DNA of 64,000 nucleotides, taken from the NCBI RefSeq assembly GCF_012932565.1, contig NZ_JABBYJ010000001.1, positions 310,001 through 374,000 of the forward strand, written 5' to 3'. Each line of letters begins with the position of its first letter. The first letter of the stretch is position 1. Shown here piece after piece: positions 1 to 64,000 of the stretch. The stretch is from Sneathiella limimaris. Lineage in GTDB: Bacteria > Pseudomonadota > Alphaproteobacteria > Sneathiellales > Sneathiellaceae. Under the pieces are notes generated by a model. That model was not told the origin of the DNA and ran no database searches. It worked only from the letters and a program-made list of their open reading frames with translations. A program made the translations under genes and the position numbers.

Positions 1-297
1 GCATCCGCTCATTCAGATCTGTCTTTCCTCGATCAACTTGCTGTTGGGGATGCTGAGAACCCTCATGCATCAACAACCCTGATCCTGATGGTTGATGGCT
101 TCCAAGGCTCAGAACCCATCACCCTTTCAGGACCCGGGATTGAAGAGAAGGCGATCCTAACTGCCGAACAACTCCCGGGAAACCTGATCCAGAAATTGAA
201 ACGAAACCACCAACTTTTTCCTTGCGGCTTTGATGTGATTTTAGCCGCGTCGCAGGAAATCGCTGGCTTACCCCGCTCTACGAAACTGGAGGCCTGA
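1..297 (+). CDS. phnH: PhnH, C-P lyase core subunit (5'-truncated)
   Basis: The frame is open from the first base and stops at 295-297, so only the C-terminal ~98 residues are present. With PhnG, PhnI and PhnJ, PhnH forms the carbon-phosphorus lyase core complex, which exchanges the adenine of ATP for a phosphonate. The visible end carries the family's C-terminal pattern: an SGPGI segment, a FPCGFDVIL segment and a terminal GLPRSTKLE. The stop is followed two bases later by the phnI start, the usual phnGHIJ order. Seen: frame and C-terminal motif. Inferred: identity from motif plus position directly before an unmistakable phnI-phnJ pair. phnG should lie just left of the window. Confidence 0.9.
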   Translation, partial: ASAHSDLSFLDQLAVGDAENPHASTTLILMVDGFQGSEPITLSGPGIEEKAILTAEQLPGNLIQKLKRNHQLFPCGFDVILAASQEIAGLPRSTKLEA

Positions 298-299
298 AG

Positions 300-1406
300 A
301 TGTATGTCGCTGTAAAAGGTGGTGAAAAAGCGATTGAAAACGCCCATCGCCTACTTGCTGAAAAACGTCGCGGCAATCCAGATGTGCCGGAACTTTCAAC
401 AGATCAAATCGGTGAACAGCTGACGTTGTCAGTTTCCCGCGTGATGGCAGAAGGCTCCCTACATGACCCTGAACTTGCCAGCCTCGCGATCAAGCAGGCA
501 CGTGGTGATCTGATCGAAGCCATTTTTCTGATCCGTGCCTATCGAACGACCCTACCGCGCTTTGGCTATTCTGTGCCTATCAACACACGCGCTATGTTGT
601 TAGAGCGTCGGATCTCCGCCACTTATAAAGATCTGCCAGGTGGACAGATACTGGGTCCTACCTTCGACTATACCCATCGACTGATTGATTTCACACTTGC
701 TGCAAATGGAGAAACCCCGCTTGAAAGCGAAGAAACTGAGCAAACACTGTCAGCCGAAATCCCACGTGTGCTGGATGACCTGTTGCAGCATGAAGAATTA
801 ATCCAGTCTGAACCTCTCTCCTCGACCGAAGATACTGATCCCATCGGTGACATAACTCGCGATGCAGTTTCGTTCCCAGTTGACCGGGATATTCGCCTGC
901 AGACCCTCTCCCGTGCGGATGAGGGATTTCTGCTGTCCCTCGGCTATTCCACACAGCGCGGCTATGCCCGAAACCATGCCTTTGTCGGGGAAATCCGTTA
1001 TGGGCATCTCGCCATTGAGTTCACCCCGGAAGAATTGGGTTTCCCGATCGAACTTGGGGAAATTGATGTAACTGAATGCGAAAATGTAAATCAGTTCAAT
1101 GGGTCCAAGTCAGAGCTACCACAGTTTACGCGCGGCTATGGTCTCACCTTTGGGCAAAATGAAAGGAAAGCCATTTCCATGGCCCTTGTGGATCGAGCCC
1201 TTCGAGACAGAGAACTTGGGGAGGAAATCGTTGCACCTGCTCAGGATGAAGAGTTTGTGCTCGCTCACTCCGACAACATCCAGGCCACCGGGTTTGTGGA
1301 ACATATCAAACTTCCTCATTACGTGGATTTCCAGTCGGAATTGGAGCTGGTTCGCAAACTTCGTGAAGAAATTTTAACTGCCAGACAACAGGAGGCTATG
1401 GAATGA
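300..1406 (+). CDS. phnI: PhnI, C-P lyase core subunit
   Basis: This 368-residue protein matches the usual PhnI length. In E. coli PhnI, with PhnG and PhnH, makes ribose 1-phosphonate 5-triphosphate from ATP and an alkylphosphonate. The N-terminus MYVAVKGGEKAI and the C-terminal stretch around HIKLPHYVDFQSEL are typical of the family. The ATG at 300 follows phnH by two bases with a GGAGG-like element just upstream, and the 3' end overlaps phnJ by four bases (ATGA), implying translational coupling. The protein is cytoplasmic, with no signal peptide or membrane segment. Confidence 0.95.
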   Translation: MYVAVKGGEKAIENAHRLLAEKRRGNPDVPELSTDQIGEQLTLSVSRVMAEGSLHDPELASLAIKQARGDLIEAIFLIRAYRTTLPRFGYSVPINTRAMLLERRISATYKDLPGGQILGPTFDYTHRLIDFTLAANGETPLESEETEQTLSAEIPRVLDDLLQHEELIQSEPLSSTEDTDPIGDITRDAVSFPVDRDIRLQTLSRADEGFLLSLGYSTQRGYARNHAFVGEIRYGHLAIEFTPEELGFPIELGEIDVTECENVNQFNGSKSELPQFTRGYGLTFGQNERKAISMALVDRALRDRELGEEIVAPAQDEEFVLAHSDNIQATGFVEHIKLPHYVDFQSELELVRKLREEILTARQQEAME

Positions 1407-2323
1407 ACGCGCCCGGATATGAGACCGAAATCACTGGCTATAATTTTGCCTATCTGGATGAGCAAACAAAACGCATGATCCGAAGGGCTATTTTGAAAGC
1501 TGTTGCAATCCCTGGCTATCAGGTTCCTTTCGCAGGCCGGGAAATGCCCATGCCTTACGGTTGGGGAACTGGCGGGGTTCAAGTTACGGCAGCTGTCATC
1601 AGTCCAGAAGATTGCTTGAAAGTCATCGATCAAGGGTCTGACGATACCACTAACGCGGTTAGTATCCGCAAATTTTTTGCGAAAACAGCGGCGGTGGAAA
1701 CCACTGAAAACACTGAAGAAGCCTCGATTATCCAGACACGGCATCGGATCCCGGAAACCCCGCTCAAAGAAGATCAGATTTTGGTCTATCAGGTTCCCAT
1801 TCCGGAACCGTTACGATTTTTGGAGCCTCGGGAAACGGAAACCCGCAAAATGCATGCGCTTGAAGAATACGGCCTCATGCATGTCAAACTCTATGAGGAT
1901 ATCGCCCGTCACGGGCATATTGCGACCACCTACGCCTACCCAACACTGGTGAATGGTCGCTACATGATGGATCCATCACCCATTCCGAAATTCGATAATC
2001 CGAAAATGAGCATGATGCCAGCCCTTCAGCTTTTTGGCGCGGGACGGGAAAAACGCATCTACGCCATTCCCCCCTACACAAAAGTTTCCAGCCTCGACTT
2101 CGAGGATCATCCATTTGACATACAAGAGTGGGATAGTGACTGCGCCCTTTGTGGTGCCAGCGACAGCTTCCTTGATGAAATTGTCCTGGATGATGCCGGG
2201 AACCGGATGTTTGTCTGCTCTGACAGCCATTTTTGCGCTGAAAGACAGGAAGCCGGTTTCAAGGGTGAAGCCAATGCTGAAAGCCTATTCTCCTCCATGA
2301 AGGAACATCAAAATGCCGAATAG
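1403..2323 (+). CDS. phnJ: PhnJ, radical-SAM C-P lyase
   Basis: PhnJ is the catalytic subunit that cleaves the C-P bond of 5-phosphoribosyl-1-phosphonate, using a 4Fe-4S cluster, SAM and a cysteine/glycyl radical mechanism. The diagnostic cysteines are intact: C247-X2-C250-X21-C272 for the cluster and C278, five residues further on, for the thiyl radical. This spacing equals the C241/C244/C266/C272 set of the E. coli enzyme. The length (306 residues) is normal for the family. It overlaps phnI by four bases and phnK by eleven, so the core and the ATPase are probably made together. Confidence 0.97.
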   Translation: MNAPGYETEITGYNFAYLDEQTKRMIRRAILKAVAIPGYQVPFAGREMPMPYGWGTGGVQVTAAVISPEDCLKVIDQGSDDTTNAVSIRKFFAKTAAVETTENTEEASIIQTRHRIPETPLKEDQILVYQVPIPEPLRFLEPRETETRKMHALEEYGLMHVKLYEDIARHGHIATTYAYPTLVNGRYMMDPSPIPKFDNPKMSMMPALQLFGAGREKRIYAIPPYTKVSSLDFEDHPFDIQEWDSDCALCGASDSFLDEIVLDDAGNRMFVCSDSHFCAERQEAGFKGEANAESLFSSMKEHQNAE

Positions 2324-3095
2324 TGAAAAGCTTCTATCTGTCCAAAACCTTACCGTTCGCTATGGAGAGCGGATCGGCTGCGAGAAAATATCCTTTGATC
2401 TTTGGCCTGGGGAAGTTCTTGGTATTGTTGGCGAATCTGGCTCTGGTAAATCCACTTTACTGGGCAGTATTTCCGGACGGTTGGCACCCAATGAAGGCGG
2501 CGTTACCTACAACACCCGCATCGACGATCATCGGGACCTTTATCAGGATCTATCAGAACCTGAAAGGCGCCTATTGATGCGTACCGACCTTGCATTCGTT
2601 CATCAGAACCCACGCGATGGGCTTCGAATGAATGTGAGCGCGGGCGCAAATATAGGGGAGCGGCTGATGGCGATCGGGCAACGCCACTACGGCAACATCC
2701 GAAGCACAGCAGAGCAATGGATGGGCAAGATCGAACTCGATCAGATCCGCGTTGATGATCTCCCCTCCACCTTCTCAGGCGGTATGCAGCAGCGTCTGCA
2801 AATTGCCCGGAACCTGGTGACGGCACCGCGTCTTGTTTTCATGGACGAGCCAACCGGTGGCCTGGATGTTTCGGTTCAGGCAAGACTACTGGATCTATTG
2901 CGGGGCCTCGTTCGCGACCTTGGATTATCCGTCGTACTGGTGACTCATGATCTGGCAGTTGCCCGGCTTCTTTCCCATCGGCTGATGGTCATGCAAAAGG
3001 GTCACGTGGTGGAAAGTGGCCTTACTGATCAGGTCCTGGATGATCCACAGCATCCCTATACCCAACTTCTCGTATCCTCAATCCTGCAGACATGA
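2313..3095 (+). CDS. phnK: PhnK, ABC-type ATPase of the C-P lyase complex
   Basis: This 260-residue ABC ATPase has Walker A GESGSGKST near residue 40, signature FSGGMQQRLQ, Walker B LVFMDEPTGGLD and an H-loop in VLVTHDL. Despite its transporter-like fold, PhnK docks on PhnJ in the C-P lyase complex, and no membrane partner is encoded beside it. It overlaps phnJ by eleven bases and phnL by four. A generic oligopeptide-transporter ATPase looks similar, but the position between phnJ and phnL makes PhnK the secure reading. Confidence 0.95.
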   Translation: MPNSEKLLSVQNLTVRYGERIGCEKISFDLWPGEVLGIVGESGSGKSTLLGSISGRLAPNEGGVTYNTRIDDHRDLYQDLSEPERRLLMRTDLAFVHQNPRDGLRMNVSAGANIGERLMAIGQRHYGNIRSTAEQWMGKIELDQIRVDDLPSTFSGGMQQRLQIARNLVTAPRLVFMDEPTGGLDVSVQARLLDLLRGLVRDLGLSVVLVTHDLAVARLLSHRLMVMQKGHVVESGLTDQVLDDPQHPYTQLLVSSILQT

Positions 3096-3808
3096 GCCCC
3101 CAGATGACCGAAATGATCAAGGTTCAAAATGCCTCAAAAGACTTTGTGCTACATACTCAGCAGAGCACTGTCATTCCTGTTTTTCAAAACCTGAACTTCA
3201 TCCTCCGGCAGGGAGATTGCCTTGCTTTAACCGGCCAGTCAGGCGCAGGAAAAAGTACCTTCATGCGGCTTCTCTATGCGAACTACCTCTGCAATAGCGG
3301 AGAAATTCTAGTCCGCCATGAAGGTGAGTGGGTTGATATGGCGAAATCCACCCCTCATACCATCCTGCAGGTTAGAGAGCGGACCATGGGATATGTCAGC
3401 CAGTTCCTTCGCGTTATCCCACGGGTTTCAACGCTTGAAATCGTGGCCGAGCCCTTAATGCTTTTGGGGCATGCCCGTTCAGATGCTGAAGAAACCGCGA
3501 GCACCCTTCTCGAAAAACTAAACATACCCTCGCGGCTCTGGTCTCTATCCCCTTTGACCTTCTCTGGGGGGGAGCAACAAAGGGTCAATATTGCACGCGG
3601 TTTTATCGCTCATCACCCGATCCTCTTGCTCGACGAGCCAACAGCCTCCCTCGATGCAGCGAACCGGGCAGTTGTCCTCTCCCTCATCGAGGATGCGAAA
3701 GCAAGAGGCGTCGCCATTTTGGGAATTTTTCACGACAAGGAAAGCCGCGACGCTGTTTGCACAGGAGAATTTGATGTTACTGACTACCGGAGCGAAGCTT
3801 ATGTCTGA
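3092..3808 (+). CDS. phnL: PhnL, ABC-type ATPase of the phosphonate operon
   Basis: This 238-residue ABC ATPase has Walker A GQSGAGKST, signature FSGGEQQRVN, Walker B LLLDEPTASLD and a terminal FHDKE H-loop. PhnL is required for phosphonate breakdown in E. coli and associates with the C-P lyase/PhnK assembly rather than with a permease. The ATG at 3092 overlaps the phnK stop (ATGA); a second in-frame ATG four codons later (3104) is an alternative start. The 3' end overlaps the phnM start by eight bases. Confidence 0.94.
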   Translation: MSPQMTEMIKVQNASKDFVLHTQQSTVIPVFQNLNFILRQGDCLALTGQSGAGKSTFMRLLYANYLCNSGEILVRHEGEWVDMAKSTPHTILQVRERTMGYVSQFLRVIPRVSTLEIVAEPLMLLGHARSDAEETASTLLEKLNIPSRLWSLSPLTFSGGEQQRVNIARGFIAHHPILLLDEPTASLDAANRAVVLSLIEDAKARGVAILGIFHDKESRDAVCTGEFDVTDYRSEAYV

Positions 3809-4943
3809 GCAAATCCTCACTAATGCCCGGATCGTAACGGCGGATGAGGTTTTTCAGGGAACCCTGTGTATAAGGGACGGCAAAATTCATGACATGTCGG
3901 CAGGGAATTCCACCCTCCCCAGCGCGATTAGCATGGAAAGGGATTATTTGATGCCAGGTCTTGTCGAGTTACATACCGACAATCTGGACAAGCACATGAC
4001 ACCCCGTCCAAAAACTAACTGGCCCGCTATTGCCGCGGTTGTTGCCCACGATAATCAAGTCGCCAGTGCCGGTATAACAACCGTTTTTGATGCCATTGCC
4101 ATCGGCGATGTATCGGAAGGAAGCGCTCGGATCACCCGCTTGCAGGAAAGTGTGAAAGGTCTCAAACAGGCCAAGCATGATAATCTGTTAAAAGCAGATC
4201 ATCTGCTGCATCTACGGTGTGAGGTCAGTTATTCTGAGATGATCCCCGCACTTGAGGCTTTTGATCAGAACCCCTTGGTCAAAATGCTCTCCATAATGGA
4301 TCACACGCCCGGTCAACGGCAATTTGTCAGCATGGATGCTTACTACACCTACTATCAAGGCAAATTTGGTCTCTCCAATTCGGAAATGGAGGACTTCATC
4401 GCCAATCGACGGGAAGATCAAAAGCGCTTTAGCTCAACTCACAGAAAATTTGCAGTCAGTTTTGCACGGGATCGCAAACTGGCCCTTGCCAGTCATGATG
4501 ACGCGACCCGTGAACATGTAACCGAAGCGGTTCTTGACGGGATGACCGTTGCTGAATTTCCAACAACACTGGAAGCTGCCAAAGCCTCTCACGAGGCAGG
4601 GCTTGGGGTTATGATGGGCGGACCGAACCTGGTTAGGGGCGGATCTCACTCCGGGAATATTGCCGCCGGCAAATTAGCCAAAAGCGGCTACCTCGATATC
4701 ATCTCCAGCGATTATGTTCCACACAGCGCCCTGCATGGTGCCATGCTACTTTTCGACGATGTGGACGGCTACGATCTTCCAAAAGCAATTCGCACAGTCT
4801 CAAAAACACCGGCGGAATGTGTTGGGCTGACCGATCGTGGTGAAATCGCAATAGATAAACGGGCTGACCTGATCAGGGTTCATCATTCTCCGCATCATCC
4901 GGTTATTCGCTCTGTCTGGCGCGAAGGGCAAAGGGTTTCCTGA
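3801..4943 (+). CDS. phnM: PhnM, 5-phosphoribosyl-1-triphosphonate diphosphohydrolase
   Basis: PhnM removes pyrophosphate from ribose-1-phosphonate 5-triphosphate to give the PhnJ substrate. The frame is open further upstream, but the ATG at 3801 gives 380 residues, close to the family norm, and starts within the last codons of phnL. Metal-site motifs of the amidohydrolase fold are present: LVELHTDNLDKH near residue 54, VVAHDNQ, MDHTPGQRQF and a late SHDDAT. The stop overlaps the phnN ATG by one base. The upstream extension (from 3591) lies wholly inside phnL and is rejected. Confidence 0.94.
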   Translation: MSEQILTNARIVTADEVFQGTLCIRDGKIHDMSAGNSTLPSAISMERDYLMPGLVELHTDNLDKHMTPRPKTNWPAIAAVVAHDNQVASAGITTVFDAIAIGDVSEGSARITRLQESVKGLKQAKHDNLLKADHLLHLRCEVSYSEMIPALEAFDQNPLVKMLSIMDHTPGQRQFVSMDAYYTYYQGKFGLSNSEMEDFIANRREDQKRFSSTHRKFAVSFARDRKLALASHDDATREHVTEAVLDGMTVAEFPTTLEAAKASHEAGLGVMMGGPNLVRGGSHSGNIAAGKLAKSGYLDIISSDYVPHSALHGAMLLFDDVDGYDLPKAIRTVSKTPAECVGLTDRGEIAIDKRADLIRVHHSPHHPVIRSVWREGQRVS

Positions 4944-5530
4944 TGGCGCATGGTCTTATGCTCGTGGTTGGCCCGAGTGGAGTTGGCAAGGATAGTATTC
5001 TGGATGGAACCCGAACAGCGTTAATAGGGAATGAGCATGTCCTGTTCCCTAGACGGTTTATTACGCGCCCAGGCAATGCCGGTGGGGAGAACCATATCCC
5101 AATCTCAGTTGAAGAATTTCAAACGAAACTGGGTAAAGGAGAATTTTGCCTCTCCTGGCAGGCGCATGGATTATCCTATGGTATTCCAGATAAGGTCTCT
5201 GACCTTAGCCGAACCCGAACAGTTATCGTTAATGGATCGCGCTCCGTTCTCGATGAGGCCAGAGGGAAATTTAAAAATCTGATCATAGTTCAAGTAACCG
5301 CTAACGAGCAGAGCCTAAGAGCCCGGCTTCGTCAAAGAGGGCGGGAAGCAGAAGCTGACATTGAAAAACGGATTGAGCGGAACAAAGCCTTCGCGTTAAA
5401 AGGCTCTGATATCGTTACAATAGATAACAGCGGCCCACTTGATCAGGCTATCAGCCAGTTAAAGTATCTGGCATTGACGATCGGGACGGGACGGCCGCAC
5501 CCTGAAGCCCATAACGCTGAACCAGCTTAA
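4943..5530 (+). CDS. phnN: PhnN, ribose 1,5-bisphosphate phosphokinase
   Basis: PhnN phosphorylates ribose 1,5-bisphosphate to PRPP, returning the sugar skeleton after C-P cleavage. The 195-residue protein is guanylate-kinase-like, with Walker A VGPSGVGKDS at residues 8-17 and basic lid residues in RLRQRGREAEADIEKR. It is the last gene of the plus-strand phn operon. Its final 80 bases overlap, antisense, the end of the DUF1045 gene on the other strand, so there is no intergenic space for a conventional terminator. Confidence 0.93.
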   Translation: MAHGLMLVVGPSGVGKDSILDGTRTALIGNEHVLFPRRFITRPGNAGGENHIPISVEEFQTKLGKGEFCLSWQAHGLSYGIPDKVSDLSRTRTVIVNGSRSVLDEARGKFKNLIIVQVTANEQSLRARLRQRGREAEADIEKRIERNKAFALKGSDIVTIDNSGPLDQAISQLKYLALTIGTGRPHPEAHNAEPA

Positions 5531-6194
5531 ATGGCAATCCCCCACCCGGATCTCCAAACAGGCAAACTTCCCTAATTACAAAAGGGTCCTGCAAAATAGC
5601 GGCGAACCATTTCGCTACCAAGTTTTCCATCGCAGGCTGTTTCCGTTCCGGCACCTCTCCCGTTAGGGTCAGATGAAACCGAAATTCATCCAGCACGTAA
5701 GGATATCCCCAATCCTGCAGATGCTGTTCCTGCCGGGGCGACAGATCTACCTGACGGCGGCGCTCCAACTCATAGGATGCTAAAGGTGCGCGAAACGGTT
5801 CAAGTTCCTTCACACAATAAAACGCGAGCGCGGAAAGATCTTCTGAAACCTCCCCCGGAACCAGGGCAGTAAAATTCTTGAATTGCCGGAGTTTTAGGGG
5901 AGCTGTCGTAACCGGTCCGGTTGACGTTGCAAATCGCTCCAGCACAGTTTCTAAATCTGCTTGCGATACCCCCGGCTTTAGCCGAAATGGGGCTTTTAAG
6001 GTTCCGTGAAACCCGTACCGCTTTGGACTGACTATATAGTTTTTGAACTCTTCTTCAGAAATCTCAACAGAATGTGGTGTCTCCAGACATTCACCCGTTT
6101 CCGGATCACGCCCCAGCCACCCATTGCCAAGCCGCGCGAGCAAACTGCCTCGTTCTGGCGCGTAATAGAGGGCATATCTTTCAAAATCCGTCAT
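5451..6194 (-). CDS. DUF1045 family 2H-phosphoesterase-like phosphonate protein
   Basis: This 247-residue protein belongs to the DUF1045 group often found in phosphonate operons. Two 2H-type motifs are visible: HGT at H63 (in GFHGTLKAPF) and HLT at H174 (in FRFHLTLTGE). These are the paired HxT/S signatures of the 2H phosphoesterase superfamily, whose members act on cyclic phosphates and RNA ends. A role in hydrolysing a cyclic ribose phosphate made by C-P lyase is plausible but is inference; E. coli uses PhnP for that step. It is the last gene of the phnCDE unit, nine bases after the acetyltransferase, and overlaps phnN by 80 bases. Confidence 0.85.
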   Translation of the reverse strand: MTDFERYALYYAPERGSLLARLGNGWLGRDPETGECLETPHSVEISEEEFKNYIVSPKRYGFHGTLKAPFRLKPGVSQADLETVLERFATSTGPVTTAPLKLRQFKNFTALVPGEVSEDLSALAFYCVKELEPFRAPLASYELERRRQVDLSPRQEQHLQDWGYPYVLDEFRFHLTLTGEVPERKQPAMENLVAKWFAAILQDPFVIREVCLFGDPGGGLPFKLVQRYGLQGAAVPSRSSMPDTLTG

Positions 6195-6203
6195 ATCAGC
6201 ACC

Positions 6204-6845
6204 CTATTCCGGATCGTATTTTAAACAAAACTCCCGCACATCCATTGATCGAAAATCGGTTAGTCGCTCGGTTAATTGCTCATGGCTCCAATCCCACCAG
6301 GCCACCCGCTTCAGAGCCGCCTGCAAGGGTTTCTCAAACCGATCTCTCAGCTTGGTTGCTGGTAGCCCGGTCATAATGGCATATTCAGGGACATCTTTTG
6401 TGACAACGGCACAAGAGCCGACGACAGCCCCGGTTCCGATTGTAACACCGCCCTGAACAACCACACCATGGCCAATCCAGACGTCATGCCCAACCGTCAC
6501 ACGCGAAGAGCGCCGCCAATCGAAAAAATCATCATCATCAGGCCCCATTCCATATGCGGCGGAGCGATACTGAAAATGGTGCATGCTGGCCCGTTCCATC
6601 GGATGCTGACCCGGGTTCAGCCGGGTGTGGGCCGCGATATTAACGAATTTTCCAATCTCGGAATAGATGATGTCAGAGTCATTCACCACATAGGAATAGT
6701 CATCCATTGTGGTTTCGATAACCTTAGTTCTGGCACCGACCTCTGTCCATTTCCCAAAGAAAGAGGAATGAACCTCTGCACTTGGATCAAACGTTGGTTG
6801 CTCAGAAAGACGTTTTATCGGATGGGATACTTGCTCTGCGATCAT
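6204..6845 (-). CDS. Hexapeptide-repeat acetyltransferase of the phosphonate operon (PhnO-type role possible)
   Basis: This 213-residue left-handed beta-helix acyltransferase resembles chloramphenicol/virginiamycin acetyltransferases and the transferase family seen in phn operons. Hexapeptide repeats are clear in VGHDVWIGHGVVVQ and in VTIGTGAVVGS; the histidine of WIGHG is a likely catalytic base. A longer open frame reaches 6971 but lies inside phnE; the ATG at 6845, eight bases after the phnE stop, is the sensible start. In E. coli the unrelated PhnO acetylates aminophosphonates, so this protein could do the same job by a different fold. That role is inference from position. Confidence 0.85.
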   Translation of the reverse strand: MIAEQVSHPIKRLSEQPTFDPSAEVHSSFFGKWTEVGARTKVIETTMDDYSYVVNDSDIIYSEIGKFVNIAAHTRLNPGQHPMERASMHHFQYRSAAYGMGPDDDDFFDWRRSSRVTVGHDVWIGHGVVVQGGVTIGTGAVVGSCAVVTKDVPEYAIMTGLPATKLRDRFEKPLQAALKRVAWWDWSHEQLTERLTDFRSMDVREFCLKYDPE

Positions 6846-6853
6846 CTTAAACC

Positions 6854-7666
6854 TCAAGTCACCAATTTCCGAAGGCGTTGGGATGCCATATCCAGCAAAC
6901 TGACACTGATAATCACGATGATCATCACAGCAGCCGTTTCGGCGTAATAAAAGCCCCGGATATATTCCCACAGCACCATGCCAACGCCGCCAGCGCCAAC
7001 AATACCAAGGACTGTTGCTGACCGGACGTTGCTCTCAAATCGGTAAAGGGAATAGGAGATCCAAAGTGGCAGCACCTGCGGGATGACCCCAAAGATCACT
7101 TCCTGCAACGCGTTGGCGCCTGTTGCGCGAATCCCTTCGACGGGCTGCGGATCAATCGCCTCAACCGCCTCAGAGAATAACTTCGCCAAAACACCTGTTG
7201 TGTGGATCCAGAGGGCAAGCACACCCGCAAACGGCCCGAGCCCAACGGCAACCACAAACAGCATTGCGAAAACCATTTCATTGATCGCGCGAAAGGCATC
7301 CATTACCCGGCGAACCGGCTGATAAATCCAAACCGGCACAATATTTTCAGAACACAAAATCCCTAGCGGAATGGAACAGACAATCGAAAGGGCTGTTCCC
7401 CACAGCGCAATCTGGATTGTGACCCACATTTCCCGCACATACATTTTCCATTCGAGGAAATTAGGTGGGAAAAAGCCTCTGGCAAACTCGACCATATTTT
7501 CAGAGTTGCTGACCAGGTCACCAGGGCGCATGTCTGCCCCTTCCCAGGAGATCATCAGCAAGATTGCGATGGTTGCCCACATGATCAAAGACCCGACAGA
7601 CCGTTTCAGATCGCGGGTAGGAAGTTCAAGTGTTGGTGGTGTTGGGGATGTCTCGACGCTACTCAT
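6854..7666 (-). CDS. phnE: PhnE, phosphonate ABC transporter permease
   Basis: This 270-residue integral membrane protein has about six hydrophobic segments, the first around residues 28-44. The cytoplasmic EAA-type loop lies in the [18 protein letters not shown] region, typical of PhnE permeases. With PhnC and PhnD it forms the phosphonate importer. A single permease is encoded, so it probably acts as a homodimer. It is separated from phnD by 67 bases holding a GC-rich hairpin, and is followed after eight bases by the acetyltransferase. Confidence 0.94.
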
Positions 7667-7690
7667 CTCAAAAGCTCCGCTTTATAAAAA

Positions 7691-7715
7691 GGCGCCCGGA
7701 TCATGTCCGGACGCC
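7691..7715 (-). terminator. Intercistronic hairpin between phnD and phnE
   Basis: Arms GGCGCCCGGA and TCCGGACGCC pair over ten positions with one mismatch around a five-base TCATG loop. It lies after the phnD stop and before phnE. Such hairpins commonly stabilise the upstream mRNA or cause partial termination, so that the binding protein is made in excess of the permease. No long T-run follows on the minus strand, so full termination is unlikely. Confidence 0.6.
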
Positions 7716-7733
7716 TAAGACAGTTTGATTGGC

Positions 7734-8750
7734 TTATTTGTGAGACGCCAGAATTGCCAGGTCGCTCAACTTCTTATTAATAGCTTCCAGCATTGGTTTC
7801 TTATCAGTTTCACCAATTTCAGCATTGCTTTCGATTTTCAGCTTGTTCTTGAACAGAGCCAACTGACGAACTGGGTAAAGCTGAGTGTTGTTGCTTTCCA
7901 TAAACAGACCCTGACCATCTGAAATACCAGACAGGACTTTACGGGCGCCAGCGACATCACCGATACGGCCATAACCAAGGAAGAAGGCTTTAATCTGGGA
8001 TTTCAGCTCTTTGGACAGATCTTTGCGGTAGACCATTGGATCAGATGGGATCAGTGGTGATGTCCAGATAACCTTGATTTTTGCTGCTGCTTCTGGCGCT
8101 TTAAGCTTAGAGCGACCGATCTGCTCTGAGTTATTTGCAGCCACATCAACCTGTTTGTTGGCAGTTGCCATCAGGTTTGTTTCGTGGTTCGCATTGCGAA
8201 CAGTTTTGAAGCATTCTTTTGGATCAACATTGTTCTGGGCAAAGACATAGTAGCTAGGAACCAGGAAACCGGATGTTGAGTTTGGATCACCGATACCAAA
8301 GTTCAGTGACTTGTCACACTTGAAGATATCTTTAAGGCTGTTGATGTCTTTGTTCGCAACGTTGGTGATGATGTGAGAGTAATATCCCTGACTTCCGTCT
8401 GCTTTGGATGTCTGGACAAAAACTTCACCGCCTGACCGGTCTACAGCTTCAATCGCTGATTTGTTACCAAACCATGCCAGGTGAACCTTACCAAACCGCA
8501 TGGCTTCAATAACACCAGCATAATCAGGTGCGAAGAAAGCTTTAACCTTCTTACCCAGTGTTTTTTCCATGTCTGACATTAGTGGCAGCCACTGCTCTTT
8601 CAGGTTAGATGTGGATTCAGTAGAAATAATGCCGAAAACGATCTCCTGTGGGTCACCTTCCAGTGGCTTGAAAGTCATTTCAGCTTTTGCGACACCGCCC
8701 ACCATCAGGCTGGTTGCGATCGCAGCAGATGCGATAAGTTTACGGATCAT
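7734..8750 (-). CDS. phnD: PhnD, phosphonate-binding periplasmic protein
   Basis: This 338-residue protein has a clear Sec signal peptide; cleavage is expected after the AKA at residues 21-23. The mature part shows the PhnD/TauA-like fold with EIVFGIISTES near its start and FFAPDYAGVIEAMRFGKVHLAWFG, typical of PhnD. It captures phosphonates in the periplasm for PhnC/PhnE. It is the second gene of the phnCDE unit, 54 bases after phnC, with a GGAG-type site before the ATG. Confidence 0.95.
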   Translation of the reverse strand: MIRKLIASAAIATSLMVGGVAKAEMTFKPLEGDPQEIVFGIISTESTSNLKEQWLPLMSDMEKTLGKKVKAFFAPDYAGVIEAMRFGKVHLAWFGNKSAIEAVDRSGGEVFVQTSKADGSQGYYSHIITNVANKDINSLKDIFKCDKSLNFGIGDPNSTSGFLVPSYYVFAQNNVDPKECFKTVRNANHETNLMATANKQVDVAANNSEQIGRSKLKAPEAAAKIKVIWTSPLIPSDPMVYRKDLSKELKSQIKAFFLGYGRIGDVAGARKVLSGISDGQGLFMESNNTQLYPVRQLALFKNKLKIESNAEIGETDKKPMLEAINKKLSDLAILASHK

Positions 8751-8804
8751 AAGATAGTCTCCTTAAGGTTTTTTGGGTATTTGGGTTTTGGGTATTCGAC
8801 TGGT

Positions 8805-9644
8805 TCAGCTTGGAACCAGCGCCAGATCTTTTTCCAGAACCGGCGTTCTTGGTTTTGCCGCCGGCATTTCCGGGGCAAGAAGCTCAATGCTCTCATCCCC
8901 ATAGAGCTCTTTGAGGAACTCCGGGGTCAGCTGACTGGAAGCGCCGTCAAAAACGACTTCTCCATCGCGCATTGCAATCGTCCGTGGACAAAATTCCAGC
9001 GCGTAATCCACTTGATGAAGAGAAACGACAACGGTAATTTTGTCTTCTTCGTTAATCCGTCTCAGGGTTGTCATAACTTTTTTGGAGGAGGCCGGATCAA
9101 GGGAAGCAATTGGCTCATCCGCGAGGAGAACCCTTGCCCCTTGCGTCAGCGCACGGGCAATTGCCGCCCGCTGCTGCTGGCCACCAGATAGATTGGAGGC
9201 ACGCTTACCTGCCTGATCTGCAATGCCAACACGCTCCAGCGCCCGCATTGCCTTCATTTTTTCATCACGGGTAAAAAGGCCCAGTGTTCCGCGCCAAGAA
9301 GGAATACGCCCAAGCAGCCCCATCAGGACATTGGTCAGGACGGTAAGGCGGGTAACCAGATTAAACTGCTGGAAAACCACCCCGATATCGGCACGAATAG
9401 AACGGGCACCTTTGCCGATCCGGCCTTTTTCCTGCATGATCTCGTCAAAAATGACAATCTTGCCATCATCGCGATCCGCACAGATCAGGCCAGACAAATG
9501 TCTCAGTAATGTTGACTTTCCAGAACCGGACGCCCCTATCAAAGCGACCATTTCACCTTCTTCAATGGCAAGATCCACTGATTTCAGAGCCTGTTTGCTC
9601 TTTTGAAAGGTTTTCGAGAGGTTAGTGACCTCGATAACTGGCAT
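8805..9644 (-). CDS. phnC: PhnC, phosphonate ABC transporter ATPase
   Basis: This ABC ATPase has Walker A GASGSGKST, signature LSGGQQQRAAIARAL and Walker B VLLADEPIASLD. An in-frame ATG at 9653 is possible, but the AGGG element lies directly against it. The ATG at 9644 has that AGGG nine bases upstream and gives MPVIEVTNLSKTF, the normal family start (279 residues). The ribosome-binding site coincides with one arm of a perfect 21 bp dyad (9656-9676), and a Pho-box-like sequence lies about 60 bases upstream, pointing to regulated expression of the whole phnCDE-acetyltransferase-DUF1045 unit. Confidence 0.94.
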   Translation of the reverse strand: MPVIEVTNLSKTFQKSKQALKSVDLAIEEGEMVALIGASGSGKSTLLRHLSGLICADRDDGKIVIFDEIMQEKGRIGKGARSIRADIGVVFQQFNLVTRLTVLTNVLMGLLGRIPSWRGTLGLFTRDEKMKAMRALERVGIADQAGKRASNLSGGQQQRAAIARALTQGARVLLADEPIASLDPASSKKVMTTLRRINEEDKITVVVSLHQVDYALEFCPRTIAMRDGEVVFDGASSQLTPEFLKELYGDESIELLAPEMPAAKPRTPVLEKDLALVPS

Positions 9645-9655
9645 GACACTCATCC

Positions 9656-9676
9656 CTTTTCCAAAGTTTGGAAAAG
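9656..9676 (-). promoter_or_regulatory. Perfect dyad on the phnC ribosome-binding site
   Basis: CTTTTCCAAA and its exact reverse complement are separated by one base. The dyad includes the AGGG Shine-Dalgarno of phnC. It could be an operator for a phosphonate or phosphate repressor, or an mRNA stem that occludes the start. The arrangement is seen directly; its function is inference. Confidence 0.55.
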
Positions 9677-9701
9677 TTTAGGAGCCAAGCCCGTCACATC
9701 T

Positions 9702-9719
9702 GTGATGCTTTGGTGACAA
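9702..9719 (-). promoter_or_regulatory. Pho-box-like sequence upstream of phnC
   Basis: On the minus strand this reads TTGTCACCAAAGCATCAC, an imperfect match to the two tandem CTGTCAT-type half sites bound by PhoB. The first half site is good and the second keeps only its TCAC end. Its place about 58 bases before phnC fits an activator site. PhoB control of phn operons is well established elsewhere. Confidence 0.45.
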
Positions 9720-9841
9720 CTCTATTAAGAATCTCTGAACGGGGTCGATAAGGTTGCAACTTGTCTAGATGTGTAGATTGAAATTTCATGGACTCGACTG
9801 TCACAAACCGATTTTAGACAGAACAAGCCGTTAGAGAAGAA

Positions 9842-10810
9842 TCAAACTACTGTTCGGGAGGAAATCGCGATATTTTTGAGTGCTGCATCCAGGCGAGCAA
9901 CAATCCCATCGAACTCCGGCTGGGTCGTCCCAATAATGACAAACCTTGCCACACCAGGGTTATCAGTATTGGCCATGCTTTTTTGGATCTCCAACCGTTG
10001 CCCCACCCTATGCATTTCATAGGTTTCGCCGTCATCAGCGTTCACAAAAATACCCTTAGCGCGAAGGATTTGGGAGGGGAGCGACTGAAAAATGGATCTC
10101 ACATTGCCTGCGGTAATCTCTCCCGCGAGCAGACAAGACCAGGAACAGAAGATATCCTCATGGTCATGATCATGTGCAAAGGAACTGGCAGGCGTTGGAT
10201 CGATCCGAATAGGTGACCCCAAAACCAGTTCCTCAAGCCCTGAATAGGCGGCGATATCCACGACGGCTGTCGTCGCAGCTAACCGCTCCACGACCTCAGA
10301 AAGGTCCCGAAGCTGATCTTCAGTCGCCAACTGGGACTTACTGAGCAGTAGCAAATCTGCGGCCTTCACCTGATGGATTAAGATCTCTCCAACATGAGGA
10401 TCCTCAAGATTGGTCAAAAAATTAACCGCATCCACCATTGTTACAATCGCGTTGAGCTTCAAGTCAGGCTCTGCTCTTGCAAAATTTGCAATCTTGTGGG
10501 GTTCAGCCACACCGCTGGCTTCGATCAGTAAGTGATCTGGCGGTGGCGAGATGGAAAGGGCTTTGTCAAACGCTTCGTAGAGATCTGCTCCCATACTACA
10601 ACAGACACATCCATTGGCGAGGGACAGCATTCCGTCTTCCTCTGCCATAATCAGGTCTTCATCGATGGAAATGTCGCCAAAATCGTTCACCATCACCAGG
10701 ATGCGTTTACCCCGTGCGCTGTGAAGCAACTTATTGACCAGCGAAGTTTTTCCACTTCCTAAAAAACCCGACAAAACTGTCATGGGAAGCGGATCACGGG
10801 TTTTGTTCAT
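9842..10810 (-). CDS. COG0523 (CobW/YeiR/ZNG1-like) metal-binding GTPase
   Basis: This 322-residue G3E-family GTPase carries the P-loop GFLGSGKTS near residue 13, the metal-binding GCVCC motif, the Walker B-like EASGVAEP and a histidine/aspartate cluster HDHDHED in mid-protein. COG0523 GTPases are metallochaperones for zinc, cobalt or related metals. The chosen ATG at 10810 overlaps the amidohydrolase stop by four bases (ATGA); a start at 10849 is possible but would lie inside the upstream gene. Tight coupling to a metal-dependent amidohydrolase suggests it delivers metal to that enzyme. This is inference, not shown. Confidence 0.88.
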   Translation of the reverse strand: MNKTRDPLPMTVLSGFLGSGKTSLVNKLLHSARGKRILVMVNDFGDISIDEDLIMAEEDGMLSLANGCVCCSMGADLYEAFDKALSISPPPDHLLIEASGVAEPHKIANFARAEPDLKLNAIVTMVDAVNFLTNLEDPHVGEILIHQVKAADLLLLSKSQLATEDQLRDLSEVVERLAATTAVVDIAAYSGLEELVLGSPIRIDPTPASSFAHDHDHEDIFCSWSCLLAGEITAGNVRSIFQSLPSQILRAKGIFVNADDGETYEMHRVGQRLEIQKSMANTDNPGVARFVIIGTTQPEFDGIVARLDAALKNIAISSRTVV

Positions 10811-12444
10811 GGAATTTGATGCTTCTCGCCGCCCAATACCGTTCCCCATATCTTGATATCCTTTAAATTCATGGGGTCCACTGTTTCGGGATCATCTTCC
10901 AAAACAGCAAAATCCGCCCATTTCCCGATCTCGATAGACCCGATTAGATGGTCCATCTGCAATGTGTATGCAGCTCCCAGTGTAATCGCATACAGGGCTT
11001 CTGGCACGGAAATTTTTTCATACTCTCCTAATATATTCCCACTTTCGGTAATTCGGTTGACCGCACACCAGGCTGTAAAAAGAGGCGCCATTGGGGTAAC
11101 CGGTGCATCCGAATGAATGGTATAAGGAACCCCCATATCCGAAGCACTTCGGCACGCATCCATACGCCGAGCCCGATCAGGCCCGATTGTCATGGTGCTA
11201 TGTTTGTCTCCAAAGTAATAGATATGGTTTGAGAATAAGTTGGCGAGGACGCCTAAGCGCTTCATCTTTCGGAAATGAGCGCGATCCGCCATTTGACAAT
11301 GCTGCAACACATGACGGACATCTGGCCGGTTATTCTTAACTTTGGCCGCCTCCAAAGCCTCAAGGGCCACTTCAATCGCCTCATCGCCGTTGGTATGAAT
11401 ATGCATTTGCACACCTGCCGCATTCAAGCAATCAACCAGTTCATGCAGCTGTTTCGGCGCTACGTTCCAGATCCCGTTTGGGGCGCCGTTGTAATGGCCA
11501 GGCCAGCGAATTCGGGCGGTAAACCCCTGAATAGACCCATCGGTCACAATTTTGACTCCACCCAGGATTAATTTATCCGTGCTTTTGTCTCTCAGCTCCA
11601 GCGCCCGCTCCCGTGTCTCCTCGGTTGACTGGGACATGGCGTTAAGCATGGAATGCAGCCGGATAGGATAATCTCTACCCGACGTCACCTCTGTCATTTC
11701 GGCCACATCTTCATCGGGCAGATCGTTGATCAGGTCCGCGGCAGATGTCACGCCGGCGCGCATACAGACCTGCCCGAAGGATCTTAGGCTCTTGGAGGCG
11801 CGGCCCAGTTCCCGAAGATTAATGTTAAGGCGCCGCATGATCGGGAACATGGCCGCCATTTCCTGCAGCTCACCACTTGGGGAGCCATCAGCCCCCAAAG
11901 CAATTCCGTCAATTCCCATGTCCGCAACATAGTTAGCAAGCTTCAGAGAGGCTGAATTTACAGTCATCAAATGAAAGTTTGAATGAATGACTGCCATAGG
12001 ACGACTAGTGGACACCAGATCCAGTTCAGACTTGGTCATCCGGGGACCTTCGAGGAAAATTGGATCAAAACCCCAGGCAACCAACGGCTCACCTTCGGCA
12101 AGCTTGGCATCAGCCTCTTTCAAGCGCTCCTGAACTTCCTCTATTGTTTTGACGCCTGGCCAAAACTGTCCATCAGGGTCAATTCGATCCTGATATCCCA
12201 CATAAGTGAATTGCCAAATTGCTCCTGCCATAAGGTGGCAATGGCCTTCGACCATACCCGGCATGATCACTTTATCGGCAAAAGTTTCGTCAAGGGTATA
12301 ATCACCCCACCCTTGGACATCTTCTGCGCTCCCGACACTCAGAATTTTGCCGTCCTTCACAGCAACATGTGTTGCTGCCGGGTAGTTTGGATCCATTGTA
12401 ATTATTTTTTTGGCTTTAAAGACGGTAAGCATCGAGACGCCCAT
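10807..12444 (-). CDS. Metal-dependent amidohydrolase, YtcJ-like (amidohydrolase 3 family)
   Basis: This protein of about 540 residues resembles YtcJ/Nfd-type amidohydrolases. The N-terminal composite domain (KKIITMDPN...VAVKDGKI) leads to the metal motif GHCHL; later sites include a histidine-rich HIHTNGDEA and LQHCQMA, and HSDAPVTP near the C-terminus supplies the conserved aspartate. The substrate cannot be named from sequence; relatives hydrolyse N-acyl or formamide bonds or have unknown substrates. The start is uncertain: ATG 12444 has AGGG too close, ATG 12432 has it about 13 bases away. It is coupled to the COG0523 gene downstream and diverges from the lysR gene. Confidence 0.85.
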   Translation of the reverse strand: MGVSMLTVFKAKKIITMDPNYPAATHVAVKDGKILSVGSAEDVQGWGDYTLDETFADKVIMPGMVEGHCHLMAGAIWQFTYVGYQDRIDPDGQFWPGVKTIEEVQERLKEADAKLAEGEPLVAWGFDPIFLEGPRMTKSELDLVSTSRPMAVIHSNFHLMTVNSASLKLANYVADMGIDGIALGADGSPSGELQEMAAMFPIMRRLNINLRELGRASKSLRSFGQVCMRAGVTSAADLINDLPDEDVAEMTEVTSGRDYPIRLHSMLNAMSQSTEETRERALELRDKSTDKLILGGVKIVTDGSIQGFTARIRWPGHYNGAPNGIWNVAPKQLHELVDCLNAAGVQMHIHTNGDEAIEVALEALEAAKVKNNRPDVRHVLQHCQMADRAHFRKMKRLGVLANLFSNHIYYFGDKHSTMTIGPDRARRMDACRSASDMGVPYTIHSDAPVTPMAPLFTAWCAVNRITESGNILGEYEKISVPEALYAITLGAAYTLQMDHLIGSIEIGKWADFAVLEDDPETVDPMNLKDIKIWGTVLGGEKHQIP

Positions 12445-12530
12445 TTCCCTGTTAAAAACTACGCAATTTTTATGATGGACAGAGTTTAGAGGGGCGTCTA
12501 ACCTCTGAAAAATAGTTTATTTAGCTTTTA

Positions 12531-12551
12531 TTCCTCAAAAATTTTGAAGAT
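12531..12551. promoter_or_regulatory. LysR-type dyad upstream of lysR
   Basis: TCCTCAAAA and TTTTGAAGA flank a single A, forming a near-perfect dyad. Its core TCAA-N5-TTGA is a T-N11-A LysR motif. A closely related dyad (16 of 21 positions identical) lies after the lysR gene at 13510-13530, in front of the transporter operon. It sits between the amidohydrolase and lysR starts, suiting autoregulation. Confidence 0.6.
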
Positions 12552-12567
12552 TAAAAACGGGGATTCA

Positions 12568-13500
12568 ATGCGCTATACACTCAAGCAATTGAAATACATC
12601 GACGTTGCAGCAAGGCATCGATCCATTACCAATGCCTCGAAAGAGCTTCATATTTCCCCATCATCAATTTCAGCCGCTATTGACGCACTCGAGCAGGAGC
12701 TTGATCGAACCCTGTTTCGGCGCCTTCCATCAAAGGGTATTGTCGCAACCCAGTTTGGGACTGCGTTTCTAGGTCACGCTCGACAGCTCTTAAAAGCCCA
12801 TATTGCCTTTGAGGACGCTGTCAGTGATCAGGCGAATACCATCGCAGGCTCCTTGCGCATGGGATGTTTTACCCCGGCTGCACCTATTCTTCTTCCTCTT
12901 ATTACTCGGGCTGTAGCGGCCAACTATCCGGGTGTATCCATGCATTTCGTGGAAGGAGAGAACAACATAAACTTGAAACGAATAGATCATAATGAGATTG
13001 ACCTCGGACTTGGTTTCGCTTCCGAGTTAAGTGATCATATCGCCTTTATACCTCTCTTCACGGCGCCCCCCCATATTGTGGTTCCTTTTGATCATCCTTT
13101 AGCAAATCGATCAGTTCTCAGCCTCAAGGATGTTCACAAAGAACCCATGGTTCTTTTGGATCTGGAGCAAACTCGAGACTACATGTTTAGCCTTTTTGCC
13201 GAAGATAACCTAACACCGCGGGTAATCTATTCTTCCAAGTCTGCAGAAATGGTCCGCAGCATGGTTGCCTCGGGTCTCGGTTATTCTATCTTCAATCTCA
13301 GACCCTTAAAGAAGCAACAATACACCGTTGGAGATCTTGTTCGGATTCCGCTTACATCCGGTTATCGAACCGTTGAATTTGGTATTCTGCACAGGGTGGA
13401 CGCCGTATTGAGTAAAGCAGACCAGGTTGTGATTGATATCTGTATTCGCCTCAGGGACGAGGGTGCTTTTGACAATGCAGTGCTAGGCCTGAATCCCTGA
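12568..13500 (+). CDS. LysR-family transcriptional regulator
   Basis: This 310-residue protein has an N-terminal winged helix-turn-helix (MRYTLKQLKYIDVAARH, with the helix in ITNASKELHISPSSISAAI) and a C-terminal periplasmic-binding-like effector domain. A TTG at 12544 extends the frame, but ATG 12568 has GGGGAT at good spacing and gives the usual LysR start. It is transcribed away from the amidohydrolase/GTPase pair and towards the Dpp-type transporter. Dyads with T-N11-A cores lie on both sides of the gene, so it probably controls both neighbours. The inducer is unknown. Confidence 0.9.
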   Translation: MRYTLKQLKYIDVAARHRSITNASKELHISPSSISAAIDALEQELDRTLFRRLPSKGIVATQFGTAFLGHARQLLKAHIAFEDAVSDQANTIAGSLRMGCFTPAAPILLPLITRAVAANYPGVSMHFVEGENNINLKRIDHNEIDLGLGFASELSDHIAFIPLFTAPPHIVVPFDHPLANRSVLSLKDVHKEPMVLLDLEQTRDYMFSLFAEDNLTPRVIYSSKSAEMVRSMVASGLGYSIFNLRPLKKQQYTVGDLVRIPLTSGYRTVEFGILHRVDAVLSKADQVVIDICIRLRDEGAFDNAVLGLNP

Positions 13501-13509
13501 ACAGATATA

Positions 13510-13530
13510 ATCCTCAATTTTTTTGAGGAT
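13510..13530. promoter_or_regulatory. LysR-type dyad upstream of the Dpp-type operon
   Basis: ATCCTCAA and TTGAGGAT form a perfect inverted repeat around five T. The core TCAA-N5-TTGA is a T-N11-A motif and matches the dyad at 12531-12551 in 16 of 21 positions. It lies ten bases after the lysR stop and about 118 bases before the solute-binding protein gene. A hairpin terminator of lysR is the alternative, but no T-run follows. Confidence 0.6.
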
Positions 13531-13648
13531 ATACCAACTAAAAATATATTTTACGAAAGAACCGTTACGAATTAGCTTTTTTCTGCGATGCAGCAAAAAA
13601 ATAAACTTAATAAAAAAGTTATTTTACATACTCTAACAGGAGGCTGGG

Positions 13649-15232
13649 ATGAAGAAATTTGGAGTCATGGCGCTTGCCGCCACGCTTCTTGCGGGAACTT
13701 TCGCATCGGCCCCTCTTCAAGCAGAAGAAGGTAAGCCGGGCGGAACCCTCGTAATCGGAACCACTCAAAAAGCACGTCACTTAAACCCTGCGGTTCAATC
13801 TGGAATTGCGACTGCAGTACCGGGGACACAAATATTTGCCACACCTCTTCGCTTTGACGAAAACTGGCAAGCCAAACCGTATCTGGCTGAGAGCTGGGAG
13901 ATAGCCGAAGACGGTAAAAGTATCACGCTGAACTTGAGGAAAAACGCCAAATTTCATGATGGCAAGCCAATTACATCCGAAGATGTTGCTTTTTCTCTTC
14001 AAACGGTAAAAGACAACCACCCCTTCAAAACCATGTTTGCGCCGGTAACAGCGGTTGAAACACCAGATGCGCATACGGCAATCCTGAAATTCGCCCAGCC
14101 ACATCCAGCGGCAATGCTGGCGATGTCCGGCGCATTACTGCCCATCATTCCAAAACATGTTTATGGTGATGGACAGGATGCGAAAAGCCACCCAGCGAAC
14201 AGTGCACCTGTTGGCTCTGGGCCGTTTAAGTTTGTAGAATTCAAGCCAGGCCAGCACATTATTCTTGAGAAGAACCCGGATTATTTCCTGGAAGGCAAGC
14301 CTTACCTCGATAAAATTATTATCAAGAACTACAAAGATCCAACCAGTCTGGCGCTCGCCACCGACAAAGGTGAAGTCACCATGTTCCCTTTTCTGGCCAG
14401 CACACGTGATATTGCGCGCCTGAAAAAGAACAAGGACATTGTTGTCACATCTGACGGTTATGCTGCCGTAGGTCCACTCAATTGGCTCGCCTTTAATACC
14501 AATAACGAATATCTGAAGCATAAAAAGGTTCGTCAGGCTATCGCCTACGGTTTCGATCAGAAATTTATTATCAACGCTCTCCATGGCGGACTGTCCAAAC
14601 CAGCTTCCGGCCCGGTTGCGCCTGGTAGCCCTTACTACGCTCCAGACGTGGAAAAATACGCATTGGATCTAGACAAAGCTAACGCACTCCTCGATGAAGC
14701 GGGCTTCAAAGCCGGCGATGATGGCACACGCTTTACGCTTGGCCTAGATTACATTCCAGGATCTGCAGAAATGCAGAAAAGTATTGCGGAGTATCTAAAA
14801 CCGCAGCTGAAGAAAATCGGTATCAATGTTGAACTCCGTGCCTCTCCTGATTTCCCAACTTGGGCGAAACGGGTAGGCGGTCATGAATTTGATATGACCA
14901 TGGACATCGTGTTCAACTGGGCTGATCCTGTGATTGGTGTTCACCGGACATACATTTGTAGCAACATCCGCAAAGGTGTGATCTGGTCAAATACGCAAAG
15001 CTACTGTAACGAAGAAGTGGACAAACTTCTGGATACGGCTGGAAAAGAACTGGATCAGGCCAAACGGATCGCGCTCTACCAGCAGGCTCAGAAGATCATT
15101 GTTGACGAAGCCCCTCAGGTTTTCATCAACACACTGCCGTATCATACAGCCTATAATGCAACCAAACTTGGCAATCCTCCTCTGACAATTTGGGGCGCAA
15201 TGTCCCCTCTTGATGAGGTTTATTTCAAGTAA
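13649..15232 (+). CDS. Peptide/nickel-type ABC transporter solute-binding protein (family 5)
   Basis: This 527-residue DppA/OppA/NikA-family protein has a Sec signal peptide ending about LQA at residues 23-25. Family 5 features include LAESWEIAEDGKSITLNLRK, KFHDGKPITSEDV and a C-terminal QAQKIIVDEAPQVF. An AGGAGG ribosome-binding site precedes the ATG. Family 5 proteins bind di- or oligopeptides, nickel chelates, opines, haem or antibiotics; the substrate here is not determinable. It is first in a five-gene operon and lies downstream of a LysR gene and its dyad. Confidence 0.9.
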   Translation: MKKFGVMALAATLLAGTFASAPLQAEEGKPGGTLVIGTTQKARHLNPAVQSGIATAVPGTQIFATPLRFDENWQAKPYLAESWEIAEDGKSITLNLRKNAKFHDGKPITSEDVAFSLQTVKDNHPFKTMFAPVTAVETPDAHTAILKFAQPHPAAMLAMSGALLPIIPKHVYGDGQDAKSHPANSAPVGSGPFKFVEFKPGQHIILEKNPDYFLEGKPYLDKIIIKNYKDPTSLALATDKGEVTMFPFLASTRDIARLKKNKDIVVTSDGYAAVGPLNWLAFNTNNEYLKHKKVRQAIAYGFDQKFIINALHGGLSKPASGPVAPGSPYYAPDVEKYALDLDKANALLDEAGFKAGDDGTRFTLGLDYIPGSAEMQKSIAEYLKPQLKKIGINVELRASPDFPTWAKRVGGHEFDMTMDIVFNWADPVIGVHRTYICSNIRKGVIWSNTQSYCNEEVDKLLDTAGKELDQAKRIALYQQAQKIIVDEAPQVFINTLPYHTAYNATKLGNPPLTIWGAMSPLDEVYFK

Positions 15233-15270
15233 GATGTTGAACCCTATATCTTGATGACGGAGAGCTTTTC

Positions 15271-16248
15271 ATGAATATCCTGATGTTAGTTGTCCGTCGT
15301 CTTTTTCACGCGTTTCTTCTTATCCTCGCAGTCCTTGTTCTCAACTTTCTTCTAATCCACATTGCGCCTGGTGACCCCGCAGAAGTTATTGCGGGGGAAA
15401 TGGGCGGTGCGACTGAAGAGATGCTGGCTGACATACGATCAGCCTATGGGCTGGATAAACCCGTTATTGTTCAACTGGGCACGTATTTGGGCAAGGCACT
15501 GCAGGGGGATCTTGGACAGTCTTTCTTTTATAATGCCCCGGTACTGGATCTTGTTCTGGATCGGGTAGGCGCCACGATACTGCTTGTTCTCGTAGCGCTG
15601 CTTTTTGCTATTTTTGTCGGAACTCTTCTGGGTGTCATTGCCTCCCATAAACCCAAAGGACTGGTTAGCGGACTTGTCACGCTTATCTCGGTGATTGGCT
15701 ATTCTGCCCCCATTTTCTGGACAGGGATGATGCTGGTAATCATTTTTGCCTGGGCCATCCCAATATTTCCGATCTCAGGGATGTATGACATTACTTTGAG
15801 CGATGATCTATTAACCCGCAGCTTGGATATCGCACACCATCTCGTCCTTCCTGCCCTGACCCTTGGCATCGTATATCTGGCTCAGTATGCGCGTCTTTCT
15901 CGCGCCAGTATGTTGGAAATCTTAGGGTCTGACTATATTCGCACAGCTCGCGCCAAAGGAGCGTCAGAGATCAGTGTGTATGGCCACCATGCCCTCCGAA
16001 ATGCAATCCTGCCAGTGGTAACAATTGCTGGTCTGCAATTTGGCGCCATTGTCTCTGGTGCCGTTCTCGTGGAAACCGTTTTCAGCTGGCCTGGTCTTGG
16101 GACACTTGCTTTTGATTCCATTCTTGCCAGGGATTATCCAACCGTGCTCGGAATTCTCTTTTTCTCATCTCTTCTGGTGATCGTTGCCAATATTTTGACA
16201 GATCTTGTCTATCGATTGGTTGATCCCCGCATCCGGACAGGAGGCTGA
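15271..16248 (+). CDS. DppB-type ABC transporter permease
   Basis: This 325-residue inner-membrane protein has about six hydrophobic segments. The first is at residues 10-32, and the LLIHIAPGDPAE motif that follows is typical of DppB/OppB. The EAA loop is visible around EILGSDYIRTARAKGASE. It pairs with the DppC-type permease encoded two bases downstream. Spacing from the binding-protein gene is 38 bases, with GGAG before the ATG. Confidence 0.92.
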   Translation: MNILMLVVRRLFHAFLLILAVLVLNFLLIHIAPGDPAEVIAGEMGGATEEMLADIRSAYGLDKPVIVQLGTYLGKALQGDLGQSFFYNAPVLDLVLDRVGATILLVLVALLFAIFVGTLLGVIASHKPKGLVSGLVTLISVIGYSAPIFWTGMMLVIIFAWAIPIFPISGMYDITLSDDLLTRSLDIAHHLVLPALTLGIVYLAQYARLSRASMLEILGSDYIRTARAKGASEISVYGHHALRNAILPVVTIAGLQFGAIVSGAVLVETVFSWPGLGTLAFDSILARDYPTVLGILFFSSLLVIVANILTDLVYRLVDPRIRTGG

Positions 16249-16250
16249 CC

Positions 16251-17132
16251 ATGAGCACAACCGACACAGCAGCAGTCGTCGTCAAAAGCCAAAGCCCGCT
16301 GATGGAAGCGGCCCGCGCCTTCCGGCAAAGTTGGGCAGGCATGCTGGGACTTTTTATTCTCATTGCGATCTGTATTTTTTGTTTTATTGGTCCCTTGTTT
16401 TACACAGTTGATCCTTTCGAAGTTGTCTGGGCACCGCTCACCCCTCCTGGAGAGGTTCCAGAAGTTCCGCTTGGTACAGACTATCTCGGCCGCGATATAT
16501 TGGCCGGTCTCCTGCATGGCGGAGCATCAACCCTGTTTGTAGGTTTGACGGCTGGTGTTCTCACAATGACCATTGGAATCCTGATCGGCGCCTTATCAGG
16601 TTTTTATGGGGGTGCAGTTGACGAGTTCCTCATGCGGATTACTGAATTTTTTCAGGTGCTACCAGCCCTGCTTTTTGCCATGGTGCTGGTAACCCTGTTT
16701 GCGCCGTCCATTTATGTCATTTCAATCGCCATTGGAATTGTCAGTTGGCCTGCAACGGCCCGCCTGACACGAGCTGAATTCTTACGGATCCGCAATCTGG
16801 AATATGTAAATGCGGCCCGTTCCATTGGGGCCCGAAACAACCGGATTATCTGGCGGGTCATCCTGCCCAACGCATTGGCCCCACTTATTGTCTCAGCGAC
16901 CCTGACAATCGGCATCGCCATTTTATTTGAAGCGGGTCTCAGCTTCCTCGGTCTTGGTGATCCCAACGTGTTCAGTTGGGGCATGATGATTGGAGCCGCG
17001 CGAGAATACATCCTGGATGCCTGGTGGGCAATCAGCTTTCCCGGCTTCATGATCTTCCTGACAGTCCTTGGCTTCAGCCTGATCGGCGACGGTCTGAACG
17101 ATGCCTTTAATCCAAAACTAAGAGAGCGTTGA
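16251..17132 (+). CDS. DppC-type ABC transporter permease
   Basis: This 293-residue permease has an N-terminal cytoplasmic tail, a first membrane segment near residues 32-52, the LGTDYLGRDILAGLLHGG motif of DppC/OppC proteins, and an EAA loop around FLRIRNLEYVNAARSIGA. It forms the membrane channel with the DppB-type protein. The ATG follows the previous stop by two bases, and its own stop overlaps the next ATG by one base. Confidence 0.92.
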   Translation: MSTTDTAAVVVKSQSPLMEAARAFRQSWAGMLGLFILIAICIFCFIGPLFYTVDPFEVVWAPLTPPGEVPEVPLGTDYLGRDILAGLLHGGASTLFVGLTAGVLTMTIGILIGALSGFYGGAVDEFLMRITEFFQVLPALLFAMVLVTLFAPSIYVISIAIGIVSWPATARLTRAEFLRIRNLEYVNAARSIGARNNRIIWRVILPNALAPLIVSATLTIGIAILFEAGLSFLGLGDPNVFSWGMMIGAAREYILDAWWAISFPGFMIFLTVLGFSLIGDGLNDAFNPKLRER

Positions 17133-18124
17133 TGTCTGAGCTATTGGAAATCAAGGATCTGGTTGTTGACTTCAAAACCCGTGCAGGTAATGCCCGGGTA
17201 CTTAACCATGTCAGCCTGGATCTGAAGGAAGGAGAAATCCTTGGTATTGTTGGAGAGTCGGGATGCGGGAAAAGCATGACAGCCCTCTCCATTATGGGAC
17301 TTATCCCAAGCCCACCAGGAAAAATAACCTCCGGCTCAATCACGCTTGAAGGGGCGGATCTCACCAAACTGACTCCAAGAAAGCTCCGCGAAATTCGGGG
17401 AAATATTATTTCCATGATTTTTCAGGAGCCAATGACGTCCTTAAATCCTGTTTTTCGTATTGGAGATCAGATCGCGGAAAGCGTGTTGCTGCACCAGAAT
17501 GTCAGCAAGGAAGAGGCTTGGAAGCGGGCCGTTGAAATGCTCGAACTGGTGGGCATTCCCGAACCGGCTGTGCGGGCCAAAGCCTATCCACATGAACTCT
17601 CTGGCGGAATGCGGCAACGGGTGATGATCGGTCTTGCGCTCGCCTGCAAACCCCGCGTCCTCATCGCTGACGAGCCGACAACTGCCCTAGACGTAACAGT
17701 TCAGGCCCAGATCTTTGATTTGTTGAAGGACCTGCAGCGGGAGATGGGAACTGCAATCATCATGATTACCCATGACATGGGCGCCGTGGCTGAACTAACG
17801 GATCGGGTTGCCGTTATGTATGCGGGACATGTGATCGAGACGGGACTAACCCGCGAAATCCTCGACAATCCGCAGCATCCTTATACAAAAGGCCTTATTG
17901 CCTGTGTCCCTCATCTGGAAGACCACCCCTCGGATGAACGTCCCTATCTTGAGGAAATTGAAGGGGTTGTCCCCCCCTTAACCGAACTTGGATCCGGATG
18001 TGCATTTGCTCCTCGTTGCAAATATGCTCTGGATAAGTGCAAAAACAGCACGCCATCAATTACCGAAGTTGGAACCCACCACAGAGTTGCTTGTTACCAT
18101 GTTACAGGGGGTGAGCTTGCATGA
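17132..18124 (+). CDS. DppD-type ABC transporter ATPase
   Basis: This ATPase of about 330 residues has Walker A GESGCGKSMT, signature LSGGMRQRVMIGLAL and Walker B VLIADEPTTALD. The C-terminal oligopeptide-transporter extension has clustered cysteines (GCAFAPRCKYALDKCK), which bind an iron-sulfur cluster in characterised DppD proteins. The ATG at 17132 is preferred over a TTG one codon earlier. It overlaps the next gene by four bases (ATGA). Confidence 0.92.
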   Translation: MSELLEIKDLVVDFKTRAGNARVLNHVSLDLKEGEILGIVGESGCGKSMTALSIMGLIPSPPGKITSGSITLEGADLTKLTPRKLREIRGNIISMIFQEPMTSLNPVFRIGDQIAESVLLHQNVSKEEAWKRAVEMLELVGIPEPAVRAKAYPHELSGGMRQRVMIGLALACKPRVLIADEPTTALDVTVQAQIFDLLKDLQREMGTAIIMITHDMGAVAELTDRVAVMYAGHVIETGLTREILDNPQHPYTKGLIACVPHLEDHPSDERPYLEEIEGVVPPLTELGSGCAFAPRCKYALDKCKNSTPSITEVGTHHRVACYHVTGGELA

Positions 18125-19086
18125 CCGATGAAACATTGCTGGAGGTCAAAGATCTCAAGGTTCATTTCTCCAAGAAAAAATTCCTGAAAGAGGCCCAAAC
18201 TGTTCATGCTGTGGATGGTGTTAGCTTCAAGGTTGCAAAGGGTCGAACTCTCGGTATCGTTGGTGAAAGTGGTTCTGGAAAAACCACAACCGCTCTTGCT
18301 GTCCTTCGCCTGGTTCCCATCACAGCTGGAACAATTTCCCTCGAGGATCAGGAAATCAGTAGTTTGGAAAAAGAAGATTTACGCAAAGCCCGGCGGAATT
18401 TCCAAATGATTTTCCAGGACCCTTATTCGTCGCTTGATCCTCGCAAAAGGGTTGGTGAGATTGTCCGCGAACCGCTAGAGCTGATGGAAATCGGCACGCC
18501 AGAAGAACAACAGCAGATGGTCCGTGATCTGTTCGTTCAGGTTGGCTTGCGACCAGAACTCACAAATCTCTTCCCTCACCAATTTTCAGGGGGCCAGCGG
18601 CAACGGGTGGGTCTGGCGCGTGCGCTTGCCACCAAACCCGATCTGATCGTCTGTGATGAGCCTGTTTCGGCTCTCGACGTGGCGGTACAGGCGCAAATCC
18701 TCAATCTGATGCGAAGGCTGCAAGAGGAAATGGGCCTGACCTATCTATTCATCAGTCATGATCTCGGTGTCGTGCAACATCTCTGTGATGATGTCGCCGT
18801 CATGTATCTTGGCCAGATTGTCGAACAGGCAGATCGCAAATCCCTCTTTAGTGACCCAAAACATCCCTACACCAAAGCATTGTTAGCTTCTGTTCCGCGG
18901 GTTAATGCCAATAAAAATGCGCCGGAACGAGTCCCATTGGTTGGCGATCCACCAAGTCCGATCAATTTGCCAAAAGGGTGTCGTTTCTCTGGTCGCTGTC
19001 CACTCGCAACTGAGAGATGTTTTCAGGAACCGCCTACTCTCAAGGACCATGGGAATGGCCACATGGCTGCTTGTCATCTTCTCTAA
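18121..19086 (+). CDS. DppF-type ABC transporter ATPase
   Basis: This 321-residue ATPase has Walker A GESGSGKTTT, signature FSGGQRQRVGLARAL and Walker B LIVCDEPVSALD. The C-terminal extension carries the cysteine cluster GCRFSGRCPLATERC. It pairs with the DppD-type subunit to power the importer and is the last gene of the operon. A strong bidirectional hairpin lies 143 bases downstream. Confidence 0.92.
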   Translation: MTDETLLEVKDLKVHFSKKKFLKEAQTVHAVDGVSFKVAKGRTLGIVGESGSGKTTTALAVLRLVPITAGTISLEDQEISSLEKEDLRKARRNFQMIFQDPYSSLDPRKRVGEIVREPLELMEIGTPEEQQQMVRDLFVQVGLRPELTNLFPHQFSGGQRQRVGLARALATKPDLIVCDEPVSALDVAVQAQILNLMRRLQEEMGLTYLFISHDLGVVQHLCDDVAVMYLGQIVEQADRKSLFSDPKHPYTKALLASVPRVNANKNAPERVPLVGDPPSPINLPKGCRFSGRCPLATERCFQEPPTLKDHGNGHMAACHLL

Positions 19087-19228
19087 ATACAAGGCTAAAA
19101 CAGGGTGAAATCATAACCTTACGGCCTATTGACCCCCTTGAAACCGCTACGGATTAACCTGAAAAGAATACTGTATTTTCAGCTAATCCCATTTTGAAAT
19201 TCCTTGAAACACGTTTTCCCTTCAACGA

Positions 19229-19257
19229 AAAAGGCGCCGACTAATTCGGCGCCTTTT
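19229..19257. terminator. Bidirectional Rho-independent terminator
   Basis: AAAAGGCGCCGA and its exact complement TCGGCGCCTTTT flank a five-base CTAAT loop, giving a 12 bp stem whose outer A:T pairs supply a T-run on either strand. It lies between the convergent transporter operon and the RND pump operon and can serve both. Confidence 0.9.
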
Positions 19258-19275
19258 CTGTTTCAGAGTGTCATC

Positions 19276-22200
19276 CTATTCCGCTGGTTGTTCAGCGGCA
19301 GATGTTTCTGGCTTTTTTCGGCCCAACAGACGAACCACCAGTGCGAAGAATAACGGCACGAAGAAGATCGCGAGCACTGTTGCGGCGATCATACCGCCCA
19401 TCACACCGGTGCCGACGGCAACCCGGGCACCGGCGCCTGCCCCTGTGCTGACAGCCAAGGGCAAAACACCAAGTGTAAAGGCCATTGAGGTCATCACAAT
19501 TGGACGCAATCTTTGACGCGCAGCCTCAACCGTCGCGGCGAGTAAGTCCATCCCCTCTTCATAAAGATCCCGGGCAAACTCCACGATCAAAATGGCGTTT
19601 TTGGCCGACAGACCAATGGTCGTCAGAATGGCTACCTGGAAGTAAACGTCATCCGGAAGCTCCCGAAGAAGCGCTGCGGCCACAGCCCCAAGAACGCCCA
19701 GCGGCACAACCATCATCACAGAAAACGGAATGCTCCAGCTCTCATAAAGCGCCGCAAGACAGAGGAACACCACAATCATCGACAGGGTATAAAGTGCAGG
19801 CGCCTGATCTCCGGCTTCCCGCTCCTCAAAGGAAAGGCCCGTCCATTCAATGCCAACACCCGGCGGCAGCTGGCTGACCATCTGCTCCATGGCGGCCATC
19901 GCCTCACCTGAGCTGACACCCGGTGCAGGCTCACCCAGAATATTCATGGACGACAGGCCATTAAACCGCTCAAGACGCGGAGAGCCATAGCTCCATGCAG
20001 TAGAGGAGAAAGCCGAGATAGGCACCATTTCCCCATCTTTGTTGCGTACATACCAATGTTCCAGATCCTCAGGCATCATTCGATAAGGTGCATCGGCCTG
20101 CATATAGACCTTCTTAACCCGGCCTTTTTCCATGAAATCATTCACGTAGGAAGAGCCCCAAGCGGCCGTCAGGGTCTGGTTGATATCAGCAATACTCACG
20201 CCCAGAGCGCTCGCTTTTTCCTGATCAATATTGATATTGAACTGCGGTGTGTCATTCATCCCGTTCGGGCGAACCCCCACCACCAGCGGATTTTGTGACG
20301 CCATTCCCAGAAGCTGGTTCCGCGCTGCCATCAAGGCTGAATGGCCAATCCCGCCCCGATCTACAAGCTGCATGTCGAAACCGGTCGCCCGGCCGAGCTG
20401 TAGGATCGCTGGTGGCGCAAAGGCAAAAGCTCGCGCTTCCCGGATTTGCGCAAATGCACCGTAGGCGCGTCCCACGACCGATTGCACATCCTGGCCTGGT
20501 TTTGTTCGATCCGACCAGTCTTTCAAGTTAATAAAGGCAATACCCGCATTCTGGCCACTCCCCGCAAAACTGAAACCGGCAACGGTGAAGAGACCCTGAA
20601 CAGTTTCCTTTTCATTTTCCATGAAATGGGTTTCCAGCTTCTTCAGAACCTCAATGGTCCGCTCCTGGGACGCCCCGGATGGCAACTGAACCATGGAGAA
20701 CATGATCCCCTGATCCTCGTTTGGCAGGAAGGAGGTTGGAAGCTTGCTGTACATGAAGGCAAGGCCCCCAACAATTATGCCATACACAACCAGATACCGG
20801 ATCTTGCGGTTGAGCACATGCCGAACACTGCCCTGATAAAAGCGGGTTGTCCAATCAAAGCCCCGATTAAACCAGCCAAAGAAGCCCCGCTTGGCATGGG
20901 GATCCCCCTGCCCCGGTTTCAACATGGTGGCACAAAGCGCCGGCGTCAGGACAACGGCGACCACAACCGACAATACCATCGCCGAAACAATGGTAATTGA
21001 GAACTGGCGATAGATGATCCCGGTTGATCCCGGGAAAAATGCCATAGGAACAAACACAGCCGAGAGTACAAGCGCAATCCCGATCAATGCACCCGTAATC
21101 TGTCCCATGGATTTTCGGGTTGCTTCGCGGGGCGAGAGGCCTTCCTCAGCCATTACCCTCTCCACATTTTCCACCACAACAATCGCGTCATCCACCAGAA
21201 GACCAATAGCCAAAACCATGGCAAACATGGTCAACGTGTTGATAGAGAAACCAAAGGCCGCCAAAATGCCAAAAGTGCCCAGAAGAACCACAGGTACCGC
21301 GATGGTCGGTATCAGGGTCGCCCGGATATTCTGCAGGAAGAGAAGCATCACGAGGAACACAAGACCCACCGCCTCAAATAAGGTTTTCACCACTTCCTGA
21401 ATGGAAATTTCGACAAACGGGGTCGTATCGTAAGGGTAGACAACCTCTACGCCAGCCGGAAAGAAAGCTTGCAGTTCACTAACCCGCTTGCGGACCAATT
21501 CAGCGGTATCCAATGCATTAGCACCTGTCGCAAGGTCGATGCCCATACCTACCGCATCCTGCCCATTATATCGGGCGGCGGTTGCATAACTCTCCGCCCC
21601 GATTTCAACCCGTGCAACATCACCAAGACGTACCTGGGATCCATCTGTGTTTACCCGAAGCAGGATATTGGCAAATTCTTCGGTGGTCTGAAGCCGGCTC
21701 TGGGCGGTAATGGTAGCATTAATCTGTTGCCCTGAAACTGAAGGCGTACCGCCAATCTGGCCTGCGGATACTTCCGTATTCTGGGCTCTGATCGCACTTC
21801 TGACATCCCCGACCGTCAAATTATAGCTGACCAGTTTATTTGGATCGAGCCAGATCCGCATGGCATGTTGGGAGCCGAACACCCGAACGGAGCCAACCCC
21901 ATCCACGCGGGCAATTGGATCTTTCAAAGTTGTTACAACAAAATCGGCAAGATCACCCCGGCTCAGGCTGTCGTCATTGGATACAAAGCCAATAACCATC
22001 AGGAAGGTACCTGTTGACTTGCTGACCGTAATTCCTTGCTGTTGCACCTCAGTTGGCAACAACGCGGTCGCAGCCTGCAACTTGTTCTGCACCTGCACCT
22101 GAGCAATATCCGGATCAGCCTCCGCATTGAAGGTGAGGGCAATCGTTACTGATCCAGTCGCGTCACTGGTTGAGGAAATGTAACGCAGATTGTCCAGACC

Positions 22201-22410
22201 GTTCATTTCCTGCTCAATGATCTGCGTAACCGTATTTTCCACTGTCTGAGCAGATGCACCGGGATAGGTTGCCCTGATCTCAACTTTTGGCGGCGCAATT
22301 GGTGGGTACTGCTCGATCGGCAGCTGCAGGATCGAAAGAGCACCTGCCAGCATAATCACGAGGGCAATCACCCACGCAAAAACAGGGCGATCAATAAAAT
22401 ACTTAGCCAT
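19276..22410 (-). CDS. RND multidrug efflux transporter, HAE1 family (AcrB/MexB-like)
   Basis: This 1044-residue inner-membrane RND pump starts [17 protein letters not shown] as in AcrB/MexB and has the full 12-segment, two-loop length of the family. The proton-relay aspartates are in [16 protein letters not shown], and the second half carries the matching [14 protein letters not shown]. It exports hydrophobic or amphipathic compounds by proton antiport. The adaptor lies 11 bases upstream in the same operon; no TolC-type channel is encoded nearby. The terminator at 19229 follows the stop. Confidence 0.95.
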
Positions 22411-22421
22411 GATCTTCGCCC

Positions 22422-23606
22422 TTAACTATTCGTTTTACCATCAGAGGCCGCATTTGCCTGAACATCAACCGGCGCCACTACGGAACCGGGAGCAATTCGT
22501 TGCAACCCATCAACGACCAGCTTGTCGCCGGTTTCCAAACCATTGGAAACAACCCAGTTTTGACCTTGAGCCTGTTCAATAAGGATCGGGCGGCTAGCAA
22601 TTTTGTTCTCGGCATCGATCACATAAACATAAGCACTACCGCTTTGATCCCGCATGACCGATTTCTGCGGCACTAAAAAGGCACCGTCGACCCGGCCCTG
22701 TCCTACATAGCCCCGAACGAACATTCCTGGCAGCAACACATGATCCGGATTGGGAAAAACAGCGCGAAGCCGGACTGTTCCTGTGGTCTCATTGACGGTG
22801 ACTTCGGAAAACTGCAGTTTTCCTTTGAGGGGATATTCCTGCCCAGTCGCATCCAGAATGAGCCGGACCTCGATCTCGTCTTTTTTAACGCCTTCGACCC
22901 GGCCGGAGGAAATAGCTTCCTGCAAATGCAGAAGTTTGCCCCCCGCTTGAGTTACATCCACATAAATGGGATCAAGCTGGGTAATAGTCGCCAGCGAATT
23001 TGCCTGACTAGCAGTAACCAATGCCCCTTCACTATAGGACGATGCGCCTATTTGACCGGAGATGGGCGCTGTCACCTTGGTATAGTTTAGATCAATACGC
23101 GCTCGATCAACAGATGCGCGCGCGGCAGCAACACTTGCTTTTCCCTGCGCTTCAGCAGCAACAGCGTCATCATAAGCTTGCGCACTCGCCGCCTTTGATT
23201 TCAGGAGTTTCTCATACCGGGCCCGGGTCTTTGTCGCCAGATCCAGACTTGCCCGTTCACTTGCTAGCCGGGCAAGGGCCGCATCCAGTTCCGCCTGATA
23301 CCGATCTTGGTCAATCAGGTATAGTTCCTGCCCAGCTTCAACGAAGCTGCCTTCTGTGAATTTTCGATCCTTTATCAGACCATCCACCTGCGGGCGCACA
23401 TCTGCCATCCGAAACGCCACAGTCCTTCCCGGCATTTCCGAAACCAAATTGACTGTCTGCGCTTCCATAGAAATGAAACCAACCTGTGTTGCCCTCGGCT
23501 GTTGAGGGGCAGCTTTGCCTGCATCTGCGCTACCACCTTGCTCCTCACAAGCTGCAATCAGAAAAAGACCTGCTGCCAACAGCAGAAATTTGAACTTAAC
23601 ACTCAT
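22422..23606 (-). CDS. RND periplasmic adaptor lipoprotein (AcrA/MexA-like)
   Basis: This 394-residue membrane-fusion protein has a lipoprotein signal; the lipobox LIAAC places the lipidated cysteine near residue 20. The order lipoyl half-motif, coiled-coil alpha-hairpin ([19 protein letters not shown] onward), second lipoyl half ([15 protein letters not shown]) and beta-barrel is typical of AcrA. It links the inner-membrane pump to an outer-membrane channel. It is first in the operon, with about 500 bases of non-coding DNA upstream. Confidence 0.94.
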
Positions 23607-24132
23607 GGAAAAACTCCATCACCAAATCTAAGGCGGACTACTGAACTGTCCGCACGCCAGTCATAATGGCTTTTCAGAAGACCTCAATGTTATGATCTTG
23701 TTGGTTTCCAAACAAGTGACACTTTACACAGGCTTAAAATCTTGCCTGAAAATAAATTACTCTTTGTGATCTATGTCGCTTTCCCCCACCTCTAAGCGAT
23801 CCCCACAATATGTAATATTATGTAATTTTTTTATTGCAATTTAAGCCACAAAATGAAACAAATCAATATAAGTAATGTCGAATATAGTGTTAGACCTTTT
23901 TCCACAGCAAGTGGTCATTGAGGGATCACGACCAACAGCAAACCCAAATTCCTAAACTAAAAAAAGTTTGATGGATGAGCAAAAGCACAAATAATAATAT
24001 TCGAAACGTACAGCAAAGCAGACCCTGTACTCCTCGCCATCTATCCAGGGCAACAGGAGTTCCGCTCGCCACGCGATTGTTCACAGCCCCGTCAAGCATC
24101 CCAAATTCAATGAACCCTGAGTGGTGAACGTA
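23607..24132. other. Non-coding region between the RND adaptor and the histidine kinase
   Basis: This ~520 bp AT-rich region separates two divergently transcribed genes and must hold both promoters. I see no gene. It contains an inverted repeat CTTGTT-N8-AACAAG at 23697-23716, about 90 bases before the adaptor start, a candidate operator; no regulator gene is adjacent. The stretch around 23805-23880 is especially rich in A and T. Confidence 0.5.
23697..23716. promoter_or_regulatory. Candidate operator of the RND pump operon
   Basis: CTTGTT and AACAAG are perfect 6 bp arms separated by eight bases, about 90 bases upstream of the adaptor start. The size suits a TetR- or MarR-type dimer. Six-base arms can occur by chance. 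Confidence 0.3.
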
Positions 24133-25947
24133 ATGCTTGTCTCCCGCGCAAAATCTTTTGCTACAATACTGATAACCTTATTGGTTTGCCTAGGGTTGTG
24201 GTTCAGCTGGATCAAGTCGAGTGAACAGGACACTTATAGAGTTAGAAAAAGTCAGGCCATCCAGAAACTTTCCGAACTTAATCTATCACTGACTGATTGG
24301 TTTCGAACAAGCGGGATTTATCTGAAGGTTGCGGCGGAAACCTCCCTAATTCAGAATTATCAGGTGGATCCAGACGCAACCGTTACTTATCTAAAACTAA
24401 TCGGTCGAAAATTAAGTGAAATTACACAGCTGCGAATTCTCAGCACCGAAGGATTTGAAGTAATACGCATCCAGAGAAAAAGTGGAAAACTGACGACGAT
24501 TAACCAACGTCAATTGCAGGACAAGTCCAACCGATATTACTTCGTGAAAAGCAAAACACTCCTGCCAAATGAAATTTACATCTCTCCAATCGACCTTAAT
24601 GAAGAGTTTGGAAAGGTTGAGGAGCCGTGGACGAAAACAGTCCGACTATCCACGCCCATCTACTCCCAACAGGATAGACTGCTAGGCTATCTTATTTTCA
24701 ACTTTGATATCGGCAAAGTGCTGACAAAATTTGAAAATCGGACTGATCCACATGTCGAAACTGAGCTAATTGATTCAAACGGCTTCTGGGTCGCTGGAAA
24801 GGATAGAAACAAACTTTTCGGGGCGCAGATCAATCCAGACCAGAATTTAGCAAAAATGCAGCCTGGTCTATGGACAAAAATCAACGAAAGGCTCAATGGA
24901 AGTTTTTTAGAAGACAAGACCCACTACACATCGCATTCCCTAGGCTTAGCAACCATTTTGGACGATCAGGCTTTCGCAACACAAACAGATCAAACCGGGC
25001 CTTACATACTTTTGGCGTCTTTCCAAAAACCAACCTTTTGGACAACAATTAATACAATATCAATCGCGCTTCTCGTGCTGCTTATGTTTTTCGGGGCGTT
25101 GATGTCCTATCTGCTCCACTGGGCAATCAGGAACCGCCTGCAGGAACAAATGGCCAAAAGGAAAATTGAAAGACAGTATCTTGCTCAAGATCGAATGGCG
25201 TCACTTGGCCGACTGGTCGCAGGTGTTTCCCATGAGCTCAAGCAACCTCTTGGAAACGTCTATTCAGCCAACTCCGTAACACGGGACCTTATCAAGGATT
25301 TAAGGGATATAGCTATCAGCTCAGAACAAGATCAGCAATCATTAGAGCACCTTCAACAAGCTTTGTCTTCCAGCACCAAGATCATCGAAAATAATATCCA
25401 GCGAGCCAGATCCTTGCTGGACAACTTTCAACAGACCGCAAACCATCAGAGCAACATCAAACGGCAAAAATTCAATTTGGGGCAATCCCTGAAGAATATC
25501 ACTTCCTCTTTCGGCCCTATTTTGGACCGTGAGAACATCGATTTGATACAGGATTATTCTGGCAATCTCACAATGGATAGCTATCCCGCCGCCATCAGCC
25601 AGGCGGTAATTAATCTTATTGAGAATGCCAGAAAACATGCTTTTGCAGAGGGACAATCTGGACGGATATTGATTAAAGCCAATCCAGATCCGGAAAAGCC
25701 GTTGTCTCATATTCAGCTAAAAATCAAAGACGACGGAATGGGGATCCCAACAGAAAAACAATCTATGGTTTTTGAGCCCTTTTTCACAACCCAGGTAATT
25801 GGAAGAAATTCCGGACTAGGGCTCAGTATTGTTCAGAACATGGTCAATAATATTCTTGAAGGAACAATCGAACTCAAAAGTGAACCTGGAAGAGGAACGA
25901 CTTTCCAAATTACCCTTCCAAGATATGTGGAGAAAACAAATGCGTGA
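24133..25947 (+). CDS. Membrane sensor histidine kinase (orphan)
   Basis: This protein of about 604 residues has an N-terminal membrane segment, a ~270-residue extracytoplasmic sensor region (Cache-like by length and layout), and a second membrane segment at TINTISIALLVLLMFFG. A short coiled linker and the kinase core follow. The H-box is VAGVSHELKQPLGN, the N-box INLIENARKHAF, with DDGMGIP and GLGLSIV in the ATP lid. The sensor-kinase pattern recalls DctB-type kinases. GTG codons at 24121 and 24124 extend the frame; ATG 24133 is preferred. No response regulator gene is adjacent, so its partner is encoded elsewhere. Confidence 0.88.
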   Translation: MLVSRAKSFATILITLLVCLGLWFSWIKSSEQDTYRVRKSQAIQKLSELNLSLTDWFRTSGIYLKVAAETSLIQNYQVDPDATVTYLKLIGRKLSEITQLRILSTEGFEVIRIQRKSGKLTTINQRQLQDKSNRYYFVKSKTLLPNEIYISPIDLNEEFGKVEEPWTKTVRLSTPIYSQQDRLLGYLIFNFDIGKVLTKFENRTDPHVETELIDSNGFWVAGKDRNKLFGAQINPDQNLAKMQPGLWTKINERLNGSFLEDKTHYTSHSLGLATILDDQAFATQTDQTGPYILLASFQKPTFWTTINTISIALLVLLMFFGALMSYLLHWAIRNRLQEQMAKRKIERQYLAQDRMASLGRLVAGVSHELKQPLGNVYSANSVTRDLIKDLRDIAISSEQDQQSLEHLQQALSSSTKIIENNIQRARSLLDNFQQTANHQSNIKRQKFNLGQSLKNITSSFGPILDRENIDLIQDYSGNLTMDSYPAAISQAVINLIENARKHAFAEGQSGRILIKANPDPEKPLSHIQLKIKDDGMGIPTEKQSMVFEPFFTTQVIGRNSGLGLSIVQNMVNNILEGTIELKSEPGRGTTFQITLPRYVEKTNA

Positions 25948-26023
25948 CTTAATCAGAAAAAACGCTCTTAAACACCGAAGCGCCCCCATTCAGTCATCAT
26001 TTGACGCACTCTCCCTTCAGAAT

Positions 26024-26422
26024 TCAGGGGATAATGGCAGTTGCCTCAATCTCAATTAAGGCTTCATCCTCCATCAGGGCTACAACCTGAACAACGGCCA
26101 TGGCCGGAAAATGACGTCCCATGACACGGCGATAAGCCTCACCGCATTCCCTCTGCCGTGCCAGATATTCTTTTTTATCCGTGATATACCAGGTCAGCCG
26201 GGCAATATGCTCTGCCTTGCCACCTGCAGCCTCGACGACGCTGAGAATATTCTTGAGTGTCTGCTCAAACTGGCCGATAAAATCCTGTGTTTCGAACACC
26301 TGATCTGCATTCCAGCCAATTTGCCCCCCTACATAAACGGTTCTTCCGCCACTGGCCGCCATTCCATTCGCGTAGCCCTTGGCTGCTTTCCAGCCTTCTG
26401 GATGAATAGTCTCTAAAGTCAT
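26024..26422 (-). CDS. Rid (YjgF/YER057c/UK114) family protein, atypical
   Basis: This 132-residue protein has the Rid fold signature: VYVGGQIGWNAD early, QFEQTLKNILSVVEAAG in the middle and ALIEIEATAI at the end. Canonical RidA enamine/imine deaminases carry an arginine in a PxR segment before VEV; here the segment reads PAMAVVQV, so that catalytic arginine is absent. This places it with the Rid subgroups lacking the residue, whose activities are largely unknown. It is the last gene of the 2-aminobenzoate operon and overlaps the thioesterase gene by four bases, so a role with amino-substituted ring products is plausible. Confidence 0.85.
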   Translation of the reverse strand: MTLETIHPEGWKAAKGYANGMAASGGRTVYVGGQIGWNADQVFETQDFIGQFEQTLKNILSVVEAAGGKAEHIARLTWYITDKKEYLARQRECGEAYRRVMGRHFPAMAVVQVVALMEDEALIEIEATAIIP

Positions 26423-26838
26423 GGGGTTTCTTTCACTCTTTTTTCAATGGCCGCGCGAATATCATCGGGCCAGCGTTTAGGACTGATATCAGAAATACTG
26501 ACACACACAACAGTCAGTTCGGAGGTAAAGCGGATCTCATCGTCACACCGGCAGGTCACTTGCAACTTCAAACTACTTCCGCCAAGTTTGATCACTTCCA
26601 GCTCCAGGATCAAAAGATCACCGAGCCGGCTTGGAGCTTTAAAATCTGTCTCGATATGAACGGTTGGAACCGCCAGATCCCGGTTCATATGAATATCCGC
26701 GTAAGACGCGTTCAAATCCTCTTCAAACCAGGTTTCAACCGTGGAATTGACCATTTCAAAATAGCGCGGATAAAAAACGATCCCGGCCGGGTCACAATGC
26801 TGAAACTGGACTTTTCGGGTCAGGGAAAAATGGATCAT
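26419..26838 (-). CDS. 4-hydroxybenzoyl-CoA thioesterase-like hot-dog thioesterase
   Basis: This 139-residue hot-dog protein has the 4HBT motif FQHCDPAGIVFYPRYFEMV near the N-terminus, whose aspartate is the catalytic residue in 4-hydroxybenzoyl-CoA thioesterase. It probably hydrolyses an aromatic or ring-derived acyl-CoA and may release trapped CoA when the pathway stalls. A GTG at 26841 overlaps the LivF stop, but the adjacent ATG at 26838 is the simpler start. It lies between livF and the Rid gene in the same operon. Confidence 0.87.
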   Translation of the reverse strand: MIHFSLTRKVQFQHCDPAGIVFYPRYFEMVNSTVETWFEEDLNASYADIHMNRDLAVPTVHIETDFKAPSRLGDLLILELEVIKLGGSSLKLQVTCRCDDEIRFTSELTVVCVSISDISPKRWPDDIRAAIEKRVKETP

Positions 26839-26840
26839 CA

Positions 26841-27530
26841 CTAAACTCCCAGATACCGATCTTCCAGATCACTGGTAAGCTGATCCGGTTTTCCTGACCA
26901 GACCGTGACACCCTTTTCCAGGATGAAGCAGTTATCGGCAATGGGCAGCAATTCGGACAGGGTCTTATCAACAATCAAAATGGATTGACCCGTTGATTTC
27001 AGGTTTCGAACCGCTTGCCAGATCTCCTGGCGGATCACCGGGGCAAGTCCTTCGGTCGCTTCATCCAGCATCAACAGATCCGGGTTGGTCATCAGCGCCC
27101 GCCCGATAGCCAGCATCTGCTGCTCCCCGCCGGACAGGGTGTTGGCATACTGGTCTCTTCTCTCTTTAAGCCGAGGGAAAAACTCATAGACTTTCTCAAG
27201 GCTCCATTGACCTGGGCGCGCTGCGGCAATCAGGTTTTCATAGACCGTGAGGTTCGGAAAACACCGTCGGCCTTCCGGTACCAACCCCACACCCAGCCGG
27301 GCAATTTTAAAGGATGGCAAGCCGGTTAGGTCCTTGCCCTTAAAAGTCACCTTCCCGTTCGCGTAAGCTTCCAGCCCACAGATCGAGGCAATGGTCGTTG
27401 TTTTTCCCATGCCATTGCGGCCCATCAGGGCAACAACTTCACCTTCGCCAACTTTCAGATCCACCCCAAACAGCGCCTGGGAGGGGCCATAAAATGTCTC
27501 AAGACCTGTTACCGTTAGAAGATCGGTCAT
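26841..27530 (-). CDS. LivF-type branched-chain/aromatic ABC transporter ATPase
   Basis: This 229-residue ATPase has Walker A GRNGMGKTTT, signature LSGGEQQMLAIGRAL and Walker B LLMLDEATEGLAP, the short LivF form. It partners the LivG-type ATPase, which it overlaps by four bases. Embedded in a 2-aminobenzoate degradation operon, the system most likely imports an aromatic acid rather than leucine; Liv-type transporters for aromatic acids are known elsewhere. Substrate is inference. Confidence 0.9.
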   Translation of the reverse strand: MTDLLTVTGLETFYGPSQALFGVDLKVGEGEVVALMGRNGMGKTTTIASICGLEAYANGKVTFKGKDLTGLPSFKIARLGVGLVPEGRRCFPNLTVYENLIAAARPGQWSLEKVYEFFPRLKERRDQYANTLSGGEQQMLAIGRALMTNPDLLMLDEATEGLAPVIRQEIWQAVRNLKSTGQSILIVDKTLSELLPIADNCFILEKGVTVWSGKPDQLTSDLEDRYLGV

Positions 27531-28285
27531 ACTTCTTCTCCCAGATAGGCTTCGCGAACGATCGGATTATTCCGGATCTCATCGACCGTACCTGTTGCAA
27601 CCACACTTCCGTACACCAGCACAGAAATCCGGTCGGCCAGCGCAAACACCGCATCCATATCATGCTCCACGAGCAGGATCGGCGCCTCATCCTTCAGATC
27701 CGCCAGAAAGCCGGTTAACTGTTTGGAGCCTTCAGGTCCCATTCCCGCCATCGGCTCGTCCAACAGGAAAGCCTTGGGTTTCAGGGCGAGTGCAATGGCA
27801 ATTTCAAGCTTCCGCCGCTCACCATGGGATAGTTCCGCAGCCGGAACGTCCTTTCGATCTTTCAGGTCCACCCGCTCCAGCATGGCTTCCGCTGCACTGA
27901 TCAACGCCTGATCTTTCATGACAGGTTTAAAGAATTTGAAGCTGCTGCCCGCCTTGGATTGCACGGCCAGCATCACGTTCCGAAGGGCAGAAAACTCCAG
28001 CGCGAGGGAAGATACCTGGAATGTCCGACCAAGCCCAGCCTGAGCCCGATCCGCAACACCAAGCCCCTTCAAATTTTTACCTTCAAATTTGATACTGCCG
28101 GAATCCGGTTCAATCTCCCCGCAAATCTGCTTGATCAAGGTTGATTTTCCCGCCCCGTTTGGACCGATTAAGGCATGGATCTCGCCTTTTCGCAGATCCA
28201 GAGTAACGTCATCGGTTGCCTTGAGCGCACCGAAGGTTTTGTTCAGTCCTTCAATCTGCAGGACAGTTTCTGACAACTCAGTCAT
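27527..28285 (-). CDS. LivG-type ABC transporter ATPase
   Basis: This ATPase of about 252 residues has Walker A GPNGAGKST, a variant signature LSHGERRKLEIAIAL and Walker B FLLDEPMAGMG, as in LivG. The ATG at 28285 gives MTELSETVLQIEG and overlaps the livM stop by eight bases; a start at 28303 is possible but intrudes further into livM. It works with LivF on the LivH/LivM channel. Confidence 0.9.
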   Translation of the reverse strand: MTELSETVLQIEGLNKTFGALKATDDVTLDLRKGEIHALIGPNGAGKSTLIKQICGEIEPDSGSIKFEGKNLKGLGVADRAQAGLGRTFQVSSLALEFSALRNVMLAVQSKAGSSFKFFKPVMKDQALISAAEAMLERVDLKDRKDVPAAELSHGERRKLEIAIALALKPKAFLLDEPMAGMGPEGSKQLTGFLADLKDEAPILLVEHDMDAVFALADRISVLVYGSVVATGTVDEIRNNPIVREAYLGEEV

Positions 28286-29267
28286 GGCTTTGTTTCCCTG
28301 CAATAAATCCGATCAGGCCACCCCGGGCGAATAATACGACAGCCAACAGAACGAGCCCTAGGAAGAACATCCAGTGCTCTGTAAGCCCGCCAAAGATAAA
28401 TTCGAAAATGATAAAAAGAGCCGCTCCGGCAACCGGTCCAAACAACCGCCCAACGCCCCCGAGGATCACAAAAATCATAATCTCACCAGATGTATGCCAC
28501 GACAGCATATTGGGGCTTACAAAGCGGTTCAGGTCCGCAAAAAGGGCACCGGCAAAACCGGTGATCATGGCGGAAATCACAAATGCGGTTAGACGAATGT
28601 TAAATGCCTTGATACCGACCGCAGCCAATCGATCCTCGTTTTGTCTGGCGGCCTGTAGAGCCGCACCAAAACGACTGTTTTTCAGGATGGCTACTAAACT
28701 AAGCCCAACAATCAATGCGCCGAAACAGATCAGGAAAAACTGAATGGGATCAAGTGTATTAAGCCCGGGAAACTCGCTTCGCACATAAATGGAAAGTCCA
28801 TCCTCACCTCCATATGCCGGCCACGAAATACTGAAATAATAAAGCATTTGGGCAAAAGCGAGGGTGATCATGATGAAATAGACACCGCTGGTCCGCAGAG
28901 AGAAATAGCCAATAACCAAAGCCACCAGTCCACTCGCCAGAATGGCGACCGGCCAGAGGATTAGCATCTGGGTCGTGCCATTCAATTCAAACGGCGATGT
29001 CATCAGTGGCTCATAATTCAATGCATGGCTCGCAAGGATACCCAGTGCATAACCACCTATTCCAAAGAAGGCCGCATGTCCGAAGGAGACAAGCCCCCCA
29101 AGACCCAGCGCTAGATTTAGTCCAACACCGGCCAATGCCAAAATGGCAACCCGCGTCGTCAGCGTGACATAGAACGGCTCATCCATCTGAATGGCGATAA
29201 AGGGAATAACCAACAGCCCCAGCAACAGAACCCCGTTCAGGGCATTTTCAACATTTAACTTAACCAT
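28278..29267 (-). CDS. LivM-type ABC transporter permease
   Basis: This 329-residue polytopic membrane protein has the LivM motif ALAGVGLNLALGLGGLVSFGHAAFFGIGG (residues ~40-70; key features GLNLALG and GHAAFFG) and a conserved loop near LQAARQNEDRLAAVGI. It forms the import channel with LivH, whose 3' end it overlaps by eight bases. Confidence 0.92.
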   Translation of the reverse strand: MVKLNVENALNGVLLLGLLVIPFIAIQMDEPFYVTLTTRVAILALAGVGLNLALGLGGLVSFGHAAFFGIGGYALGILASHALNYEPLMTSPFELNGTTQMLILWPVAILASGLVALVIGYFSLRTSGVYFIMITLAFAQMLYYFSISWPAYGGEDGLSIYVRSEFPGLNTLDPIQFFLICFGALIVGLSLVAILKNSRFGAALQAARQNEDRLAAVGIKAFNIRLTAFVISAMITGFAGALFADLNRFVSPNMLSWHTSGEIMIFVILGGVGRLFGPVAGAALFIIFEFIFGGLTEHWMFFLGLVLLAVVLFARGGLIGFIAGKQSHD

Positions 29268-30180
29268 TTGCAGGGAACAGTCCTTTGGGTTTCACCACCA
29301 GAATTATGGCCATCAGGATATAGATCAGCATGGAGGCCAGCGCGGATCCGACAGCCGTCGCATCCGAATTAGTCATGAAAAGTTTAAAGGTAAGTGGCAG
29401 CAGGAACCGGCCAAGAGTATCTACAACGCCCACCAGTATGGCGCCAACCAGCGCCCCCTTAATAGAGCCGATACCACCGATCACAATGACCACAAAGGCA
29501 AGGATCAAGACAGGCTCACCCATGCCGACCTGCACCGATTGCAACGCGCCAACCAGTGCACCTGCAAATCCAGCCAATGCCGCCCCAAGGGCGAAAACAA
29601 CGGTGTAGAGAAGACGAATATCAATTCCAAGCGCGGCAATCATATCCCGATCGGACTCGCCTGCCCGGATCCGGATTCCGAGCCGCGTTTTGGTAATCAG
29701 CAGATAAAGCCCAATTGCCACGGCAAATCCCACAACTATCAAGCCAAAGCGATACAGCGGATACTGCAGTCCACCTGGCAAGGTGATCGGACCTGAGAGA
29801 ATTTCGGGTACATTCAGGAACAGCGGAAATGATCCAAAAACATACCGCGTGCCTTCGGAAAAAATCAGAATAAGCGCAAAGGTCGCCAACACCTGATCCA
29901 GATGATCTCGCTTATACAATCTTCGGATCACCGCAATCTCAACTATTGCACCGGCTGCCGCTGCCGCGATGAGACTTGCCGCAAGGCCTAGCCAAAAAGA
30001 GCCAGTCCAGGTAGCAATAGTCGCGCAAGCAAAGGCACCAACCATGTAGAGTGCACCATGGGCCAGGTTAATCAGCCCCATCACCCCAAAAACCAGGGTC
30101 AGCCCAGCCGCCATCAGGAACAGCATCACTCCGAACTGCAAACCGTTCAGAAGCTGCTCAATGAGAAGTGTTGACGTCAT
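29260..30180 (-). CDS. LivH-type ABC transporter permease
   Basis: This 306-residue polytopic protein starts LLIEQLLNGLQFGVMLFLMA, has the LivH motif GLINLAHGALYMVGAF and the loop RIRAGESDRDMIAALGID. It pairs with LivM. A 71-base gap with a hairpin separates it from the binding-protein gene upstream. Confidence 0.92.
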   Translation of the reverse strand: MTSTLLIEQLLNGLQFGVMLFLMAAGLTLVFGVMGLINLAHGALYMVGAFACATIATWTGSFWLGLAASLIAAAAAGAIVEIAVIRRLYKRDHLDQVLATFALILIFSEGTRYVFGSFPLFLNVPEILSGPITLPGGLQYPLYRFGLIVVGFAVAIGLYLLITKTRLGIRIRAGESDRDMIAALGIDIRLLYTVVFALGAALAGFAGALVGALQSVQVGMGEPVLILAFVVIVIGGIGSIKGALVGAILVGVVDTLGRFLLPLTFKLFMTNSDATAVGSALASMLIYILMAIILVVKPKGLFPANG

Positions 30181-30208
30181 TGAATTAAAGTCTTTCGGAA
30201 GTTCGAAA

Positions 30209-30236
30209 CCTGCTGCGGATACATCCCGTCAGCAGG
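30209..30236 (-). terminator. Intercistronic hairpin between livK-type and livH-type genes
   Basis: CCTGCTG and CAGCAGG arms (7 bp) enclose 14 bases with further GGAT/ATCC pairing possible. It lies directly after the binding-protein gene, consistent with mRNA stabilisation or partial termination that lowers permease expression. Confidence 0.5.
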
Positions 30237-30251
30237 CTCCGAGAGCACATA

Positions 30252-31397
30252 TTACAGTTTACAATCTTTAGCGTAGGCATCCTGGTGGTTTTCCAGTGCC
30301 ACACCGACGATCTTGTTGGTGTAAATGTCACCTTCCTTGATCACTTCCCGGACATAAATTGTCTGGATTGGATGCTGGTTGTTGCCAAATTTAAAGGCAC
30401 CACGTGGTGACTGGATGTTGGCTTCTTTCAAAGCCGCACGGAACGCTTCCTTATCATTAACATCCGCTTTCGCCATAGCTGACAGGATCAGGTTCGCAGC
30501 GTCAAAGCCCTGAACGGCATACAAAGATGGCAGACGGCCATATTCATCCTGGAAACCCTTGACGAACGCTTTGTTTGCATCGTTATCCAGGTCTTTTGAC
30601 CAATGAGAGGAGTTTTTCACGCCAACCGCATTTGGACCAACAGCTTTCAGGATACCCTGATCGAAGGAGAAAGCAGGACCCATCACCGGAATATCAACAC
30701 CGGACTGAGCAAACTGCTTCATGAAGGCAATGCCCATACCACCTGGCAAGAAGATGAAGACGCTATCAGCACCAGAAGCCCGGATCTGGGCAATTTCAGC
30801 TGCATAGTCTTTCTGGCCCAGTTTCGTATAAACTTCTTCTGCCACTGTACCTTCGAAGAAGCGTTTGAAACCAGTCAGACTGTCTTTACCCGCTGGATAG
30901 TTAGGCGCCATGATAAAGGTTTTTTCAAACCCAGCCATTGTTGCATAAGCACCCATCGCTTCATGCAGGTTATCGTTCTGATACGCTGCGTTAAAGTAGT
31001 TGGCATCGCAGCCTTTACCAGCAAGTGCGGATGGACCCGCATTTGGAGAAATATAGAATTTACCCTGCTTTACAGTGCTTGGGATAACTGCCATCGCCAG
31101 GTTGGACCAGATGATACCAGTCAGGATATCAACCTTTTCGCTCTGAATCATTTTATCAGCGATTTGAACCGCAAGGGCTGGTTTACGGGCGTCATCCTCG
31201 ATAACCACTTCCAGATCCTTGTTACCTGCCTGTTTAACAGCCAGCATAAACCCGTCCCGGACATCAATACCCAGCCCGGAACCACCGCCGGTCAGGGTTG
31301 TAATCATGCCGACTTTAACAGGCTCCGCCATCGCGGTGCCTGCCAGGCACATTCCCAGGCCTACAAGACCTGCTTTCAAAAAACTCGTTTTTTTCAA
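30252..31397 (-). CDS. LivK-type periplasmic binding protein, probable aromatic-acid binder
   Basis: This 381-residue protein has a signal peptide ending at AMA (residues 22-24) and then EPVKVGMITTLTGGGSGLG, the leucine-binding-protein-like start. It lies between the CoA ligase gene and livH. Its location in a 2-aminobenzoate operon suggests anthranilate or a related aromatic acid as ligand; that is inference. A 100-base gap separates it from the ligase gene upstream, so a secondary promoter is possible. Confidence 0.9.
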   Translation of the reverse strand: MKKTSFLKAGLVGLGMCLAGTAMAEPVKVGMITTLTGGGSGLGIDVRDGFMLAVKQAGNKDLEVVIEDDARKPALAVQIADKMIQSEKVDILTGIIWSNLAMAVIPSTVKQGKFYISPNAGPSALAGKGCDANYFNAAYQNDNLHEAMGAYATMAGFEKTFIMAPNYPAGKDSLTGFKRFFEGTVAEEVYTKLGQKDYAAEIAQIRASGADSVFIFLPGGMGIAFMKQFAQSGVDIPVMGPAFSFDQGILKAVGPNAVGVKNSSHWSKDLDNDANKAFVKGFQDEYGRLPSLYAVQGFDAANLILSAMAKADVNDKEAFRAALKEANIQSPRGAFKFGNNQHPIQTIYVREVIKEGDIYTNKIVGVALENHQDAYAKDCKL

Positions 31398-31497
31398 TTT
31401 AACTCTCCCATGTTTTAAGAGCGGACTGCGTCAGGTCTCCCAACCCAACGGACATTGCGTTCACAGCAACTTCTCTGTTACTCCCCTTACCCTATCC

Positions 31498-33132
31498 TCA
31501 CGCCAGTCCTTCACGTAAGCGAAATCTCTGTATTTTACCCGTCTGTGTCTTGGGCAATTGCGATACAAATTTGACAGACCGTGGATATTTGTAGGGAGCA
31601 AGAGTTGCCTTGACGTGATCCTGCAAGATTTTCACAGTCTCTTCAACAGCTTCGTATCCCTCGACCAGAACCACATGGGCCTGAACAATCTGTCCGCGCT
31701 CCTCATCCGGAACCCCAATAACCGCACATTCCATCACTGCCGTATGGGCAAGCAGAGCTGCCTCCACCTCCGGTCCGGCAATGTTATACCCAGATGAAAT
31801 AATCATATCGTCAGAGCGGGCGGCGAAATGAAAATACCCATCCTCATCCTGATAAAAAGAATCTCCGGTCAGGTTCCAACCATCCCGGACGTATTTTTTC
31901 TGCCGCTCATCAGCCAGATACCGGCACCCTGTTGGACCTTTAACCGCAAGATACCCAACCTCTCCGCGGGGGACCTCGGTCATATTTTCATCCACAATTT
32001 TCGCCTGATACCCGGTAACGGGTTTACCTGTACAAGCTGGCATGGAATCGCCAAACCGGTTTGAAATGAAAATATGCAGCATTTCAGTCGCACCAATTCC
32101 ATCCAGCATAGGCTTACCAGTTTTCTCCAGCCATTCTTCATAAACAGGGCCCGGCAAGGTTTCACCCGCTGATACCGCTGCCCGCAAAGATGACAAATCC
32201 GCCCCTTCATCCATCGCCCGGAGCATCACCCGATAGGCTGTTGGCGCCGTGAAGCAGATCGTTGCCTTGTAATCCTCGATGATTTTGATCATCTCTGGTG
32301 GGGATGCACTTTCCAGCAAGGTTGCCGCCGCCCCGAAACGCAGTGGGAAAATTGCCAAACCGCCCAAACCGAAGGTAAAGGCGAGCGGTGGGGATCCCAC
32401 AAAAACATCCTCAGGGGTTACGCCCAGAACCTCGGCAGCATACCCATCTGCAATCGCCAGCAAGTCCCGGTGAAAATGCATGGTTGCTTTTGGCTCACCC
32501 GTCGTGCCGGATGTGAAGCCCAGCAGCGCCACGTCATCACGACCTGTTTTAACAGCCTCAAACTTCACGGGCTTATTCAAGGCGATCCGGTCCAGCTCCG
32601 CATCAAAATTGGCAGTCCCGTCAAAGCCGATTACGGCCTCCAGAAACTTGCTGTCTTTCGCAGCAGAGACCAGTTCATCCATCAGGCGGGTATCACAAAG
32701 CGCCATGGAAATCTCGGCTTTATCGATAATCTGGCCAAGCTCTCCTGCTCTCAGTAGCGGCATGGTATTCACAACAACCGCGCCCGCCTTGGTGGCTGCC
32801 AGCCAGCAGGCAACCATCGCCGGATTATTGGCAGACCGGATCATCACACGGTTTCCAGGCTTCAAGCCGTAATCATCAACCAGCGCATTGGCCAGTCGGT
32901 TAGACCAGTCAGCTAGCTCCTTATAGGTCCGGCGGCGACCATTCCCGATCAGGGCTGTATGGTCCCCAAATCCCTTTTCCACCATGCCATCGGTCAGCTC
33001 GACCCCGGCATTCAGGTAGTCAGGATAGTCAAACCCGTCCAAGCGGAACTCCGGCCACTGATCTTCAGGCGGCAGGTTATCGCGCGTAAAACTGTCCTCG
33101 TGCGCAGTTGGTCCCAGCATTTTTAACTCCAC
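31498..33132 (-). CDS. abmG: 2-aminobenzoate-CoA ligase (AMP-forming)
   Basis: This 544-residue acyl-CoA synthetase has the AMP motif GFTSGTTGEPK, the adenylate motif DGIGATEMLHIF and the C-terminal lysine motif LPKTQTGKIQRF. It belongs to the benzoate-CoA ligase branch, and the N-terminal layout (DNLPPEDQWPEF, then DGFDYPDYLNAG) resembles 2-aminobenzoate-CoA ligases. It would activate anthranilate with ATP and CoA in the cytoplasm. The assignment over plain benzoate rests on the neighbouring 2-aminobenzoyl-CoA monooxygenase/reductase gene; a separate benzoate-CoA ligase is encoded at 45713-47251. Confidence 0.85.
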   Translation of the reverse strand: MELKMLGPTAHEDSFTRDNLPPEDQWPEFRLDGFDYPDYLNAGVELTDGMVEKGFGDHTALIGNGRRRTYKELADWSNRLANALVDDYGLKPGNRVMIRSANNPAMVACWLAATKAGAVVVNTMPLLRAGELGQIIDKAEISMALCDTRLMDELVSAAKDSKFLEAVIGFDGTANFDAELDRIALNKPVKFEAVKTGRDDVALLGFTSGTTGEPKATMHFHRDLLAIADGYAAEVLGVTPEDVFVGSPPLAFTFGLGGLAIFPLRFGAAATLLESASPPEMIKIIEDYKATICFTAPTAYRVMLRAMDEGADLSSLRAAVSAGETLPGPVYEEWLEKTGKPMLDGIGATEMLHIFISNRFGDSMPACTGKPVTGYQAKIVDENMTEVPRGEVGYLAVKGPTGCRYLADERQKKYVRDGWNLTGDSFYQDEDGYFHFAARSDDMIISSGYNIAGPEVEAALLAHTAVMECAVIGVPDEERGQIVQAHVVLVEGYEAVEETVKILQDHVKATLAPYKYPRSVKFVSQLPKTQTGKIQRFRLREGLA

Positions 33133-33158
33133 TCCTGTTAGTTGGCAGACCCATCAGC

Positions 33159-34307
33159 TTATCCTCCTGATAGTGTTTGCCGGGCAATGACGACTTTTTG
33201 CACGTCTGATGCCCCTTCATAAATGCGAAGCGCCCGTATCTCCCGGTAGAGCCCCTCGACAATTGATCCTTTTCTCACGCCATCTCCGCCATGCAGCTGG
33301 ACAGCTTTATCAATGACTTCCTGCGCCTTATCGGTCGCATAAAGTTTCGCCATGGCAGCTTCCCGGGTCACCCGGGCTGCGCCCATATCTTTCGTCCAGG
33401 CCGCCCGGTAAACCAATAAGGCCGCCGCATCCACATCCAGCGCCATCTCGGCCACGTGCCCCTGCACCATCTGCAGATCAAATAGCGGCGCACCAAACAA
33501 AGACCTGTCCTGAACCCGTTTCACAGTTTCTTCAAGCGCCCGCCGGGCAAAGCCAAGCGCCGCCCCGCCCACTGTTGAGCGGAACACATCAAGCACCGAC
33601 ATGGAGAGCTTGAAACCTTCACCAGCCTTGCCGATCAGGGCGGATTTTGGAATTCTCACATTATCGAATTTCAACGTTGCCAACGGATGAGGTGCAATAA
33701 CCTCCAGACGTTCCTTGATAGAGAAACCGTCCAGATCCGCAGGCACCACGAAGGCTGAAATCCCCTTGGCGCCGGGTGCCTCGCCCGTACGGGCAAAAAC
33801 GCAGTAAAGATCTGCAATCCCGCCATTGGAAATCCAGGTTTTCTCACCGTTCAGGACGTAGTGATCCCCATCCAGCGTCGCCGTCATATCCATATTGGCA
33901 ACGTCTGATCCGGATTTGGGCTCTGACAAAGCAAAGGCTGAAAGCGCTTTACCTGCCCGTGTTTTATGCAACCATTCCTGCTGCTCAGGCGTTCCAAAGA
34001 AACTGATTGCACCAGTGCCAAGTCCTTGCATGGCAAAGGCAAAATCAGCCAGACCATCATGGCGGGCCAATGTCTCCCGAATAAGACAGAGAGACCTGAC
34101 ATCCAACGGCGCCGGCTTGTCCGGATCAATTGCAGAATAGGTCAGGAACCCAGCTTCCCCAAGATCGGCGACAAGTTTCTTGCAGGCCTCATCCACGTTA
34201 GAATGATCAACCGGCAGGTTTTTTCCACACCAGCTTTCAAGATTATCTGAAAGCTCGCGGTGCTTATCTTCAAAGAAAGGCCAGCTGAGGAAGCTCTTAT
34301 CTGCCAT
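33159..34307 (-). CDS. Acyl-CoA dehydrogenase
   Basis: This 382-residue flavoprotein has the family motifs [28 protein letters not shown] and the C-terminal [11 protein letters not shown], whose glutamate is the catalytic base. In the 2-aminobenzoate pathway it would introduce a double bond during beta-oxidation of the dearomatised ring product. It lies two bases after the enoyl-CoA hydratase gene and upstream of the ligase gene. Confidence 0.9.
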
Positions 34308-34309
34308 GA

Positions 34310-35122
34310 TCAGTCTCCCTTGAACTCTGGTTTTTCTTTAGCGACAAACGCATGGTAAGCGCGATGGAAATCCTGGGTCTGCATGCAGATCGCCTGCGCC
34401 TGGGCTTCCGCCTCAATGGCTTGATCAAGCCCCATGGACCATTCGTGATTGAGCTGCGTCTTGGTAATGGAATGGGCAAAGTTTGGACCCGCGGCGATGC
34501 GCGCGGCCATCTCCATCGCGGTTGATTGCAGCTCATCAGCGGCGACAAGACGGCTATAGTAACCCCACCGCTCGCCTTCTTCAGCGCTCATCACCCGGCC
34601 CGTGTATAACAAATCCGCTGCCCGGCCCTGCCCAATAATTCTCGGAAGCATGGCACACGCGCCCATATCACAACCGGCAAGCCCAACGCGGGTAAAGAGA
34701 AACGCGGTTTTGGCTTCTGGTGTAGCGATCCGCATGTCGGAAGCCATGGTGATGATCGCACCAGCCCCCACGGCAACGCCATCAACGGCTGAAATTATAG
34801 GCTTACCACATCCGAGCATGGCCTTGACCAGATCCCCGGTCATCCGCGTGAAGGACAAAAGCCCCTTCATATCCATTTTGGTCAGCGGTCCAATAATGTC
34901 ATGCACATCCCCGCCGGAGCAGAAATTCCCGCCATTTGGCAGGAAAACAACTGCATCCACATCATCCGCATAATGCAGATCGCGGAACGTATCGCGAAGC
35001 TCGGCATAGCTTTCAAACGTCAGGGGATTTTTTCGATCCGGATTATCCAGCTGGATAACAGCCGTTGTCCCCTCCATCTGCCAGCGAAAATGCGTTGGCT
35101 TAAGATCTGCCATTTTAGTCAT
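34310..35122 (-). CDS. Enoyl-CoA hydratase/isomerase (crotonase) family protein
   Basis: This crotonase of about 270 residues has oxyanion-hole segments [12 protein letters not shown] and [11 protein letters not shown], and a late [11 protein letters not shown] segment. The ATG at 35122 has GGAGG five bases upstream and overlaps the marR stop; a start at 35134 is less likely. It would hydrate an unsaturated CoA intermediate, or open the ring hydrolytically, in the 2-aminobenzoate route. The exact step cannot be assigned from sequence. Confidence 0.88.
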
Positions 35123-35618
35123 TTGATCCTCCATCCGGACGGTTCTTGTCTGCCGTCTTTGATATATCCAGTAAACGACCGATCAGGTCCGCATCTTCTG
35201 CGCTCACCCCGGCCAATAATTCGTTGATCCATTCCTGATGGACGGCAGCCATATGAGCAAACTCACTCCGACCCTTTTCGGACAGGCGTACCCGCATGGC
35301 CCGGCGATCGCCCGGGATCGGTTCGCGCACCACCATCTTCTCAGACACCAGCCGCTCAATAATGCCTGTGACATTGCCATTGGACACCATCAGCGCGGTC
35401 GAAAGCTCACTCATTTTCAGGCCACTTTCCTGTCGGTAAAGGGCTGACATCACATCAAATCTTGGCAAGGTGGATTTGAACTGGGTCCGAAACCGTTCGC
35501 GAAGCTCACCCTCAATTTGGCGGGAGATTTTCAAAATTCGAAGCCATAGCCGAAGTCGATGCTTTTCCGGGCTATTGCGATCACCCTGTTCTAGGAAGTC
35601 TTCATGCAACTCAATCAT
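35115..35618 (-). CDS. MarR-family transcriptional regulator
   Basis: This 167-residue winged-helix protein has [19 protein letters not shown] leading into the DNA-binding region ([20 protein letters not shown]) and wing ([15 protein letters not shown]). A longer frame reaches 35684, but ATG 35618 has GGAGGGG upstream and overlaps the SDR stop (ATGA). MarR proteins often repress aromatic-catabolism operons and are released by a CoA-thioester ligand. The tandem 14-mers at 38732-38759 before the first gene of the operon are the obvious target. Confidence 0.9.
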
Positions 35619-36376
35619 ACTTCCCCTCCTGAAATGGAAATGGCTTGCCCGGTGACGCTGGCCGCCCCCTTGCCGGCAAGCCAAAGAACCGCATCCGCCA
35701 CTTCTTCTGGCTGCACAAAACGGCCCATGGGGTTGCTGCTGACCAACGCGGCGCGCGCCTCTTCCCGGCTCAAACCCGTTTTCGCCTGAATGTTTTCAAT
35801 GGACCGCTCCAACATCGGGGTCTCTACAAAACCGGGACAAATCGCATTTACGGTAACACCGCTTTTGGCAAGCTCCAGCGACAGGGCCTTGGTCAATCCA
35901 ACAACCCCATGCTTGCTCGCACAATAATGACTGACATATGCATAGCCCTTTAAACCCGCTGTTGATGCAATGGAAATCAGACGACCACTTTTCACCGCCT
36001 CCATTCCCGGCAGGCAGGCTTTGAACGTATTAAAGACACCGGTCAGATTAATATCGATGGAGGATTGCCAATCTGCCGCATCCATCTTGGAAAAGGGTAT
36101 ACTATCTGCGGCACCCGCATTGGCAACGGCAATGGTAACAGGCCCATATGTTTCGGCTGCTTTTTCGACCATCGCCTTCATACCGGAAAGGTCTGTCACA
36201 TCCGCAGTCAGGCATTGGATATTGACGTTATCTGCCGCTACCCGCTCTAACGGTTCAAGCCGACGACCACAAATGGTAACCTTGGTACCGGCCTCCGCCA
36301 GCATCAGGGCAGTTGTCTGCCCAACGCCGCTACCGCCGCCTGTTACCAATGCATGTTGTCCGCTCAGTTTGCTCAT
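35615..36376 (-). CDS. SDR-family oxidoreductase, probable 3-hydroxyacyl-CoA dehydrogenase
   Basis: This 253-residue short-chain dehydrogenase has the NAD(P) motif TGGGSGVG near residue 12, an NNAG-like VANAG, and the catalytic YCASK. Its context suggests oxidation of a hydroxyacyl-CoA intermediate of 2-aminobenzoyl-CoA breakdown. It lies two bases after the monooxygenase/reductase gene and overlaps marR by four bases. Confidence 0.9.
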   Translation of the reverse strand: MSKLSGQHALVTGGGSGVGQTTALMLAEAGTKVTICGRRLEPLERVAADNVNIQCLTADVTDLSGMKAMVEKAAETYGPVTIAVANAGAADSIPFSKMDAADWQSSIDINLTGVFNTFKACLPGMEAVKSGRLISIASTAGLKGYAYVSHYCASKHGVVGLTKALSLELAKSGVTVNAICPGFVETPMLERSIENIQAKTGLSREEARAALVSSNPMGRFVQPEEVADAVLWLAGKGAASVTGQAISISGGEV

Positions 36377-36378
36377 GA

Positions 36379-38673
36379 TTAGACTTTCAATCCCATCATA
36401 TCACCCCGCTCCATCAAACGGCGCATCTGGTCAGCACCAGCCTCATAAGGCTTAGGCCATGCTGTTTGACCATCCTGCAATGCTGTTGCAGCATGCAATG
36501 TCCAGTATGGGTTACTCAGATGTGGTCGCGCCAGGCAAACCAGATCCGCGCGACCCGCCAGCAGGATGGAGTTTACATGATCCGGCTCATAGATATTTCC
36601 AACTGCCATAGTGGGTATACCGGTTTCATTTCGGATGCGGTCTGAAAATGGAGTTTGGAACATACGGCCATAAACTGGCTTGGCTTCAGTTGTAGTCTGA
36701 CCCGCCGAAACGTCGCAGATATCAACGCCTGCGGCCTTCAGCATCCTGGCGATCTCAACCGCATCTTCAGGCGTAATACCGCTTTCCCCAACCCAGTCAT
36801 TAGCCGAGATTCGAACAGAAATCGGCTTATCGTCGGGCCAAACTGCGCGCACCGCTGCAAATACCTCTAACGGATAGCGCATCCGATTTTCCAGCGACCC
36901 GCCATATTCATCGGTACGGTTATTGGTTACCGGTGTGATAAAGGACGACAGCAGATATCCGTGGGCGGCATGGATTTCAATCATATCAAATCCAGCAGCT
37001 TCCGCCTTCTTCGCCGCTTCAACAAACTGGTCCCGCACCAGGTCCATGTCCTCTCGGGTCATGGGTTTGGGTGCCTGATTTTCCGGGCTCCACGGAATGT
37101 CGGAGGCTGACATCAGCGGCCAGTTCCCCTCCAGAAGTGGCTGATCCATACCTTCCCAACCAACACGGGTTGACCCCTTGCGGCCAGAATGACCAAGCTG
37201 TGCACAGACTTTCGTCTCTGTCTCTGCATGAACAAAATCTGTGATGCGTTTCCAGGCGTCCACATGGGCATCGTCATAAAGTCCAGGACAGCCAGGTGTA
37301 ATCCGACCTTCACTGGAAACACACGTCATCTCAACATACAGCAATCCCGCACCGCCCTTGGCCCGCTCGCCATAATGCACCAGATGCCAATCAGTTGGGC
37401 AGCCATCAACCGCCTTATACTGTGCCATGGGGGAGACAACGATCCGGTTCTTCAGCTCCATACCCCGGATCTTATAGGGGGCAAACATAGGGGCCCGCTC
37501 TGAGGATGCCTCATCCGCACCTGCCTGCTGCTGGAACCATTTCTCAGCGCTAGCCAACCAGTTTGGATCCCGAAGCCGCAGGTTTTCATGGGAAATTCGC
37601 TGAGATCGGGTCAGCAGGGAATAATTAAACTGCACCGGATCCAGATCCAGATACCGCTCCACTTCCTCAAACCATTCCAGCGAGTTCCGTGCTGCGGATT
37701 GCAGTTTAAGCACTTCGAGGCGCCGCTCATCCTCATATTTTTCAAAAGCGGCTTCAAGGCTCACTTCACTTTGTACATAATCGGCAAGGGCGATCGCACT
37801 TTCCATGGCAAGTTTGCTGCCAGAACCGATGGAAAAATGGGCACTTGCGGCCGCATCCCCCATCAGAACCAGGTTCTGATGAGACCATCTCTCACACAGA
37901 ACACGGGGGAAATTAATCCAGGCGGAACCCCGGATATGATTGGCGTTGGTCATCAGCTTGTGACCATCCAGATAGTCTTTAAAGATCTCTTCGCAGGTCG
38001 CAATGGTCTCCTGCTGGCTCATCTCACCAAAGCCGTAATTCTCAAATGTCTCTTCGGAGCATTCAACGATAAAGGTCGCCGTATCATCATCAAACTGATA
38101 GGCGTGAACCCAGATCCAACCCTTCTCGGTTTTCTCGAAAATAAAGGTGAAGGCATCATTAAATTTCTGATGGGTACCCAACCAGACGAACTTACATTTG
38201 CGGACATCAATATCCGGCTTAAACTCAGCCTCAAACCGGGTCCGAGCTTTGGAATTCAATCCATCGGACGCTACAACGAGATCATATTCCGCCATCAAGG
38301 CATCAATGTCATCGACTTCGGTTTCGAACGTCAGATTGACACCAAGCTCCCTCGCCCGGTCCTGCAAAATCAATAGGAGCTGCTTACGGCCAATACCGCA
38401 AAAACCATGGCCGGTAGAGAGGGTCCGAACCCCCTTATGATAAACAGCAATGTCATCCCAGTACGCGAAATGCTTACGGATAATCTCGGCACTGACGGGA
38501 TCGTTGGCCTTCAGATTATCCAGCGTTTCATCGGACAGAACAACGCCCCAGCCGAACGTATCATCAGGCCGGTTCCGCTCAATCACCGTCACTTCATGCG
38601 ACGGATCTTTAAGCTTCATGCTAATGGCGAAATACAGACCAGACGGTCCACCCCCAAGGCATGCGATCTTCAT
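36379..38673 (-). CDS. abmA: 2-aminobenzoyl-CoA monooxygenase/reductase (fused flavoprotein)
   Basis: This 764-residue fusion has two parts. Residues 1 to ~385 form a flavin aromatic monooxygenase ([11 protein letters not shown] at the N-terminus; the GD motif in [16 protein letters not shown]). Residues ~395 to the end form an Old Yellow Enzyme-type reductase ([20 protein letters not shown], then [16 protein letters not shown] and [10 protein letters not shown]). This architecture is that of 2-aminobenzoyl-CoA monooxygenase/reductase, which hydroxylates and then reduces the ring of anthraniloyl-CoA. Salicylyl-CoA 5-hydroxylases are related, but the adjacent ligase supports the amino substrate. 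It is the first gene of the operon. Confidence 0.92.
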
Positions 38674-38721
38674 GGCGATCCCTTTATATTTTAATTCCCA
38701 GTACTAAAAACTATGGCACAG

Positions 38722-38769
38722 TCAGAATTTATTTCAAGCCTAAAATTTTAAGCTTAAAATAAATTCTGA
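38722..38769. promoter_or_regulatory. Operator candidate of the 2-aminobenzoate operon
   Basis: A 48 bp inverted repeat has perfect 13 bp arms (TCAGAATTTATTT and complement). Nested in it are two tandem 14-mers, TTTCAAGCCTAAAA (38732-38745) and TTTTAAGCTTAAAA (38746-38759), the second a perfect palindrome. It ends about 50 bases before abmA and is the best candidate for the binding site of the MarR protein at 35115-35618. Confidence 0.6.
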
Positions 38770-38815
38770 AAAATAGGCTGGAAATTGAAAGCGGTGCCAA
38801 GACTAGCTTAAATCA

Positions 38816-39733
38816 CTAAGCGATGAATTTCTTTTCCTGCAGGAGCGCCAAGAGTTCCTGCAGGGACTGATCCTCAGACTTGCCGCTGGTATCCAGGGTT
38901 GCGCCGGCTCGGGCATACATTGCCTCCCGACTATCAAGGAGGGATTTCAAGTGATCCATGGCTTCGGGGTTTCCAGCCATTGGCCGTTCATCCCCTTGCG
39001 CGCGGACCCGGTTCATATGCTCTTCCGGGGCTGCCTTCACCCAAACGGTATGAAAGTGATTGAGCAGGATGTTAAAGGTCAGTGGTTCCGAGACAATCCC
39101 ACCGCCAACAGCCAAAATAACACTGTCATGGGTCGCAACAACACGCTGAAGAGCCTCCGCCTCCAGCTTTCGGTACCCCTCCTGACCGTAAAGGGCCATC
39201 ACCTCACTCACCGGCATACCGCTTTGTTCCTCAATCCAGCTATTAAGCTCAACAAATGGAACATCGAGAAGTTCCCCGGCCCGTCGGCCAAGAGTACTTT
39301 TCCCGGCGCCGCGCAATCCGATCAGGCACACCCGACTTGCCCGGCGTGTTTCATCGGTGACCGGGCTTAAGAGCCGCATCACCGTTTCCTGCGTTTGATG
39401 ATCAGCTGATTTATAGGCTTCGGCAATTTTCAACACGTCAGAGGTCCAGGGATCTTCCTCACCTACGAACCATTCGATTTTGTGATCCAGGGCAATGGCG
39501 ACCCGTTGCAACAGGCCAATGGAAATATTACCTGCGCCTGTTTCCAACTGAGCCAGATAGCGCGGTGATACGCCTGACATTTCTGACAGGACGCGACGGG
39601 GAATCCCCTTGCTTTCACGCGCTTTGCGAACCCGATCACCCACATTGCTGATCAGTGTGTTGACAGCCTCCTCCATGAGGGAGGCATCTTCCAGAACCTG
39701 GGCTTCGCCTTTAAAATTTGTTATTTCCGCCAT
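38816..39733 (-). CDS. boxR: BoxR/BzdR-type regulator (HTH plus shikimate-kinase-like domain)
   Basis: This 305-residue protein has an XRE-type helix-turn-helix (residues ~30-88, SKGIPRRVLSEMSGVSPRYL) joined to a shikimate-kinase-like domain with P-loop GLRGAGKST at 139-147. This is the architecture of BzdR/BoxR, repressors of benzoate pathways that sense benzoyl-CoA. It lies downstream of boxA beyond a terminator and has its own promoter containing a TGTA/TGCA pair 10 bp apart (39812-39831), suggesting autoregulation. It probably controls boxCBA, the ligase operon and the TRAP operon. Confidence 0.93.
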   Translation of the reverse strand: MAEITNFKGEAQVLEDASLMEEAVNTLISNVGDRVRKARESKGIPRRVLSEMSGVSPRYLAQLETGAGNISIGLLQRVAIALDHKIEWFVGEEDPWTSDVLKIAEAYKSADHQTQETVMRLLSPVTDETRRASRVCLIGLRGAGKSTLGRRAGELLDVPFVELNSWIEEQSGMPVSEVMALYGQEGYRKLEAEALQRVVATHDSVILAVGGGIVSEPLTFNILLNHFHTVWVKAAPEEHMNRVRAQGDERPMAGNPEAMDHLKSLLDSREAMYARAGATLDTSGKSEDQSLQELLALLQEKKFIA

Positions 39734-39811
39734 TCTGTGCGCCCGTAAACCTTGTGCCTTTATTTTTGTATGGCACGCTTATCCCCCCTTAAGGACTTCA
39801 GACCAACGCCT

Positions 39812-39831
39812 ATTGTAATATAATGCACAAT
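39812..39831. promoter_or_regulatory. Probable BoxR operator at the boxR promoter
   Basis: ATTGT-N10-ACAAT inverted repeat that includes TGTA and TGCA tetramers spaced exactly 10 bp (39814 and 39824). It resembles the elements before boxC, the ligase and the TRAP operon, and lies about 80 bases upstream of boxR. Confidence 0.45.
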
Positions 39832-39843
39832 TGGAAGTCTCTG

Positions 39844-39883
39844 AAAAAATTCAGTCCCCGTCATTTCATGTGACAGGGACTGA
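39844..39883 (-). terminator. Rho-independent terminator of the boxCBA operon
   Basis: Arms TCAGTCCCCGTCA (39851-39863) and TGACAGGGACTGA (39871-39883) form a 13 bp stem with one mismatch and a seven-base loop. On the minus strand it is followed by a run of six T. It lies five bases after the boxA stop. Confidence 0.88.
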
Positions 39884-39887
39884 AAAC

Positions 39888-41084
39888 TCAATAGGTTTCA
39901 ACGTGATAGCGACCTTCTTCACGCATAGCGTCGCGAAGGGAAATCCATTGTTCCCCAATGCTTTCTGCAATATTGGTGAACGCCCGTTCGACCCCTTCTT
40001 CCATCCCACGTAAACCGCAGATGTAGATATGGGTGTTCGGATCCTGCAGGAAGCTGGCAACCTCATCCTGCTCGGTGATCAGACGGTCCTGCACATATTC
40101 CTTCGGCTTACCCGGCTCCCGGCTATAGACCAAATGCTTGGAGAGCACATCGTCCGGGATTTTCTTCAAGGGACCGAAATAAGGCAGGCTGTCTTCGGTG
40201 CGCGCGCCAAAAAAGAGGCTCATACCGCCCTTATGATTTGAAATCGTCCGCTGGCGCCGCATGGTGAAGGCCCGCATGGGGGCAGACCCCGTCCCGGTGC
40301 AGATCATCAGAAGCCGGGCATCCGGATCATCTGGCAACAGGAAGGTTGAGCCAAAGGGACCTGTGACCGTAACCTCGTCTCCTTGCGAAAGATCGCAAAC
40401 ATAGTTTGAACAAACGCCATTTTCTTCGCGTTTGACAGTCAGGGACACGTTGTTGAAGTTTGGCCGCTCCCCATCCCGAGGGCTGGAGACAGAATATAGA
40501 CGCGGCAAATGGGGGTTCCCATCCTTGTCCGTACCCGGAGGGATAATCCCGATCGTTTGTCCCTCCAACACAGGGAAAGAGAGATTTTCAAAGTTCAGGA
40601 TCAGATGCCGCACGTCAGAAGAGCTGTCCGCGCCTGTCAGGCGATAGTTCCCCTGCACAACCGCTTTGGCAGGTTTGCCCAGGGTATACATATTGATGGT
40701 TGGCTTCGGTGCGCTTTTCGGCGCCTTGGCTTTACCGCCCGCGCCTTTGTGAGCGTCGGCAAGCAGGGCCGCAATGGCATCATCGATTGCTTCCACCCCA
40801 TCAGAAGATCCATCCTCGCTTGGGCCGAAATCTTCCTGCTCTGGTAGTTCCATCCAGCTATATTGATCTTCTAGCGAGTAGCGCTCCTTCACCACGCGCC
40901 ATTCATCGATGGAGCCGGTTGGGCAGACCGGAATACAATCCATGCAGAAATCGCAAGTTTCCGGGTTGACCACCACATTGTTATCGTCATGTTCAATTGC
41001 CCCGATCGGACAGGTCATCTCGCAGGTGTAACAGCGAATGCAGATTTCCGGGTCAATCAGGTGCTGCTTTAAAGGCTGGGTCAT
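39888..41084 (-). CDS. boxA: BoxA, benzoyl-CoA 2,3-epoxidase reductase component
   Basis: This 398-residue protein has an N-terminal two-cluster ferredoxin domain (C15, C18, C21, C25 and C44, C47, C50, C54), an acidic/alanine-rich linker, and a ferredoxin-NADP reductase module (RLYSVSSPRDGE for FAD, ICTGTGSAPMRAF for NADPH, C-terminal EGRYHVETY). It passes electrons from NADPH to BoxB for epoxidation of benzoyl-CoA. It is the last gene of boxC-boxB-boxA, with a hairpin in the 64-base gap from boxB and a terminator right after. Confidence 0.96.
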   Translation of the reverse strand: MTQPLKQHLIDPEICIRCYTCEMTCPIGAIEHDDNNVVVNPETCDFCMDCIPVCPTGSIDEWRVVKERYSLEDQYSWMELPEQEDFGPSEDGSSDGVEAIDDAIAALLADAHKGAGGKAKAPKSAPKPTINMYTLGKPAKAVVQGNYRLTGADSSSDVRHLILNFENLSFPVLEGQTIGIIPPGTDKDGNPHLPRLYSVSSPRDGERPNFNNVSLTVKREENGVCSNYVCDLSQGDEVTVTGPFGSTFLLPDDPDARLLMICTGTGSAPMRAFTMRRQRTISNHKGGMSLFFGARTEDSLPYFGPLKKIPDDVLSKHLVYSREPGKPKEYVQDRLITEQDEVASFLQDPNTHIYICGLRGMEEGVERAFTNIAESIGEQWISLRDAMREEGRYHVETY

Positions 41085-41113
41085 TGCACAGGTCTTTCTC
41101 TAACGCTGGGGAA

Positions 41114-41141
41114 GATGGGGGCAGCGATCACCGCCCCCGTC
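41114..41141 (-). terminator. Intercistronic hairpin between boxB and boxA
   Basis: GATGGGGGC and GCCCCCGTC pair over nine positions with one T:G, around a ten-base loop. It lies after the boxB stop and before boxA. It probably stabilises the boxCB message or trims boxA expression. Confidence 0.5.
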
Positions 41142-41148
41142 TCATAGA

Positions 41149-42600
41149 TCAGGCGTCGTGCAGCTTAACATACTCGAAGTCGCCAGGCTTGCTATCAATG
41201 CCAACTTTTGGTGGAGCGATCCAGCTTGCATACTGGCCAGGCTCAGTGCAGGGCTTCATCAGAGACTGAATAAACTCTGAGTCGGCTTTGTTAGGCAACC
41301 AATTGTCGACATTCTTCTGGTAATCGGCATCAGACAGCATATTTCCATCTGGATCAAAGTTCAGACCAGCGAATACGCCGATTTTCCGGTTGAAGGCTTC
41401 GTGTGGCAGGGTGAAGGCAAAGTCGATACCGGCTTTTTCTATCACCTTGTTCCAGCGACCAACGCCACCAGCAGCATCCTTCACATAATCATCACGAAGG
41501 CGCATGTTAATAGCAGTAAGGGCCGGCACAGCATGGCGGGTCAGTTTGCCATCGACCATGTCCCAAACATCATAGGTGTCATTGGTCAGCTGATGGTCAT
41601 CGTCAATCCGAGGTTCCATGTACCGGCCTTTGATGCCGGCGTTAAATGCGTTCGCCGCATTGGTAGAAACTTCCTGACCGAAAAGGTCCAGAGACAGAGT
41701 GTAGTGCAGGTTCAGTTTTTTCTGCAGGGTTGGCAGGTCAATGACGCCAAGATCCCGGATTTTGTTAATCTCGAAAGGATCAGAAATGCCATTTTCTTTC
41801 ATCACCTGACAGGTCCGCTCTACTGTCCGGGAAACACCTGTTTCCCCAACAAACATATGATGCGCTTCTTCTGTCAGCATGAAGCGGCAAGTCCGAGACA
41901 GGGGATCAAAACCAGATTGCGCCAGGGATTCCAGCTGCATCTTGCCATCACGGTCCGTGAAGTAGGTAAACATGAAGAAAGACAGCCAATCAGGTGTTTC
42001 CTCATTGAAGGCACCCAGCATTCGAGGGGCTTCGCTACTTCCGGAACACCGGCGCAGAAGATCATCTGCTTCCTCACGGCCGTCTTTACCGAAATATTTG
42101 TGCAGCAGATAAACCATTGCCCAAAGATGACGGCCTTCTTCCACGTTCACCTGAAAGAGGTTCCGAAGATCATAAAGGGACGGCGCAGTAAGGCCGAGAT
42201 AACGCTGCTGCTCAACGGAGCCAGGCTCGGTATCACCTTGAATAACAATCAGGCGTTTGAGCATGTTGCGGTATTCACCGGGGACTTCCTGCCAGGCTGG
42301 CTCCCCTTTGTGCTGACCGAAAGGAATGGTCCGGCCTTCAACCTGCGGGGCGAGCAAAACACCCCAGCGATAGTCTGGCATGTTGACATAGCCAAATTTC
42401 GCCCAGCCTTTTGGATCCACACTGACGGCGGTCCGCAAATACACATCGGATTTCTGGAACCGTTCCGGGATCAGGCTACTCCACCAGTTGATATAACCTG
42501 GGTGCCATTTTTCCAGCGCCTTCAGAACTTTTCTGTCAGAGCTTAGTCCAACATTGTTGGGGATCTGCGTGTCATAACTGACATTCATTTGGTCGATCAT
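41149..42600 (-). CDS. boxB: BoxB, benzoyl-CoA 2,3-epoxidase oxygenase component
   Basis: This 483-residue class I-type diiron oxygenase converts benzoyl-CoA to the 2,3-epoxide. Putative iron ligands are visible as VEEGRHLW (E154/E155, H158) and TEEAHHMF (E244/E245, H247/H248). The length and the terminal region (YASWIAPPKVGIDSKPGDFEYVK; key WIAPP and FEYVK) match BoxB. An AGGAG site precedes the ATG. It is flanked by boxC upstream and boxA downstream. Confidence 0.96.
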   Translation of the reverse strand: MIDQMNVSYDTQIPNNVGLSSDRKVLKALEKWHPGYINWWSSLIPERFQKSDVYLRTAVSVDPKGWAKFGYVNMPDYRWGVLLAPQVEGRTIPFGQHKGEPAWQEVPGEYRNMLKRLIVIQGDTEPGSVEQQRYLGLTAPSLYDLRNLFQVNVEEGRHLWAMVYLLHKYFGKDGREEADDLLRRCSGSSEAPRMLGAFNEETPDWLSFFMFTYFTDRDGKMQLESLAQSGFDPLSRTCRFMLTEEAHHMFVGETGVSRTVERTCQVMKENGISDPFEINKIRDLGVIDLPTLQKKLNLHYTLSLDLFGQEVSTNAANAFNAGIKGRYMEPRIDDDHQLTNDTYDVWDMVDGKLTRHAVPALTAINMRLRDDYVKDAAGGVGRWNKVIEKAGIDFAFTLPHEAFNRKIGVFAGLNFDPDGNMLSDADYQKNVDNWLPNKADSEFIQSLMKPCTEPGQYASWIAPPKVGIDSKPGDFEYVKLHDA

Positions 42601-42664
42601 CGGTTTCTCCTGTTGTTCTAGCCCATCCCGAATTCCAGATCAGGGGTGGTGATTATCCTTATGC

Positions 42665-44326
42665 TTACACACGTTCCATGTTGTAATTGCCGCGAACACC
42701 GGTTCCGTAGCGCTGCAATGCACCCTCGGAGCCGACAGCGTTTGGCCGGTTGAAAATCCAGTTCTGCCAGGCTGTCAGGCGACCAAAGATCCGGGTTTCC
42801 ATTGTCTCAGGCCCAGCAAAGCGCAGGTTGGCTTCCATACCAGTCATGGCATCTGGGGAGAATGATGCCCGCTCTTCCATGAAGATGCGGATTTCATCTT
42901 CCCAATCGATATCATCTAGGATCATGGTCACCAGACCCAACTCATCGGCCTCTTCAGCTTCCAGTGCCTCGCCTTTATGCTCTTCTGCCTTTTTGAGCGC
43001 ATCCGCATCCCCGAGGAAACGGGTTTGCAAACGGGTCAGATCATTGCCCATCGGGAATGGACCAAAGTTGGCATCGGTCAGGGTGACAGTTGCAATTGGC
43101 CGGTTATCGCCTTCGAACTCATCTTCCATCATGTAGCTGCGATCCACAGCGAACAGAAGCTCTGCCAAAACGCCGGTAAAGCAGGAGCCATGCTCGACAA
43201 GTGCGATCAGAGAGCGAGAGGTCACATCGACCCGCTTCAAGACGCGTTTCCAGTATTTCAGGGTTTCATTGGCCAGCCAGTGATCGGCATTGTTCAACAG
43301 CAACGCTTCGTGAGCGGCAAACTTTTCAGGATCACCCTGTGTGCGGAATGCCAGAAGTCCCACTTCCATCTCATTAAGACGTAAATGCAGGATCGCATCA
43401 TCCAGTTCGCGCGCCAGTTTCAGCATATAGGCCTGATCACCTTTTGCTGTGAAGGCGGCCATATCTGCAGGCGCGTCTTCTTCTGGACCATGCAGGGTAA
43501 TGGTTGCCTTGCGCCCAGCGCGATCGACCTGAACTTCCACCAATGAATAGGTGACAGAGCCATCGTCTGCAATTTTCCGATCCAGCGGTCCCAGCTTGAT
43601 GCCTTCTTTCACATCTGCTTTTTTGGAATTGGCTGCAAATTCCTTAGCCCGTTCTTTCACGGCATCATCGAATTTGGAATTGGCAACGACCTCATCCACA
43701 AGGTGCCAGTCGAGGGCTTTTTTCCCCTTCACACCTTCTTCGGTGGAACAGAAAATATCTGCCCGATCCCGACGGACTTTCCGTTTGTCTGTGACGCGGG
43801 TTAATCCGCCGGTGCCAGGAAGAACAGCAAGCAGGGGAACCTCAGGCAAGGCAACAGAGGATGTGCTGTCATCGGTTAGCATAATATAGTTGCAGGCCAG
43901 CGCGAGCTCATACCCGCCGCCAGCGCAAGCGCCTTTAACGGCTGCAATATATTTCTGGCCGCTATCTTCTTCAGCTGCCTCGAATGTGTTCCGGGTCTCG
44001 TTCGTGAATTTACAAAAATTGACCTTATGGCTATGGGCAGCCCCGCCCAGCATGCGAATGTTCGCACCGGCGCAGAACACATTCTCCTTACCGGACTGCA
44101 TGACAACAACTTTCACTTCCGGATGTTCAAAACGCATGCGCTGAACAACATCGGCAAGCTCAATGTCCACACCCAGGTCATAGGAGTTGAGCTTCAACTC
44201 ATAACCATCAAACAGACCACCCTTCTCATCCACATCCATGTAGAGATTGGCAACATCCCCATCATATTCCACTTTCCAGTGGCGGTATTTGGACGGATCG
44301 GTTTGAAAGTCGATCATTTTAGTCAT
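42665..44326 (-). CDS. boxC: BoxC, 2,3-epoxybenzoyl-CoA dihydrolase (ring-cleaving)
   Basis: This 553-residue protein is made of two crotonase-like halves, as in BoxC. The first half has ENVFCAGANIRML and KGACAGGGYELALACNYI-type oxyanion segments; the second has EHGSCFTGVLAELLFAVDRS. It hydrolytically opens the epoxide ring to 3,4-dehydroadipyl-CoA semialdehyde and formate. It is the first gene of boxCBA, with GGAG before the ATG. Its promoter region carries several TGCN pairs at 10 bp spacing. The aldehyde dehydrogenase for the next step (boxD) is not in this window. Confidence 0.95.
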   Translation of the reverse strand: MTKMIDFQTDPSKYRHWKVEYDGDVANLYMDVDEKGGLFDGYELKLNSYDLGVDIELADVVQRMRFEHPEVKVVVMQSGKENVFCAGANIRMLGGAAHSHKVNFCKFTNETRNTFEAAEEDSGQKYIAAVKGACAGGGYELALACNYIMLTDDSTSSVALPEVPLLAVLPGTGGLTRVTDKRKVRRDRADIFCSTEEGVKGKKALDWHLVDEVVANSKFDDAVKERAKEFAANSKKADVKEGIKLGPLDRKIADDGSVTYSLVEVQVDRAGRKATITLHGPEEDAPADMAAFTAKGDQAYMLKLARELDDAILHLRLNEMEVGLLAFRTQGDPEKFAAHEALLLNNADHWLANETLKYWKRVLKRVDVTSRSLIALVEHGSCFTGVLAELLFAVDRSYMMEDEFEGDNRPIATVTLTDANFGPFPMGNDLTRLQTRFLGDADALKKAEEHKGEALEAEEADELGLVTMILDDIDWEDEIRIFMEERASFSPDAMTGMEANLRFAGPETMETRIFGRLTAWQNWIFNRPNAVGSEGALQRYGTGVRGNYNMERV

Positions 44327-44357
44327 CAGGTTTCTCCCTTACGAGCATCCTCGATAT

Positions 44358-44448
44358 TTGCAATATATTGCCAAAAACTAATTTCGTAAAGACATATATC
44401 GCATAATTTTGCAATTAATCAATAAGAAAATGCACTATAATGCATTTT
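44358..44448. promoter_or_regulatory. Probable BoxR operators upstream of boxC
   Basis: Three pairs of TGCN-type tetramers each 10 bp apart: TGCA/TGCC at 44359 and 44369 (containing the perfect palindrome GCAATATATTGC), CGCA/TGCA at 44400 and 44410, and TGCA/TGCA at 44431 and 44441. The last pair sits in a perfect inverted repeat, AAAATGCA-N6-TGCATTTT. TGCA repeats are the known element of BzdR operators. Confidence 0.65.
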
Positions 44449-44887
44449 CTCCTACCTTTAACTCCAATTCCCGCAGAAATCCTAGTAATCTGTCACTTTC
44501 TTCAGCAGACAAAAGGCCTGCACCGCGCTGTTCTGCCTCTGTCCAGGCGTCTGAGGCCAGCTTGAGAATCTTGAGCACAGCCGCCGGGCGACCCATTTTC
44601 AGCTTCAGACCAGCGTTGGCTAATTGAATCAACGCCTGCACCTGTTTCTTTTCCGCTGAGTTGGGTGCGCACTGACCCCAAACCATTTCAAGAAGCTCAT
44701 GGGCTTCCCAGTAATACCCATCCTCCAACCACTGCAGACCTGCCCGAAAAGAGTTGGTTGCAGCAAGATCAGAGCTTCTATTCTCAGGTTCCAGATCGCT
44801 CCGATAGGGCGAAAAAACCGCTTCAGCATGGCGTGCATTTCCACCTGGAACATGAGCATGAGGAGGATGAGGGAACCGGCCCGTCAT
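44435..44887 (-). CDS. DUF309 family protein in the box cluster
   Basis: This 150-residue protein has the DUF309 signature, FRAGLQWLEDGYYWEAHELLEMVW followed by QVQALIQLANAGLKLKMG (core: GYYWEAHELLE). DUF309 proteins are small helical proteins of unknown function. The N-terminus is proline/histidine rich (RFPHPPHAHVPGG). It overlaps the hydrolase gene by four bases (ATGA), so it is co-translated with it in the benzoate-CoA ligase operon; a pathway role is possible but not shown. Confidence 0.8.
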   Translation of the reverse strand: MTGRFPHPPHAHVPGGNARHAEAVFSPYRSDLEPENRSSDLAATNSFRAGLQWLEDGYYWEAHELLEMVWGQCAPNSAEKKQVQALIQLANAGLKLKMGRPAAVLKILKLASDAWTEAEQRGAGLLSAEESDRLLGFLRELELKVGENAL

Positions 44888-45708
44888 TTCGCCATCTGCA
44901 AAGGAGTAGTCGCGAGCCCCAAAGTAGAAACAAACTTCCTGATCCCAGCAAGTGTTTCATCCGGTTTTTCCAGATGAGGTGCGTGACCGCACTCCTCCAA
45001 CTTAAGAAGAGTTACTGGAGTTTGGACCCGGTCCTTAACCTCGGCCAGCTGAGCCATGGTGCCATATTGATCGGCATACCCTTGAACGGCCAGCACAGGA
45101 ACCTTTACTTCATTTAAGTAGCTCGCAATATTCCAGTCTTTGAAATCCGGATGTAACCAGCTGTCGTTCCATCCGCGAAAAGCAATTTCCGGATGGGCAT
45201 GATATTTTCCAAGCTTATCTTTCAGGTTCGTTGTCTCAAAAGCGGACTTTGCCTCTGCAATCGCAACCAAACCTTCCGGTTCAGTGAAAAAATGCGGTGC
45301 TAAAAGGATAACGCCCTTAATCCGTGGATCCTCAAACACACCAGCATAGATGGCTGAAATACTGGCACCATCTGAATGACCAAGCAGCACCACATCCTGC
45401 CCGGCCAAGACATCAAGGACCCCTGGGACCACATCCATGGCTTCGCGCGTCATATAATCCAGTGGCCGCGGAAGGGTCACGGGATCGGACTTTCCATAGC
45501 CTGCCCGAGAATAAGAGATCACACCCCATCCAGTCGCATCGGAGAGCTTCTCCTCAAACCCGCGCCATAGGGCCGTTGAGCCAAGACCTTCATGCAACAA
45601 CAGGAAGATCGGCCCATCAGCAGGAGAGGGCCCAACCGCACGGTATTCCAGGCGGACACCGTCCACACTAAAAAATGAACCATTTTCGGCTGGCCAACTC
45701 AGAGACAT
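44884..45708 (-). CDS. Alpha/beta hydrolase of the benzoate cluster
   Basis: This 274-residue alpha/beta hydrolase has an oxyanion-region HEGLGS, the nucleophile elbow GHSDGA, a late aspartate in QGYADQYG and the histidine motif ECGHAPHLEKP. It could cleave a lactone, thioester or stray ring intermediate. The frame is open to 45813, but ATG 45708, four bases after the ligase stop, is preferred; the longer form lies in the ligase gene. Related hydrolases are often seen in box clusters, with function unproven. Confidence 0.82.
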   Translation of the reverse strand: MSLSWPAENGSFFSVDGVRLEYRAVGPSPADGPIFLLLHEGLGSTALWRGFEEKLSDATGWGVISYSRAGYGKSDPVTLPRPLDYMTREAMDVVPGVLDVLAGQDVVLLGHSDGASISAIYAGVFEDPRIKGVILLAPHFFTEPEGLVAIAEAKSAFETTNLKDKLGKYHAHPEIAFRGWNDSWLHPDFKDWNIASYLNEVKVPVLAVQGYADQYGTMAQLAEVKDRVQTPVTLLKLEECGHAPHLEKPDETLAGIRKFVSTLGLATTPLQMAK

Positions 45709-45712
45709 TTGC

Positions 45713-47251
45713 TTATGCACCTTCCCGAAGCTTGAATCGCTGGATTTTTCCGGTTGCGGTTTTTGGCAAGTCATCAACAATCTCGATCCAACGAGGATAT
45801 TTCCACTTCCCAATTTTTTCTTTCACCACCTCTTTGAGCTCATCTGCCAGATTTGGGGATCCTTCCCCTTTGAGCACAACATAGGCTTTCGGCTTTTCCA
45901 GACCTTCCGGATCCTGCCAAGGAACAACAGCGGCTTCCAAAACAGCCGGATGCTCAATCAAGGCCTGCTCCACCTCAAATGGGGAAACCCAGATACCGGA
46001 CACTTTGAACATGTCGTCTGTGCGCCCACAATAGATATAGCGCCCGTCCGCCGTTTTTTCATATTTATCACCGGTTCGCGTCCAGAAGCCCTGAAAAGTG
46101 GACTGGGATTTCTCGCGCTTGTTCCAGTAACCTTCTGCGGAGGATGGCCCAGAGACTAGTAATTCCCCGACATCACCAACACCGACCTCTTCATCATTCT
46201 CATCAACCAGGCGGACTTCATAACCGGGAACAGCCCGACCGGACGTTCCATAGGCAATGTCACCCGGACTGTTGGAGAGGAAAATATGCAGCATTTCAGT
46301 GGAGCCAACACCATCGACAATGTCTACACCCCATTGGGATTTCCATTTCTCCCCAATTTCTCTCGGAAGGGCTTCACCAGCAGAGACACACATGCGAAGG
46401 GCGTCGTGATTAGCTGAGCCATTTGCCTCTGTCAGGGCGACCATGGCTGCATAAAGCGTTGGGACACCGCAAAAGATGCTAGGGTTTTCCGCGTTAAAGA
46501 TATCAAAAACACCTTGCGGAGTTGGCCGACCGGCAAAAATCACTGTCGTTGCGCCAACAGCCATCGGAAAGGACATGGCATTGCCAAGCCCATAGGCAAA
46601 GAACATCTTGGCCGCTGAATAAACGACATCATCTTCCTGAATACCGATGACCTGTTTACCAAATGTATCAACCGTTGCCTTCAGGCTGGAATGAACGTGA
46701 CGAACACCTTTTGGCTGACCGGTTGATCCAGAAGAATAAAGCCAGAAAGCCATTTCATCTGCAGAGGTTTCGGCAACTTGGGCTGGTTCAGCGCCTTTGA
46801 TAAAGTCCTCATAAGAAACGGTACCCTCCGGAGCGTTTCCTATGACAATCACATCTCTGAGGGAGGGTATATTCTTGATGATCGGCTCAGCCACTTCCCA
46901 AAGCGCTTCGGAAACCACAAGAACTGAAGCACGGGCGTCTTTCAAGATCACCTCATAAACCGACGACGAAAGAAGCGTATTCAGCGGGACCGGAACAGCG
47001 CCTTCTTTCATAGCGCCCCAGAAAATGACCGGAAATTCAACCTGATCAAGAACGATCATGGCAACCCGCTCTTCCCGCCGAACTCCAGCGCGCTTCAACG
47101 CACCAGCAAACCGGCTGCTCTGATCGGCAAGTTGACCATATGTGAGGCTGCGCTTGGCACCATCCGCTTCACGAAAAGCGACCTTGTCCGCCCGACCTTC
47201 CTCCAGATGCCTGTCCACAAAATAGAGGGCCGCGTTTTGGGATTGTGACAT
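45713..47251 (-). CDS. bclA: Benzoate-CoA ligase (AMP-forming)
   Basis: This 512-residue AMP-forming ligase has the P-loop motif YSSGSTGQPKG, the adenylate motif DGVGSTEMLHIF and the C-terminal LPKTATGKIQRFKL. It fits the benzoate-CoA ligase group in length and motif. It activates benzoate to benzoyl-CoA, the BoxA/BoxB substrate and BoxR effector. GGAGGAGG precedes the ATG. Its promoter has two TGCN pairs with 10 bp spacing, one overlapping a likely -10 box, which indicates repression by BoxR. Confidence 0.93.
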   Translation of the reverse strand: MSQSQNAALYFVDRHLEEGRADKVAFREADGAKRSLTYGQLADQSSRFAGALKRAGVRREERVAMIVLDQVEFPVIFWGAMKEGAVPVPLNTLLSSSVYEVILKDARASVLVVSEALWEVAEPIIKNIPSLRDVIVIGNAPEGTVSYEDFIKGAEPAQVAETSADEMAFWLYSSGSTGQPKGVRHVHSSLKATVDTFGKQVIGIQEDDVVYSAAKMFFAYGLGNAMSFPMAVGATTVIFAGRPTPQGVFDIFNAENPSIFCGVPTLYAAMVALTEANGSANHDALRMCVSAGEALPREIGEKWKSQWGVDIVDGVGSTEMLHIFLSNSPGDIAYGTSGRAVPGYEVRLVDENDEEVGVGDVGELLVSGPSSAEGYWNKREKSQSTFQGFWTRTGDKYEKTADGRYIYCGRTDDMFKVSGIWVSPFEVEQALIEHPAVLEAAVVPWQDPEGLEKPKAYVVLKGEGSPNLADELKEVVKEKIGKWKYPRWIEIVDDLPKTATGKIQRFKLREGA

Positions 47252-47385
47252 ACTTCCTCCTCCTTGAGCTCATCACACACAGCCGAGAAAGGTCAGTCTT
47301 CATTTTTATCTTTGACCACTCGGACCTGGGAGAAGGGGGAACACATCACCTTAGGCTTCATTAGCCTTATCCAACTCCTCCCCGT

Positions 47386-47453
47386 ATATGCTTTATAATG
47401 CATATCACAGAACAAACACAACTGAATAACGCTAATTTATGCAATTTTTTGCA
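47386..47453. promoter_or_regulatory. Probable BoxR operators upstream of the benzoate-CoA ligase gene
   Basis: ATATGC-N8-GCATAT (47386-47405) contains TGCT and TGCA exactly 10 bp apart; a second pair, TGCA/TGCA, lies at 47440 and 47450. On the minus strand the first pair overlaps a TATAAA that could be the -10 element with TTGTGT 18 bases upstream. Confidence 0.62.
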
Positions 47454-47475
47454 ACATTCGCTTTGAATTCGATCT

Positions 47476-47510
47476 GCCCCAAGGGGCCTCTGCCAGCCTT
47501 ACGCTGGCAG
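47476..47510 (-). terminator. Back-to-back hairpins at the end of the TRAP operon
   Basis: CTGCCAGC/GCTGGCAG with a five-base loop (47490-47510) spans the dctM stop codon, and GCCCC/GGGGC (47476-47487) follows at once. No T-run is seen after them, so termination may be inefficient or Rho-assisted; 3'-end stabilisation is the alternative. Confidence 0.5.
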
Positions 47511-48815
47511 AAGGAATAGGGTAATGGCAGGGAAAGCCACTAATATAATCACCCGGATCAGATCGGATGCCACGAAATAACCAACTGCCTTGTAGGTTTC
47601 GACCAGCGGCGTTGTTTTCTCCATGGTATTGATAATAAAAAGATTCATCCCAACCGGCGGGGTAATCAGACCGACCTCCACCACGATCAGAACCAGAATA
47701 CCAAACCAAATCGCCAGATGTTCCGGGCTCATTCCAAAATCCAGAACACTGATCACCGGGAAGAAAATCGGGATGGTCAGAAGGATCATGGAAAGGCTGT
47801 CCATCAAACACCCAAATACCAGATAGAAGATTAGAATCAGGCCGAGGATGACCCAAGGGCTGAAACCCTGACTAATCACATAATTGCTCAGCTCCTGAGG
47901 GACCTGGGTCAGGGCAAGGAACCCATTATAAAAGGCGGCCCCGAGAATGATGAAAAACACCATGGCAGTGGACTTAGCCGTCACGAGGAAGCTTTCCTTG
48001 AGGGTTACCCAGTTCAGTCCGCCATTCAGGTAGGCAATTAAACCGGTTCCAAAAGCACCAACCGCTGCGCCTTCTGTTGGGGTAAACCAGCCCAAATAGA
48101 TGCCGCCAACCACAAGACCGAACACGACCAAAACCGGCCAAACATCTCTCAACGCACGAAAACGATCAGTATAAGGGACCGGAGGGCGGGTCCCAGCAGA
48201 GCCGGGATTTCGGCGCACGTAAATGGAAATTGCAATCACATAGCCAAGCGCGGCCAACAGACCAGGAATGAACGCAGCCAGGAACAGCTTGGCGATATTC
48301 TGTTCTGTCAAAATCGCATAAATCACCAAGACAACTGACGGCGGGATCAAGATCCCCAAGGTTCCACCAGCTGCCAAGGTTGCAGTCGAAAAGCCACCGG
48401 CATATCCGTATTGTTTCAGCTCTGGCAGAGCCACACGGCCCATTGTTGCAGCGGTTGCAAGGGAGCTTCCGCAGATCGCGCCAAAACCGGCACAGGCGCC
48501 AATGGCTGCCATGGCAACGCCGCCTTTACGATGACCGACAAATCCCTCAGCCGCCTTAAAGAGCGCCGAACTCATCCCGCCCAGAGTGGCAAAATGGCCC
48601 ATCAACAGGAACATGGGAACGATCGTCAGGGAATAAGAGGAAAATGTTGTATAGGTTTCATTCTTTAGGCGGGCAAAAGCCACTGTGGTGCCATCGGTTA
48701 CGAAATAGAGGCCGACGAGACCGACAACAAACATGGCGAGCCCGATCGGAACCCTGAGAAAAATTAGCAGCATCAGCGCCGGAAAGGACGCAATCCCTAT
48801 CTCAAGACCACTCAT
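47499..48815 (-). CDS. dctM: TRAP transporter large permease (DctM-type)
   Basis: This 438-residue polytopic protein has the DctM features: the hydrophobic N-terminus LMLLIFLRVPIGLAMFVVGL, GACAGFGAICGSSLATAATMG and a late VEVGLITPPVGMNLFI. It couples sodium flux to uptake of an organic acid. It overlaps dctQ by four bases and ends within a hairpin. Its promoter's shared operators point to benzoate or a related aromatic acid as substrate; that is inference. Confidence 0.92.
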   Translation of the reverse strand: MSGLEIGIASFPALMLLIFLRVPIGLAMFVVGLVGLYFVTDGTTVAFARLKNETYTTFSSYSLTIVPMFLLMGHFATLGGMSSALFKAAEGFVGHRKGGVAMAAIGACAGFGAICGSSLATAATMGRVALPELKQYGYAGGFSTATLAAGGTLGILIPPSVVLVIYAILTEQNIAKLFLAAFIPGLLAALGYVIAISIYVRRNPGSAGTRPPVPYTDRFRALRDVWPVLVVFGLVVGGIYLGWFTPTEGAAVGAFGTGLIAYLNGGLNWVTLKESFLVTAKSTAMVFFIILGAAFYNGFLALTQVPQELSNYVISQGFSPWVILGLILIFYLVFGCLMDSLSMILLTIPIFFPVISVLDFGMSPEHLAIWFGILVLIVVEVGLITPPVGMNLFIINTMEKTTPLVETYKAVGYFVASDLIRVIILVAFPAITLFLLPA

Positions 48816-49396
48816 AACTCTGACTCCACAGGATCGATCAAGACTTCCCGGTTGGTAATAAATTCAATAAGACGGATGTAGGCCACGTATACGCCAACGA
48901 CGGCCGAGCTGACCGCCCCTATGAAACTGGCGAGATATGCCCACCAGATGGGGAATTGCAGCAAAAATGTTGTCTCCCCATATCTTTGCTTGGAGAGCAA
49001 GCCATCAAAAAGCCGCCAGGCAATGAGAACAAGAACTGCTGCAAACAGGAATTCAATGAGCACCTGCAGGAACCGGTTAGCCCGCTCGGGAAGCTGATTT
49101 GTAAACAGATCCACCACAGCATGACCAGCCGTTAGCTGACAAATGGGAATAAAGGCAAAAATGGCGAACGCGACCCCTGCCTCCACCAATTCGAAATCCC
49201 CGTTGATAGGACCAATACCAACTTCAATCAGCCAGTTGGAAAATCCGGGGGCAATAGATTGCATAAAATCACTATGCAAGCCGCCGTTCATCAAGCGCCC
49301 CAAAATGGACAGGCAAGTCAAAACAACCAGAAAAGACAGAACCAGTCCGCCCAGATAAGCCATAAAGCGGGCAAAGGCCATCATGAAATTTTTCAT
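48812..49396 (-). CDS. dctQ: TRAP transporter small permease (DctQ-type)
   Basis: This 194-residue protein has four hydrophobic segments, the usual DctQ topology, with the conserved LTAGHAVVDLFTNQLP loop in the middle. It forms the membrane complex with DctM. It lies 78 bases after the binding-protein gene, across a strong hairpin. Confidence 0.88.
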   Translation of the reverse strand: MKNFMMAFARFMAYLGGLVLSFLVVLTCLSILGRLMNGGLHSDFMQSIAPGFSNWLIEVGIGPINGDFELVEAGVAFAIFAFIPICQLTAGHAVVDLFTNQLPERANRFLQVLIEFLFAAVLVLIAWRLFDGLLSKQRYGETTFLLQFPIWWAYLASFIGAVSSAVVGVYVAYIRLIEFITNREVLIDPVESEL

Positions 49397-49432
49397 GAAC
49401 TCAACGTCCCGTGTACTTCAGTCAATGTAAAA

Positions 49433-49457
49433 GGCCGCGGTCCATAGAGCCGCGGCC
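49433..49457 (-). terminator. Intercistronic hairpin between dctP and dctQ
   Basis: GGCCGCGG and CCGCGGCC are perfect 8 bp arms around a nine-base loop, followed on the minus strand by a short TTTTA. It probably causes partial termination or protects the binding-protein message. Confidence 0.65.
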
Positions 49458-49474
49458 AGTTAATATTAGTAAGG

Positions 49475-50521
49475 TTATTTGGAGTATTTCTCAATCAGCA
49501 TTTTTGCTTCTTCGAGAAGGGCCTTACCGTCTTTTCCTTTGCTGTCCATATCAGCAACCCACTTGTCGTAAACCGGTTGAGCCAGTTTGCGCCATTCTTC
49601 AGTTGCTGCAGCATCCAAAGTGATGATGTTGTTGCCAAGATCGACAGCTTTCTTGCGGGCTGGACCGTCAGCGTCGGCCTGTGTACCACCAGCAAAGACT
49701 GAGAATTCTTCACCAGAGTTATCATCGATCACCTTCTTCAGATCATCAGGCAGGCTTTCATACTTGTCTTTGTTCATAGCCAGAACAAAAGTCAGTGTGT
49801 ATAGCGCCGCACCAGAGAACTCAGTGTGGTTTTTCACAAGCTCAGGAACTTTCAGTGCAGCAGTAACTTCCCAAGGGATCGTTGTTCCATCGATCACGCC
49901 TTTGGACAGCCCTTCTGGAACAGCTGGAACCGGCATACCCACAGGAGTTGCTCCCAGTTCAGTCAGCAGGAAGTTTACAGAACGGGAACCACCACGGATT
50001 TTCATACCCTGAAGATCAGCTGGGGAATTCACCGGATCTTTCGTATGGATTACACCCGGACCATGAACCCAAGTACCCAGAATGTGTACATCCTTGAATT
50101 CATCATCTTTCATGTGCTTTTCAAACATCTGCCAGTAAGCACGGCTCACAGCGCGAGCATTTGTCATCATAAAAGGAAGTTCGAAGACTTCAGTTGTTGG
50201 GAAACGACCTGGAGTGTAACCCACAACTGTCCAGACGATATCAGCAACACCGTCAATCGCTTGATCCATCAGCTCAGGTGGCTTACCGCCAAGTTGCATA
50301 GATGGGAAATGACGAACTTTGATCCGACCGTTGGAGTCTTCTTCAACTTTTTTCGCCCATACATCCAAAATCAGCTTCGGAACGTTAGCCTGCGCTGGCA
50401 AGAATTGATGCATTTTCAGCGTAACATCTGCAGCCATTGCAGAGCCAGCCAACACACCAGCTGTCAAAACAGATGCGATCGTTCCACCGACAACACCCAT
50501 AAGTGTTCTACGTTTGATCAT
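49475..50521 (-). CDS. dctP: TRAP transporter periplasmic binding protein (DctP-type)
   Basis: This 348-residue binding protein has a twin-arginine-like or Sec signal (MIKRRTLMGVVGG) ending about AMA at residue 30, then VTLKMHQFLPAQ. The DctP core includes LQGMKIRGGSRSVN with the substrate-binding arginine. It is the first gene of the TRAP operon. Its promoter carries five phased TGCN elements, so it is predicted to be induced with the box genes and to bind benzoate or another aromatic carboxylate. Confidence 0.9.
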   Translation of the reverse strand: MIKRRTLMGVVGGTIASVLTAGVLAGSAMAADVTLKMHQFLPAQANVPKLILDVWAKKVEEDSNGRIKVRHFPSMQLGGKPPELMDQAIDGVADIVWTVVGYTPGRFPTTEVFELPFMMTNARAVSRAYWQMFEKHMKDDEFKDVHILGTWVHGPGVIHTKDPVNSPADLQGMKIRGGSRSVNFLLTELGATPVGMPVPAVPEGLSKGVIDGTTIPWEVTAALKVPELVKNHTEFSGAALYTLTFVLAMNKDKYESLPDDLKKVIDDNSGEEFSVFAGGTQADADGPARKKAVDLGNNIITLDAAATEEWRKLAQPVYDKWVADMDSKGKDGKALLEEAKMLIEKYSK

Positions 50522-50995
50522 TGATACCTCCCACTGATCATTTTTTGCATTATTATGCTCATTATTGCCATATACTGCACAATAATGCCAGCCCTATTTC
50601 GCTTTTCCTGTAATTGAGAAATGCGCAATTAATCGTTGACTGCAGAGTTTACATAAATTGACAGGACTGTCCGCAAAGAAGTGCAAAAATTCGGAATATA
50701 GCGACGGAAATCCAAAAATCAGGCGTATATGTCCAACCTATAGAAAAGAGAATTGGTTATATTTATTTGTGTAGAAATGTCTTTCCTGAGAATCTTACCT
50801 TTAAATCATCATGGTAAACCAACCGGAAAAGGCGTATATTCAGGAGCTTAAGAACAGGGACACTGAACTAGCCAAATAACAAGTCTGATCACCTTCCTTC
50901 CCTTCAGAGGAATGGAGAGGGTTTTGAGTGGAAAACCAAAACACGAGTTCCTAACGTATAATTATGTAACCTAGCCAATATTGGAAAAGGGCAAG
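50522..50995. other. Non-coding region between the TRAP operon and the second RND pump
   Basis: This ~470 bp AT-rich region holds divergent promoters. Near the TRAP side are five TGCN tetramers at 10 bp spacing (50546-50589) and an inverted repeat TAATTG-N9-CAATTA (50611-50631). The rest, towards the RND adaptor, shows no gene or clear site. Confidence 0.6.
50546..50589. promoter_or_regulatory. Five-fold phased TGCN array at the TRAP promoter (probable BoxR site)
   Basis: TGCA, TGCT, TGCC, TGCA and TGCC begin at 50546, 50556, 50566, 50576 and 50586, exactly one helical turn apart. The array lies 25-68 bases before the dctP start, over the promoter. The same 10 bp-spaced element occurs at the boxR, boxC and ligase promoters. 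Confidence 0.65.
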
Positions 50996-52093
50996 ATGAA
51001 AGCTTCAGGCTCAAAAAAATTGGTAATCCTTCTGGTCCTGTTAATCGCAGGCGGTGCATTTGTTATTGGTGCAAATGAAGGCTGGATCCCAAGTTTCTCC
51101 AAAACCCAAGCCAAGCTTGAACAAGCCAGTCCGAAGAAAATGGACTTCCGTGTCCCTGTCATAACAGCCAAGGCAGAAAGCAAAGCAGATAATATCGTTA
51201 TTCAAGCTATTGGAACGGCTCGTGCTGCGAAATCCGTAATTCTGTTCACTGAAGCAGATGGCGAAGTAACCAGCCTTAACGTTAAGGCAGGCCAACAGGT
51301 CAAAAAAGGCGATGTAATCCTACAGCTGGATAACCGCAATGCCCGGTTGGATGTGGAACTAGCCCGAACCCACGTAAATGACGCCAAAATCGAGTTGGAG
51401 CGGATGCGCGCCTTGAAAAAAGCAAATATTCGCGCAGGATCCAACCTTGAAAACGCTCAGATAGCCTACAGACGTGCTGAGTTGGAACTCTCACAGGCAG
51501 AAGTCGCACTCAATGACCGCGTCTTAAAATCTCCTTTTGATGGCATAGTCGGTATTCCTTTTATTGAGGTTGGAGATCGGGTCACAACGACAACTCAAAT
51601 AGTCACTTTGGATGATCGTAGTCAGCTGCAGGTGGAGTTTGAAATCGCAGAGCGATATTTTCCACGTCTTTATGATCAGATGCCAATCTTTGGACAAACT
51701 CCCAGTTTCCCAGATAAGCTTATTTCTGGTCAGATTACAGAAATCGACAGCCGTATTGACCCCGTCGCCAGAACAGTCCGAATTCGCGCAACCTTTGATA
51801 ATCCTGATGACCTTCTGCGTCCTGGAATGTCCCTGGGTGTTATCCTGCATCTGGAAGGCCCCAGTATGTCTGCTGTCCCCGAAATTTCTGTTCAGTGGCG
51901 AGATGGCAAAAGCTACGTCTGGCGGATCAATGAGGGAAAAGCAGAACGCGTAGACGTTCAAACCCGTCGCCGCCTCAACCAGACAGTTCTTGTAGAAGGC
52001 CCCTTAAAACCAGGTGATCAAATCGTCGTCGAAGGCGTTCAGCGCTTGCGCCCTGGCGTAGCTGTCCAGCAGGTCGAAAACCCGGAAAGCTGA
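50996..52093 (+). CDS. RND efflux adaptor (membrane-fusion protein), VexC/MdtA-like
   Basis: This protein of about 365 residues has one N-terminal membrane anchor (KKLVILLVLLIAGGAFVIG), a lipoyl half-motif (LNVKAGQQVKKGDVILQLD), a short alpha-hairpin, the second half (SPFDGIVGIPFIEVGDRV) and a beta-barrel. It is anchored by a helix rather than lipidated, unlike the adaptor at 22422-23606. A TTG at 50981 extends the frame, but ATG 50996 with GGG nearby is chosen. The pump gene starts one base after its stop. Confidence 0.92.
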   Translation: MKASGSKKLVILLVLLIAGGAFVIGANEGWIPSFSKTQAKLEQASPKKMDFRVPVITAKAESKADNIVIQAIGTARAAKSVILFTEADGEVTSLNVKAGQQVKKGDVILQLDNRNARLDVELARTHVNDAKIELERMRALKKANIRAGSNLENAQIAYRRAELELSQAEVALNDRVLKSPFDGIVGIPFIEVGDRVTTTTQIVTLDDRSQLQVEFEIAERYFPRLYDQMPIFGQTPSFPDKLISGQITEIDSRIDPVARTVRIRATFDNPDDLLRPGMSLGVILHLEGPSMSAVPEISVQWRDGKSYVWRINEGKAERVDVQTRRRLNQTVLVEGPLKPGDQIVVEGVQRLRPGVAVQQVENPES

Positions 52094-52094
52094 T

Positions 52095-55000
52095 ATGAGC
52101 GAACCCTCCTCAAACCCACTTTCAAATGGTTTGCCCGGCATCAGTGTCCGCCGGCCATACCTTGCTGTTGTCATGAACCTGCTCATCATGATTGCGGGCT
52201 TTGGCGCTCTTCTCGGGATTGAGGTTCGGGAACTCCCCAACATTGATCGCCCGATTGTTTCCGTCTATGCGGATTACCCAGGCGCCTCTCCTGAAACGGT
52301 AGATGCCGAGGCAACCAGTACGCTGGAAGCAGCTATTTCCAGGGTCAACGGGATCAAGGAGGTCAGATCATCCAGCGAGGAAAACAATCTTCGGATCCGG
52401 GCCATTTTCAACCCAACAATAGATTTGGCGGTTGCGGCCAACGATGTCCGCGAAGCTGTCAGCCGTGCTGAACGTGAGTTACCGGATGAAGTTGAGAATA
52501 TACGGGTTATCAAGGCAGATGCAGATGCCAGCTCAATCATTAATTTAGCCGTCTGGAGCGATCGGCTCTCCATAGATGAACTGACCCGGGTTGTCGAAAA
52601 TCAAATTGTCCCGGAACTAACCGCCGTCGAAGGCGTTGCAACGGTTAATCTTTTTGGAGATCAGGAACAGGTTCTGCGAGTTCGAATTGACCCTTTACGC
52701 CTGGCGAGCTTTGGCCTTTCTGTTGCCGATGTGGCGAACACAGTCCGCAATGCCCGCTTTGACGTTCCCGCGGGAAGTTTTTCCTCAAACGATCAGGAGG
52801 TTCTGGTTCGGGCGAATGCATCTGTGACCAAGCCGGAGCTGATTGAAGAACTCTATATCAAGAAGCCCATCCGTATCGGCGATGTTGCCAGCGTCTATTA
52901 TTCCCCCGCAGAAGCACAGAGCTGGGTTCGTCTTAACAATCGGAGGATTGTCAGCCTCGGCATTGTCCGCCAGGCATCTTCCAACACAATTGAGATATCC
53001 AACGGCGTCTCAGAGGCTGTGTCCAGGATGGAAAAGTCCCTCAAGGGTGTGACCATTGAGACCATTTCAGATGAAAGCCTGTTTATCGAAAGTGCTATTG
53101 AGGAACTTCTGGTAACGCTTGGATACACGATCCTGATCGTGGTCGCCGTGATCATCCTCTTTACCATGCAGGTGAGGTCATCTTTCATCCCAACCCTAGC
53201 GGTCCCGGTAGCATTGGTTGGATCACTCGCCGCAATATGGGCGCTTGGCTTTTCCATCAATCTGATAACCCTACTTGCTATGGTTTTGGCAACTGGCGCA
53301 GTTGTTGATGACGCCATTGTTGTCCTTGAAAATATTCAAAGGCTGCGCGCAAAAGGCATTAAATCCAGTGCCGCAGCCGTTCTTGGAACCCGTCAGGTCT
53401 TTTTCGCCGTTATTGCAACAACAGCGACCCTGATCTCCGTTTTTGTGCCAATTTCCTTTCTGCCTTCTGAAGCGGGCCGCCTGTTTCGAGAGTTCGGCTT
53501 TGTCCTGGCCATTACAGTTGCCATATCCTCTTTCGTTGCCTTGACGTTGGTGCCTATGCTTGTCTCCAAGCTGCCTGATCGCAGTTCTGCCGAAAAAGGA
53601 CCGTTGGGCCGATTTTATGACAACATTGGAAAGAGCCTTCTTGGATTTTATAAGTTCTTACTAGACCGTAGCATGCACCATCCTATTTTCTCGCTGATCA
53701 TCTGTTTGGCGATTATCGCAACCGGTTACCAGACGTATCAGATGCTGAAAGAAGAACTTGTACCGGAAGAAGACCGGGGACGGGTTACTGTCTTCCTGAC
53801 GGGTCCGGATGGGATGGGGCTGACGTACACTGATCGGCAAGTGGCGTTTACAGAAAATCTGTTCCGCCCCTATCTTGAGGATGGTGTGGTAACGCGGCTT
53901 TACAGCATTACAGGCCGATGGGATTTGAATAGAGGTATCGTTGAGGCCCCGCTTGTCGATTGGTCTGAACGAGATATCAGCGAGGGAGAGATAGCAAAGG
54001 ATCTCAATAAAAAGCTGCGAGAACTTCCGGGAGCGAGAGCCTTTGTCCTTCGTCGCAACAGCCTCAATCTTCGAAATGCCAATGGCGGGCTTCAATTCGC
54101 ACTTCTCGGTGCCAGCTATCCAACCATCTTTGATGAGGCAAACGGGTTTGTCCGGGATATTGAGGAAAACCTGCCCTGGATTACCAATATGCGCGTTGAG
54201 TTTCGAGCAACTCAACCTGAGCTAACCATAGAGATCAACCGTGTCAGGGCCGCTGATTTAGGGGTAAACCTCGATGATCTTGCGACCATGATCCAAGTTC
54301 TAATCGATGAGAAAAAGATCGCTGAGTTGATCCTAAATGACCAATCGGTCCCCATAATTCTACAAGCCAGCAATGGAACCATCCGCCAACCATCCGATAT
54401 TTCCAACCTCTATGTAACGGCGAGCGACGGGCGGCTTGTTCCGCTCACCCAACTGGTTACATTTCATGAAAGCTCTGTCGCGGCAGAGCTGGATCGACAC
54501 GCCCAGCGCCGGGCCATTGAAATTTCTGCTGATATCAGCTCTGAGTATACCTTGCGCGATGCTGTCGATGCTGTAAGAGAGCTGGCCTTTCAAAAACTCT
54601 CTCCCGAAGTGAGTTTAATTTATCTCGGAGAAGCCAAGGCGCTTGAGGAAACCTCCCATGATATTTACCTGACGTTTGCTATTGCGCTCGTAGTTGTGTT
54701 CCTCGTTCTGGTCGCACAATTTGAGAGCATTACAAGTGCGATGGTTGTCCTGCTAACGGTGCCGCTCGGTCTTTGCGCTGCTGTCTTTGCTCTTTATCTT
54801 TCGGGCACGTCACTCAATATCTACTCACAAATCGGTGTCCTCATGCTGATCGGCATCATGGCCAAAAATGCTATTCTGATGGTTGAGTTTGCTGACCAAC
54901 TAAGGGAACAAGGCTATTCTCCATTTGAAGCCGCGCGCGAAGCGTCACTTGTACGGCTAAGGCCCATCATGATGACTATGGTCTCCACAGTTACGGCTGG

Positions 55001-55208
55001 CTTGCCCCTTATTTTAGGCTCCGGCGCCGGTGTCGAAGCCCGAAATGCAATCGGCTGGGTTATCTTCGGGGGCCTAGGGGTCGCCGGGGTTATTACTTTA
55101 TTTGTGGCACCTGTTCTTTATTCCAAGCTGGCGGGCTTCTCAAAACCGCGCTCCCATGCACACGACCTGTTAACGGAAGAGCTTAAAGAAGCAGGTAAGA
55201 TCCACTGA
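52095..55208 (+). CDS. RND efflux transporter, second HAE1-type pump
   Basis: This 1037-residue RND protein has an N-terminal segment RRPYLAVVMNLLIMIAGF, porter-domain sequence EVRELPNIDRPIVSV typical of the VexF/MdtB-like branch, the proton-relay TGAVVDDAIVVLENIQ, and the late MAKNAILMVEFADQL. Two large periplasmic loops fit the family length. It differs clearly in sequence from the pump at 19276, so the two are not a recent duplication. No outer-membrane channel gene is adjacent. Confidence 0.94.
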   Translation: MSEPSSNPLSNGLPGISVRRPYLAVVMNLLIMIAGFGALLGIEVRELPNIDRPIVSVYADYPGASPETVDAEATSTLEAAISRVNGIKEVRSSSEENNLRIRAIFNPTIDLAVAANDVREAVSRAERELPDEVENIRVIKADADASSIINLAVWSDRLSIDELTRVVENQIVPELTAVEGVATVNLFGDQEQVLRVRIDPLRLASFGLSVADVANTVRNARFDVPAGSFSSNDQEVLVRANASVTKPELIEELYIKKPIRIGDVASVYYSPAEAQSWVRLNNRRIVSLGIVRQASSNTIEISNGVSEAVSRMEKSLKGVTIETISDESLFIESAIEELLVTLGYTILIVVAVIILFTMQVRSSFIPTLAVPVALVGSLAAIWALGFSINLITLLAMVLATGAVVDDAIVVLENIQRLRAKGIKSSAAAVLGTRQVFFAVIATTATLISVFVPISFLPSEAGRLFREFGFVLAITVAISSFVALTLVPMLVSKLPDRSSAEKGPLGRFYDNIGKSLLGFYKFLLDRSMHHPIFSLIICLAIIATGYQTYQMLKEELVPEEDRGRVTVFLTGPDGMGLTYTDRQVAFTENLFRPYLEDGVVTRLYSITGRWDLNRGIVEAPLVDWSERDISEGEIAKDLNKKLRELPGARAFVLRRNSLNLRNANGGLQFALLGASYPTIFDEANGFVRDIEENLPWITNMRVEFRATQPELTIEINRVRAADLGVNLDDLATMIQVLIDEKKIAELILNDQSVPIILQASNGTIRQPSDISNLYVTASDGRLVPLTQLVTFHESSVAAELDRHAQRRAIEISADISSEYTLRDAVDAVRELAFQKLSPEVSLIYLGEAKALEETSHDIYLTFAIALVVVFLVLVAQFESITSAMVVLLTVPLGLCAAVFALYLSGTSLNIYSQIGVLMLIGIMAKNAILMVEFADQLREQGYSPFEAAREASLVRLRPIMMTMVSTVTAGLPLILGSGAGVEARNAIGWVIFGGLGVAGVITLFVAPVLYSKLAGFSKPRSHAHDLLTEELKEAGKIH

Positions 55209-55243
55209 TTCTTTTATTTTAGAGTTACTGAAAACACGAAAAA

Positions 55244-55371
55244 TACGTCAAATGACGTAGTTTTAAGTCCAAATATTCACATTTTTGACCCTAAAACCGT
55301 TAAATGGTATCTTATAAGATAAGCAAAATATTTTCTGACTTCGCCTCTTTCAATTAGAATTATTCTAATTG
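55244..55371. promoter_or_regulatory. Cluster of palindromes in the cfa upstream region
   Basis: Three perfect dyads lie in the 187 bases before cfa: TACGTCA-AA-TGACGTA (55244-55259), ATCTTATAAGAT (55309-55320) and CAATTAGAAT-T-ATTCTAATTG (55351-55371). The last ends 24 bases before the start codon. Cfa promoters are often stress regulated; the factors here are unknown. Confidence 0.5.
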
Positions 55372-55395
55372 GGGGACTATTGATCGGAGAAGGCT

Positions 55396-56628
55396 ATGTT
55401 GCTCAGGGGGCTACTTCGCAAATTTATTCAAGTCGGGACATTGACGGTTGTCTGGCCCGATGGGACTTCTACAACCTACAGTCAGGGACTGGCGGGACCA
55501 ACCGCAACCATGCGCCTGCATGATAAAAACATCGCTTCGCGTCTATTTCTGTCACCGGAACTTGCGCTTGGCGAAGGTTATATGGAAGGCCGTATCACAG
55601 TTGAGGAAGGGGATATCTATGATCTTCTCGACTTATTGGGGCGCAACTATAAGCTAACCGGGGCCGGCCTTGGAACAGTGCTCCATACCTTTTTGGAGGG
55701 TATTGACCTCTTATTTCGGGGGATTCACCAATATAATCCGCTGGATCGCTCCAAATCCAATGTGGCCCATCACTATGACCTCTCTGGTGATCTGTATGAA
55801 CTCTTTCTGGATGAAGACAGGCAATATTCCTGCGCCTATTTTCCCACCGGCTCAGAAGACTTGGACACAGCCCAGAAGGAAAAGAAACGTCATATCGTCC
55901 GCAAGCTCTTGGTTGAAGGCGGACAGTCCGTACTGGATATCGGATCCGGCTGGGGCGGTATGGGGGAGTTCCTTGCCAAATCCTGCAATGCCAAGGTTTA
56001 TGGCGTGACCCTCTCAGAAGAGCAGCTTTCCTACAGTCAAAACCGAGTGGAAAAGGCTGGACTTTCCCGCGACGTCAGCTTTCACCTTCAGGATTATCGT
56101 GAGATCCGAGGAAGCTTCGATCGGATTGTCTCCGTTGGGATGTTTGAACATGTCGGGGTCCGTCACTACCGAGAATATTTTGGCAAAATTCATGAGTTGC
56201 TGACCGAAGACGGCATTGCCCTTCTCCACACCATCGGCCGGGTTGGCCCGCCCTCAACCACATCCAAATGGATCCGGAAGTATATTTTCCCCGGTGGGTA
56301 TTCCCCGTCTTTGTCGGAGATTACGACAGCCATCGAAAAATCTGGTTTGGTCACAACTGACGTTGAAGTTCTGCGCCTGCACTATGCGAAAACCCTGCGG
56401 CACTGGCGAAAAAGGTTCCTCGCAAACCGAGAGAAAGCTGTTGCACTTTATGATGAGCAATTTGCCCTGATGTGGGATTATTATCTCGCCGCCAGCGAAA
56501 TTGCATTTCACTATATGGATCACGTTGTTTTCCAGATCCAGATTACCAAGGACCAGGCTGCGGCACCGCTGACCCGCGATTACCTTTATAAAAAGGAAAA
56601 TCCGCACCAGACTGCCATAGCCAGCTAG
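55396..56628 (+). CDS. cfa: Cyclopropane-fatty-acyl-phospholipid synthase
   Basis: This 410-residue SAM-dependent enzyme of the Cfa family transfers a methylene group to unsaturated phospholipid chains in the membrane. The N-terminal lipid-binding part precedes the conserved NVAHHYDLSGDLYELFLDEDRQYSCAYF region (key HHYDLSGDLYELFLD) and the SAM motif VLDIGSGWGG. Later the EHVG and GYSPSLSEI segments are typical. An HD-domain gene follows after 89 bases in the same direction. Confidence 0.94.
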   Translation: MLLRGLLRKFIQVGTLTVVWPDGTSTTYSQGLAGPTATMRLHDKNIASRLFLSPELALGEGYMEGRITVEEGDIYDLLDLLGRNYKLTGAGLGTVLHTFLEGIDLLFRGIHQYNPLDRSKSNVAHHYDLSGDLYELFLDEDRQYSCAYFPTGSEDLDTAQKEKKRHIVRKLLVEGGQSVLDIGSGWGGMGEFLAKSCNAKVYGVTLSEEQLSYSQNRVEKAGLSRDVSFHLQDYREIRGSFDRIVSVGMFEHVGVRHYREYFGKIHELLTEDGIALLHTIGRVGPPSTTSKWIRKYIFPGGYSPSLSEITTAIEKSGLVTTDVEVLRLHYAKTLRHWRKRFLANREKAVALYDEQFALMWDYYLAASEIAFHYMDHVVFQIQITKDQAAAPLTRDYLYKKENPHQTAIAS

Positions 56629-56717
56629 CAAAGCGCCAATTCACTGGACGAAGACGGCTCCTTGGTGCAGACTTCTGAAAACAGAAAATAAAAATCTGAG
56701 CTATAGGGAGAATAAAA

Positions 56718-57305
56718 ATGACAAACTCCACCCAAGAACCGCGCGCTGGCTTTAAAGCCATGACGGAAGCCACCCCAGAAGATTACGAAATTATTGGGGA
56801 CCATTTCCGGCATTATTCAAAGGGCCTAGCCGATCGGCTAATGGATCACCTGAAACTTCTGGATGGTGACTTTGGCGGTTTCCCGATCGACAGATTGGAA
56901 CATTCATTACAGTCGGCAACCCGTGCCTACCGCGATGGCCGTAGTGAAGAATACATTGTCATGGCACTCCTGCACGACATAGGAGATACCCTCGGCACCT
57001 TCAATCATGCGGATATCGCAGCCAGCATACTGCAACCTTTCCTGGATGAAGAGTTGCACTGGATTGTGAAAAATCACGGCATCTTCCAAGGCTATTATTT
57101 CTTCCATCATATCGGATTGGATCGGAATTTGCGGGACCAGTTCAAAGATCATCCTTACTTTGATGCCTGCGCAGAATTCTGCGAAAAATATGACCAGAAT
57201 GCCTTTGACCCAGATTATGAATCTGAGAGCCTGGAGTTCTTTGAACCCATGCTCCGCCGGGTTGTTGCGTCCCCGAAACGATCCATTTACAAAGCAGCTT
57301 CCTAA
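56718..57305 (+). CDS. HD-domain protein, PhnZ/MIOX-like
   Basis: This 195-residue HD-fold protein has candidate metal ligands H62 (in RLEHSLQSA), H86-D87 (ALLHDIGD), H97, H120 and D159 or D164. The LEHSLQ and LLHDIG blocks, and their spacing, resemble PhnZ, a mixed-valence diiron oxygenase that cleaves a 2-aminoethylphosphonate derivative, and myo-inositol oxygenase. No PhnY-type dioxygenase is encoded here, so the substrate is unknown; a plain phosphohydrolase is the alternative. A GGGAG site precedes the ATG. It may be co-transcribed with cfa. Confidence 0.75.
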   Translation: MTNSTQEPRAGFKAMTEATPEDYEIIGDHFRHYSKGLADRLMDHLKLLDGDFGGFPIDRLEHSLQSATRAYRDGRSEEYIVMALLHDIGDTLGTFNHADIAASILQPFLDEELHWIVKNHGIFQGYYFFHHIGLDRNLRDQFKDHPYFDACAEFCEKYDQNAFDPDYESESLEFFEPMLRRVVASPKRSIYKAAS

Positions 57306-57326
57306 CGGGTAACCGCTCAGGACTCC

Positions 57327-57758
57327 TCACCGGGTCTGCCGCACATGAGCCGAGAAGGGAATTTCACCTCTAACTGTCTGTAGGTAGAGGGTCTCTTCCC
57401 GGCTTTCTTCAGGTCGCTGTGACAAGTCCACAAGCTTCAAATGACCAGTTGAAAAGTCGAGTGTTAGTCCCGGCTCTATTGTTAGCGACCCCAGATAGCT
57501 GTAGACGCCTTCCTCCAATTTAACCTGAAATTCAGTGATAGAAAGACCTGCACCCCTCACCCCAACAAGGGTAAGGTTTTCAGCACCTTTGTTGGTGATG
57601 GATAATTTAATCTGATTTCGCTGAGAGACTGCATCATATTCAATAACAGCATCATCGATCTGAACAGTCTGAAAAACAGCATCCAGATTATCGGCAAACG
57701 CCACTTTCAACGGCAAGAGCAGCAAAATCAGTAAAGACCAACATATATTTTGCTTCAT
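57327..57758 (-). CDS. Periplasmic PCuAC-like protein lacking the usual copper ligands
   Basis: This 143-residue protein has a signal peptide ending about AFA at residue 22. Its body resembles the PCuAC (DUF461) fold: ITNKGAENLTLVGV, then EPGLTLDFSTGHLKLVDL, then EIPFSAHV. The canonical H-Mx10-M-x21-H-x-M copper ligands are missing; only the histidine of STGHLKL remains. It lies at the end of a copper operon, 60 bases and a hairpin after copB. It could be a degenerate chaperone or bind another metal. The family call is tentative. Confidence 0.6.
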   Translation of the reverse strand: MKQNICWSLLILLLLPLKVAFADNLDAVFQTVQIDDAVIEYDAVSQRNQIKLSITNKGAENLTLVGVRGAGLSITEFQVKLEEGVYSYLGSLTIEPGLTLDFSTGHLKLVDLSQRPEESREETLYLQTVRGEIPFSAHVRQTR

Positions 57759-57777
57759 GAGAAATTCCTTTTGGTAT

Positions 57778-57800
57778 GTGAGGCGGCTTTACCGCCTCAC
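57778..57800 (-). terminator. Intercistronic hairpin after copB
   Basis: GTGAGGCGG and CCGCCTCAC are perfect 9 bp arms with a five-base loop. It lies between copB and the PCuAC-like gene. No T-run follows on the minus strand, so mRNA stabilisation is likelier than full termination. Confidence 0.6.
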
Positions 57801-57817
57801 TCAGATTTCAAGAGACG

Positions 57818-58531
57818 TTAAAAAAGAAACCGACTGCCGATGACAAACTGCCAGTTGGATGTCCGCTCACCCTCCTCTTTAGCCCAATTGGCTGTTTGAC
57901 CGAATTTTCGCTCATAAACCACACCAACATAAGGAGAAATTGCTCGATCAATCAGATCATAGCTCAATCGCAAACCCGCCTCTGCCTTGTTAAAACCGGA
58001 ACCAACACCAATTTCTTGATCACTCGAAAAGGCACCGGAAAGTTCCAGTGACGGTGTTAGGATGAGGTAGTTGGTCAGCAGTAATTCATACTCCATATCC
58101 AAAACGGCAGAAGCTTTACCTTTTTCACTAACCAGAAAATCCAGATCCATTTCGATCCACTGAGGTGCAAGCCCAGTCAGTCCAACAACACCATACCAAC
58201 GATCAGGGCCTTTGGGACTATCCAGCTGAACACCCCCTTTTAAATCCCAAAAATCAGAGATGGGAGTTTGCAAGGCCAGCTGATTAGAAAAGCTCTCCAA
58301 GACACTTTCCTCCAGCTCATATTCACCGGAAGATTTCCATCGGAGTTTAAGCTCATCTGTTCCAAAGAAACTATCTGTATCCCAGACTGCAAGACGGCTA
58401 TCCCCCTCACCAATCCGGTATTCAAACTCCTCTATCTGCAGACCGAAATAATAACCTTCTTCAGCTTGGGCAAAGGAGGTTAAAGCTAATGTTCCTGAAA
58501 AGGCGACAAACAGGTTACGCAAAAAACTCAT
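57818..58531 (-). CDS. copB: CopB, outer-membrane copper resistance protein
   Basis: This 237-residue protein has a signal peptide ending about AQA at residue 23 and then the CopB/PcoB core: YYFGLQIEEFEYRIG, DELKLRWKSSGE, and the end QFVIGSRFLF typical of a beta-barrel closing strand. It is thought to bind copper at the outer membrane. It overlaps copA by four bases. The N-terminal Met/His-rich region of many CopB proteins is absent. Confidence 0.9.
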   Translation of the reverse strand: MSFLRNLFVAFSGTLALTSFAQAEEGYYFGLQIEEFEYRIGEGDSRLAVWDTDSFFGTDELKLRWKSSGEYELEESVLESFSNQLALQTPISDFWDLKGGVQLDSPKGPDRWYGVVGLTGLAPQWIEMDLDFLVSEKGKASAVLDMEYELLLTNYLILTPSLELSGAFSSDQEIGVGSGFNKAEAGLRLSYDLIDRAISPYVGVVYERKFGQTANWAKEEGERTSNWQFVIGSRFLF

Positions 58532-60375
58532 GATCGGCCTCCTAAAATTTTCTCGTTTGATGTCGCGGTTTTAGGGCCTCCTTCAACAACGATTTTTCGG
58601 AACATTCCACTGTCTGCGTGATAGGATAAATGACAGTGAAACGCCCACTCGCCAGGAGCGTCCACTTCAGTCTCTGAATAAACAGTCGTTCCGGGCGCAA
58701 CGCTAATGGTGTGCTTAACCGGATTCCATTTACCCGACCCGGTATCCAGAATACTCCACATACCGTGCAAATGCATGGGATGGGTCATCATGGTTTCATT
58801 GACAAATTTGAAGCGAACCCGCTCCCCATATTTGAGAACTATTGGGTCTGCGTCCTCATATTTCACACCGTTGATGGACCAGATATATCGCTCCATATTT
58901 CCAGTCAGGCGCAGTTCAATTTCCCGATCTGCCGGGCGATGCTCATAGAGCGGTCTTTGGGCTTTCAGGTCCTTATAGGAGAGAAACTTCCCGCCATTGG
59001 CAGCCCTCGGCATCAAGCCACTTCCAGACGCATAAAAAGGGTCATCTTTAGCACCCATTTTCATATCACCATGGTTCATGCTCCCATGTTGCATATTGCC
59101 ATGATCCATTTTGGGCATTGCCATCTGATCGTGGTTCATATTGTCATGCTGCATTCCCTTATGGGTCATGCCATTCTTCTGATGCCCCATAGATCCGTGA
59201 TCCATTTTTTGAGAATCCGCCATCCCCTGATGATCTGCATGATTTTTGGACTGCTGCGTGTTCATATTCATCGCGCCGTGGTTCATGGTTCCATGATCCA
59301 TGCCTTCATGCGCCATGCCCATATCTGCCATGGTCAACAAGGGCCGCTCCCCAAGTTCAGGGACTTCTGCCTCCATACCATCACGCGGGGCAAGCGTTGC
59401 CCTGCCATAGGCTGAGCGCCCCATGCTGGCAGCAAAGATTGTATAGGCCTTATCTTCCTTGGGCTGGACAATAACATCATAGGTTTCAGCGACCCCGATC
59501 CGAAATTCATCCACTGGAACCGGTTGAACACCGTTGCCATCCGCACCCACGACCGTCATCTTGAGACCGGGAATTCGGATATCAAAATAAGTCATTGCCG
59601 AGCTATTGATAAAGCGAAGGCGAACTCTTTCTCCAGGCTTGAAGAGGCCCGTCCAGTTTTGCGCCTGATCCTTGCCATTAATCAGAGGAACAAACCCTTG
59701 TAAATCTTCAACATCGGCTGGCATCATCCGCATGCTTCCCCAAGCCATTCGATCCTGAACTGTTTCCTTGAAACCATTTTTCTCAGCATCGCTGAAGAAA
59801 TCAAAAAGGGTCTGCTGTTGCCGATTGTAATAGTCGGGCATCATCTTCAGATTCCGCATAATCCGACTTCCGGAATGAGGATGACTGTCGGTTAGTTGCA
59901 CGACGTAGTCACGATCAAAGTGGAAGGTTTCCCGTTTTTTCGGTTCAATAACGATGGCCCCGTAGGCCCCGTCCGGTTCCTGAAATCCGGAATGGCTGTG
60001 AAACCAGTATGTACCGCTTTGAACAATTGGAAATTGATAGGTAAATGTCTCACCGGGTTTGATTCCCGGATAACTTATCTTTGGAACGCCATCCATTTGA
60101 TACGGCAAAATCAACCCATGCCAATGAATTGAAGTGTCCACATCCAGATTATTGGTCACATTGATGGTGACATTTTCCCCTTCCTTGAATTTTAGAACCG
60201 GTCCGGGGGACGCCCCATTATATCCGATACCGGTCTTGGTAAATTCAGAGGTTTTGATCGTCACCTCGTCGACAGTAATGTCATAGGTTCTGGCGCTTGC
60301 ACTCTGGGTGGTTGCAACAAGACCACTAATCCCCAACAGAGCCGCCAACGCCGGGATACGAAGAAAGTTCTTCAT
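58528..60375 (-). CDS. copA: CopA, periplasmic multicopper oxidase
   Basis: This protein of about 615 residues has an N-terminal signal (MKNFLRIPALAALLGISGL) and type 2/3 copper motifs IHWHGL, WFHSHSG, HPMHLHG and HCHLSYHADSGM. A long Met/His-rich linker (about residues 370-460) has repeated MDHG/MNHG/MQHG units that bind copper. The frame is open to 60576, but ATG 60375 starts the signal peptide and fits CopA length. It oxidises Cu(I) and sequesters copper in the periplasm. A cupredoxin gene lies 55 bases upstream, across a hairpin. Confidence 0.95.
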   Translation of the reverse strand: MKNFLRIPALAALLGISGLVATTQSASARTYDITVDEVTIKTSEFTKTGIGYNGASPGPVLKFKEGENVTINVTNNLDVDTSIHWHGLILPYQMDGVPKISYPGIKPGETFTYQFPIVQSGTYWFHSHSGFQEPDGAYGAIVIEPKKRETFHFDRDYVVQLTDSHPHSGSRIMRNLKMMPDYYNRQQQTLFDFFSDAEKNGFKETVQDRMAWGSMRMMPADVEDLQGFVPLINGKDQAQNWTGLFKPGERVRLRFINSSAMTYFDIRIPGLKMTVVGADGNGVQPVPVDEFRIGVAETYDVIVQPKEDKAYTIFAASMGRSAYGRATLAPRDGMEAEVPELGERPLLTMADMGMAHEGMDHGTMNHGAMNMNTQQSKNHADHQGMADSQKMDHGSMGHQKNGMTHKGMQHDNMNHDQMAMPKMDHGNMQHGSMNHGDMKMGAKDDPFYASGSGLMPRAANGGKFLSYKDLKAQRPLYEHRPADREIELRLTGNMERYIWSINGVKYEDADPIVLKYGERVRFKFVNETMMTHPMHLHGMWSILDTGSGKWNPVKHTISVAPGTTVYSETEVDAPGEWAFHCHLSYHADSGMFRKIVVEGGPKTATSNEKILGGRS

Positions 60376-60398
60376 AAAAATATCCTTTCTTTGGAAAG

Positions 60399-60423
60399 GG
60401 CGCAGCTTTTGACGAGCTGCGCC
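60399..60423 (-). terminator. Intercistronic hairpin between the cupredoxin gene and copA
   Basis: GGCGCAGCT and AGCTGCGCC are perfect 9 bp arms around a seven-base loop, just after the cupredoxin stop. It may set the ratio of cupredoxin to CopA. Confidence 0.6.
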
Positions 60424-60430
60424 GCAAAGC

Positions 60431-60997
60431 TTAGTTAAACTGGAAATTTCCGACCATGCCGGACTGATAGTGGCCGGGCAGGTTGCAGGCAAACTCAAGG
60501 GCTGCATCACTGGAGAAATTCCAGATAATTTCTGCCTCTTTTCCCGGCTCCAACAAGACACTGTTAGGATCATCATGAGACATCATATGACCGCCTCCCA
60601 TATCCATTTTCATCTTGTCGTGATTGATCCGATCCGGTTCAATCGCCCCATGCTCCATCATCATTGCCATCTCTTCCTGATGAGCGCTGTGCATGATGGC
60701 TGTTCCAATATTGAACTCGTGAACAAAATCGCCTTTGTTTCGAATAACAAACCGCACTGTCTCTCCTTTTTTTAAAGAGAGAGCCTCTGGTTCAAAAAAA
60801 TTGTCACCCAAGGTAATCTCGATAGTTCTGCTAACATTAGCCGCCTCACCAGGCTCCCCAATCGCCATCGCTTTTTTGCCATGATGATCGTCTCCACCGT
60901 GACTACCGGCAGCCAAAGCAAGACTTTGACCAAATCCGGCGAGTGCAAACAAAGCAACGGAAGGTACTGCTGCGAGTAGGTTTTTTCTTATTTTCAT
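60431..60997 (-). CDS. Periplasmic cupredoxin-domain protein
   Basis: This protein of about 188 residues has a signal peptide (ending near LALAAG) and one cupredoxin domain. The type-1 copper set is visible: a histidine in VHEFNIG and FACNLPGHYQSGM, giving C-x4-H-x4-M. A Met/His-rich insert (HQEEMAMMMEHG; KMKMDMGGGHMMSH) adds extra copper sites. A TTG at 61129 extends the frame, but ATG 60997 with GAGGA upstream is preferred. It probably carries copper or electrons to CopA. Confidence 0.88.
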   Translation of the reverse strand: MKIRKNLLAAVPSVALFALAGFGQSLALAAGSHGGDDHHGKKAMAIGEPGEAANVSRTIEITLGDNFFEPEALSLKKGETVRFVIRNKGDFVHEFNIGTAIMHSAHQEEMAMMMEHGAIEPDRINHDKMKMDMGGGHMMSHDDPNSVLLEPGKEAEIIWNFSSDAALEFACNLPGHYQSGMVGNFQFN

Positions 60998-61125
60998 CAC
61001 TTGATCCTCAAATGGGCGCGCAGCCTGCAATTCTGTTTTCCGGCAGGCAGAAAAACGCGCAAAAATTGTTCTAATTTGAATTGAGAAAAGCTGAATCGCC
61101 CCAGATAATGGGTATTCAGCAAAGA

Positions 61126-61482
61126 TCAAGCAAGGCTATTGGGGGGGCGCTCATCCGGTGACTGATCAATAGACACCGGCTGTTCGGTAAACTCATTGAA
61201 CCGAGAGACATGGATACGAACCGGCGTTCCCATAGCGGGCGGCTTGGCAAGAGAAATTGCACAGCTGGCAATTCCGCATTCGGTTACGTGATCCGCAAAT
61301 TTTCGATCAGAACTGGCATCATCGTCAGTCTGCATTTGAGTCATATGAATATGGGAAGAAGAGGAACTTTCGTGCATCTCGTCCTGCCACATCATGCTCG
61401 TGACATTCAACGCAAACGCCAACGCCAATACAACCGTAAGGCACCGAAAAACACTCAACCTGTTTTTATTGTTTGCTCGCAA
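61126..61482 (-). CDS. Small secreted or membrane-anchored protein of the copper operon, unknown function
   Basis: This 118-residue protein is not recognised. It has an N-terminal hydrophobic segment (LTVVLALAFALNVTSMMW), a serine/histidine/methionine stretch (SSSSSHIHMTQMQ), and a two-cysteine segment ECGIASCAISL that could bind metal. The start is TTG, about 10-12 bases after AAGGGA. It is first in the copper operon, 27 bases after a predicted -10 box, so it is expressed with the copper genes. Its size and histidine/cysteine content resemble copper-operon leader proteins, but I cannot name the family. Confidence 0.65.
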   Translation of the reverse strand: MRANNKNRLSVFRCLTVVLALAFALNVTSMMWQDEMHESSSSSHIHMTQMQTDDDASSDRKFADHVTECGIASCAISLAKPPAMGTPVRIHVSRFNEFTEQPVSIDQSPDERPPNSLA

Positions 61483-61515
61483 AACGAAGATGTCCCTTCA
61501 CTCAAATTCTCAGAA

Positions 61516-61544
61516 AACATAAGTACAAGCTTATACTTGTTCAA
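61516..61544 (-). promoter_or_regulatory. Copper-operon promoter with embedded dyad
   Basis: On the minus strand TTGAAC (61544-61539) and TATGTT (61521-61516) are separated by 17 bases. That spacer and the last base of the -10 carry an 18 bp dyad, AAGTATAAGCTTGTACTT (61521-61538), with only one mismatched pair. It looks like a repressor or MerR-type site, though it is not a standard CueR box. It lies just ahead of the first gene of the operon. Confidence 0.6.
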
Positions 61545-61619
61545 GAGATATCTCGTGAGCTGTCGAAAATTTGAAGAGACAGCCAATCCGAAAATGAACT
61601 GGCTGCTCAGCTGAAATTG

Positions 61620-62831
61620 TTAGCCGCGTTTGAAAACCGCAGCAAGGCCCTGACCACCACCGATACACATGGTCTCCAACCCGTAAGTCGCGTCCCGGCG
61701 ACCCATTTCCCGAAGAAGGGTTGCCATAATACGGCCACCAGTAGCCCCAACCGGATGACCAAGGGAAATACCGGAGCCGTTCACATTCATCCGCTCAAAA
61801 TCAGATTTGGTCAGGCCCCAATCCCGGGTACAGGCCAGCACCTGAGCCGCGAAAGCTTCATTGAGCTCAATAAGGTCAATATCTTTTAAGGACAGGTTCG
61901 CCCGCTCCAGCGCCTTGGCCGTTGCAGGGACAGGACCAATCCCCATGATTTCGGGTCCAACACCGGCTACCGCCCAACTCACCAAAGAGCCGAAAATCTT
62001 CCAGCCCTGCTTTTCTGCAATCGCCCGTGTGGTGACCACTGCTGCAGAGGCGCCATCATTCTGACCACTCGCATTGCCGGCTGTCACGGTTGAGTCTGGA
62101 TCCGCTTTTTGTAAGATTGGCCGCAGTTTGGAAAGGCTTTCCAGATTAGCTTCCGGACGAGGATGCTCATCTTTTGTGTAAGTGGTATCGCCCTTGCGAC
62201 CCTTTACAGTAACCGGAATTATTTCCTCATCGAAGGTTCCGTTTTCCTGCGCAGCTACTGCGCGGCGATGGGATTCAACAGCGAACTCATCCTGTTCATC
62301 ACGAGGAACCGAATGACTGCGCCGTAAATTTTCTGCGGTCTCCAGCATTCCGCCCGGAACTGGAAAGTTAATCCCACCCGCTGTAACGCGGCCTCGCGCC
62401 AACGCATCATGAAATTGCATAGACGTTCCCTTAACGCCCCATCGGCCAGCCGTGGAATAAAAAGGCGCATTTGACATGCTTTCGTTTCCGCCTGCGATAA
62501 CGACTGACGCACCACCAGTCGCCACTTGCATCACTGCATTGACAACCGCTTGCAGGCCGGAGCCACACCGGCGATCAATCTGGTAACCGCCTGTTGTGAT
62601 AGGGAAGCCCGCATCCAGCGCTGCCACACGGCCAACAGCCGGGGCATCCATGCTCGGATAGCATTGAGCGAAAATCACATCATCGGTCATTTCTTTCAGG
62701 CCCTCACAGCGATCTGCCAGGCCTTCCAAAACGATGCGCCCAAGTTCATGGGCCTGTAAATCTTTAAACTGACCACCAAAACGGCCAACGGGGGTACGAA
62801 CGGGTTCGCAAATGACGACGTCTTCCAGCAT
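61620..62831 (-). CDS. Acetyl-CoA acyltransferase (thiolase)
   Basis: This 403-residue thiolase has the acyl-accepting cysteine in RRCGSGLQA, the NEAFAAQ motif, the GHPVGATG histidine and the second cysteine in CIGGGQG. It cleaves 3-oxoacyl-CoA or condenses two acetyl-CoA units. Its substrate cannot be fixed from sequence; a beta-ketoadipyl-CoA role at the end of the aromatic pathways is possible but it lies 14 kb from the box genes and is not in that operon. It is transcribed alone. Confidence 0.9.
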   Translation of the reverse strand: MLEDVVICEPVRTPVGRFGGQFKDLQAHELGRIVLEGLADRCEGLKEMTDDVIFAQCYPSMDAPAVGRVAALDAGFPITTGGYQIDRRCGSGLQAVVNAVMQVATGGASVVIAGGNESMSNAPFYSTAGRWGVKGTSMQFHDALARGRVTAGGINFPVPGGMLETAENLRRSHSVPRDEQDEFAVESHRRAVAAQENGTFDEEIIPVTVKGRKGDTTYTKDEHPRPEANLESLSKLRPILQKADPDSTVTAGNASGQNDGASAAVVTTRAIAEKQGWKIFGSLVSWAVAGVGPEIMGIGPVPATAKALERANLSLKDIDLIELNEAFAAQVLACTRDWGLTKSDFERMNVNGSGISLGHPVGATGGRIMATLLREMGRRDATYGLETMCIGGGQGLAAVFKRG

Positions 62832-63174
62832 TCTTCTTGTCCTTTTTGTTCAGTGCATTGACGTGATGGCTTAGGTATTGGCGACAGCAAAACCCTACCA
62901 TTTCCCAAGGGAAATAGCACTGTTAGGCTTATTTGTCCAAGCCTTATGAAGGCTTCAGTTTGACGAAAAGACGCGTTTCAATCTTGATTGATGAGCCGCA
63001 ATGAAAGAGACTGGCGGGAAACAAAACAGATCTTAGCAAAAAATAATCTTGTGGGAAAAACGCAAGACGCCTCCTTATTCTGCCCAAAAAGCATCACAGA
63101 TCACTCGTGTTTTGACCATAATTCCGATAATACTCTTATCAAAGTCATTCAACCTGAACCCTTGGATAAATCAT
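62832..63174. other. Non-coding region between the thiolase and LpxR-like genes
   Basis: This 343 bp region separates divergent genes and must hold both promoters. It contains the perfect repeat ATTTCCC-AA-GGGAAAT (62900-62915) about 70 bases before the thiolase and AAGCCT-N5-AGGCTT (62939-62955). I see no gene. Confidence 0.55.
62900..62915. promoter_or_regulatory. Palindromic operator candidate before the thiolase gene
   Basis: ATTTCCC and GGGAAAT are perfect arms separated by AA, about 70 bases upstream of the thiolase start. The geometry suits a dimeric repressor. Function is inference. Confidence 0.35.
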
Positions 63175-64000
63175 ATGAAACCCGCCGTTGGCCTGAGTAT
63201 AATTTGCTGTTTGCTGGCATCCACCAGCCTTGCCGATGAAAAACCCCTTCAAGGCAGCCCAACAGCTAAAGATAGCCCCGCCAAGGACGAGCCCATCATT
63301 TTTAACCTTGTTATTGAAAACGACTCAATTGGTGGGCGCGGTACGGACAAAAATTATACGAGCGGGGTCCGGATCGGAGCACTACACCCTGATTTCGAAA
63401 TTCCTGAATTCATCAAAGACCTGAACGATACTTTTTTACCAAGTAAGATTGAGGGCGACATCGCTGTTTCTTATTCCATTGGGAATAACCTCTACACGCC
63501 TGAGGACATCACCCAGGTGGCTCAAGATCCAGACGACCGCCCTTGGGCCGGACATACATACGTCTCCCTCGGGGTCACTCATAATAAGAAAAATAGCAAT
63601 TATATGGATGAGCTGGAAGTCTCCTTTGGGGTTGTCGGACCCTATTCACTCGGAGAACAATTCCAGAAATTTGTCCATACTCATGTTACGCCTGACAGCC
63701 CAACGCCAAAAGGATGGCGTAATCAGCTTAAAACAGAACCGACCTTGTCTGTCGCTTGGCAGCGCCGTCATTTTCTATTCGAAAGTTCTGATTTTATGGG
63801 ACTGACTGTGGGTGCCTCACCCTATTACGGTGCCACCTTAGGAAATGCCCACACCCATGGTACCGCAGGGATGAACTTCTTCATTGGCCCCTCAGATAAT
63901 GGGCTTCAAGATACACCGCTGCGTGTAAAGCCTGGTATTGCCGGAACAGGGTATTTTGAAAAACCAGACAATGGGCTCAACTGGTATTTGTTTGCCGGCG
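63175..64000 (+). CDS. LpxR-type lipid A 3'-O-deacylase (DUF2219), 3'-truncated
   Basis: The frame starts at ATG 63175 and runs off the window after about 275 residues. A signal peptide ends about SLA at residue 20. The LpxR family start FNLVIENDSI (catalytic N and D) and DKNYTSGVRIG are present, followed by RPWAGHTYVSLG, GPYSLGEQFQKFVHTHV (catalytic histidine region) and KGWRNQLKTEPTLSVAWQRR. It is an outer-membrane beta-barrel that removes the 3'-acyloxyacyl chain of lipid A. The rest of the gene lies outside the window. Confidence 0.88.
   Translation, partial: MKPAVGLSIICCLLASTSLADEKPLQGSPTAKDSPAKDEPIIFNLVIENDSIGGRGTDKNYTSGVRIGALHPDFEIPEFIKDLNDTFLPSKIEGDIAVSYSIGNNLYTPEDITQVAQDPDDRPWAGHTYVSLGVTHNKKNSNYMDELEVSFGVVGPYSLGEQFQKFVHTHVTPDSPTPKGWRNQLKTEPTLSVAWQRRHFLFESSDFMGLTVGASPYYGATLGNAHTHGTAGMNFFIGPSDNGLQDTPLRVKPGIAGTGYFEKPDNGLNWYLFAG

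Follow-up and report, generated by a model that had tools for sequence, protein, structure and literature searches.

What reads the row of short repeats that precedes the TRAP transporter genes of Sneathiella limimaris, and how many contacts does it make there? Five TGCN tetramers (TGCA, TGCT, TGCC, TGCA and TGCC) start at 50546, 50556, 50566, 50576 and 50586 on the plus strand of the window, by which we mean the whole 64,000-bp stretch of DNA that was analysed. A sequence-only reading of this stretch had described the tetramers as standing in exact 10-bp steps just upstream of dctP, and both the steps and the placement were borne out, with the array lying 25 to 68 bp before the dctP start. 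The minus-strand gene order is dctP, dctQ, dctM, benzoate-CoA ligase, alpha/beta hydrolase, DUF309 protein, boxC, boxB, boxA and boxR, and includes the following features.

49475-50521, minus strand: dctP, coding for the TRAP solute-binding protein and leading the putative operon (PF03480, NF037995)
48812-49396, minus strand: dctQ, TRAP small permease (PF04290)
47499-48815, minus strand: dctM, TRAP large permease (PF06808, TIGR00786)
45713-47251, minus strand: benzoate-CoA ligase (TIGR02262, 757 bits against a cut-off of 375)
42665-44326, minus strand: boxC (TIGR03222, 964 bits)
41149-42600, minus strand: boxB (TIGR03225, 909 bits)
39888-41084, minus strand: boxA (TIGR03224, 529 bits)
38816-39733, minus strand: boxR, proposed repressor with an HTH and a shikimate-kinase-like domain (PF01381, PF01202; NF006015, 386 bits against a cut-off of 204)

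A cognate BoxR with both of its domains, HTH and shikimate kinase, is encoded in the window. Near boxR, positions 36379-38673 encode a protein with FAD_binding_3 and NADH:flavin oxidoreductase domains, which we take to resemble salicylyl-CoA hydroxylase-type fusions; the domain pair suggests more aromatic-CoA chemistry beside the box cluster.

The array is the sole run of at least four identical trinucleotides at a 10-bp step in the 64-kb window, where other step lengths also yield runs (e.g., eight at 15 bp). None of 20,000 dinucleotide-preserving shuffles of 50522-50760 contained a TGC or GCA run of at least four at 10-bp steps, and runs of at least three appeared in 0.37% of them. A genome-wide search (3.66 Mb) located four phased TGC twice, at C1:2372215 and at the dctP array, and only the latter extends to five. 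TGC words of an AT-rich leader could in principle fall in phase by accident: the array region has a GC content of 37%, the pattern was picked after the fact, and the shuffle test is post hoc and covers one pattern. However, no shuffle reached four phased TGC, and the motif evidence, which is independent of the shuffle test, and the conservation evidence given below both argue against accident, so that we give this explanation next to no credence. Two copies of TGATCATT (50515-50522 and 50535-50542), 20 bp apart, were also noted across the dctP start and leader.

The TGCA repeats had been likened to the known operator element of BzdR-type regulators, which agrees with the BoxR/BzdR motif published in the available parts of PMC6449761 and PMC6678401; PMC6449761 describes TGCA-N6-TGCA sites that are multiple and several turns apart. 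We built a symmetrised 20-bp PWM from 99 distinct exact TGCA-N6-TGCA sites located at most 300 bp upstream of boxC, the ligase gene and boxR in other genomes, with a score threshold of 11 for a site. The window was excluded from training, and the scores of dctP, the window and the congener G008 are not circular. A profile model, R1, combined 90 of the 99 training sites, the other nine being omitted on no principled ground, with six dctP sites of relatives, whose coordinates were shifted by two bases and which the MAFFT alignment brought back into register; it again excluded the window. Ten PWM matches of at least 11 were found in the window; nine of them lie in four box-cluster intergenic regions that cover 968 of the 64,000 bp, three of the nine being within the dctP array and one extending 13 bp into the DUF309 ORF, and the tenth is inside dctQ. 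The sites and the registers of the array are as follows.

47437-47456, minus strand: BoxR-type site before the ligase gene, TGCAAAAAATTGCA (PWM 17.2)
47386-47405, minus strand: further BoxR-type site upstream of the ligase gene, 51 bp away from the site above (PWM 19.8; aligned G008 counterpart 15.3)
44428-44447, minus strand: BoxR-type site before boxC, TGCATTATAGTGCA, overlapping the end of the DUF309 ORF by 13 bp (PWM 21.8; aligned G008 counterpart 18.1)
44397-44416, minus strand: further BoxR-type site upstream of boxC, 31 bp away from the site above (PWM 12.0)
44356-44375, minus strand: third BoxR-type site before boxC (PWM 16.4; also among the genome-wide places of R1)
39811-39830, minus strand: BoxR-type site before boxR (PWM 16.9; aligned G008 counterpart 14.0)
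50546-50559, minus strand: proximal BoxR-type palindrome of the array, AGCATAATAATGCA, half-sites 1 and 2 (PWM 17.2; 20-bp match at 50543-50562)
50576-50589, minus strand: distal BoxR-type palindrome of the array, GGCATTATTGTGCA, half-sites 4 and 5 (PWM 11.5; 30 bp upstream of the proximal one)
50566-50579, minus strand: overlapping inner register, TGCAGTATATGGCA, half-sites 3 and 4 (PWM 16.0; not present in G008)
50556-50569, minus strand: second, weak inner register, GGCAATAATGAGCA, half-sites 2 and 3 (PWM 8.7)

In an unfiltered scan of the window with R1, the best eight places all fell in the four box-cluster intergenic regions, and the proximal palindrome of the array came second after a boxC site. 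The same order was seen genome-wide, with the boxC site best and the dctP proximal site second (E-value 1.98) among the 150 candidates that were scored out of 1,353; because scoring covered these 150 and the ligase site was missed, the rank is not exhaustive. The bare TGCA-N6-TGCA core occurs at 54 places in the genome, as against 12 for a reversed-pattern control and about 56 expected by our own estimate from base composition. It was rejected as a diagnostic because its count matches the composition estimate, and the extended motif is therefore needed. Two further matches were considered and set aside. The intragenic dctQ match (49247-49266, scoring 12.6, with 17.6 at the same position of G008 dctQ) was weighed as an auxiliary operator and is taken as coding, because the two proteins resemble each other there (MQSIAP / LQDIAP), sequence identity around the match is no different from the average of the gene, and the same position scores low in other relatives. 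Among the same 150 scored candidates, the only place of R1 outside the box cluster, G000:C1:1944443 (L114:3943-3962), lies upstream of a second dctP (PF03480) and is probably a chance match, since no comparable site is present within 200 bp upstream in six congeners (best score 6.7); a seventh, L122, is truncated by its contig end and was left out of this count.

Relatives were compared at the best 80 of 580 boxC-relative loci, which are by title mostly Rhodobacterales; kinship is ignored in all counts, and gene starts were placed by homology, and some of them are not start codons. These 80 loci contain 126 exact TGCA-N6-TGCA sites, of which 66 lie at most 400 bp upstream of boxC, 23 likewise upstream of the ligase gene, 8 of boxR and 4 of dctP, with 21 elsewhere and 4 inside query-set genes. 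Site counts at boxC, the ligase gene and boxR in relatives carry some circularity, since the PWM was trained on exact sites from these regions. No strong site was found upstream of boxR in G011, G014 and G018, whose BoxR proteins are 56-59% identical. A 9-bp peak in TGCA spacing was observed across several of the best 80 of 580 loci and is left aside in the present argument.

The array itself can be read as four registers, all with N6 spacing and none with TGCA in both halves; TGCA in both halves is present at one boxC site and one ligase site of the same cluster. An AT-rich, TATA-like centre, as in ATGCACTATAGTGCAT, is present. The outer palindromes lie near -71 and -41 relative to dctP, and the proximal one includes the -10-like hexamer CATAAT; a consensus scan of 50500-50760 found no sigma-70 promoter.

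Among 23 congeners searched, a close dctP is found only in G008 (86% identical; the other congeners reach 50%). Local alignment of 330 bp upstream of dctP between the window and G008 covers only the array block together with the leader as far as the start codon, and pairs GGCATTATCATGCA...GGCATTATAATGCT of G008 with GGCATTATTGTGCA...AGCATAATAATGCA of the window, both pairs being 30 bp apart. From distal to proximal, the registers score 13.5, 2.5, 3.0 and 12.0 in G008 vs 11.5, 16.0, 8.7 and 17.2 in the window, and the middle half-site is degraded in G008. The two G008 sites rank ninth and tenth in a 19-kb stretch, below coding matches in dctQ (17.6) and dctM (14.3), and R1 lists neither of them, with three of its five G008 places outside the box cluster. 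The support for the G008 dctP sites comes from position and alignment and not from score alone. A G008 site before the ligase gene, TGCAAAAAAATGCA (19.7), lies at a similar distance as TGCAAAAAATTGCA, though the two are not paired when the regions are aligned. Off-cluster motif matches of G008 include L115:2164-2183 (PWM 16.3) and L116:1977-1996 (PWM 15.4), the latter located where a MaoC-like dehydratase ORF begins.

Box-linked dctP promoters of other relatives extend this comparison. The best 80 of 580 loci include 34 that match dctP, and removal of L021, L026, L046 and L050, which have less than 300 bp upstream, left 30. At least one site scoring 11 or more lies within 300 bp of dctP in 16 of these 30 (0.52 expected from shuffles), 11 of them at -117 or nearer and 5 only at -245 to -298. 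A pair of sites 28-31 bp apart near the start is carried by 8 of the 30, as against 0 of 3,000 shuffles: a Shimia (L002), a Kordiimonadales genome (L004), L012, an Antarcticimicrobium (L014), L031, a Ruegeria (L036), L055 and L070. Seven of these eight pairs are spaced by 29 bp and that of L002 by 30 bp; a Seohaeicola dctP (L024) has a pair 19 bp apart. In all ten promoters (eight carriers, window and G008), a -10-like hexamer falls inside the proximal site and ends 19-34 bp before the homology-inferred start. A middle half-site, defined as at least three of four letters at offset 19 or 20, is found in the window, L002, L004, L055 and L070 but is lacking in L012, L014, L031, L036 and G008.

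Within 300 bp, a site is lacking in 14 of the 30 box-linked dctP genes, among them every one of the five Tateyamaria loci examined; a search as far as 3 kb upstream, or to where the locus ends, yielded a site of at least 11 for four of the 14 (L011, L038, L052 and L080). Thus, the expectation that the array is kept before dctP in relatives that keep the box genes was only partly confirmed: it stands for G008, for the 16 of 30 promoters with at least one site and for the 8 with a pair, and fails for the 14 with none. Among paralogous dctP genes (36-53% identical), 1 of 24 has a site within 400 bp. These paralogues make a cleaner negative set. Sites at gene-start regions, which are mostly coding, number 0/80 for boxB, 0/64 for boxA, 0/31 for dctQ and 0/31 for dctM in the best 80 of 580 loci. 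In a further genome, G046 (L109), a dctP about 67% identical has one moderate site (11.6, at -100), and no BoxR match is found at 1e-20. The Pseudosulfitobacter/Tateyamaria dctP leaders of L005, L007, L027 and L039 are without a nearby pair and share by eye a common block, roughly GTTACAAA...GGTGACAG, which reads GTTACAAACGCGCGTGACAG in L039; it is possibly a different promoter or regulator site.

The spacing of the sites was analysed over the whole regulon. In the window, sites are 30 bp apart at dctP, 31 at boxC and 51 at the ligase gene, so that multiple sites stand whole helical turns apart at all three promoter regions. For 158 neighbouring, non-overlapping site distances from the four promoter types of relatives (best 80 of 580 loci), the best period is 10.95 bp with a vector strength of 0.66, a value reached by none of 2,000 jittered sets, which were run on a coarser period grid. 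The distances cluster near 20, 29-33, 40-43, 51-54, 61-65, 72-76 and 83-85 bp, and collapsing them to 60 distinct promoter-distance values gave a vector strength of 0.52, again reached by 0 of 2,000 controls. The proposal that the contacts share one face of the helix therefore survives for the regulon as a whole, with the helical repeat taking the place of exact 10-bp steps.

These comparisons bear directly on the number of contacts. A cooperative BoxR chain might occupy all five half-sites at once, with one contact per turn, and this arrangement is favoured by the fact that all four registers score in the window and that triple half-sites at exactly 10 bp precede boxC in 19 of 78 relatives, with TGCA at all three positions in five of these (best 80 of 580 loci). 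However, the inner registers of G008 reach only 2.5 and 3.0, the middle half-site is missing or out of phase in most pair-bearing dctP relatives, whose spacing is 29 bp in 7/8, and dimers on overlapping palindromes would, on structural grounds, compete for a shared half-site. A simultaneous five-contact chain is consequently improbable, and the five equivalent contacts of the sequence-only reading are not borne out. Because the G008 inner registers fail and the pair recurs in eight genomes, with a spacing of 29 bp in seven and 30 bp in one, the conserved unit is instead a pair of TGCA-N6-TGCA-like palindromes separated by about three helical turns. The central half-site is, on the same comparison, a local addition in Sneathiella limimaris, which creates the two overlapping inner registers.

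This addition, absent from G008, could tentatively be viewed as a register switch between two mutually exclusive BoxR tilings, an idea that we hold to be rather unlikely. One tiling would use 50546-50559 and 50576-50589, three turns apart as in relatives, and the other 50546-50559 and 50566-50579, two turns apart and with a higher summed score. If true, the transporter promoter would respond to benzoyl-CoA more tightly or in a more graded way than the enzyme promoters do.

The two-palindrome design leaves the identity of the regulator to be weighed. An 8-bp inverted repeat without mismatches, CATTATTG-N12-CAATAATG, spans 50560-50587 with 12 bp between its arms and might be read by a GntR or IclR protein, and an AraC/XylS-type BenR might recognise TGCA-N6-GGNTA, given that XylS/BenR sites resemble the array in their TGCA half-site and N6 spacing (available sections of PMC6449761 and PMC6678401). 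Nevertheless, the inverted repeat is broken in G008, and the motif recurs at the boxC, ligase and boxR promoter regions here and in many relatives. XylS/BenR sites differ in having an asymmetric second half and serve an AraC-family activator; TGCA-N6-GGNTA is not found at the array, where the closest sequence by eye is TGCA-N6-GGCAA, and a Pfam scan of 20 neighbouring proteins, from 36379 to 62831, identified no member of the AraC, GntR or IclR families. We thus regard such a regulator as very unlikely.

BoxR, the regulator named by the sequence-only reading together with its TGCA-type half-sites, is supported by the motif common to four cluster promoter regions and by its conservation. In the BoxR HTH, the stretch SGVSPRYLAQLE, which presumably holds the recognition helix, carries the window residue in 80-100% of 66 BoxR relatives at each position, and owing to this conservation the motif of relatives should be applicable to the window. 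From motif, shared use at four promoter regions, conservation and phasing, we infer binding and repression by BoxR: the array is very probably the dctPQM promoter operator for the local BoxR, with paired dimer sites, release by benzoyl-CoA and co-induction of transporter and enzymes.

Based on these data, we propose a plausible mechanism for the switch. The operator core would consist of two GCA-N6-TGC-type palindromic dimer sites about three turns apart on one DNA face, the proximal site overlapping the -10-like hexamer and the distal site lying where RNA polymerase would touch the upstream promoter. Without benzoate, BoxR dimers would occupy both sites, probably touching each other, and transcription would be blocked. 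Once benzoate, the presumed substrate of the TRAP system, enters, the ligase of the same cluster would convert it to benzoyl-CoA, the presumed effector, which would bind the shikimate-kinase-like domain of BoxR. Release of BoxR would then induce transporter, ligase and box genes together, coupling uptake to breakdown.

If this proposal is right, the TRAP transporter falls within the benzoyl-CoA regulon of these Alphaproteobacteria and is therefore a testable candidate for benzoate uptake. The BoxR regulon, which PMC6449761, in its accessible part, places in Betaproteobacteria, would also reach marine and other Alphaproteobacteria. In addition, the compact, phased two-dimer operator would offer a small, clean system for cooperation of an XRE/shikimate-kinase repressor between sites. 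In literature of partial coverage, no report was found of a TRAP transporter as a BoxR target (cf. excerpts of PMC7284936, PMC10803450, PMC12442348 and PMC9873259) or of a BoxR regulon in Alphaproteobacteria; TRAP uptake of 4-hydroxybenzoate, encoded next to pca genes, is described for a roseobacter in the excerpt of PMC12442348.

The proposed switch is reminiscent of two known systems. BoxR operators of Betaproteobacteria are located upstream of box genes and of transporters for benzoate (Suvorova and Gelfand 2019, PMC6449761, extracts); the linked transporters in those extracts are of the ABC and BenK types, whereas a TRAP system is found here, and the dctP array differs further in its degenerate half-sites (GGCA, AGCA) and overlapping registers. 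The Azoarcus PN promoter, with its operator regions OR1-OR3, resembles the dctP case in its BzdR repressor, benzoyl-CoA inducer, TGCA palindromes over the promoter and several cooperative dimers, as published in the consulted sections of PMC6678401. According to the same sections, PN spreads three regions over about 180 bp with a loop, in contrast to the compact 44-bp dctP operator, and needs activation by AcpR. The operator type is already known, and the dctP case would add a further type of transporter to an established switch and not represent a new mechanism.
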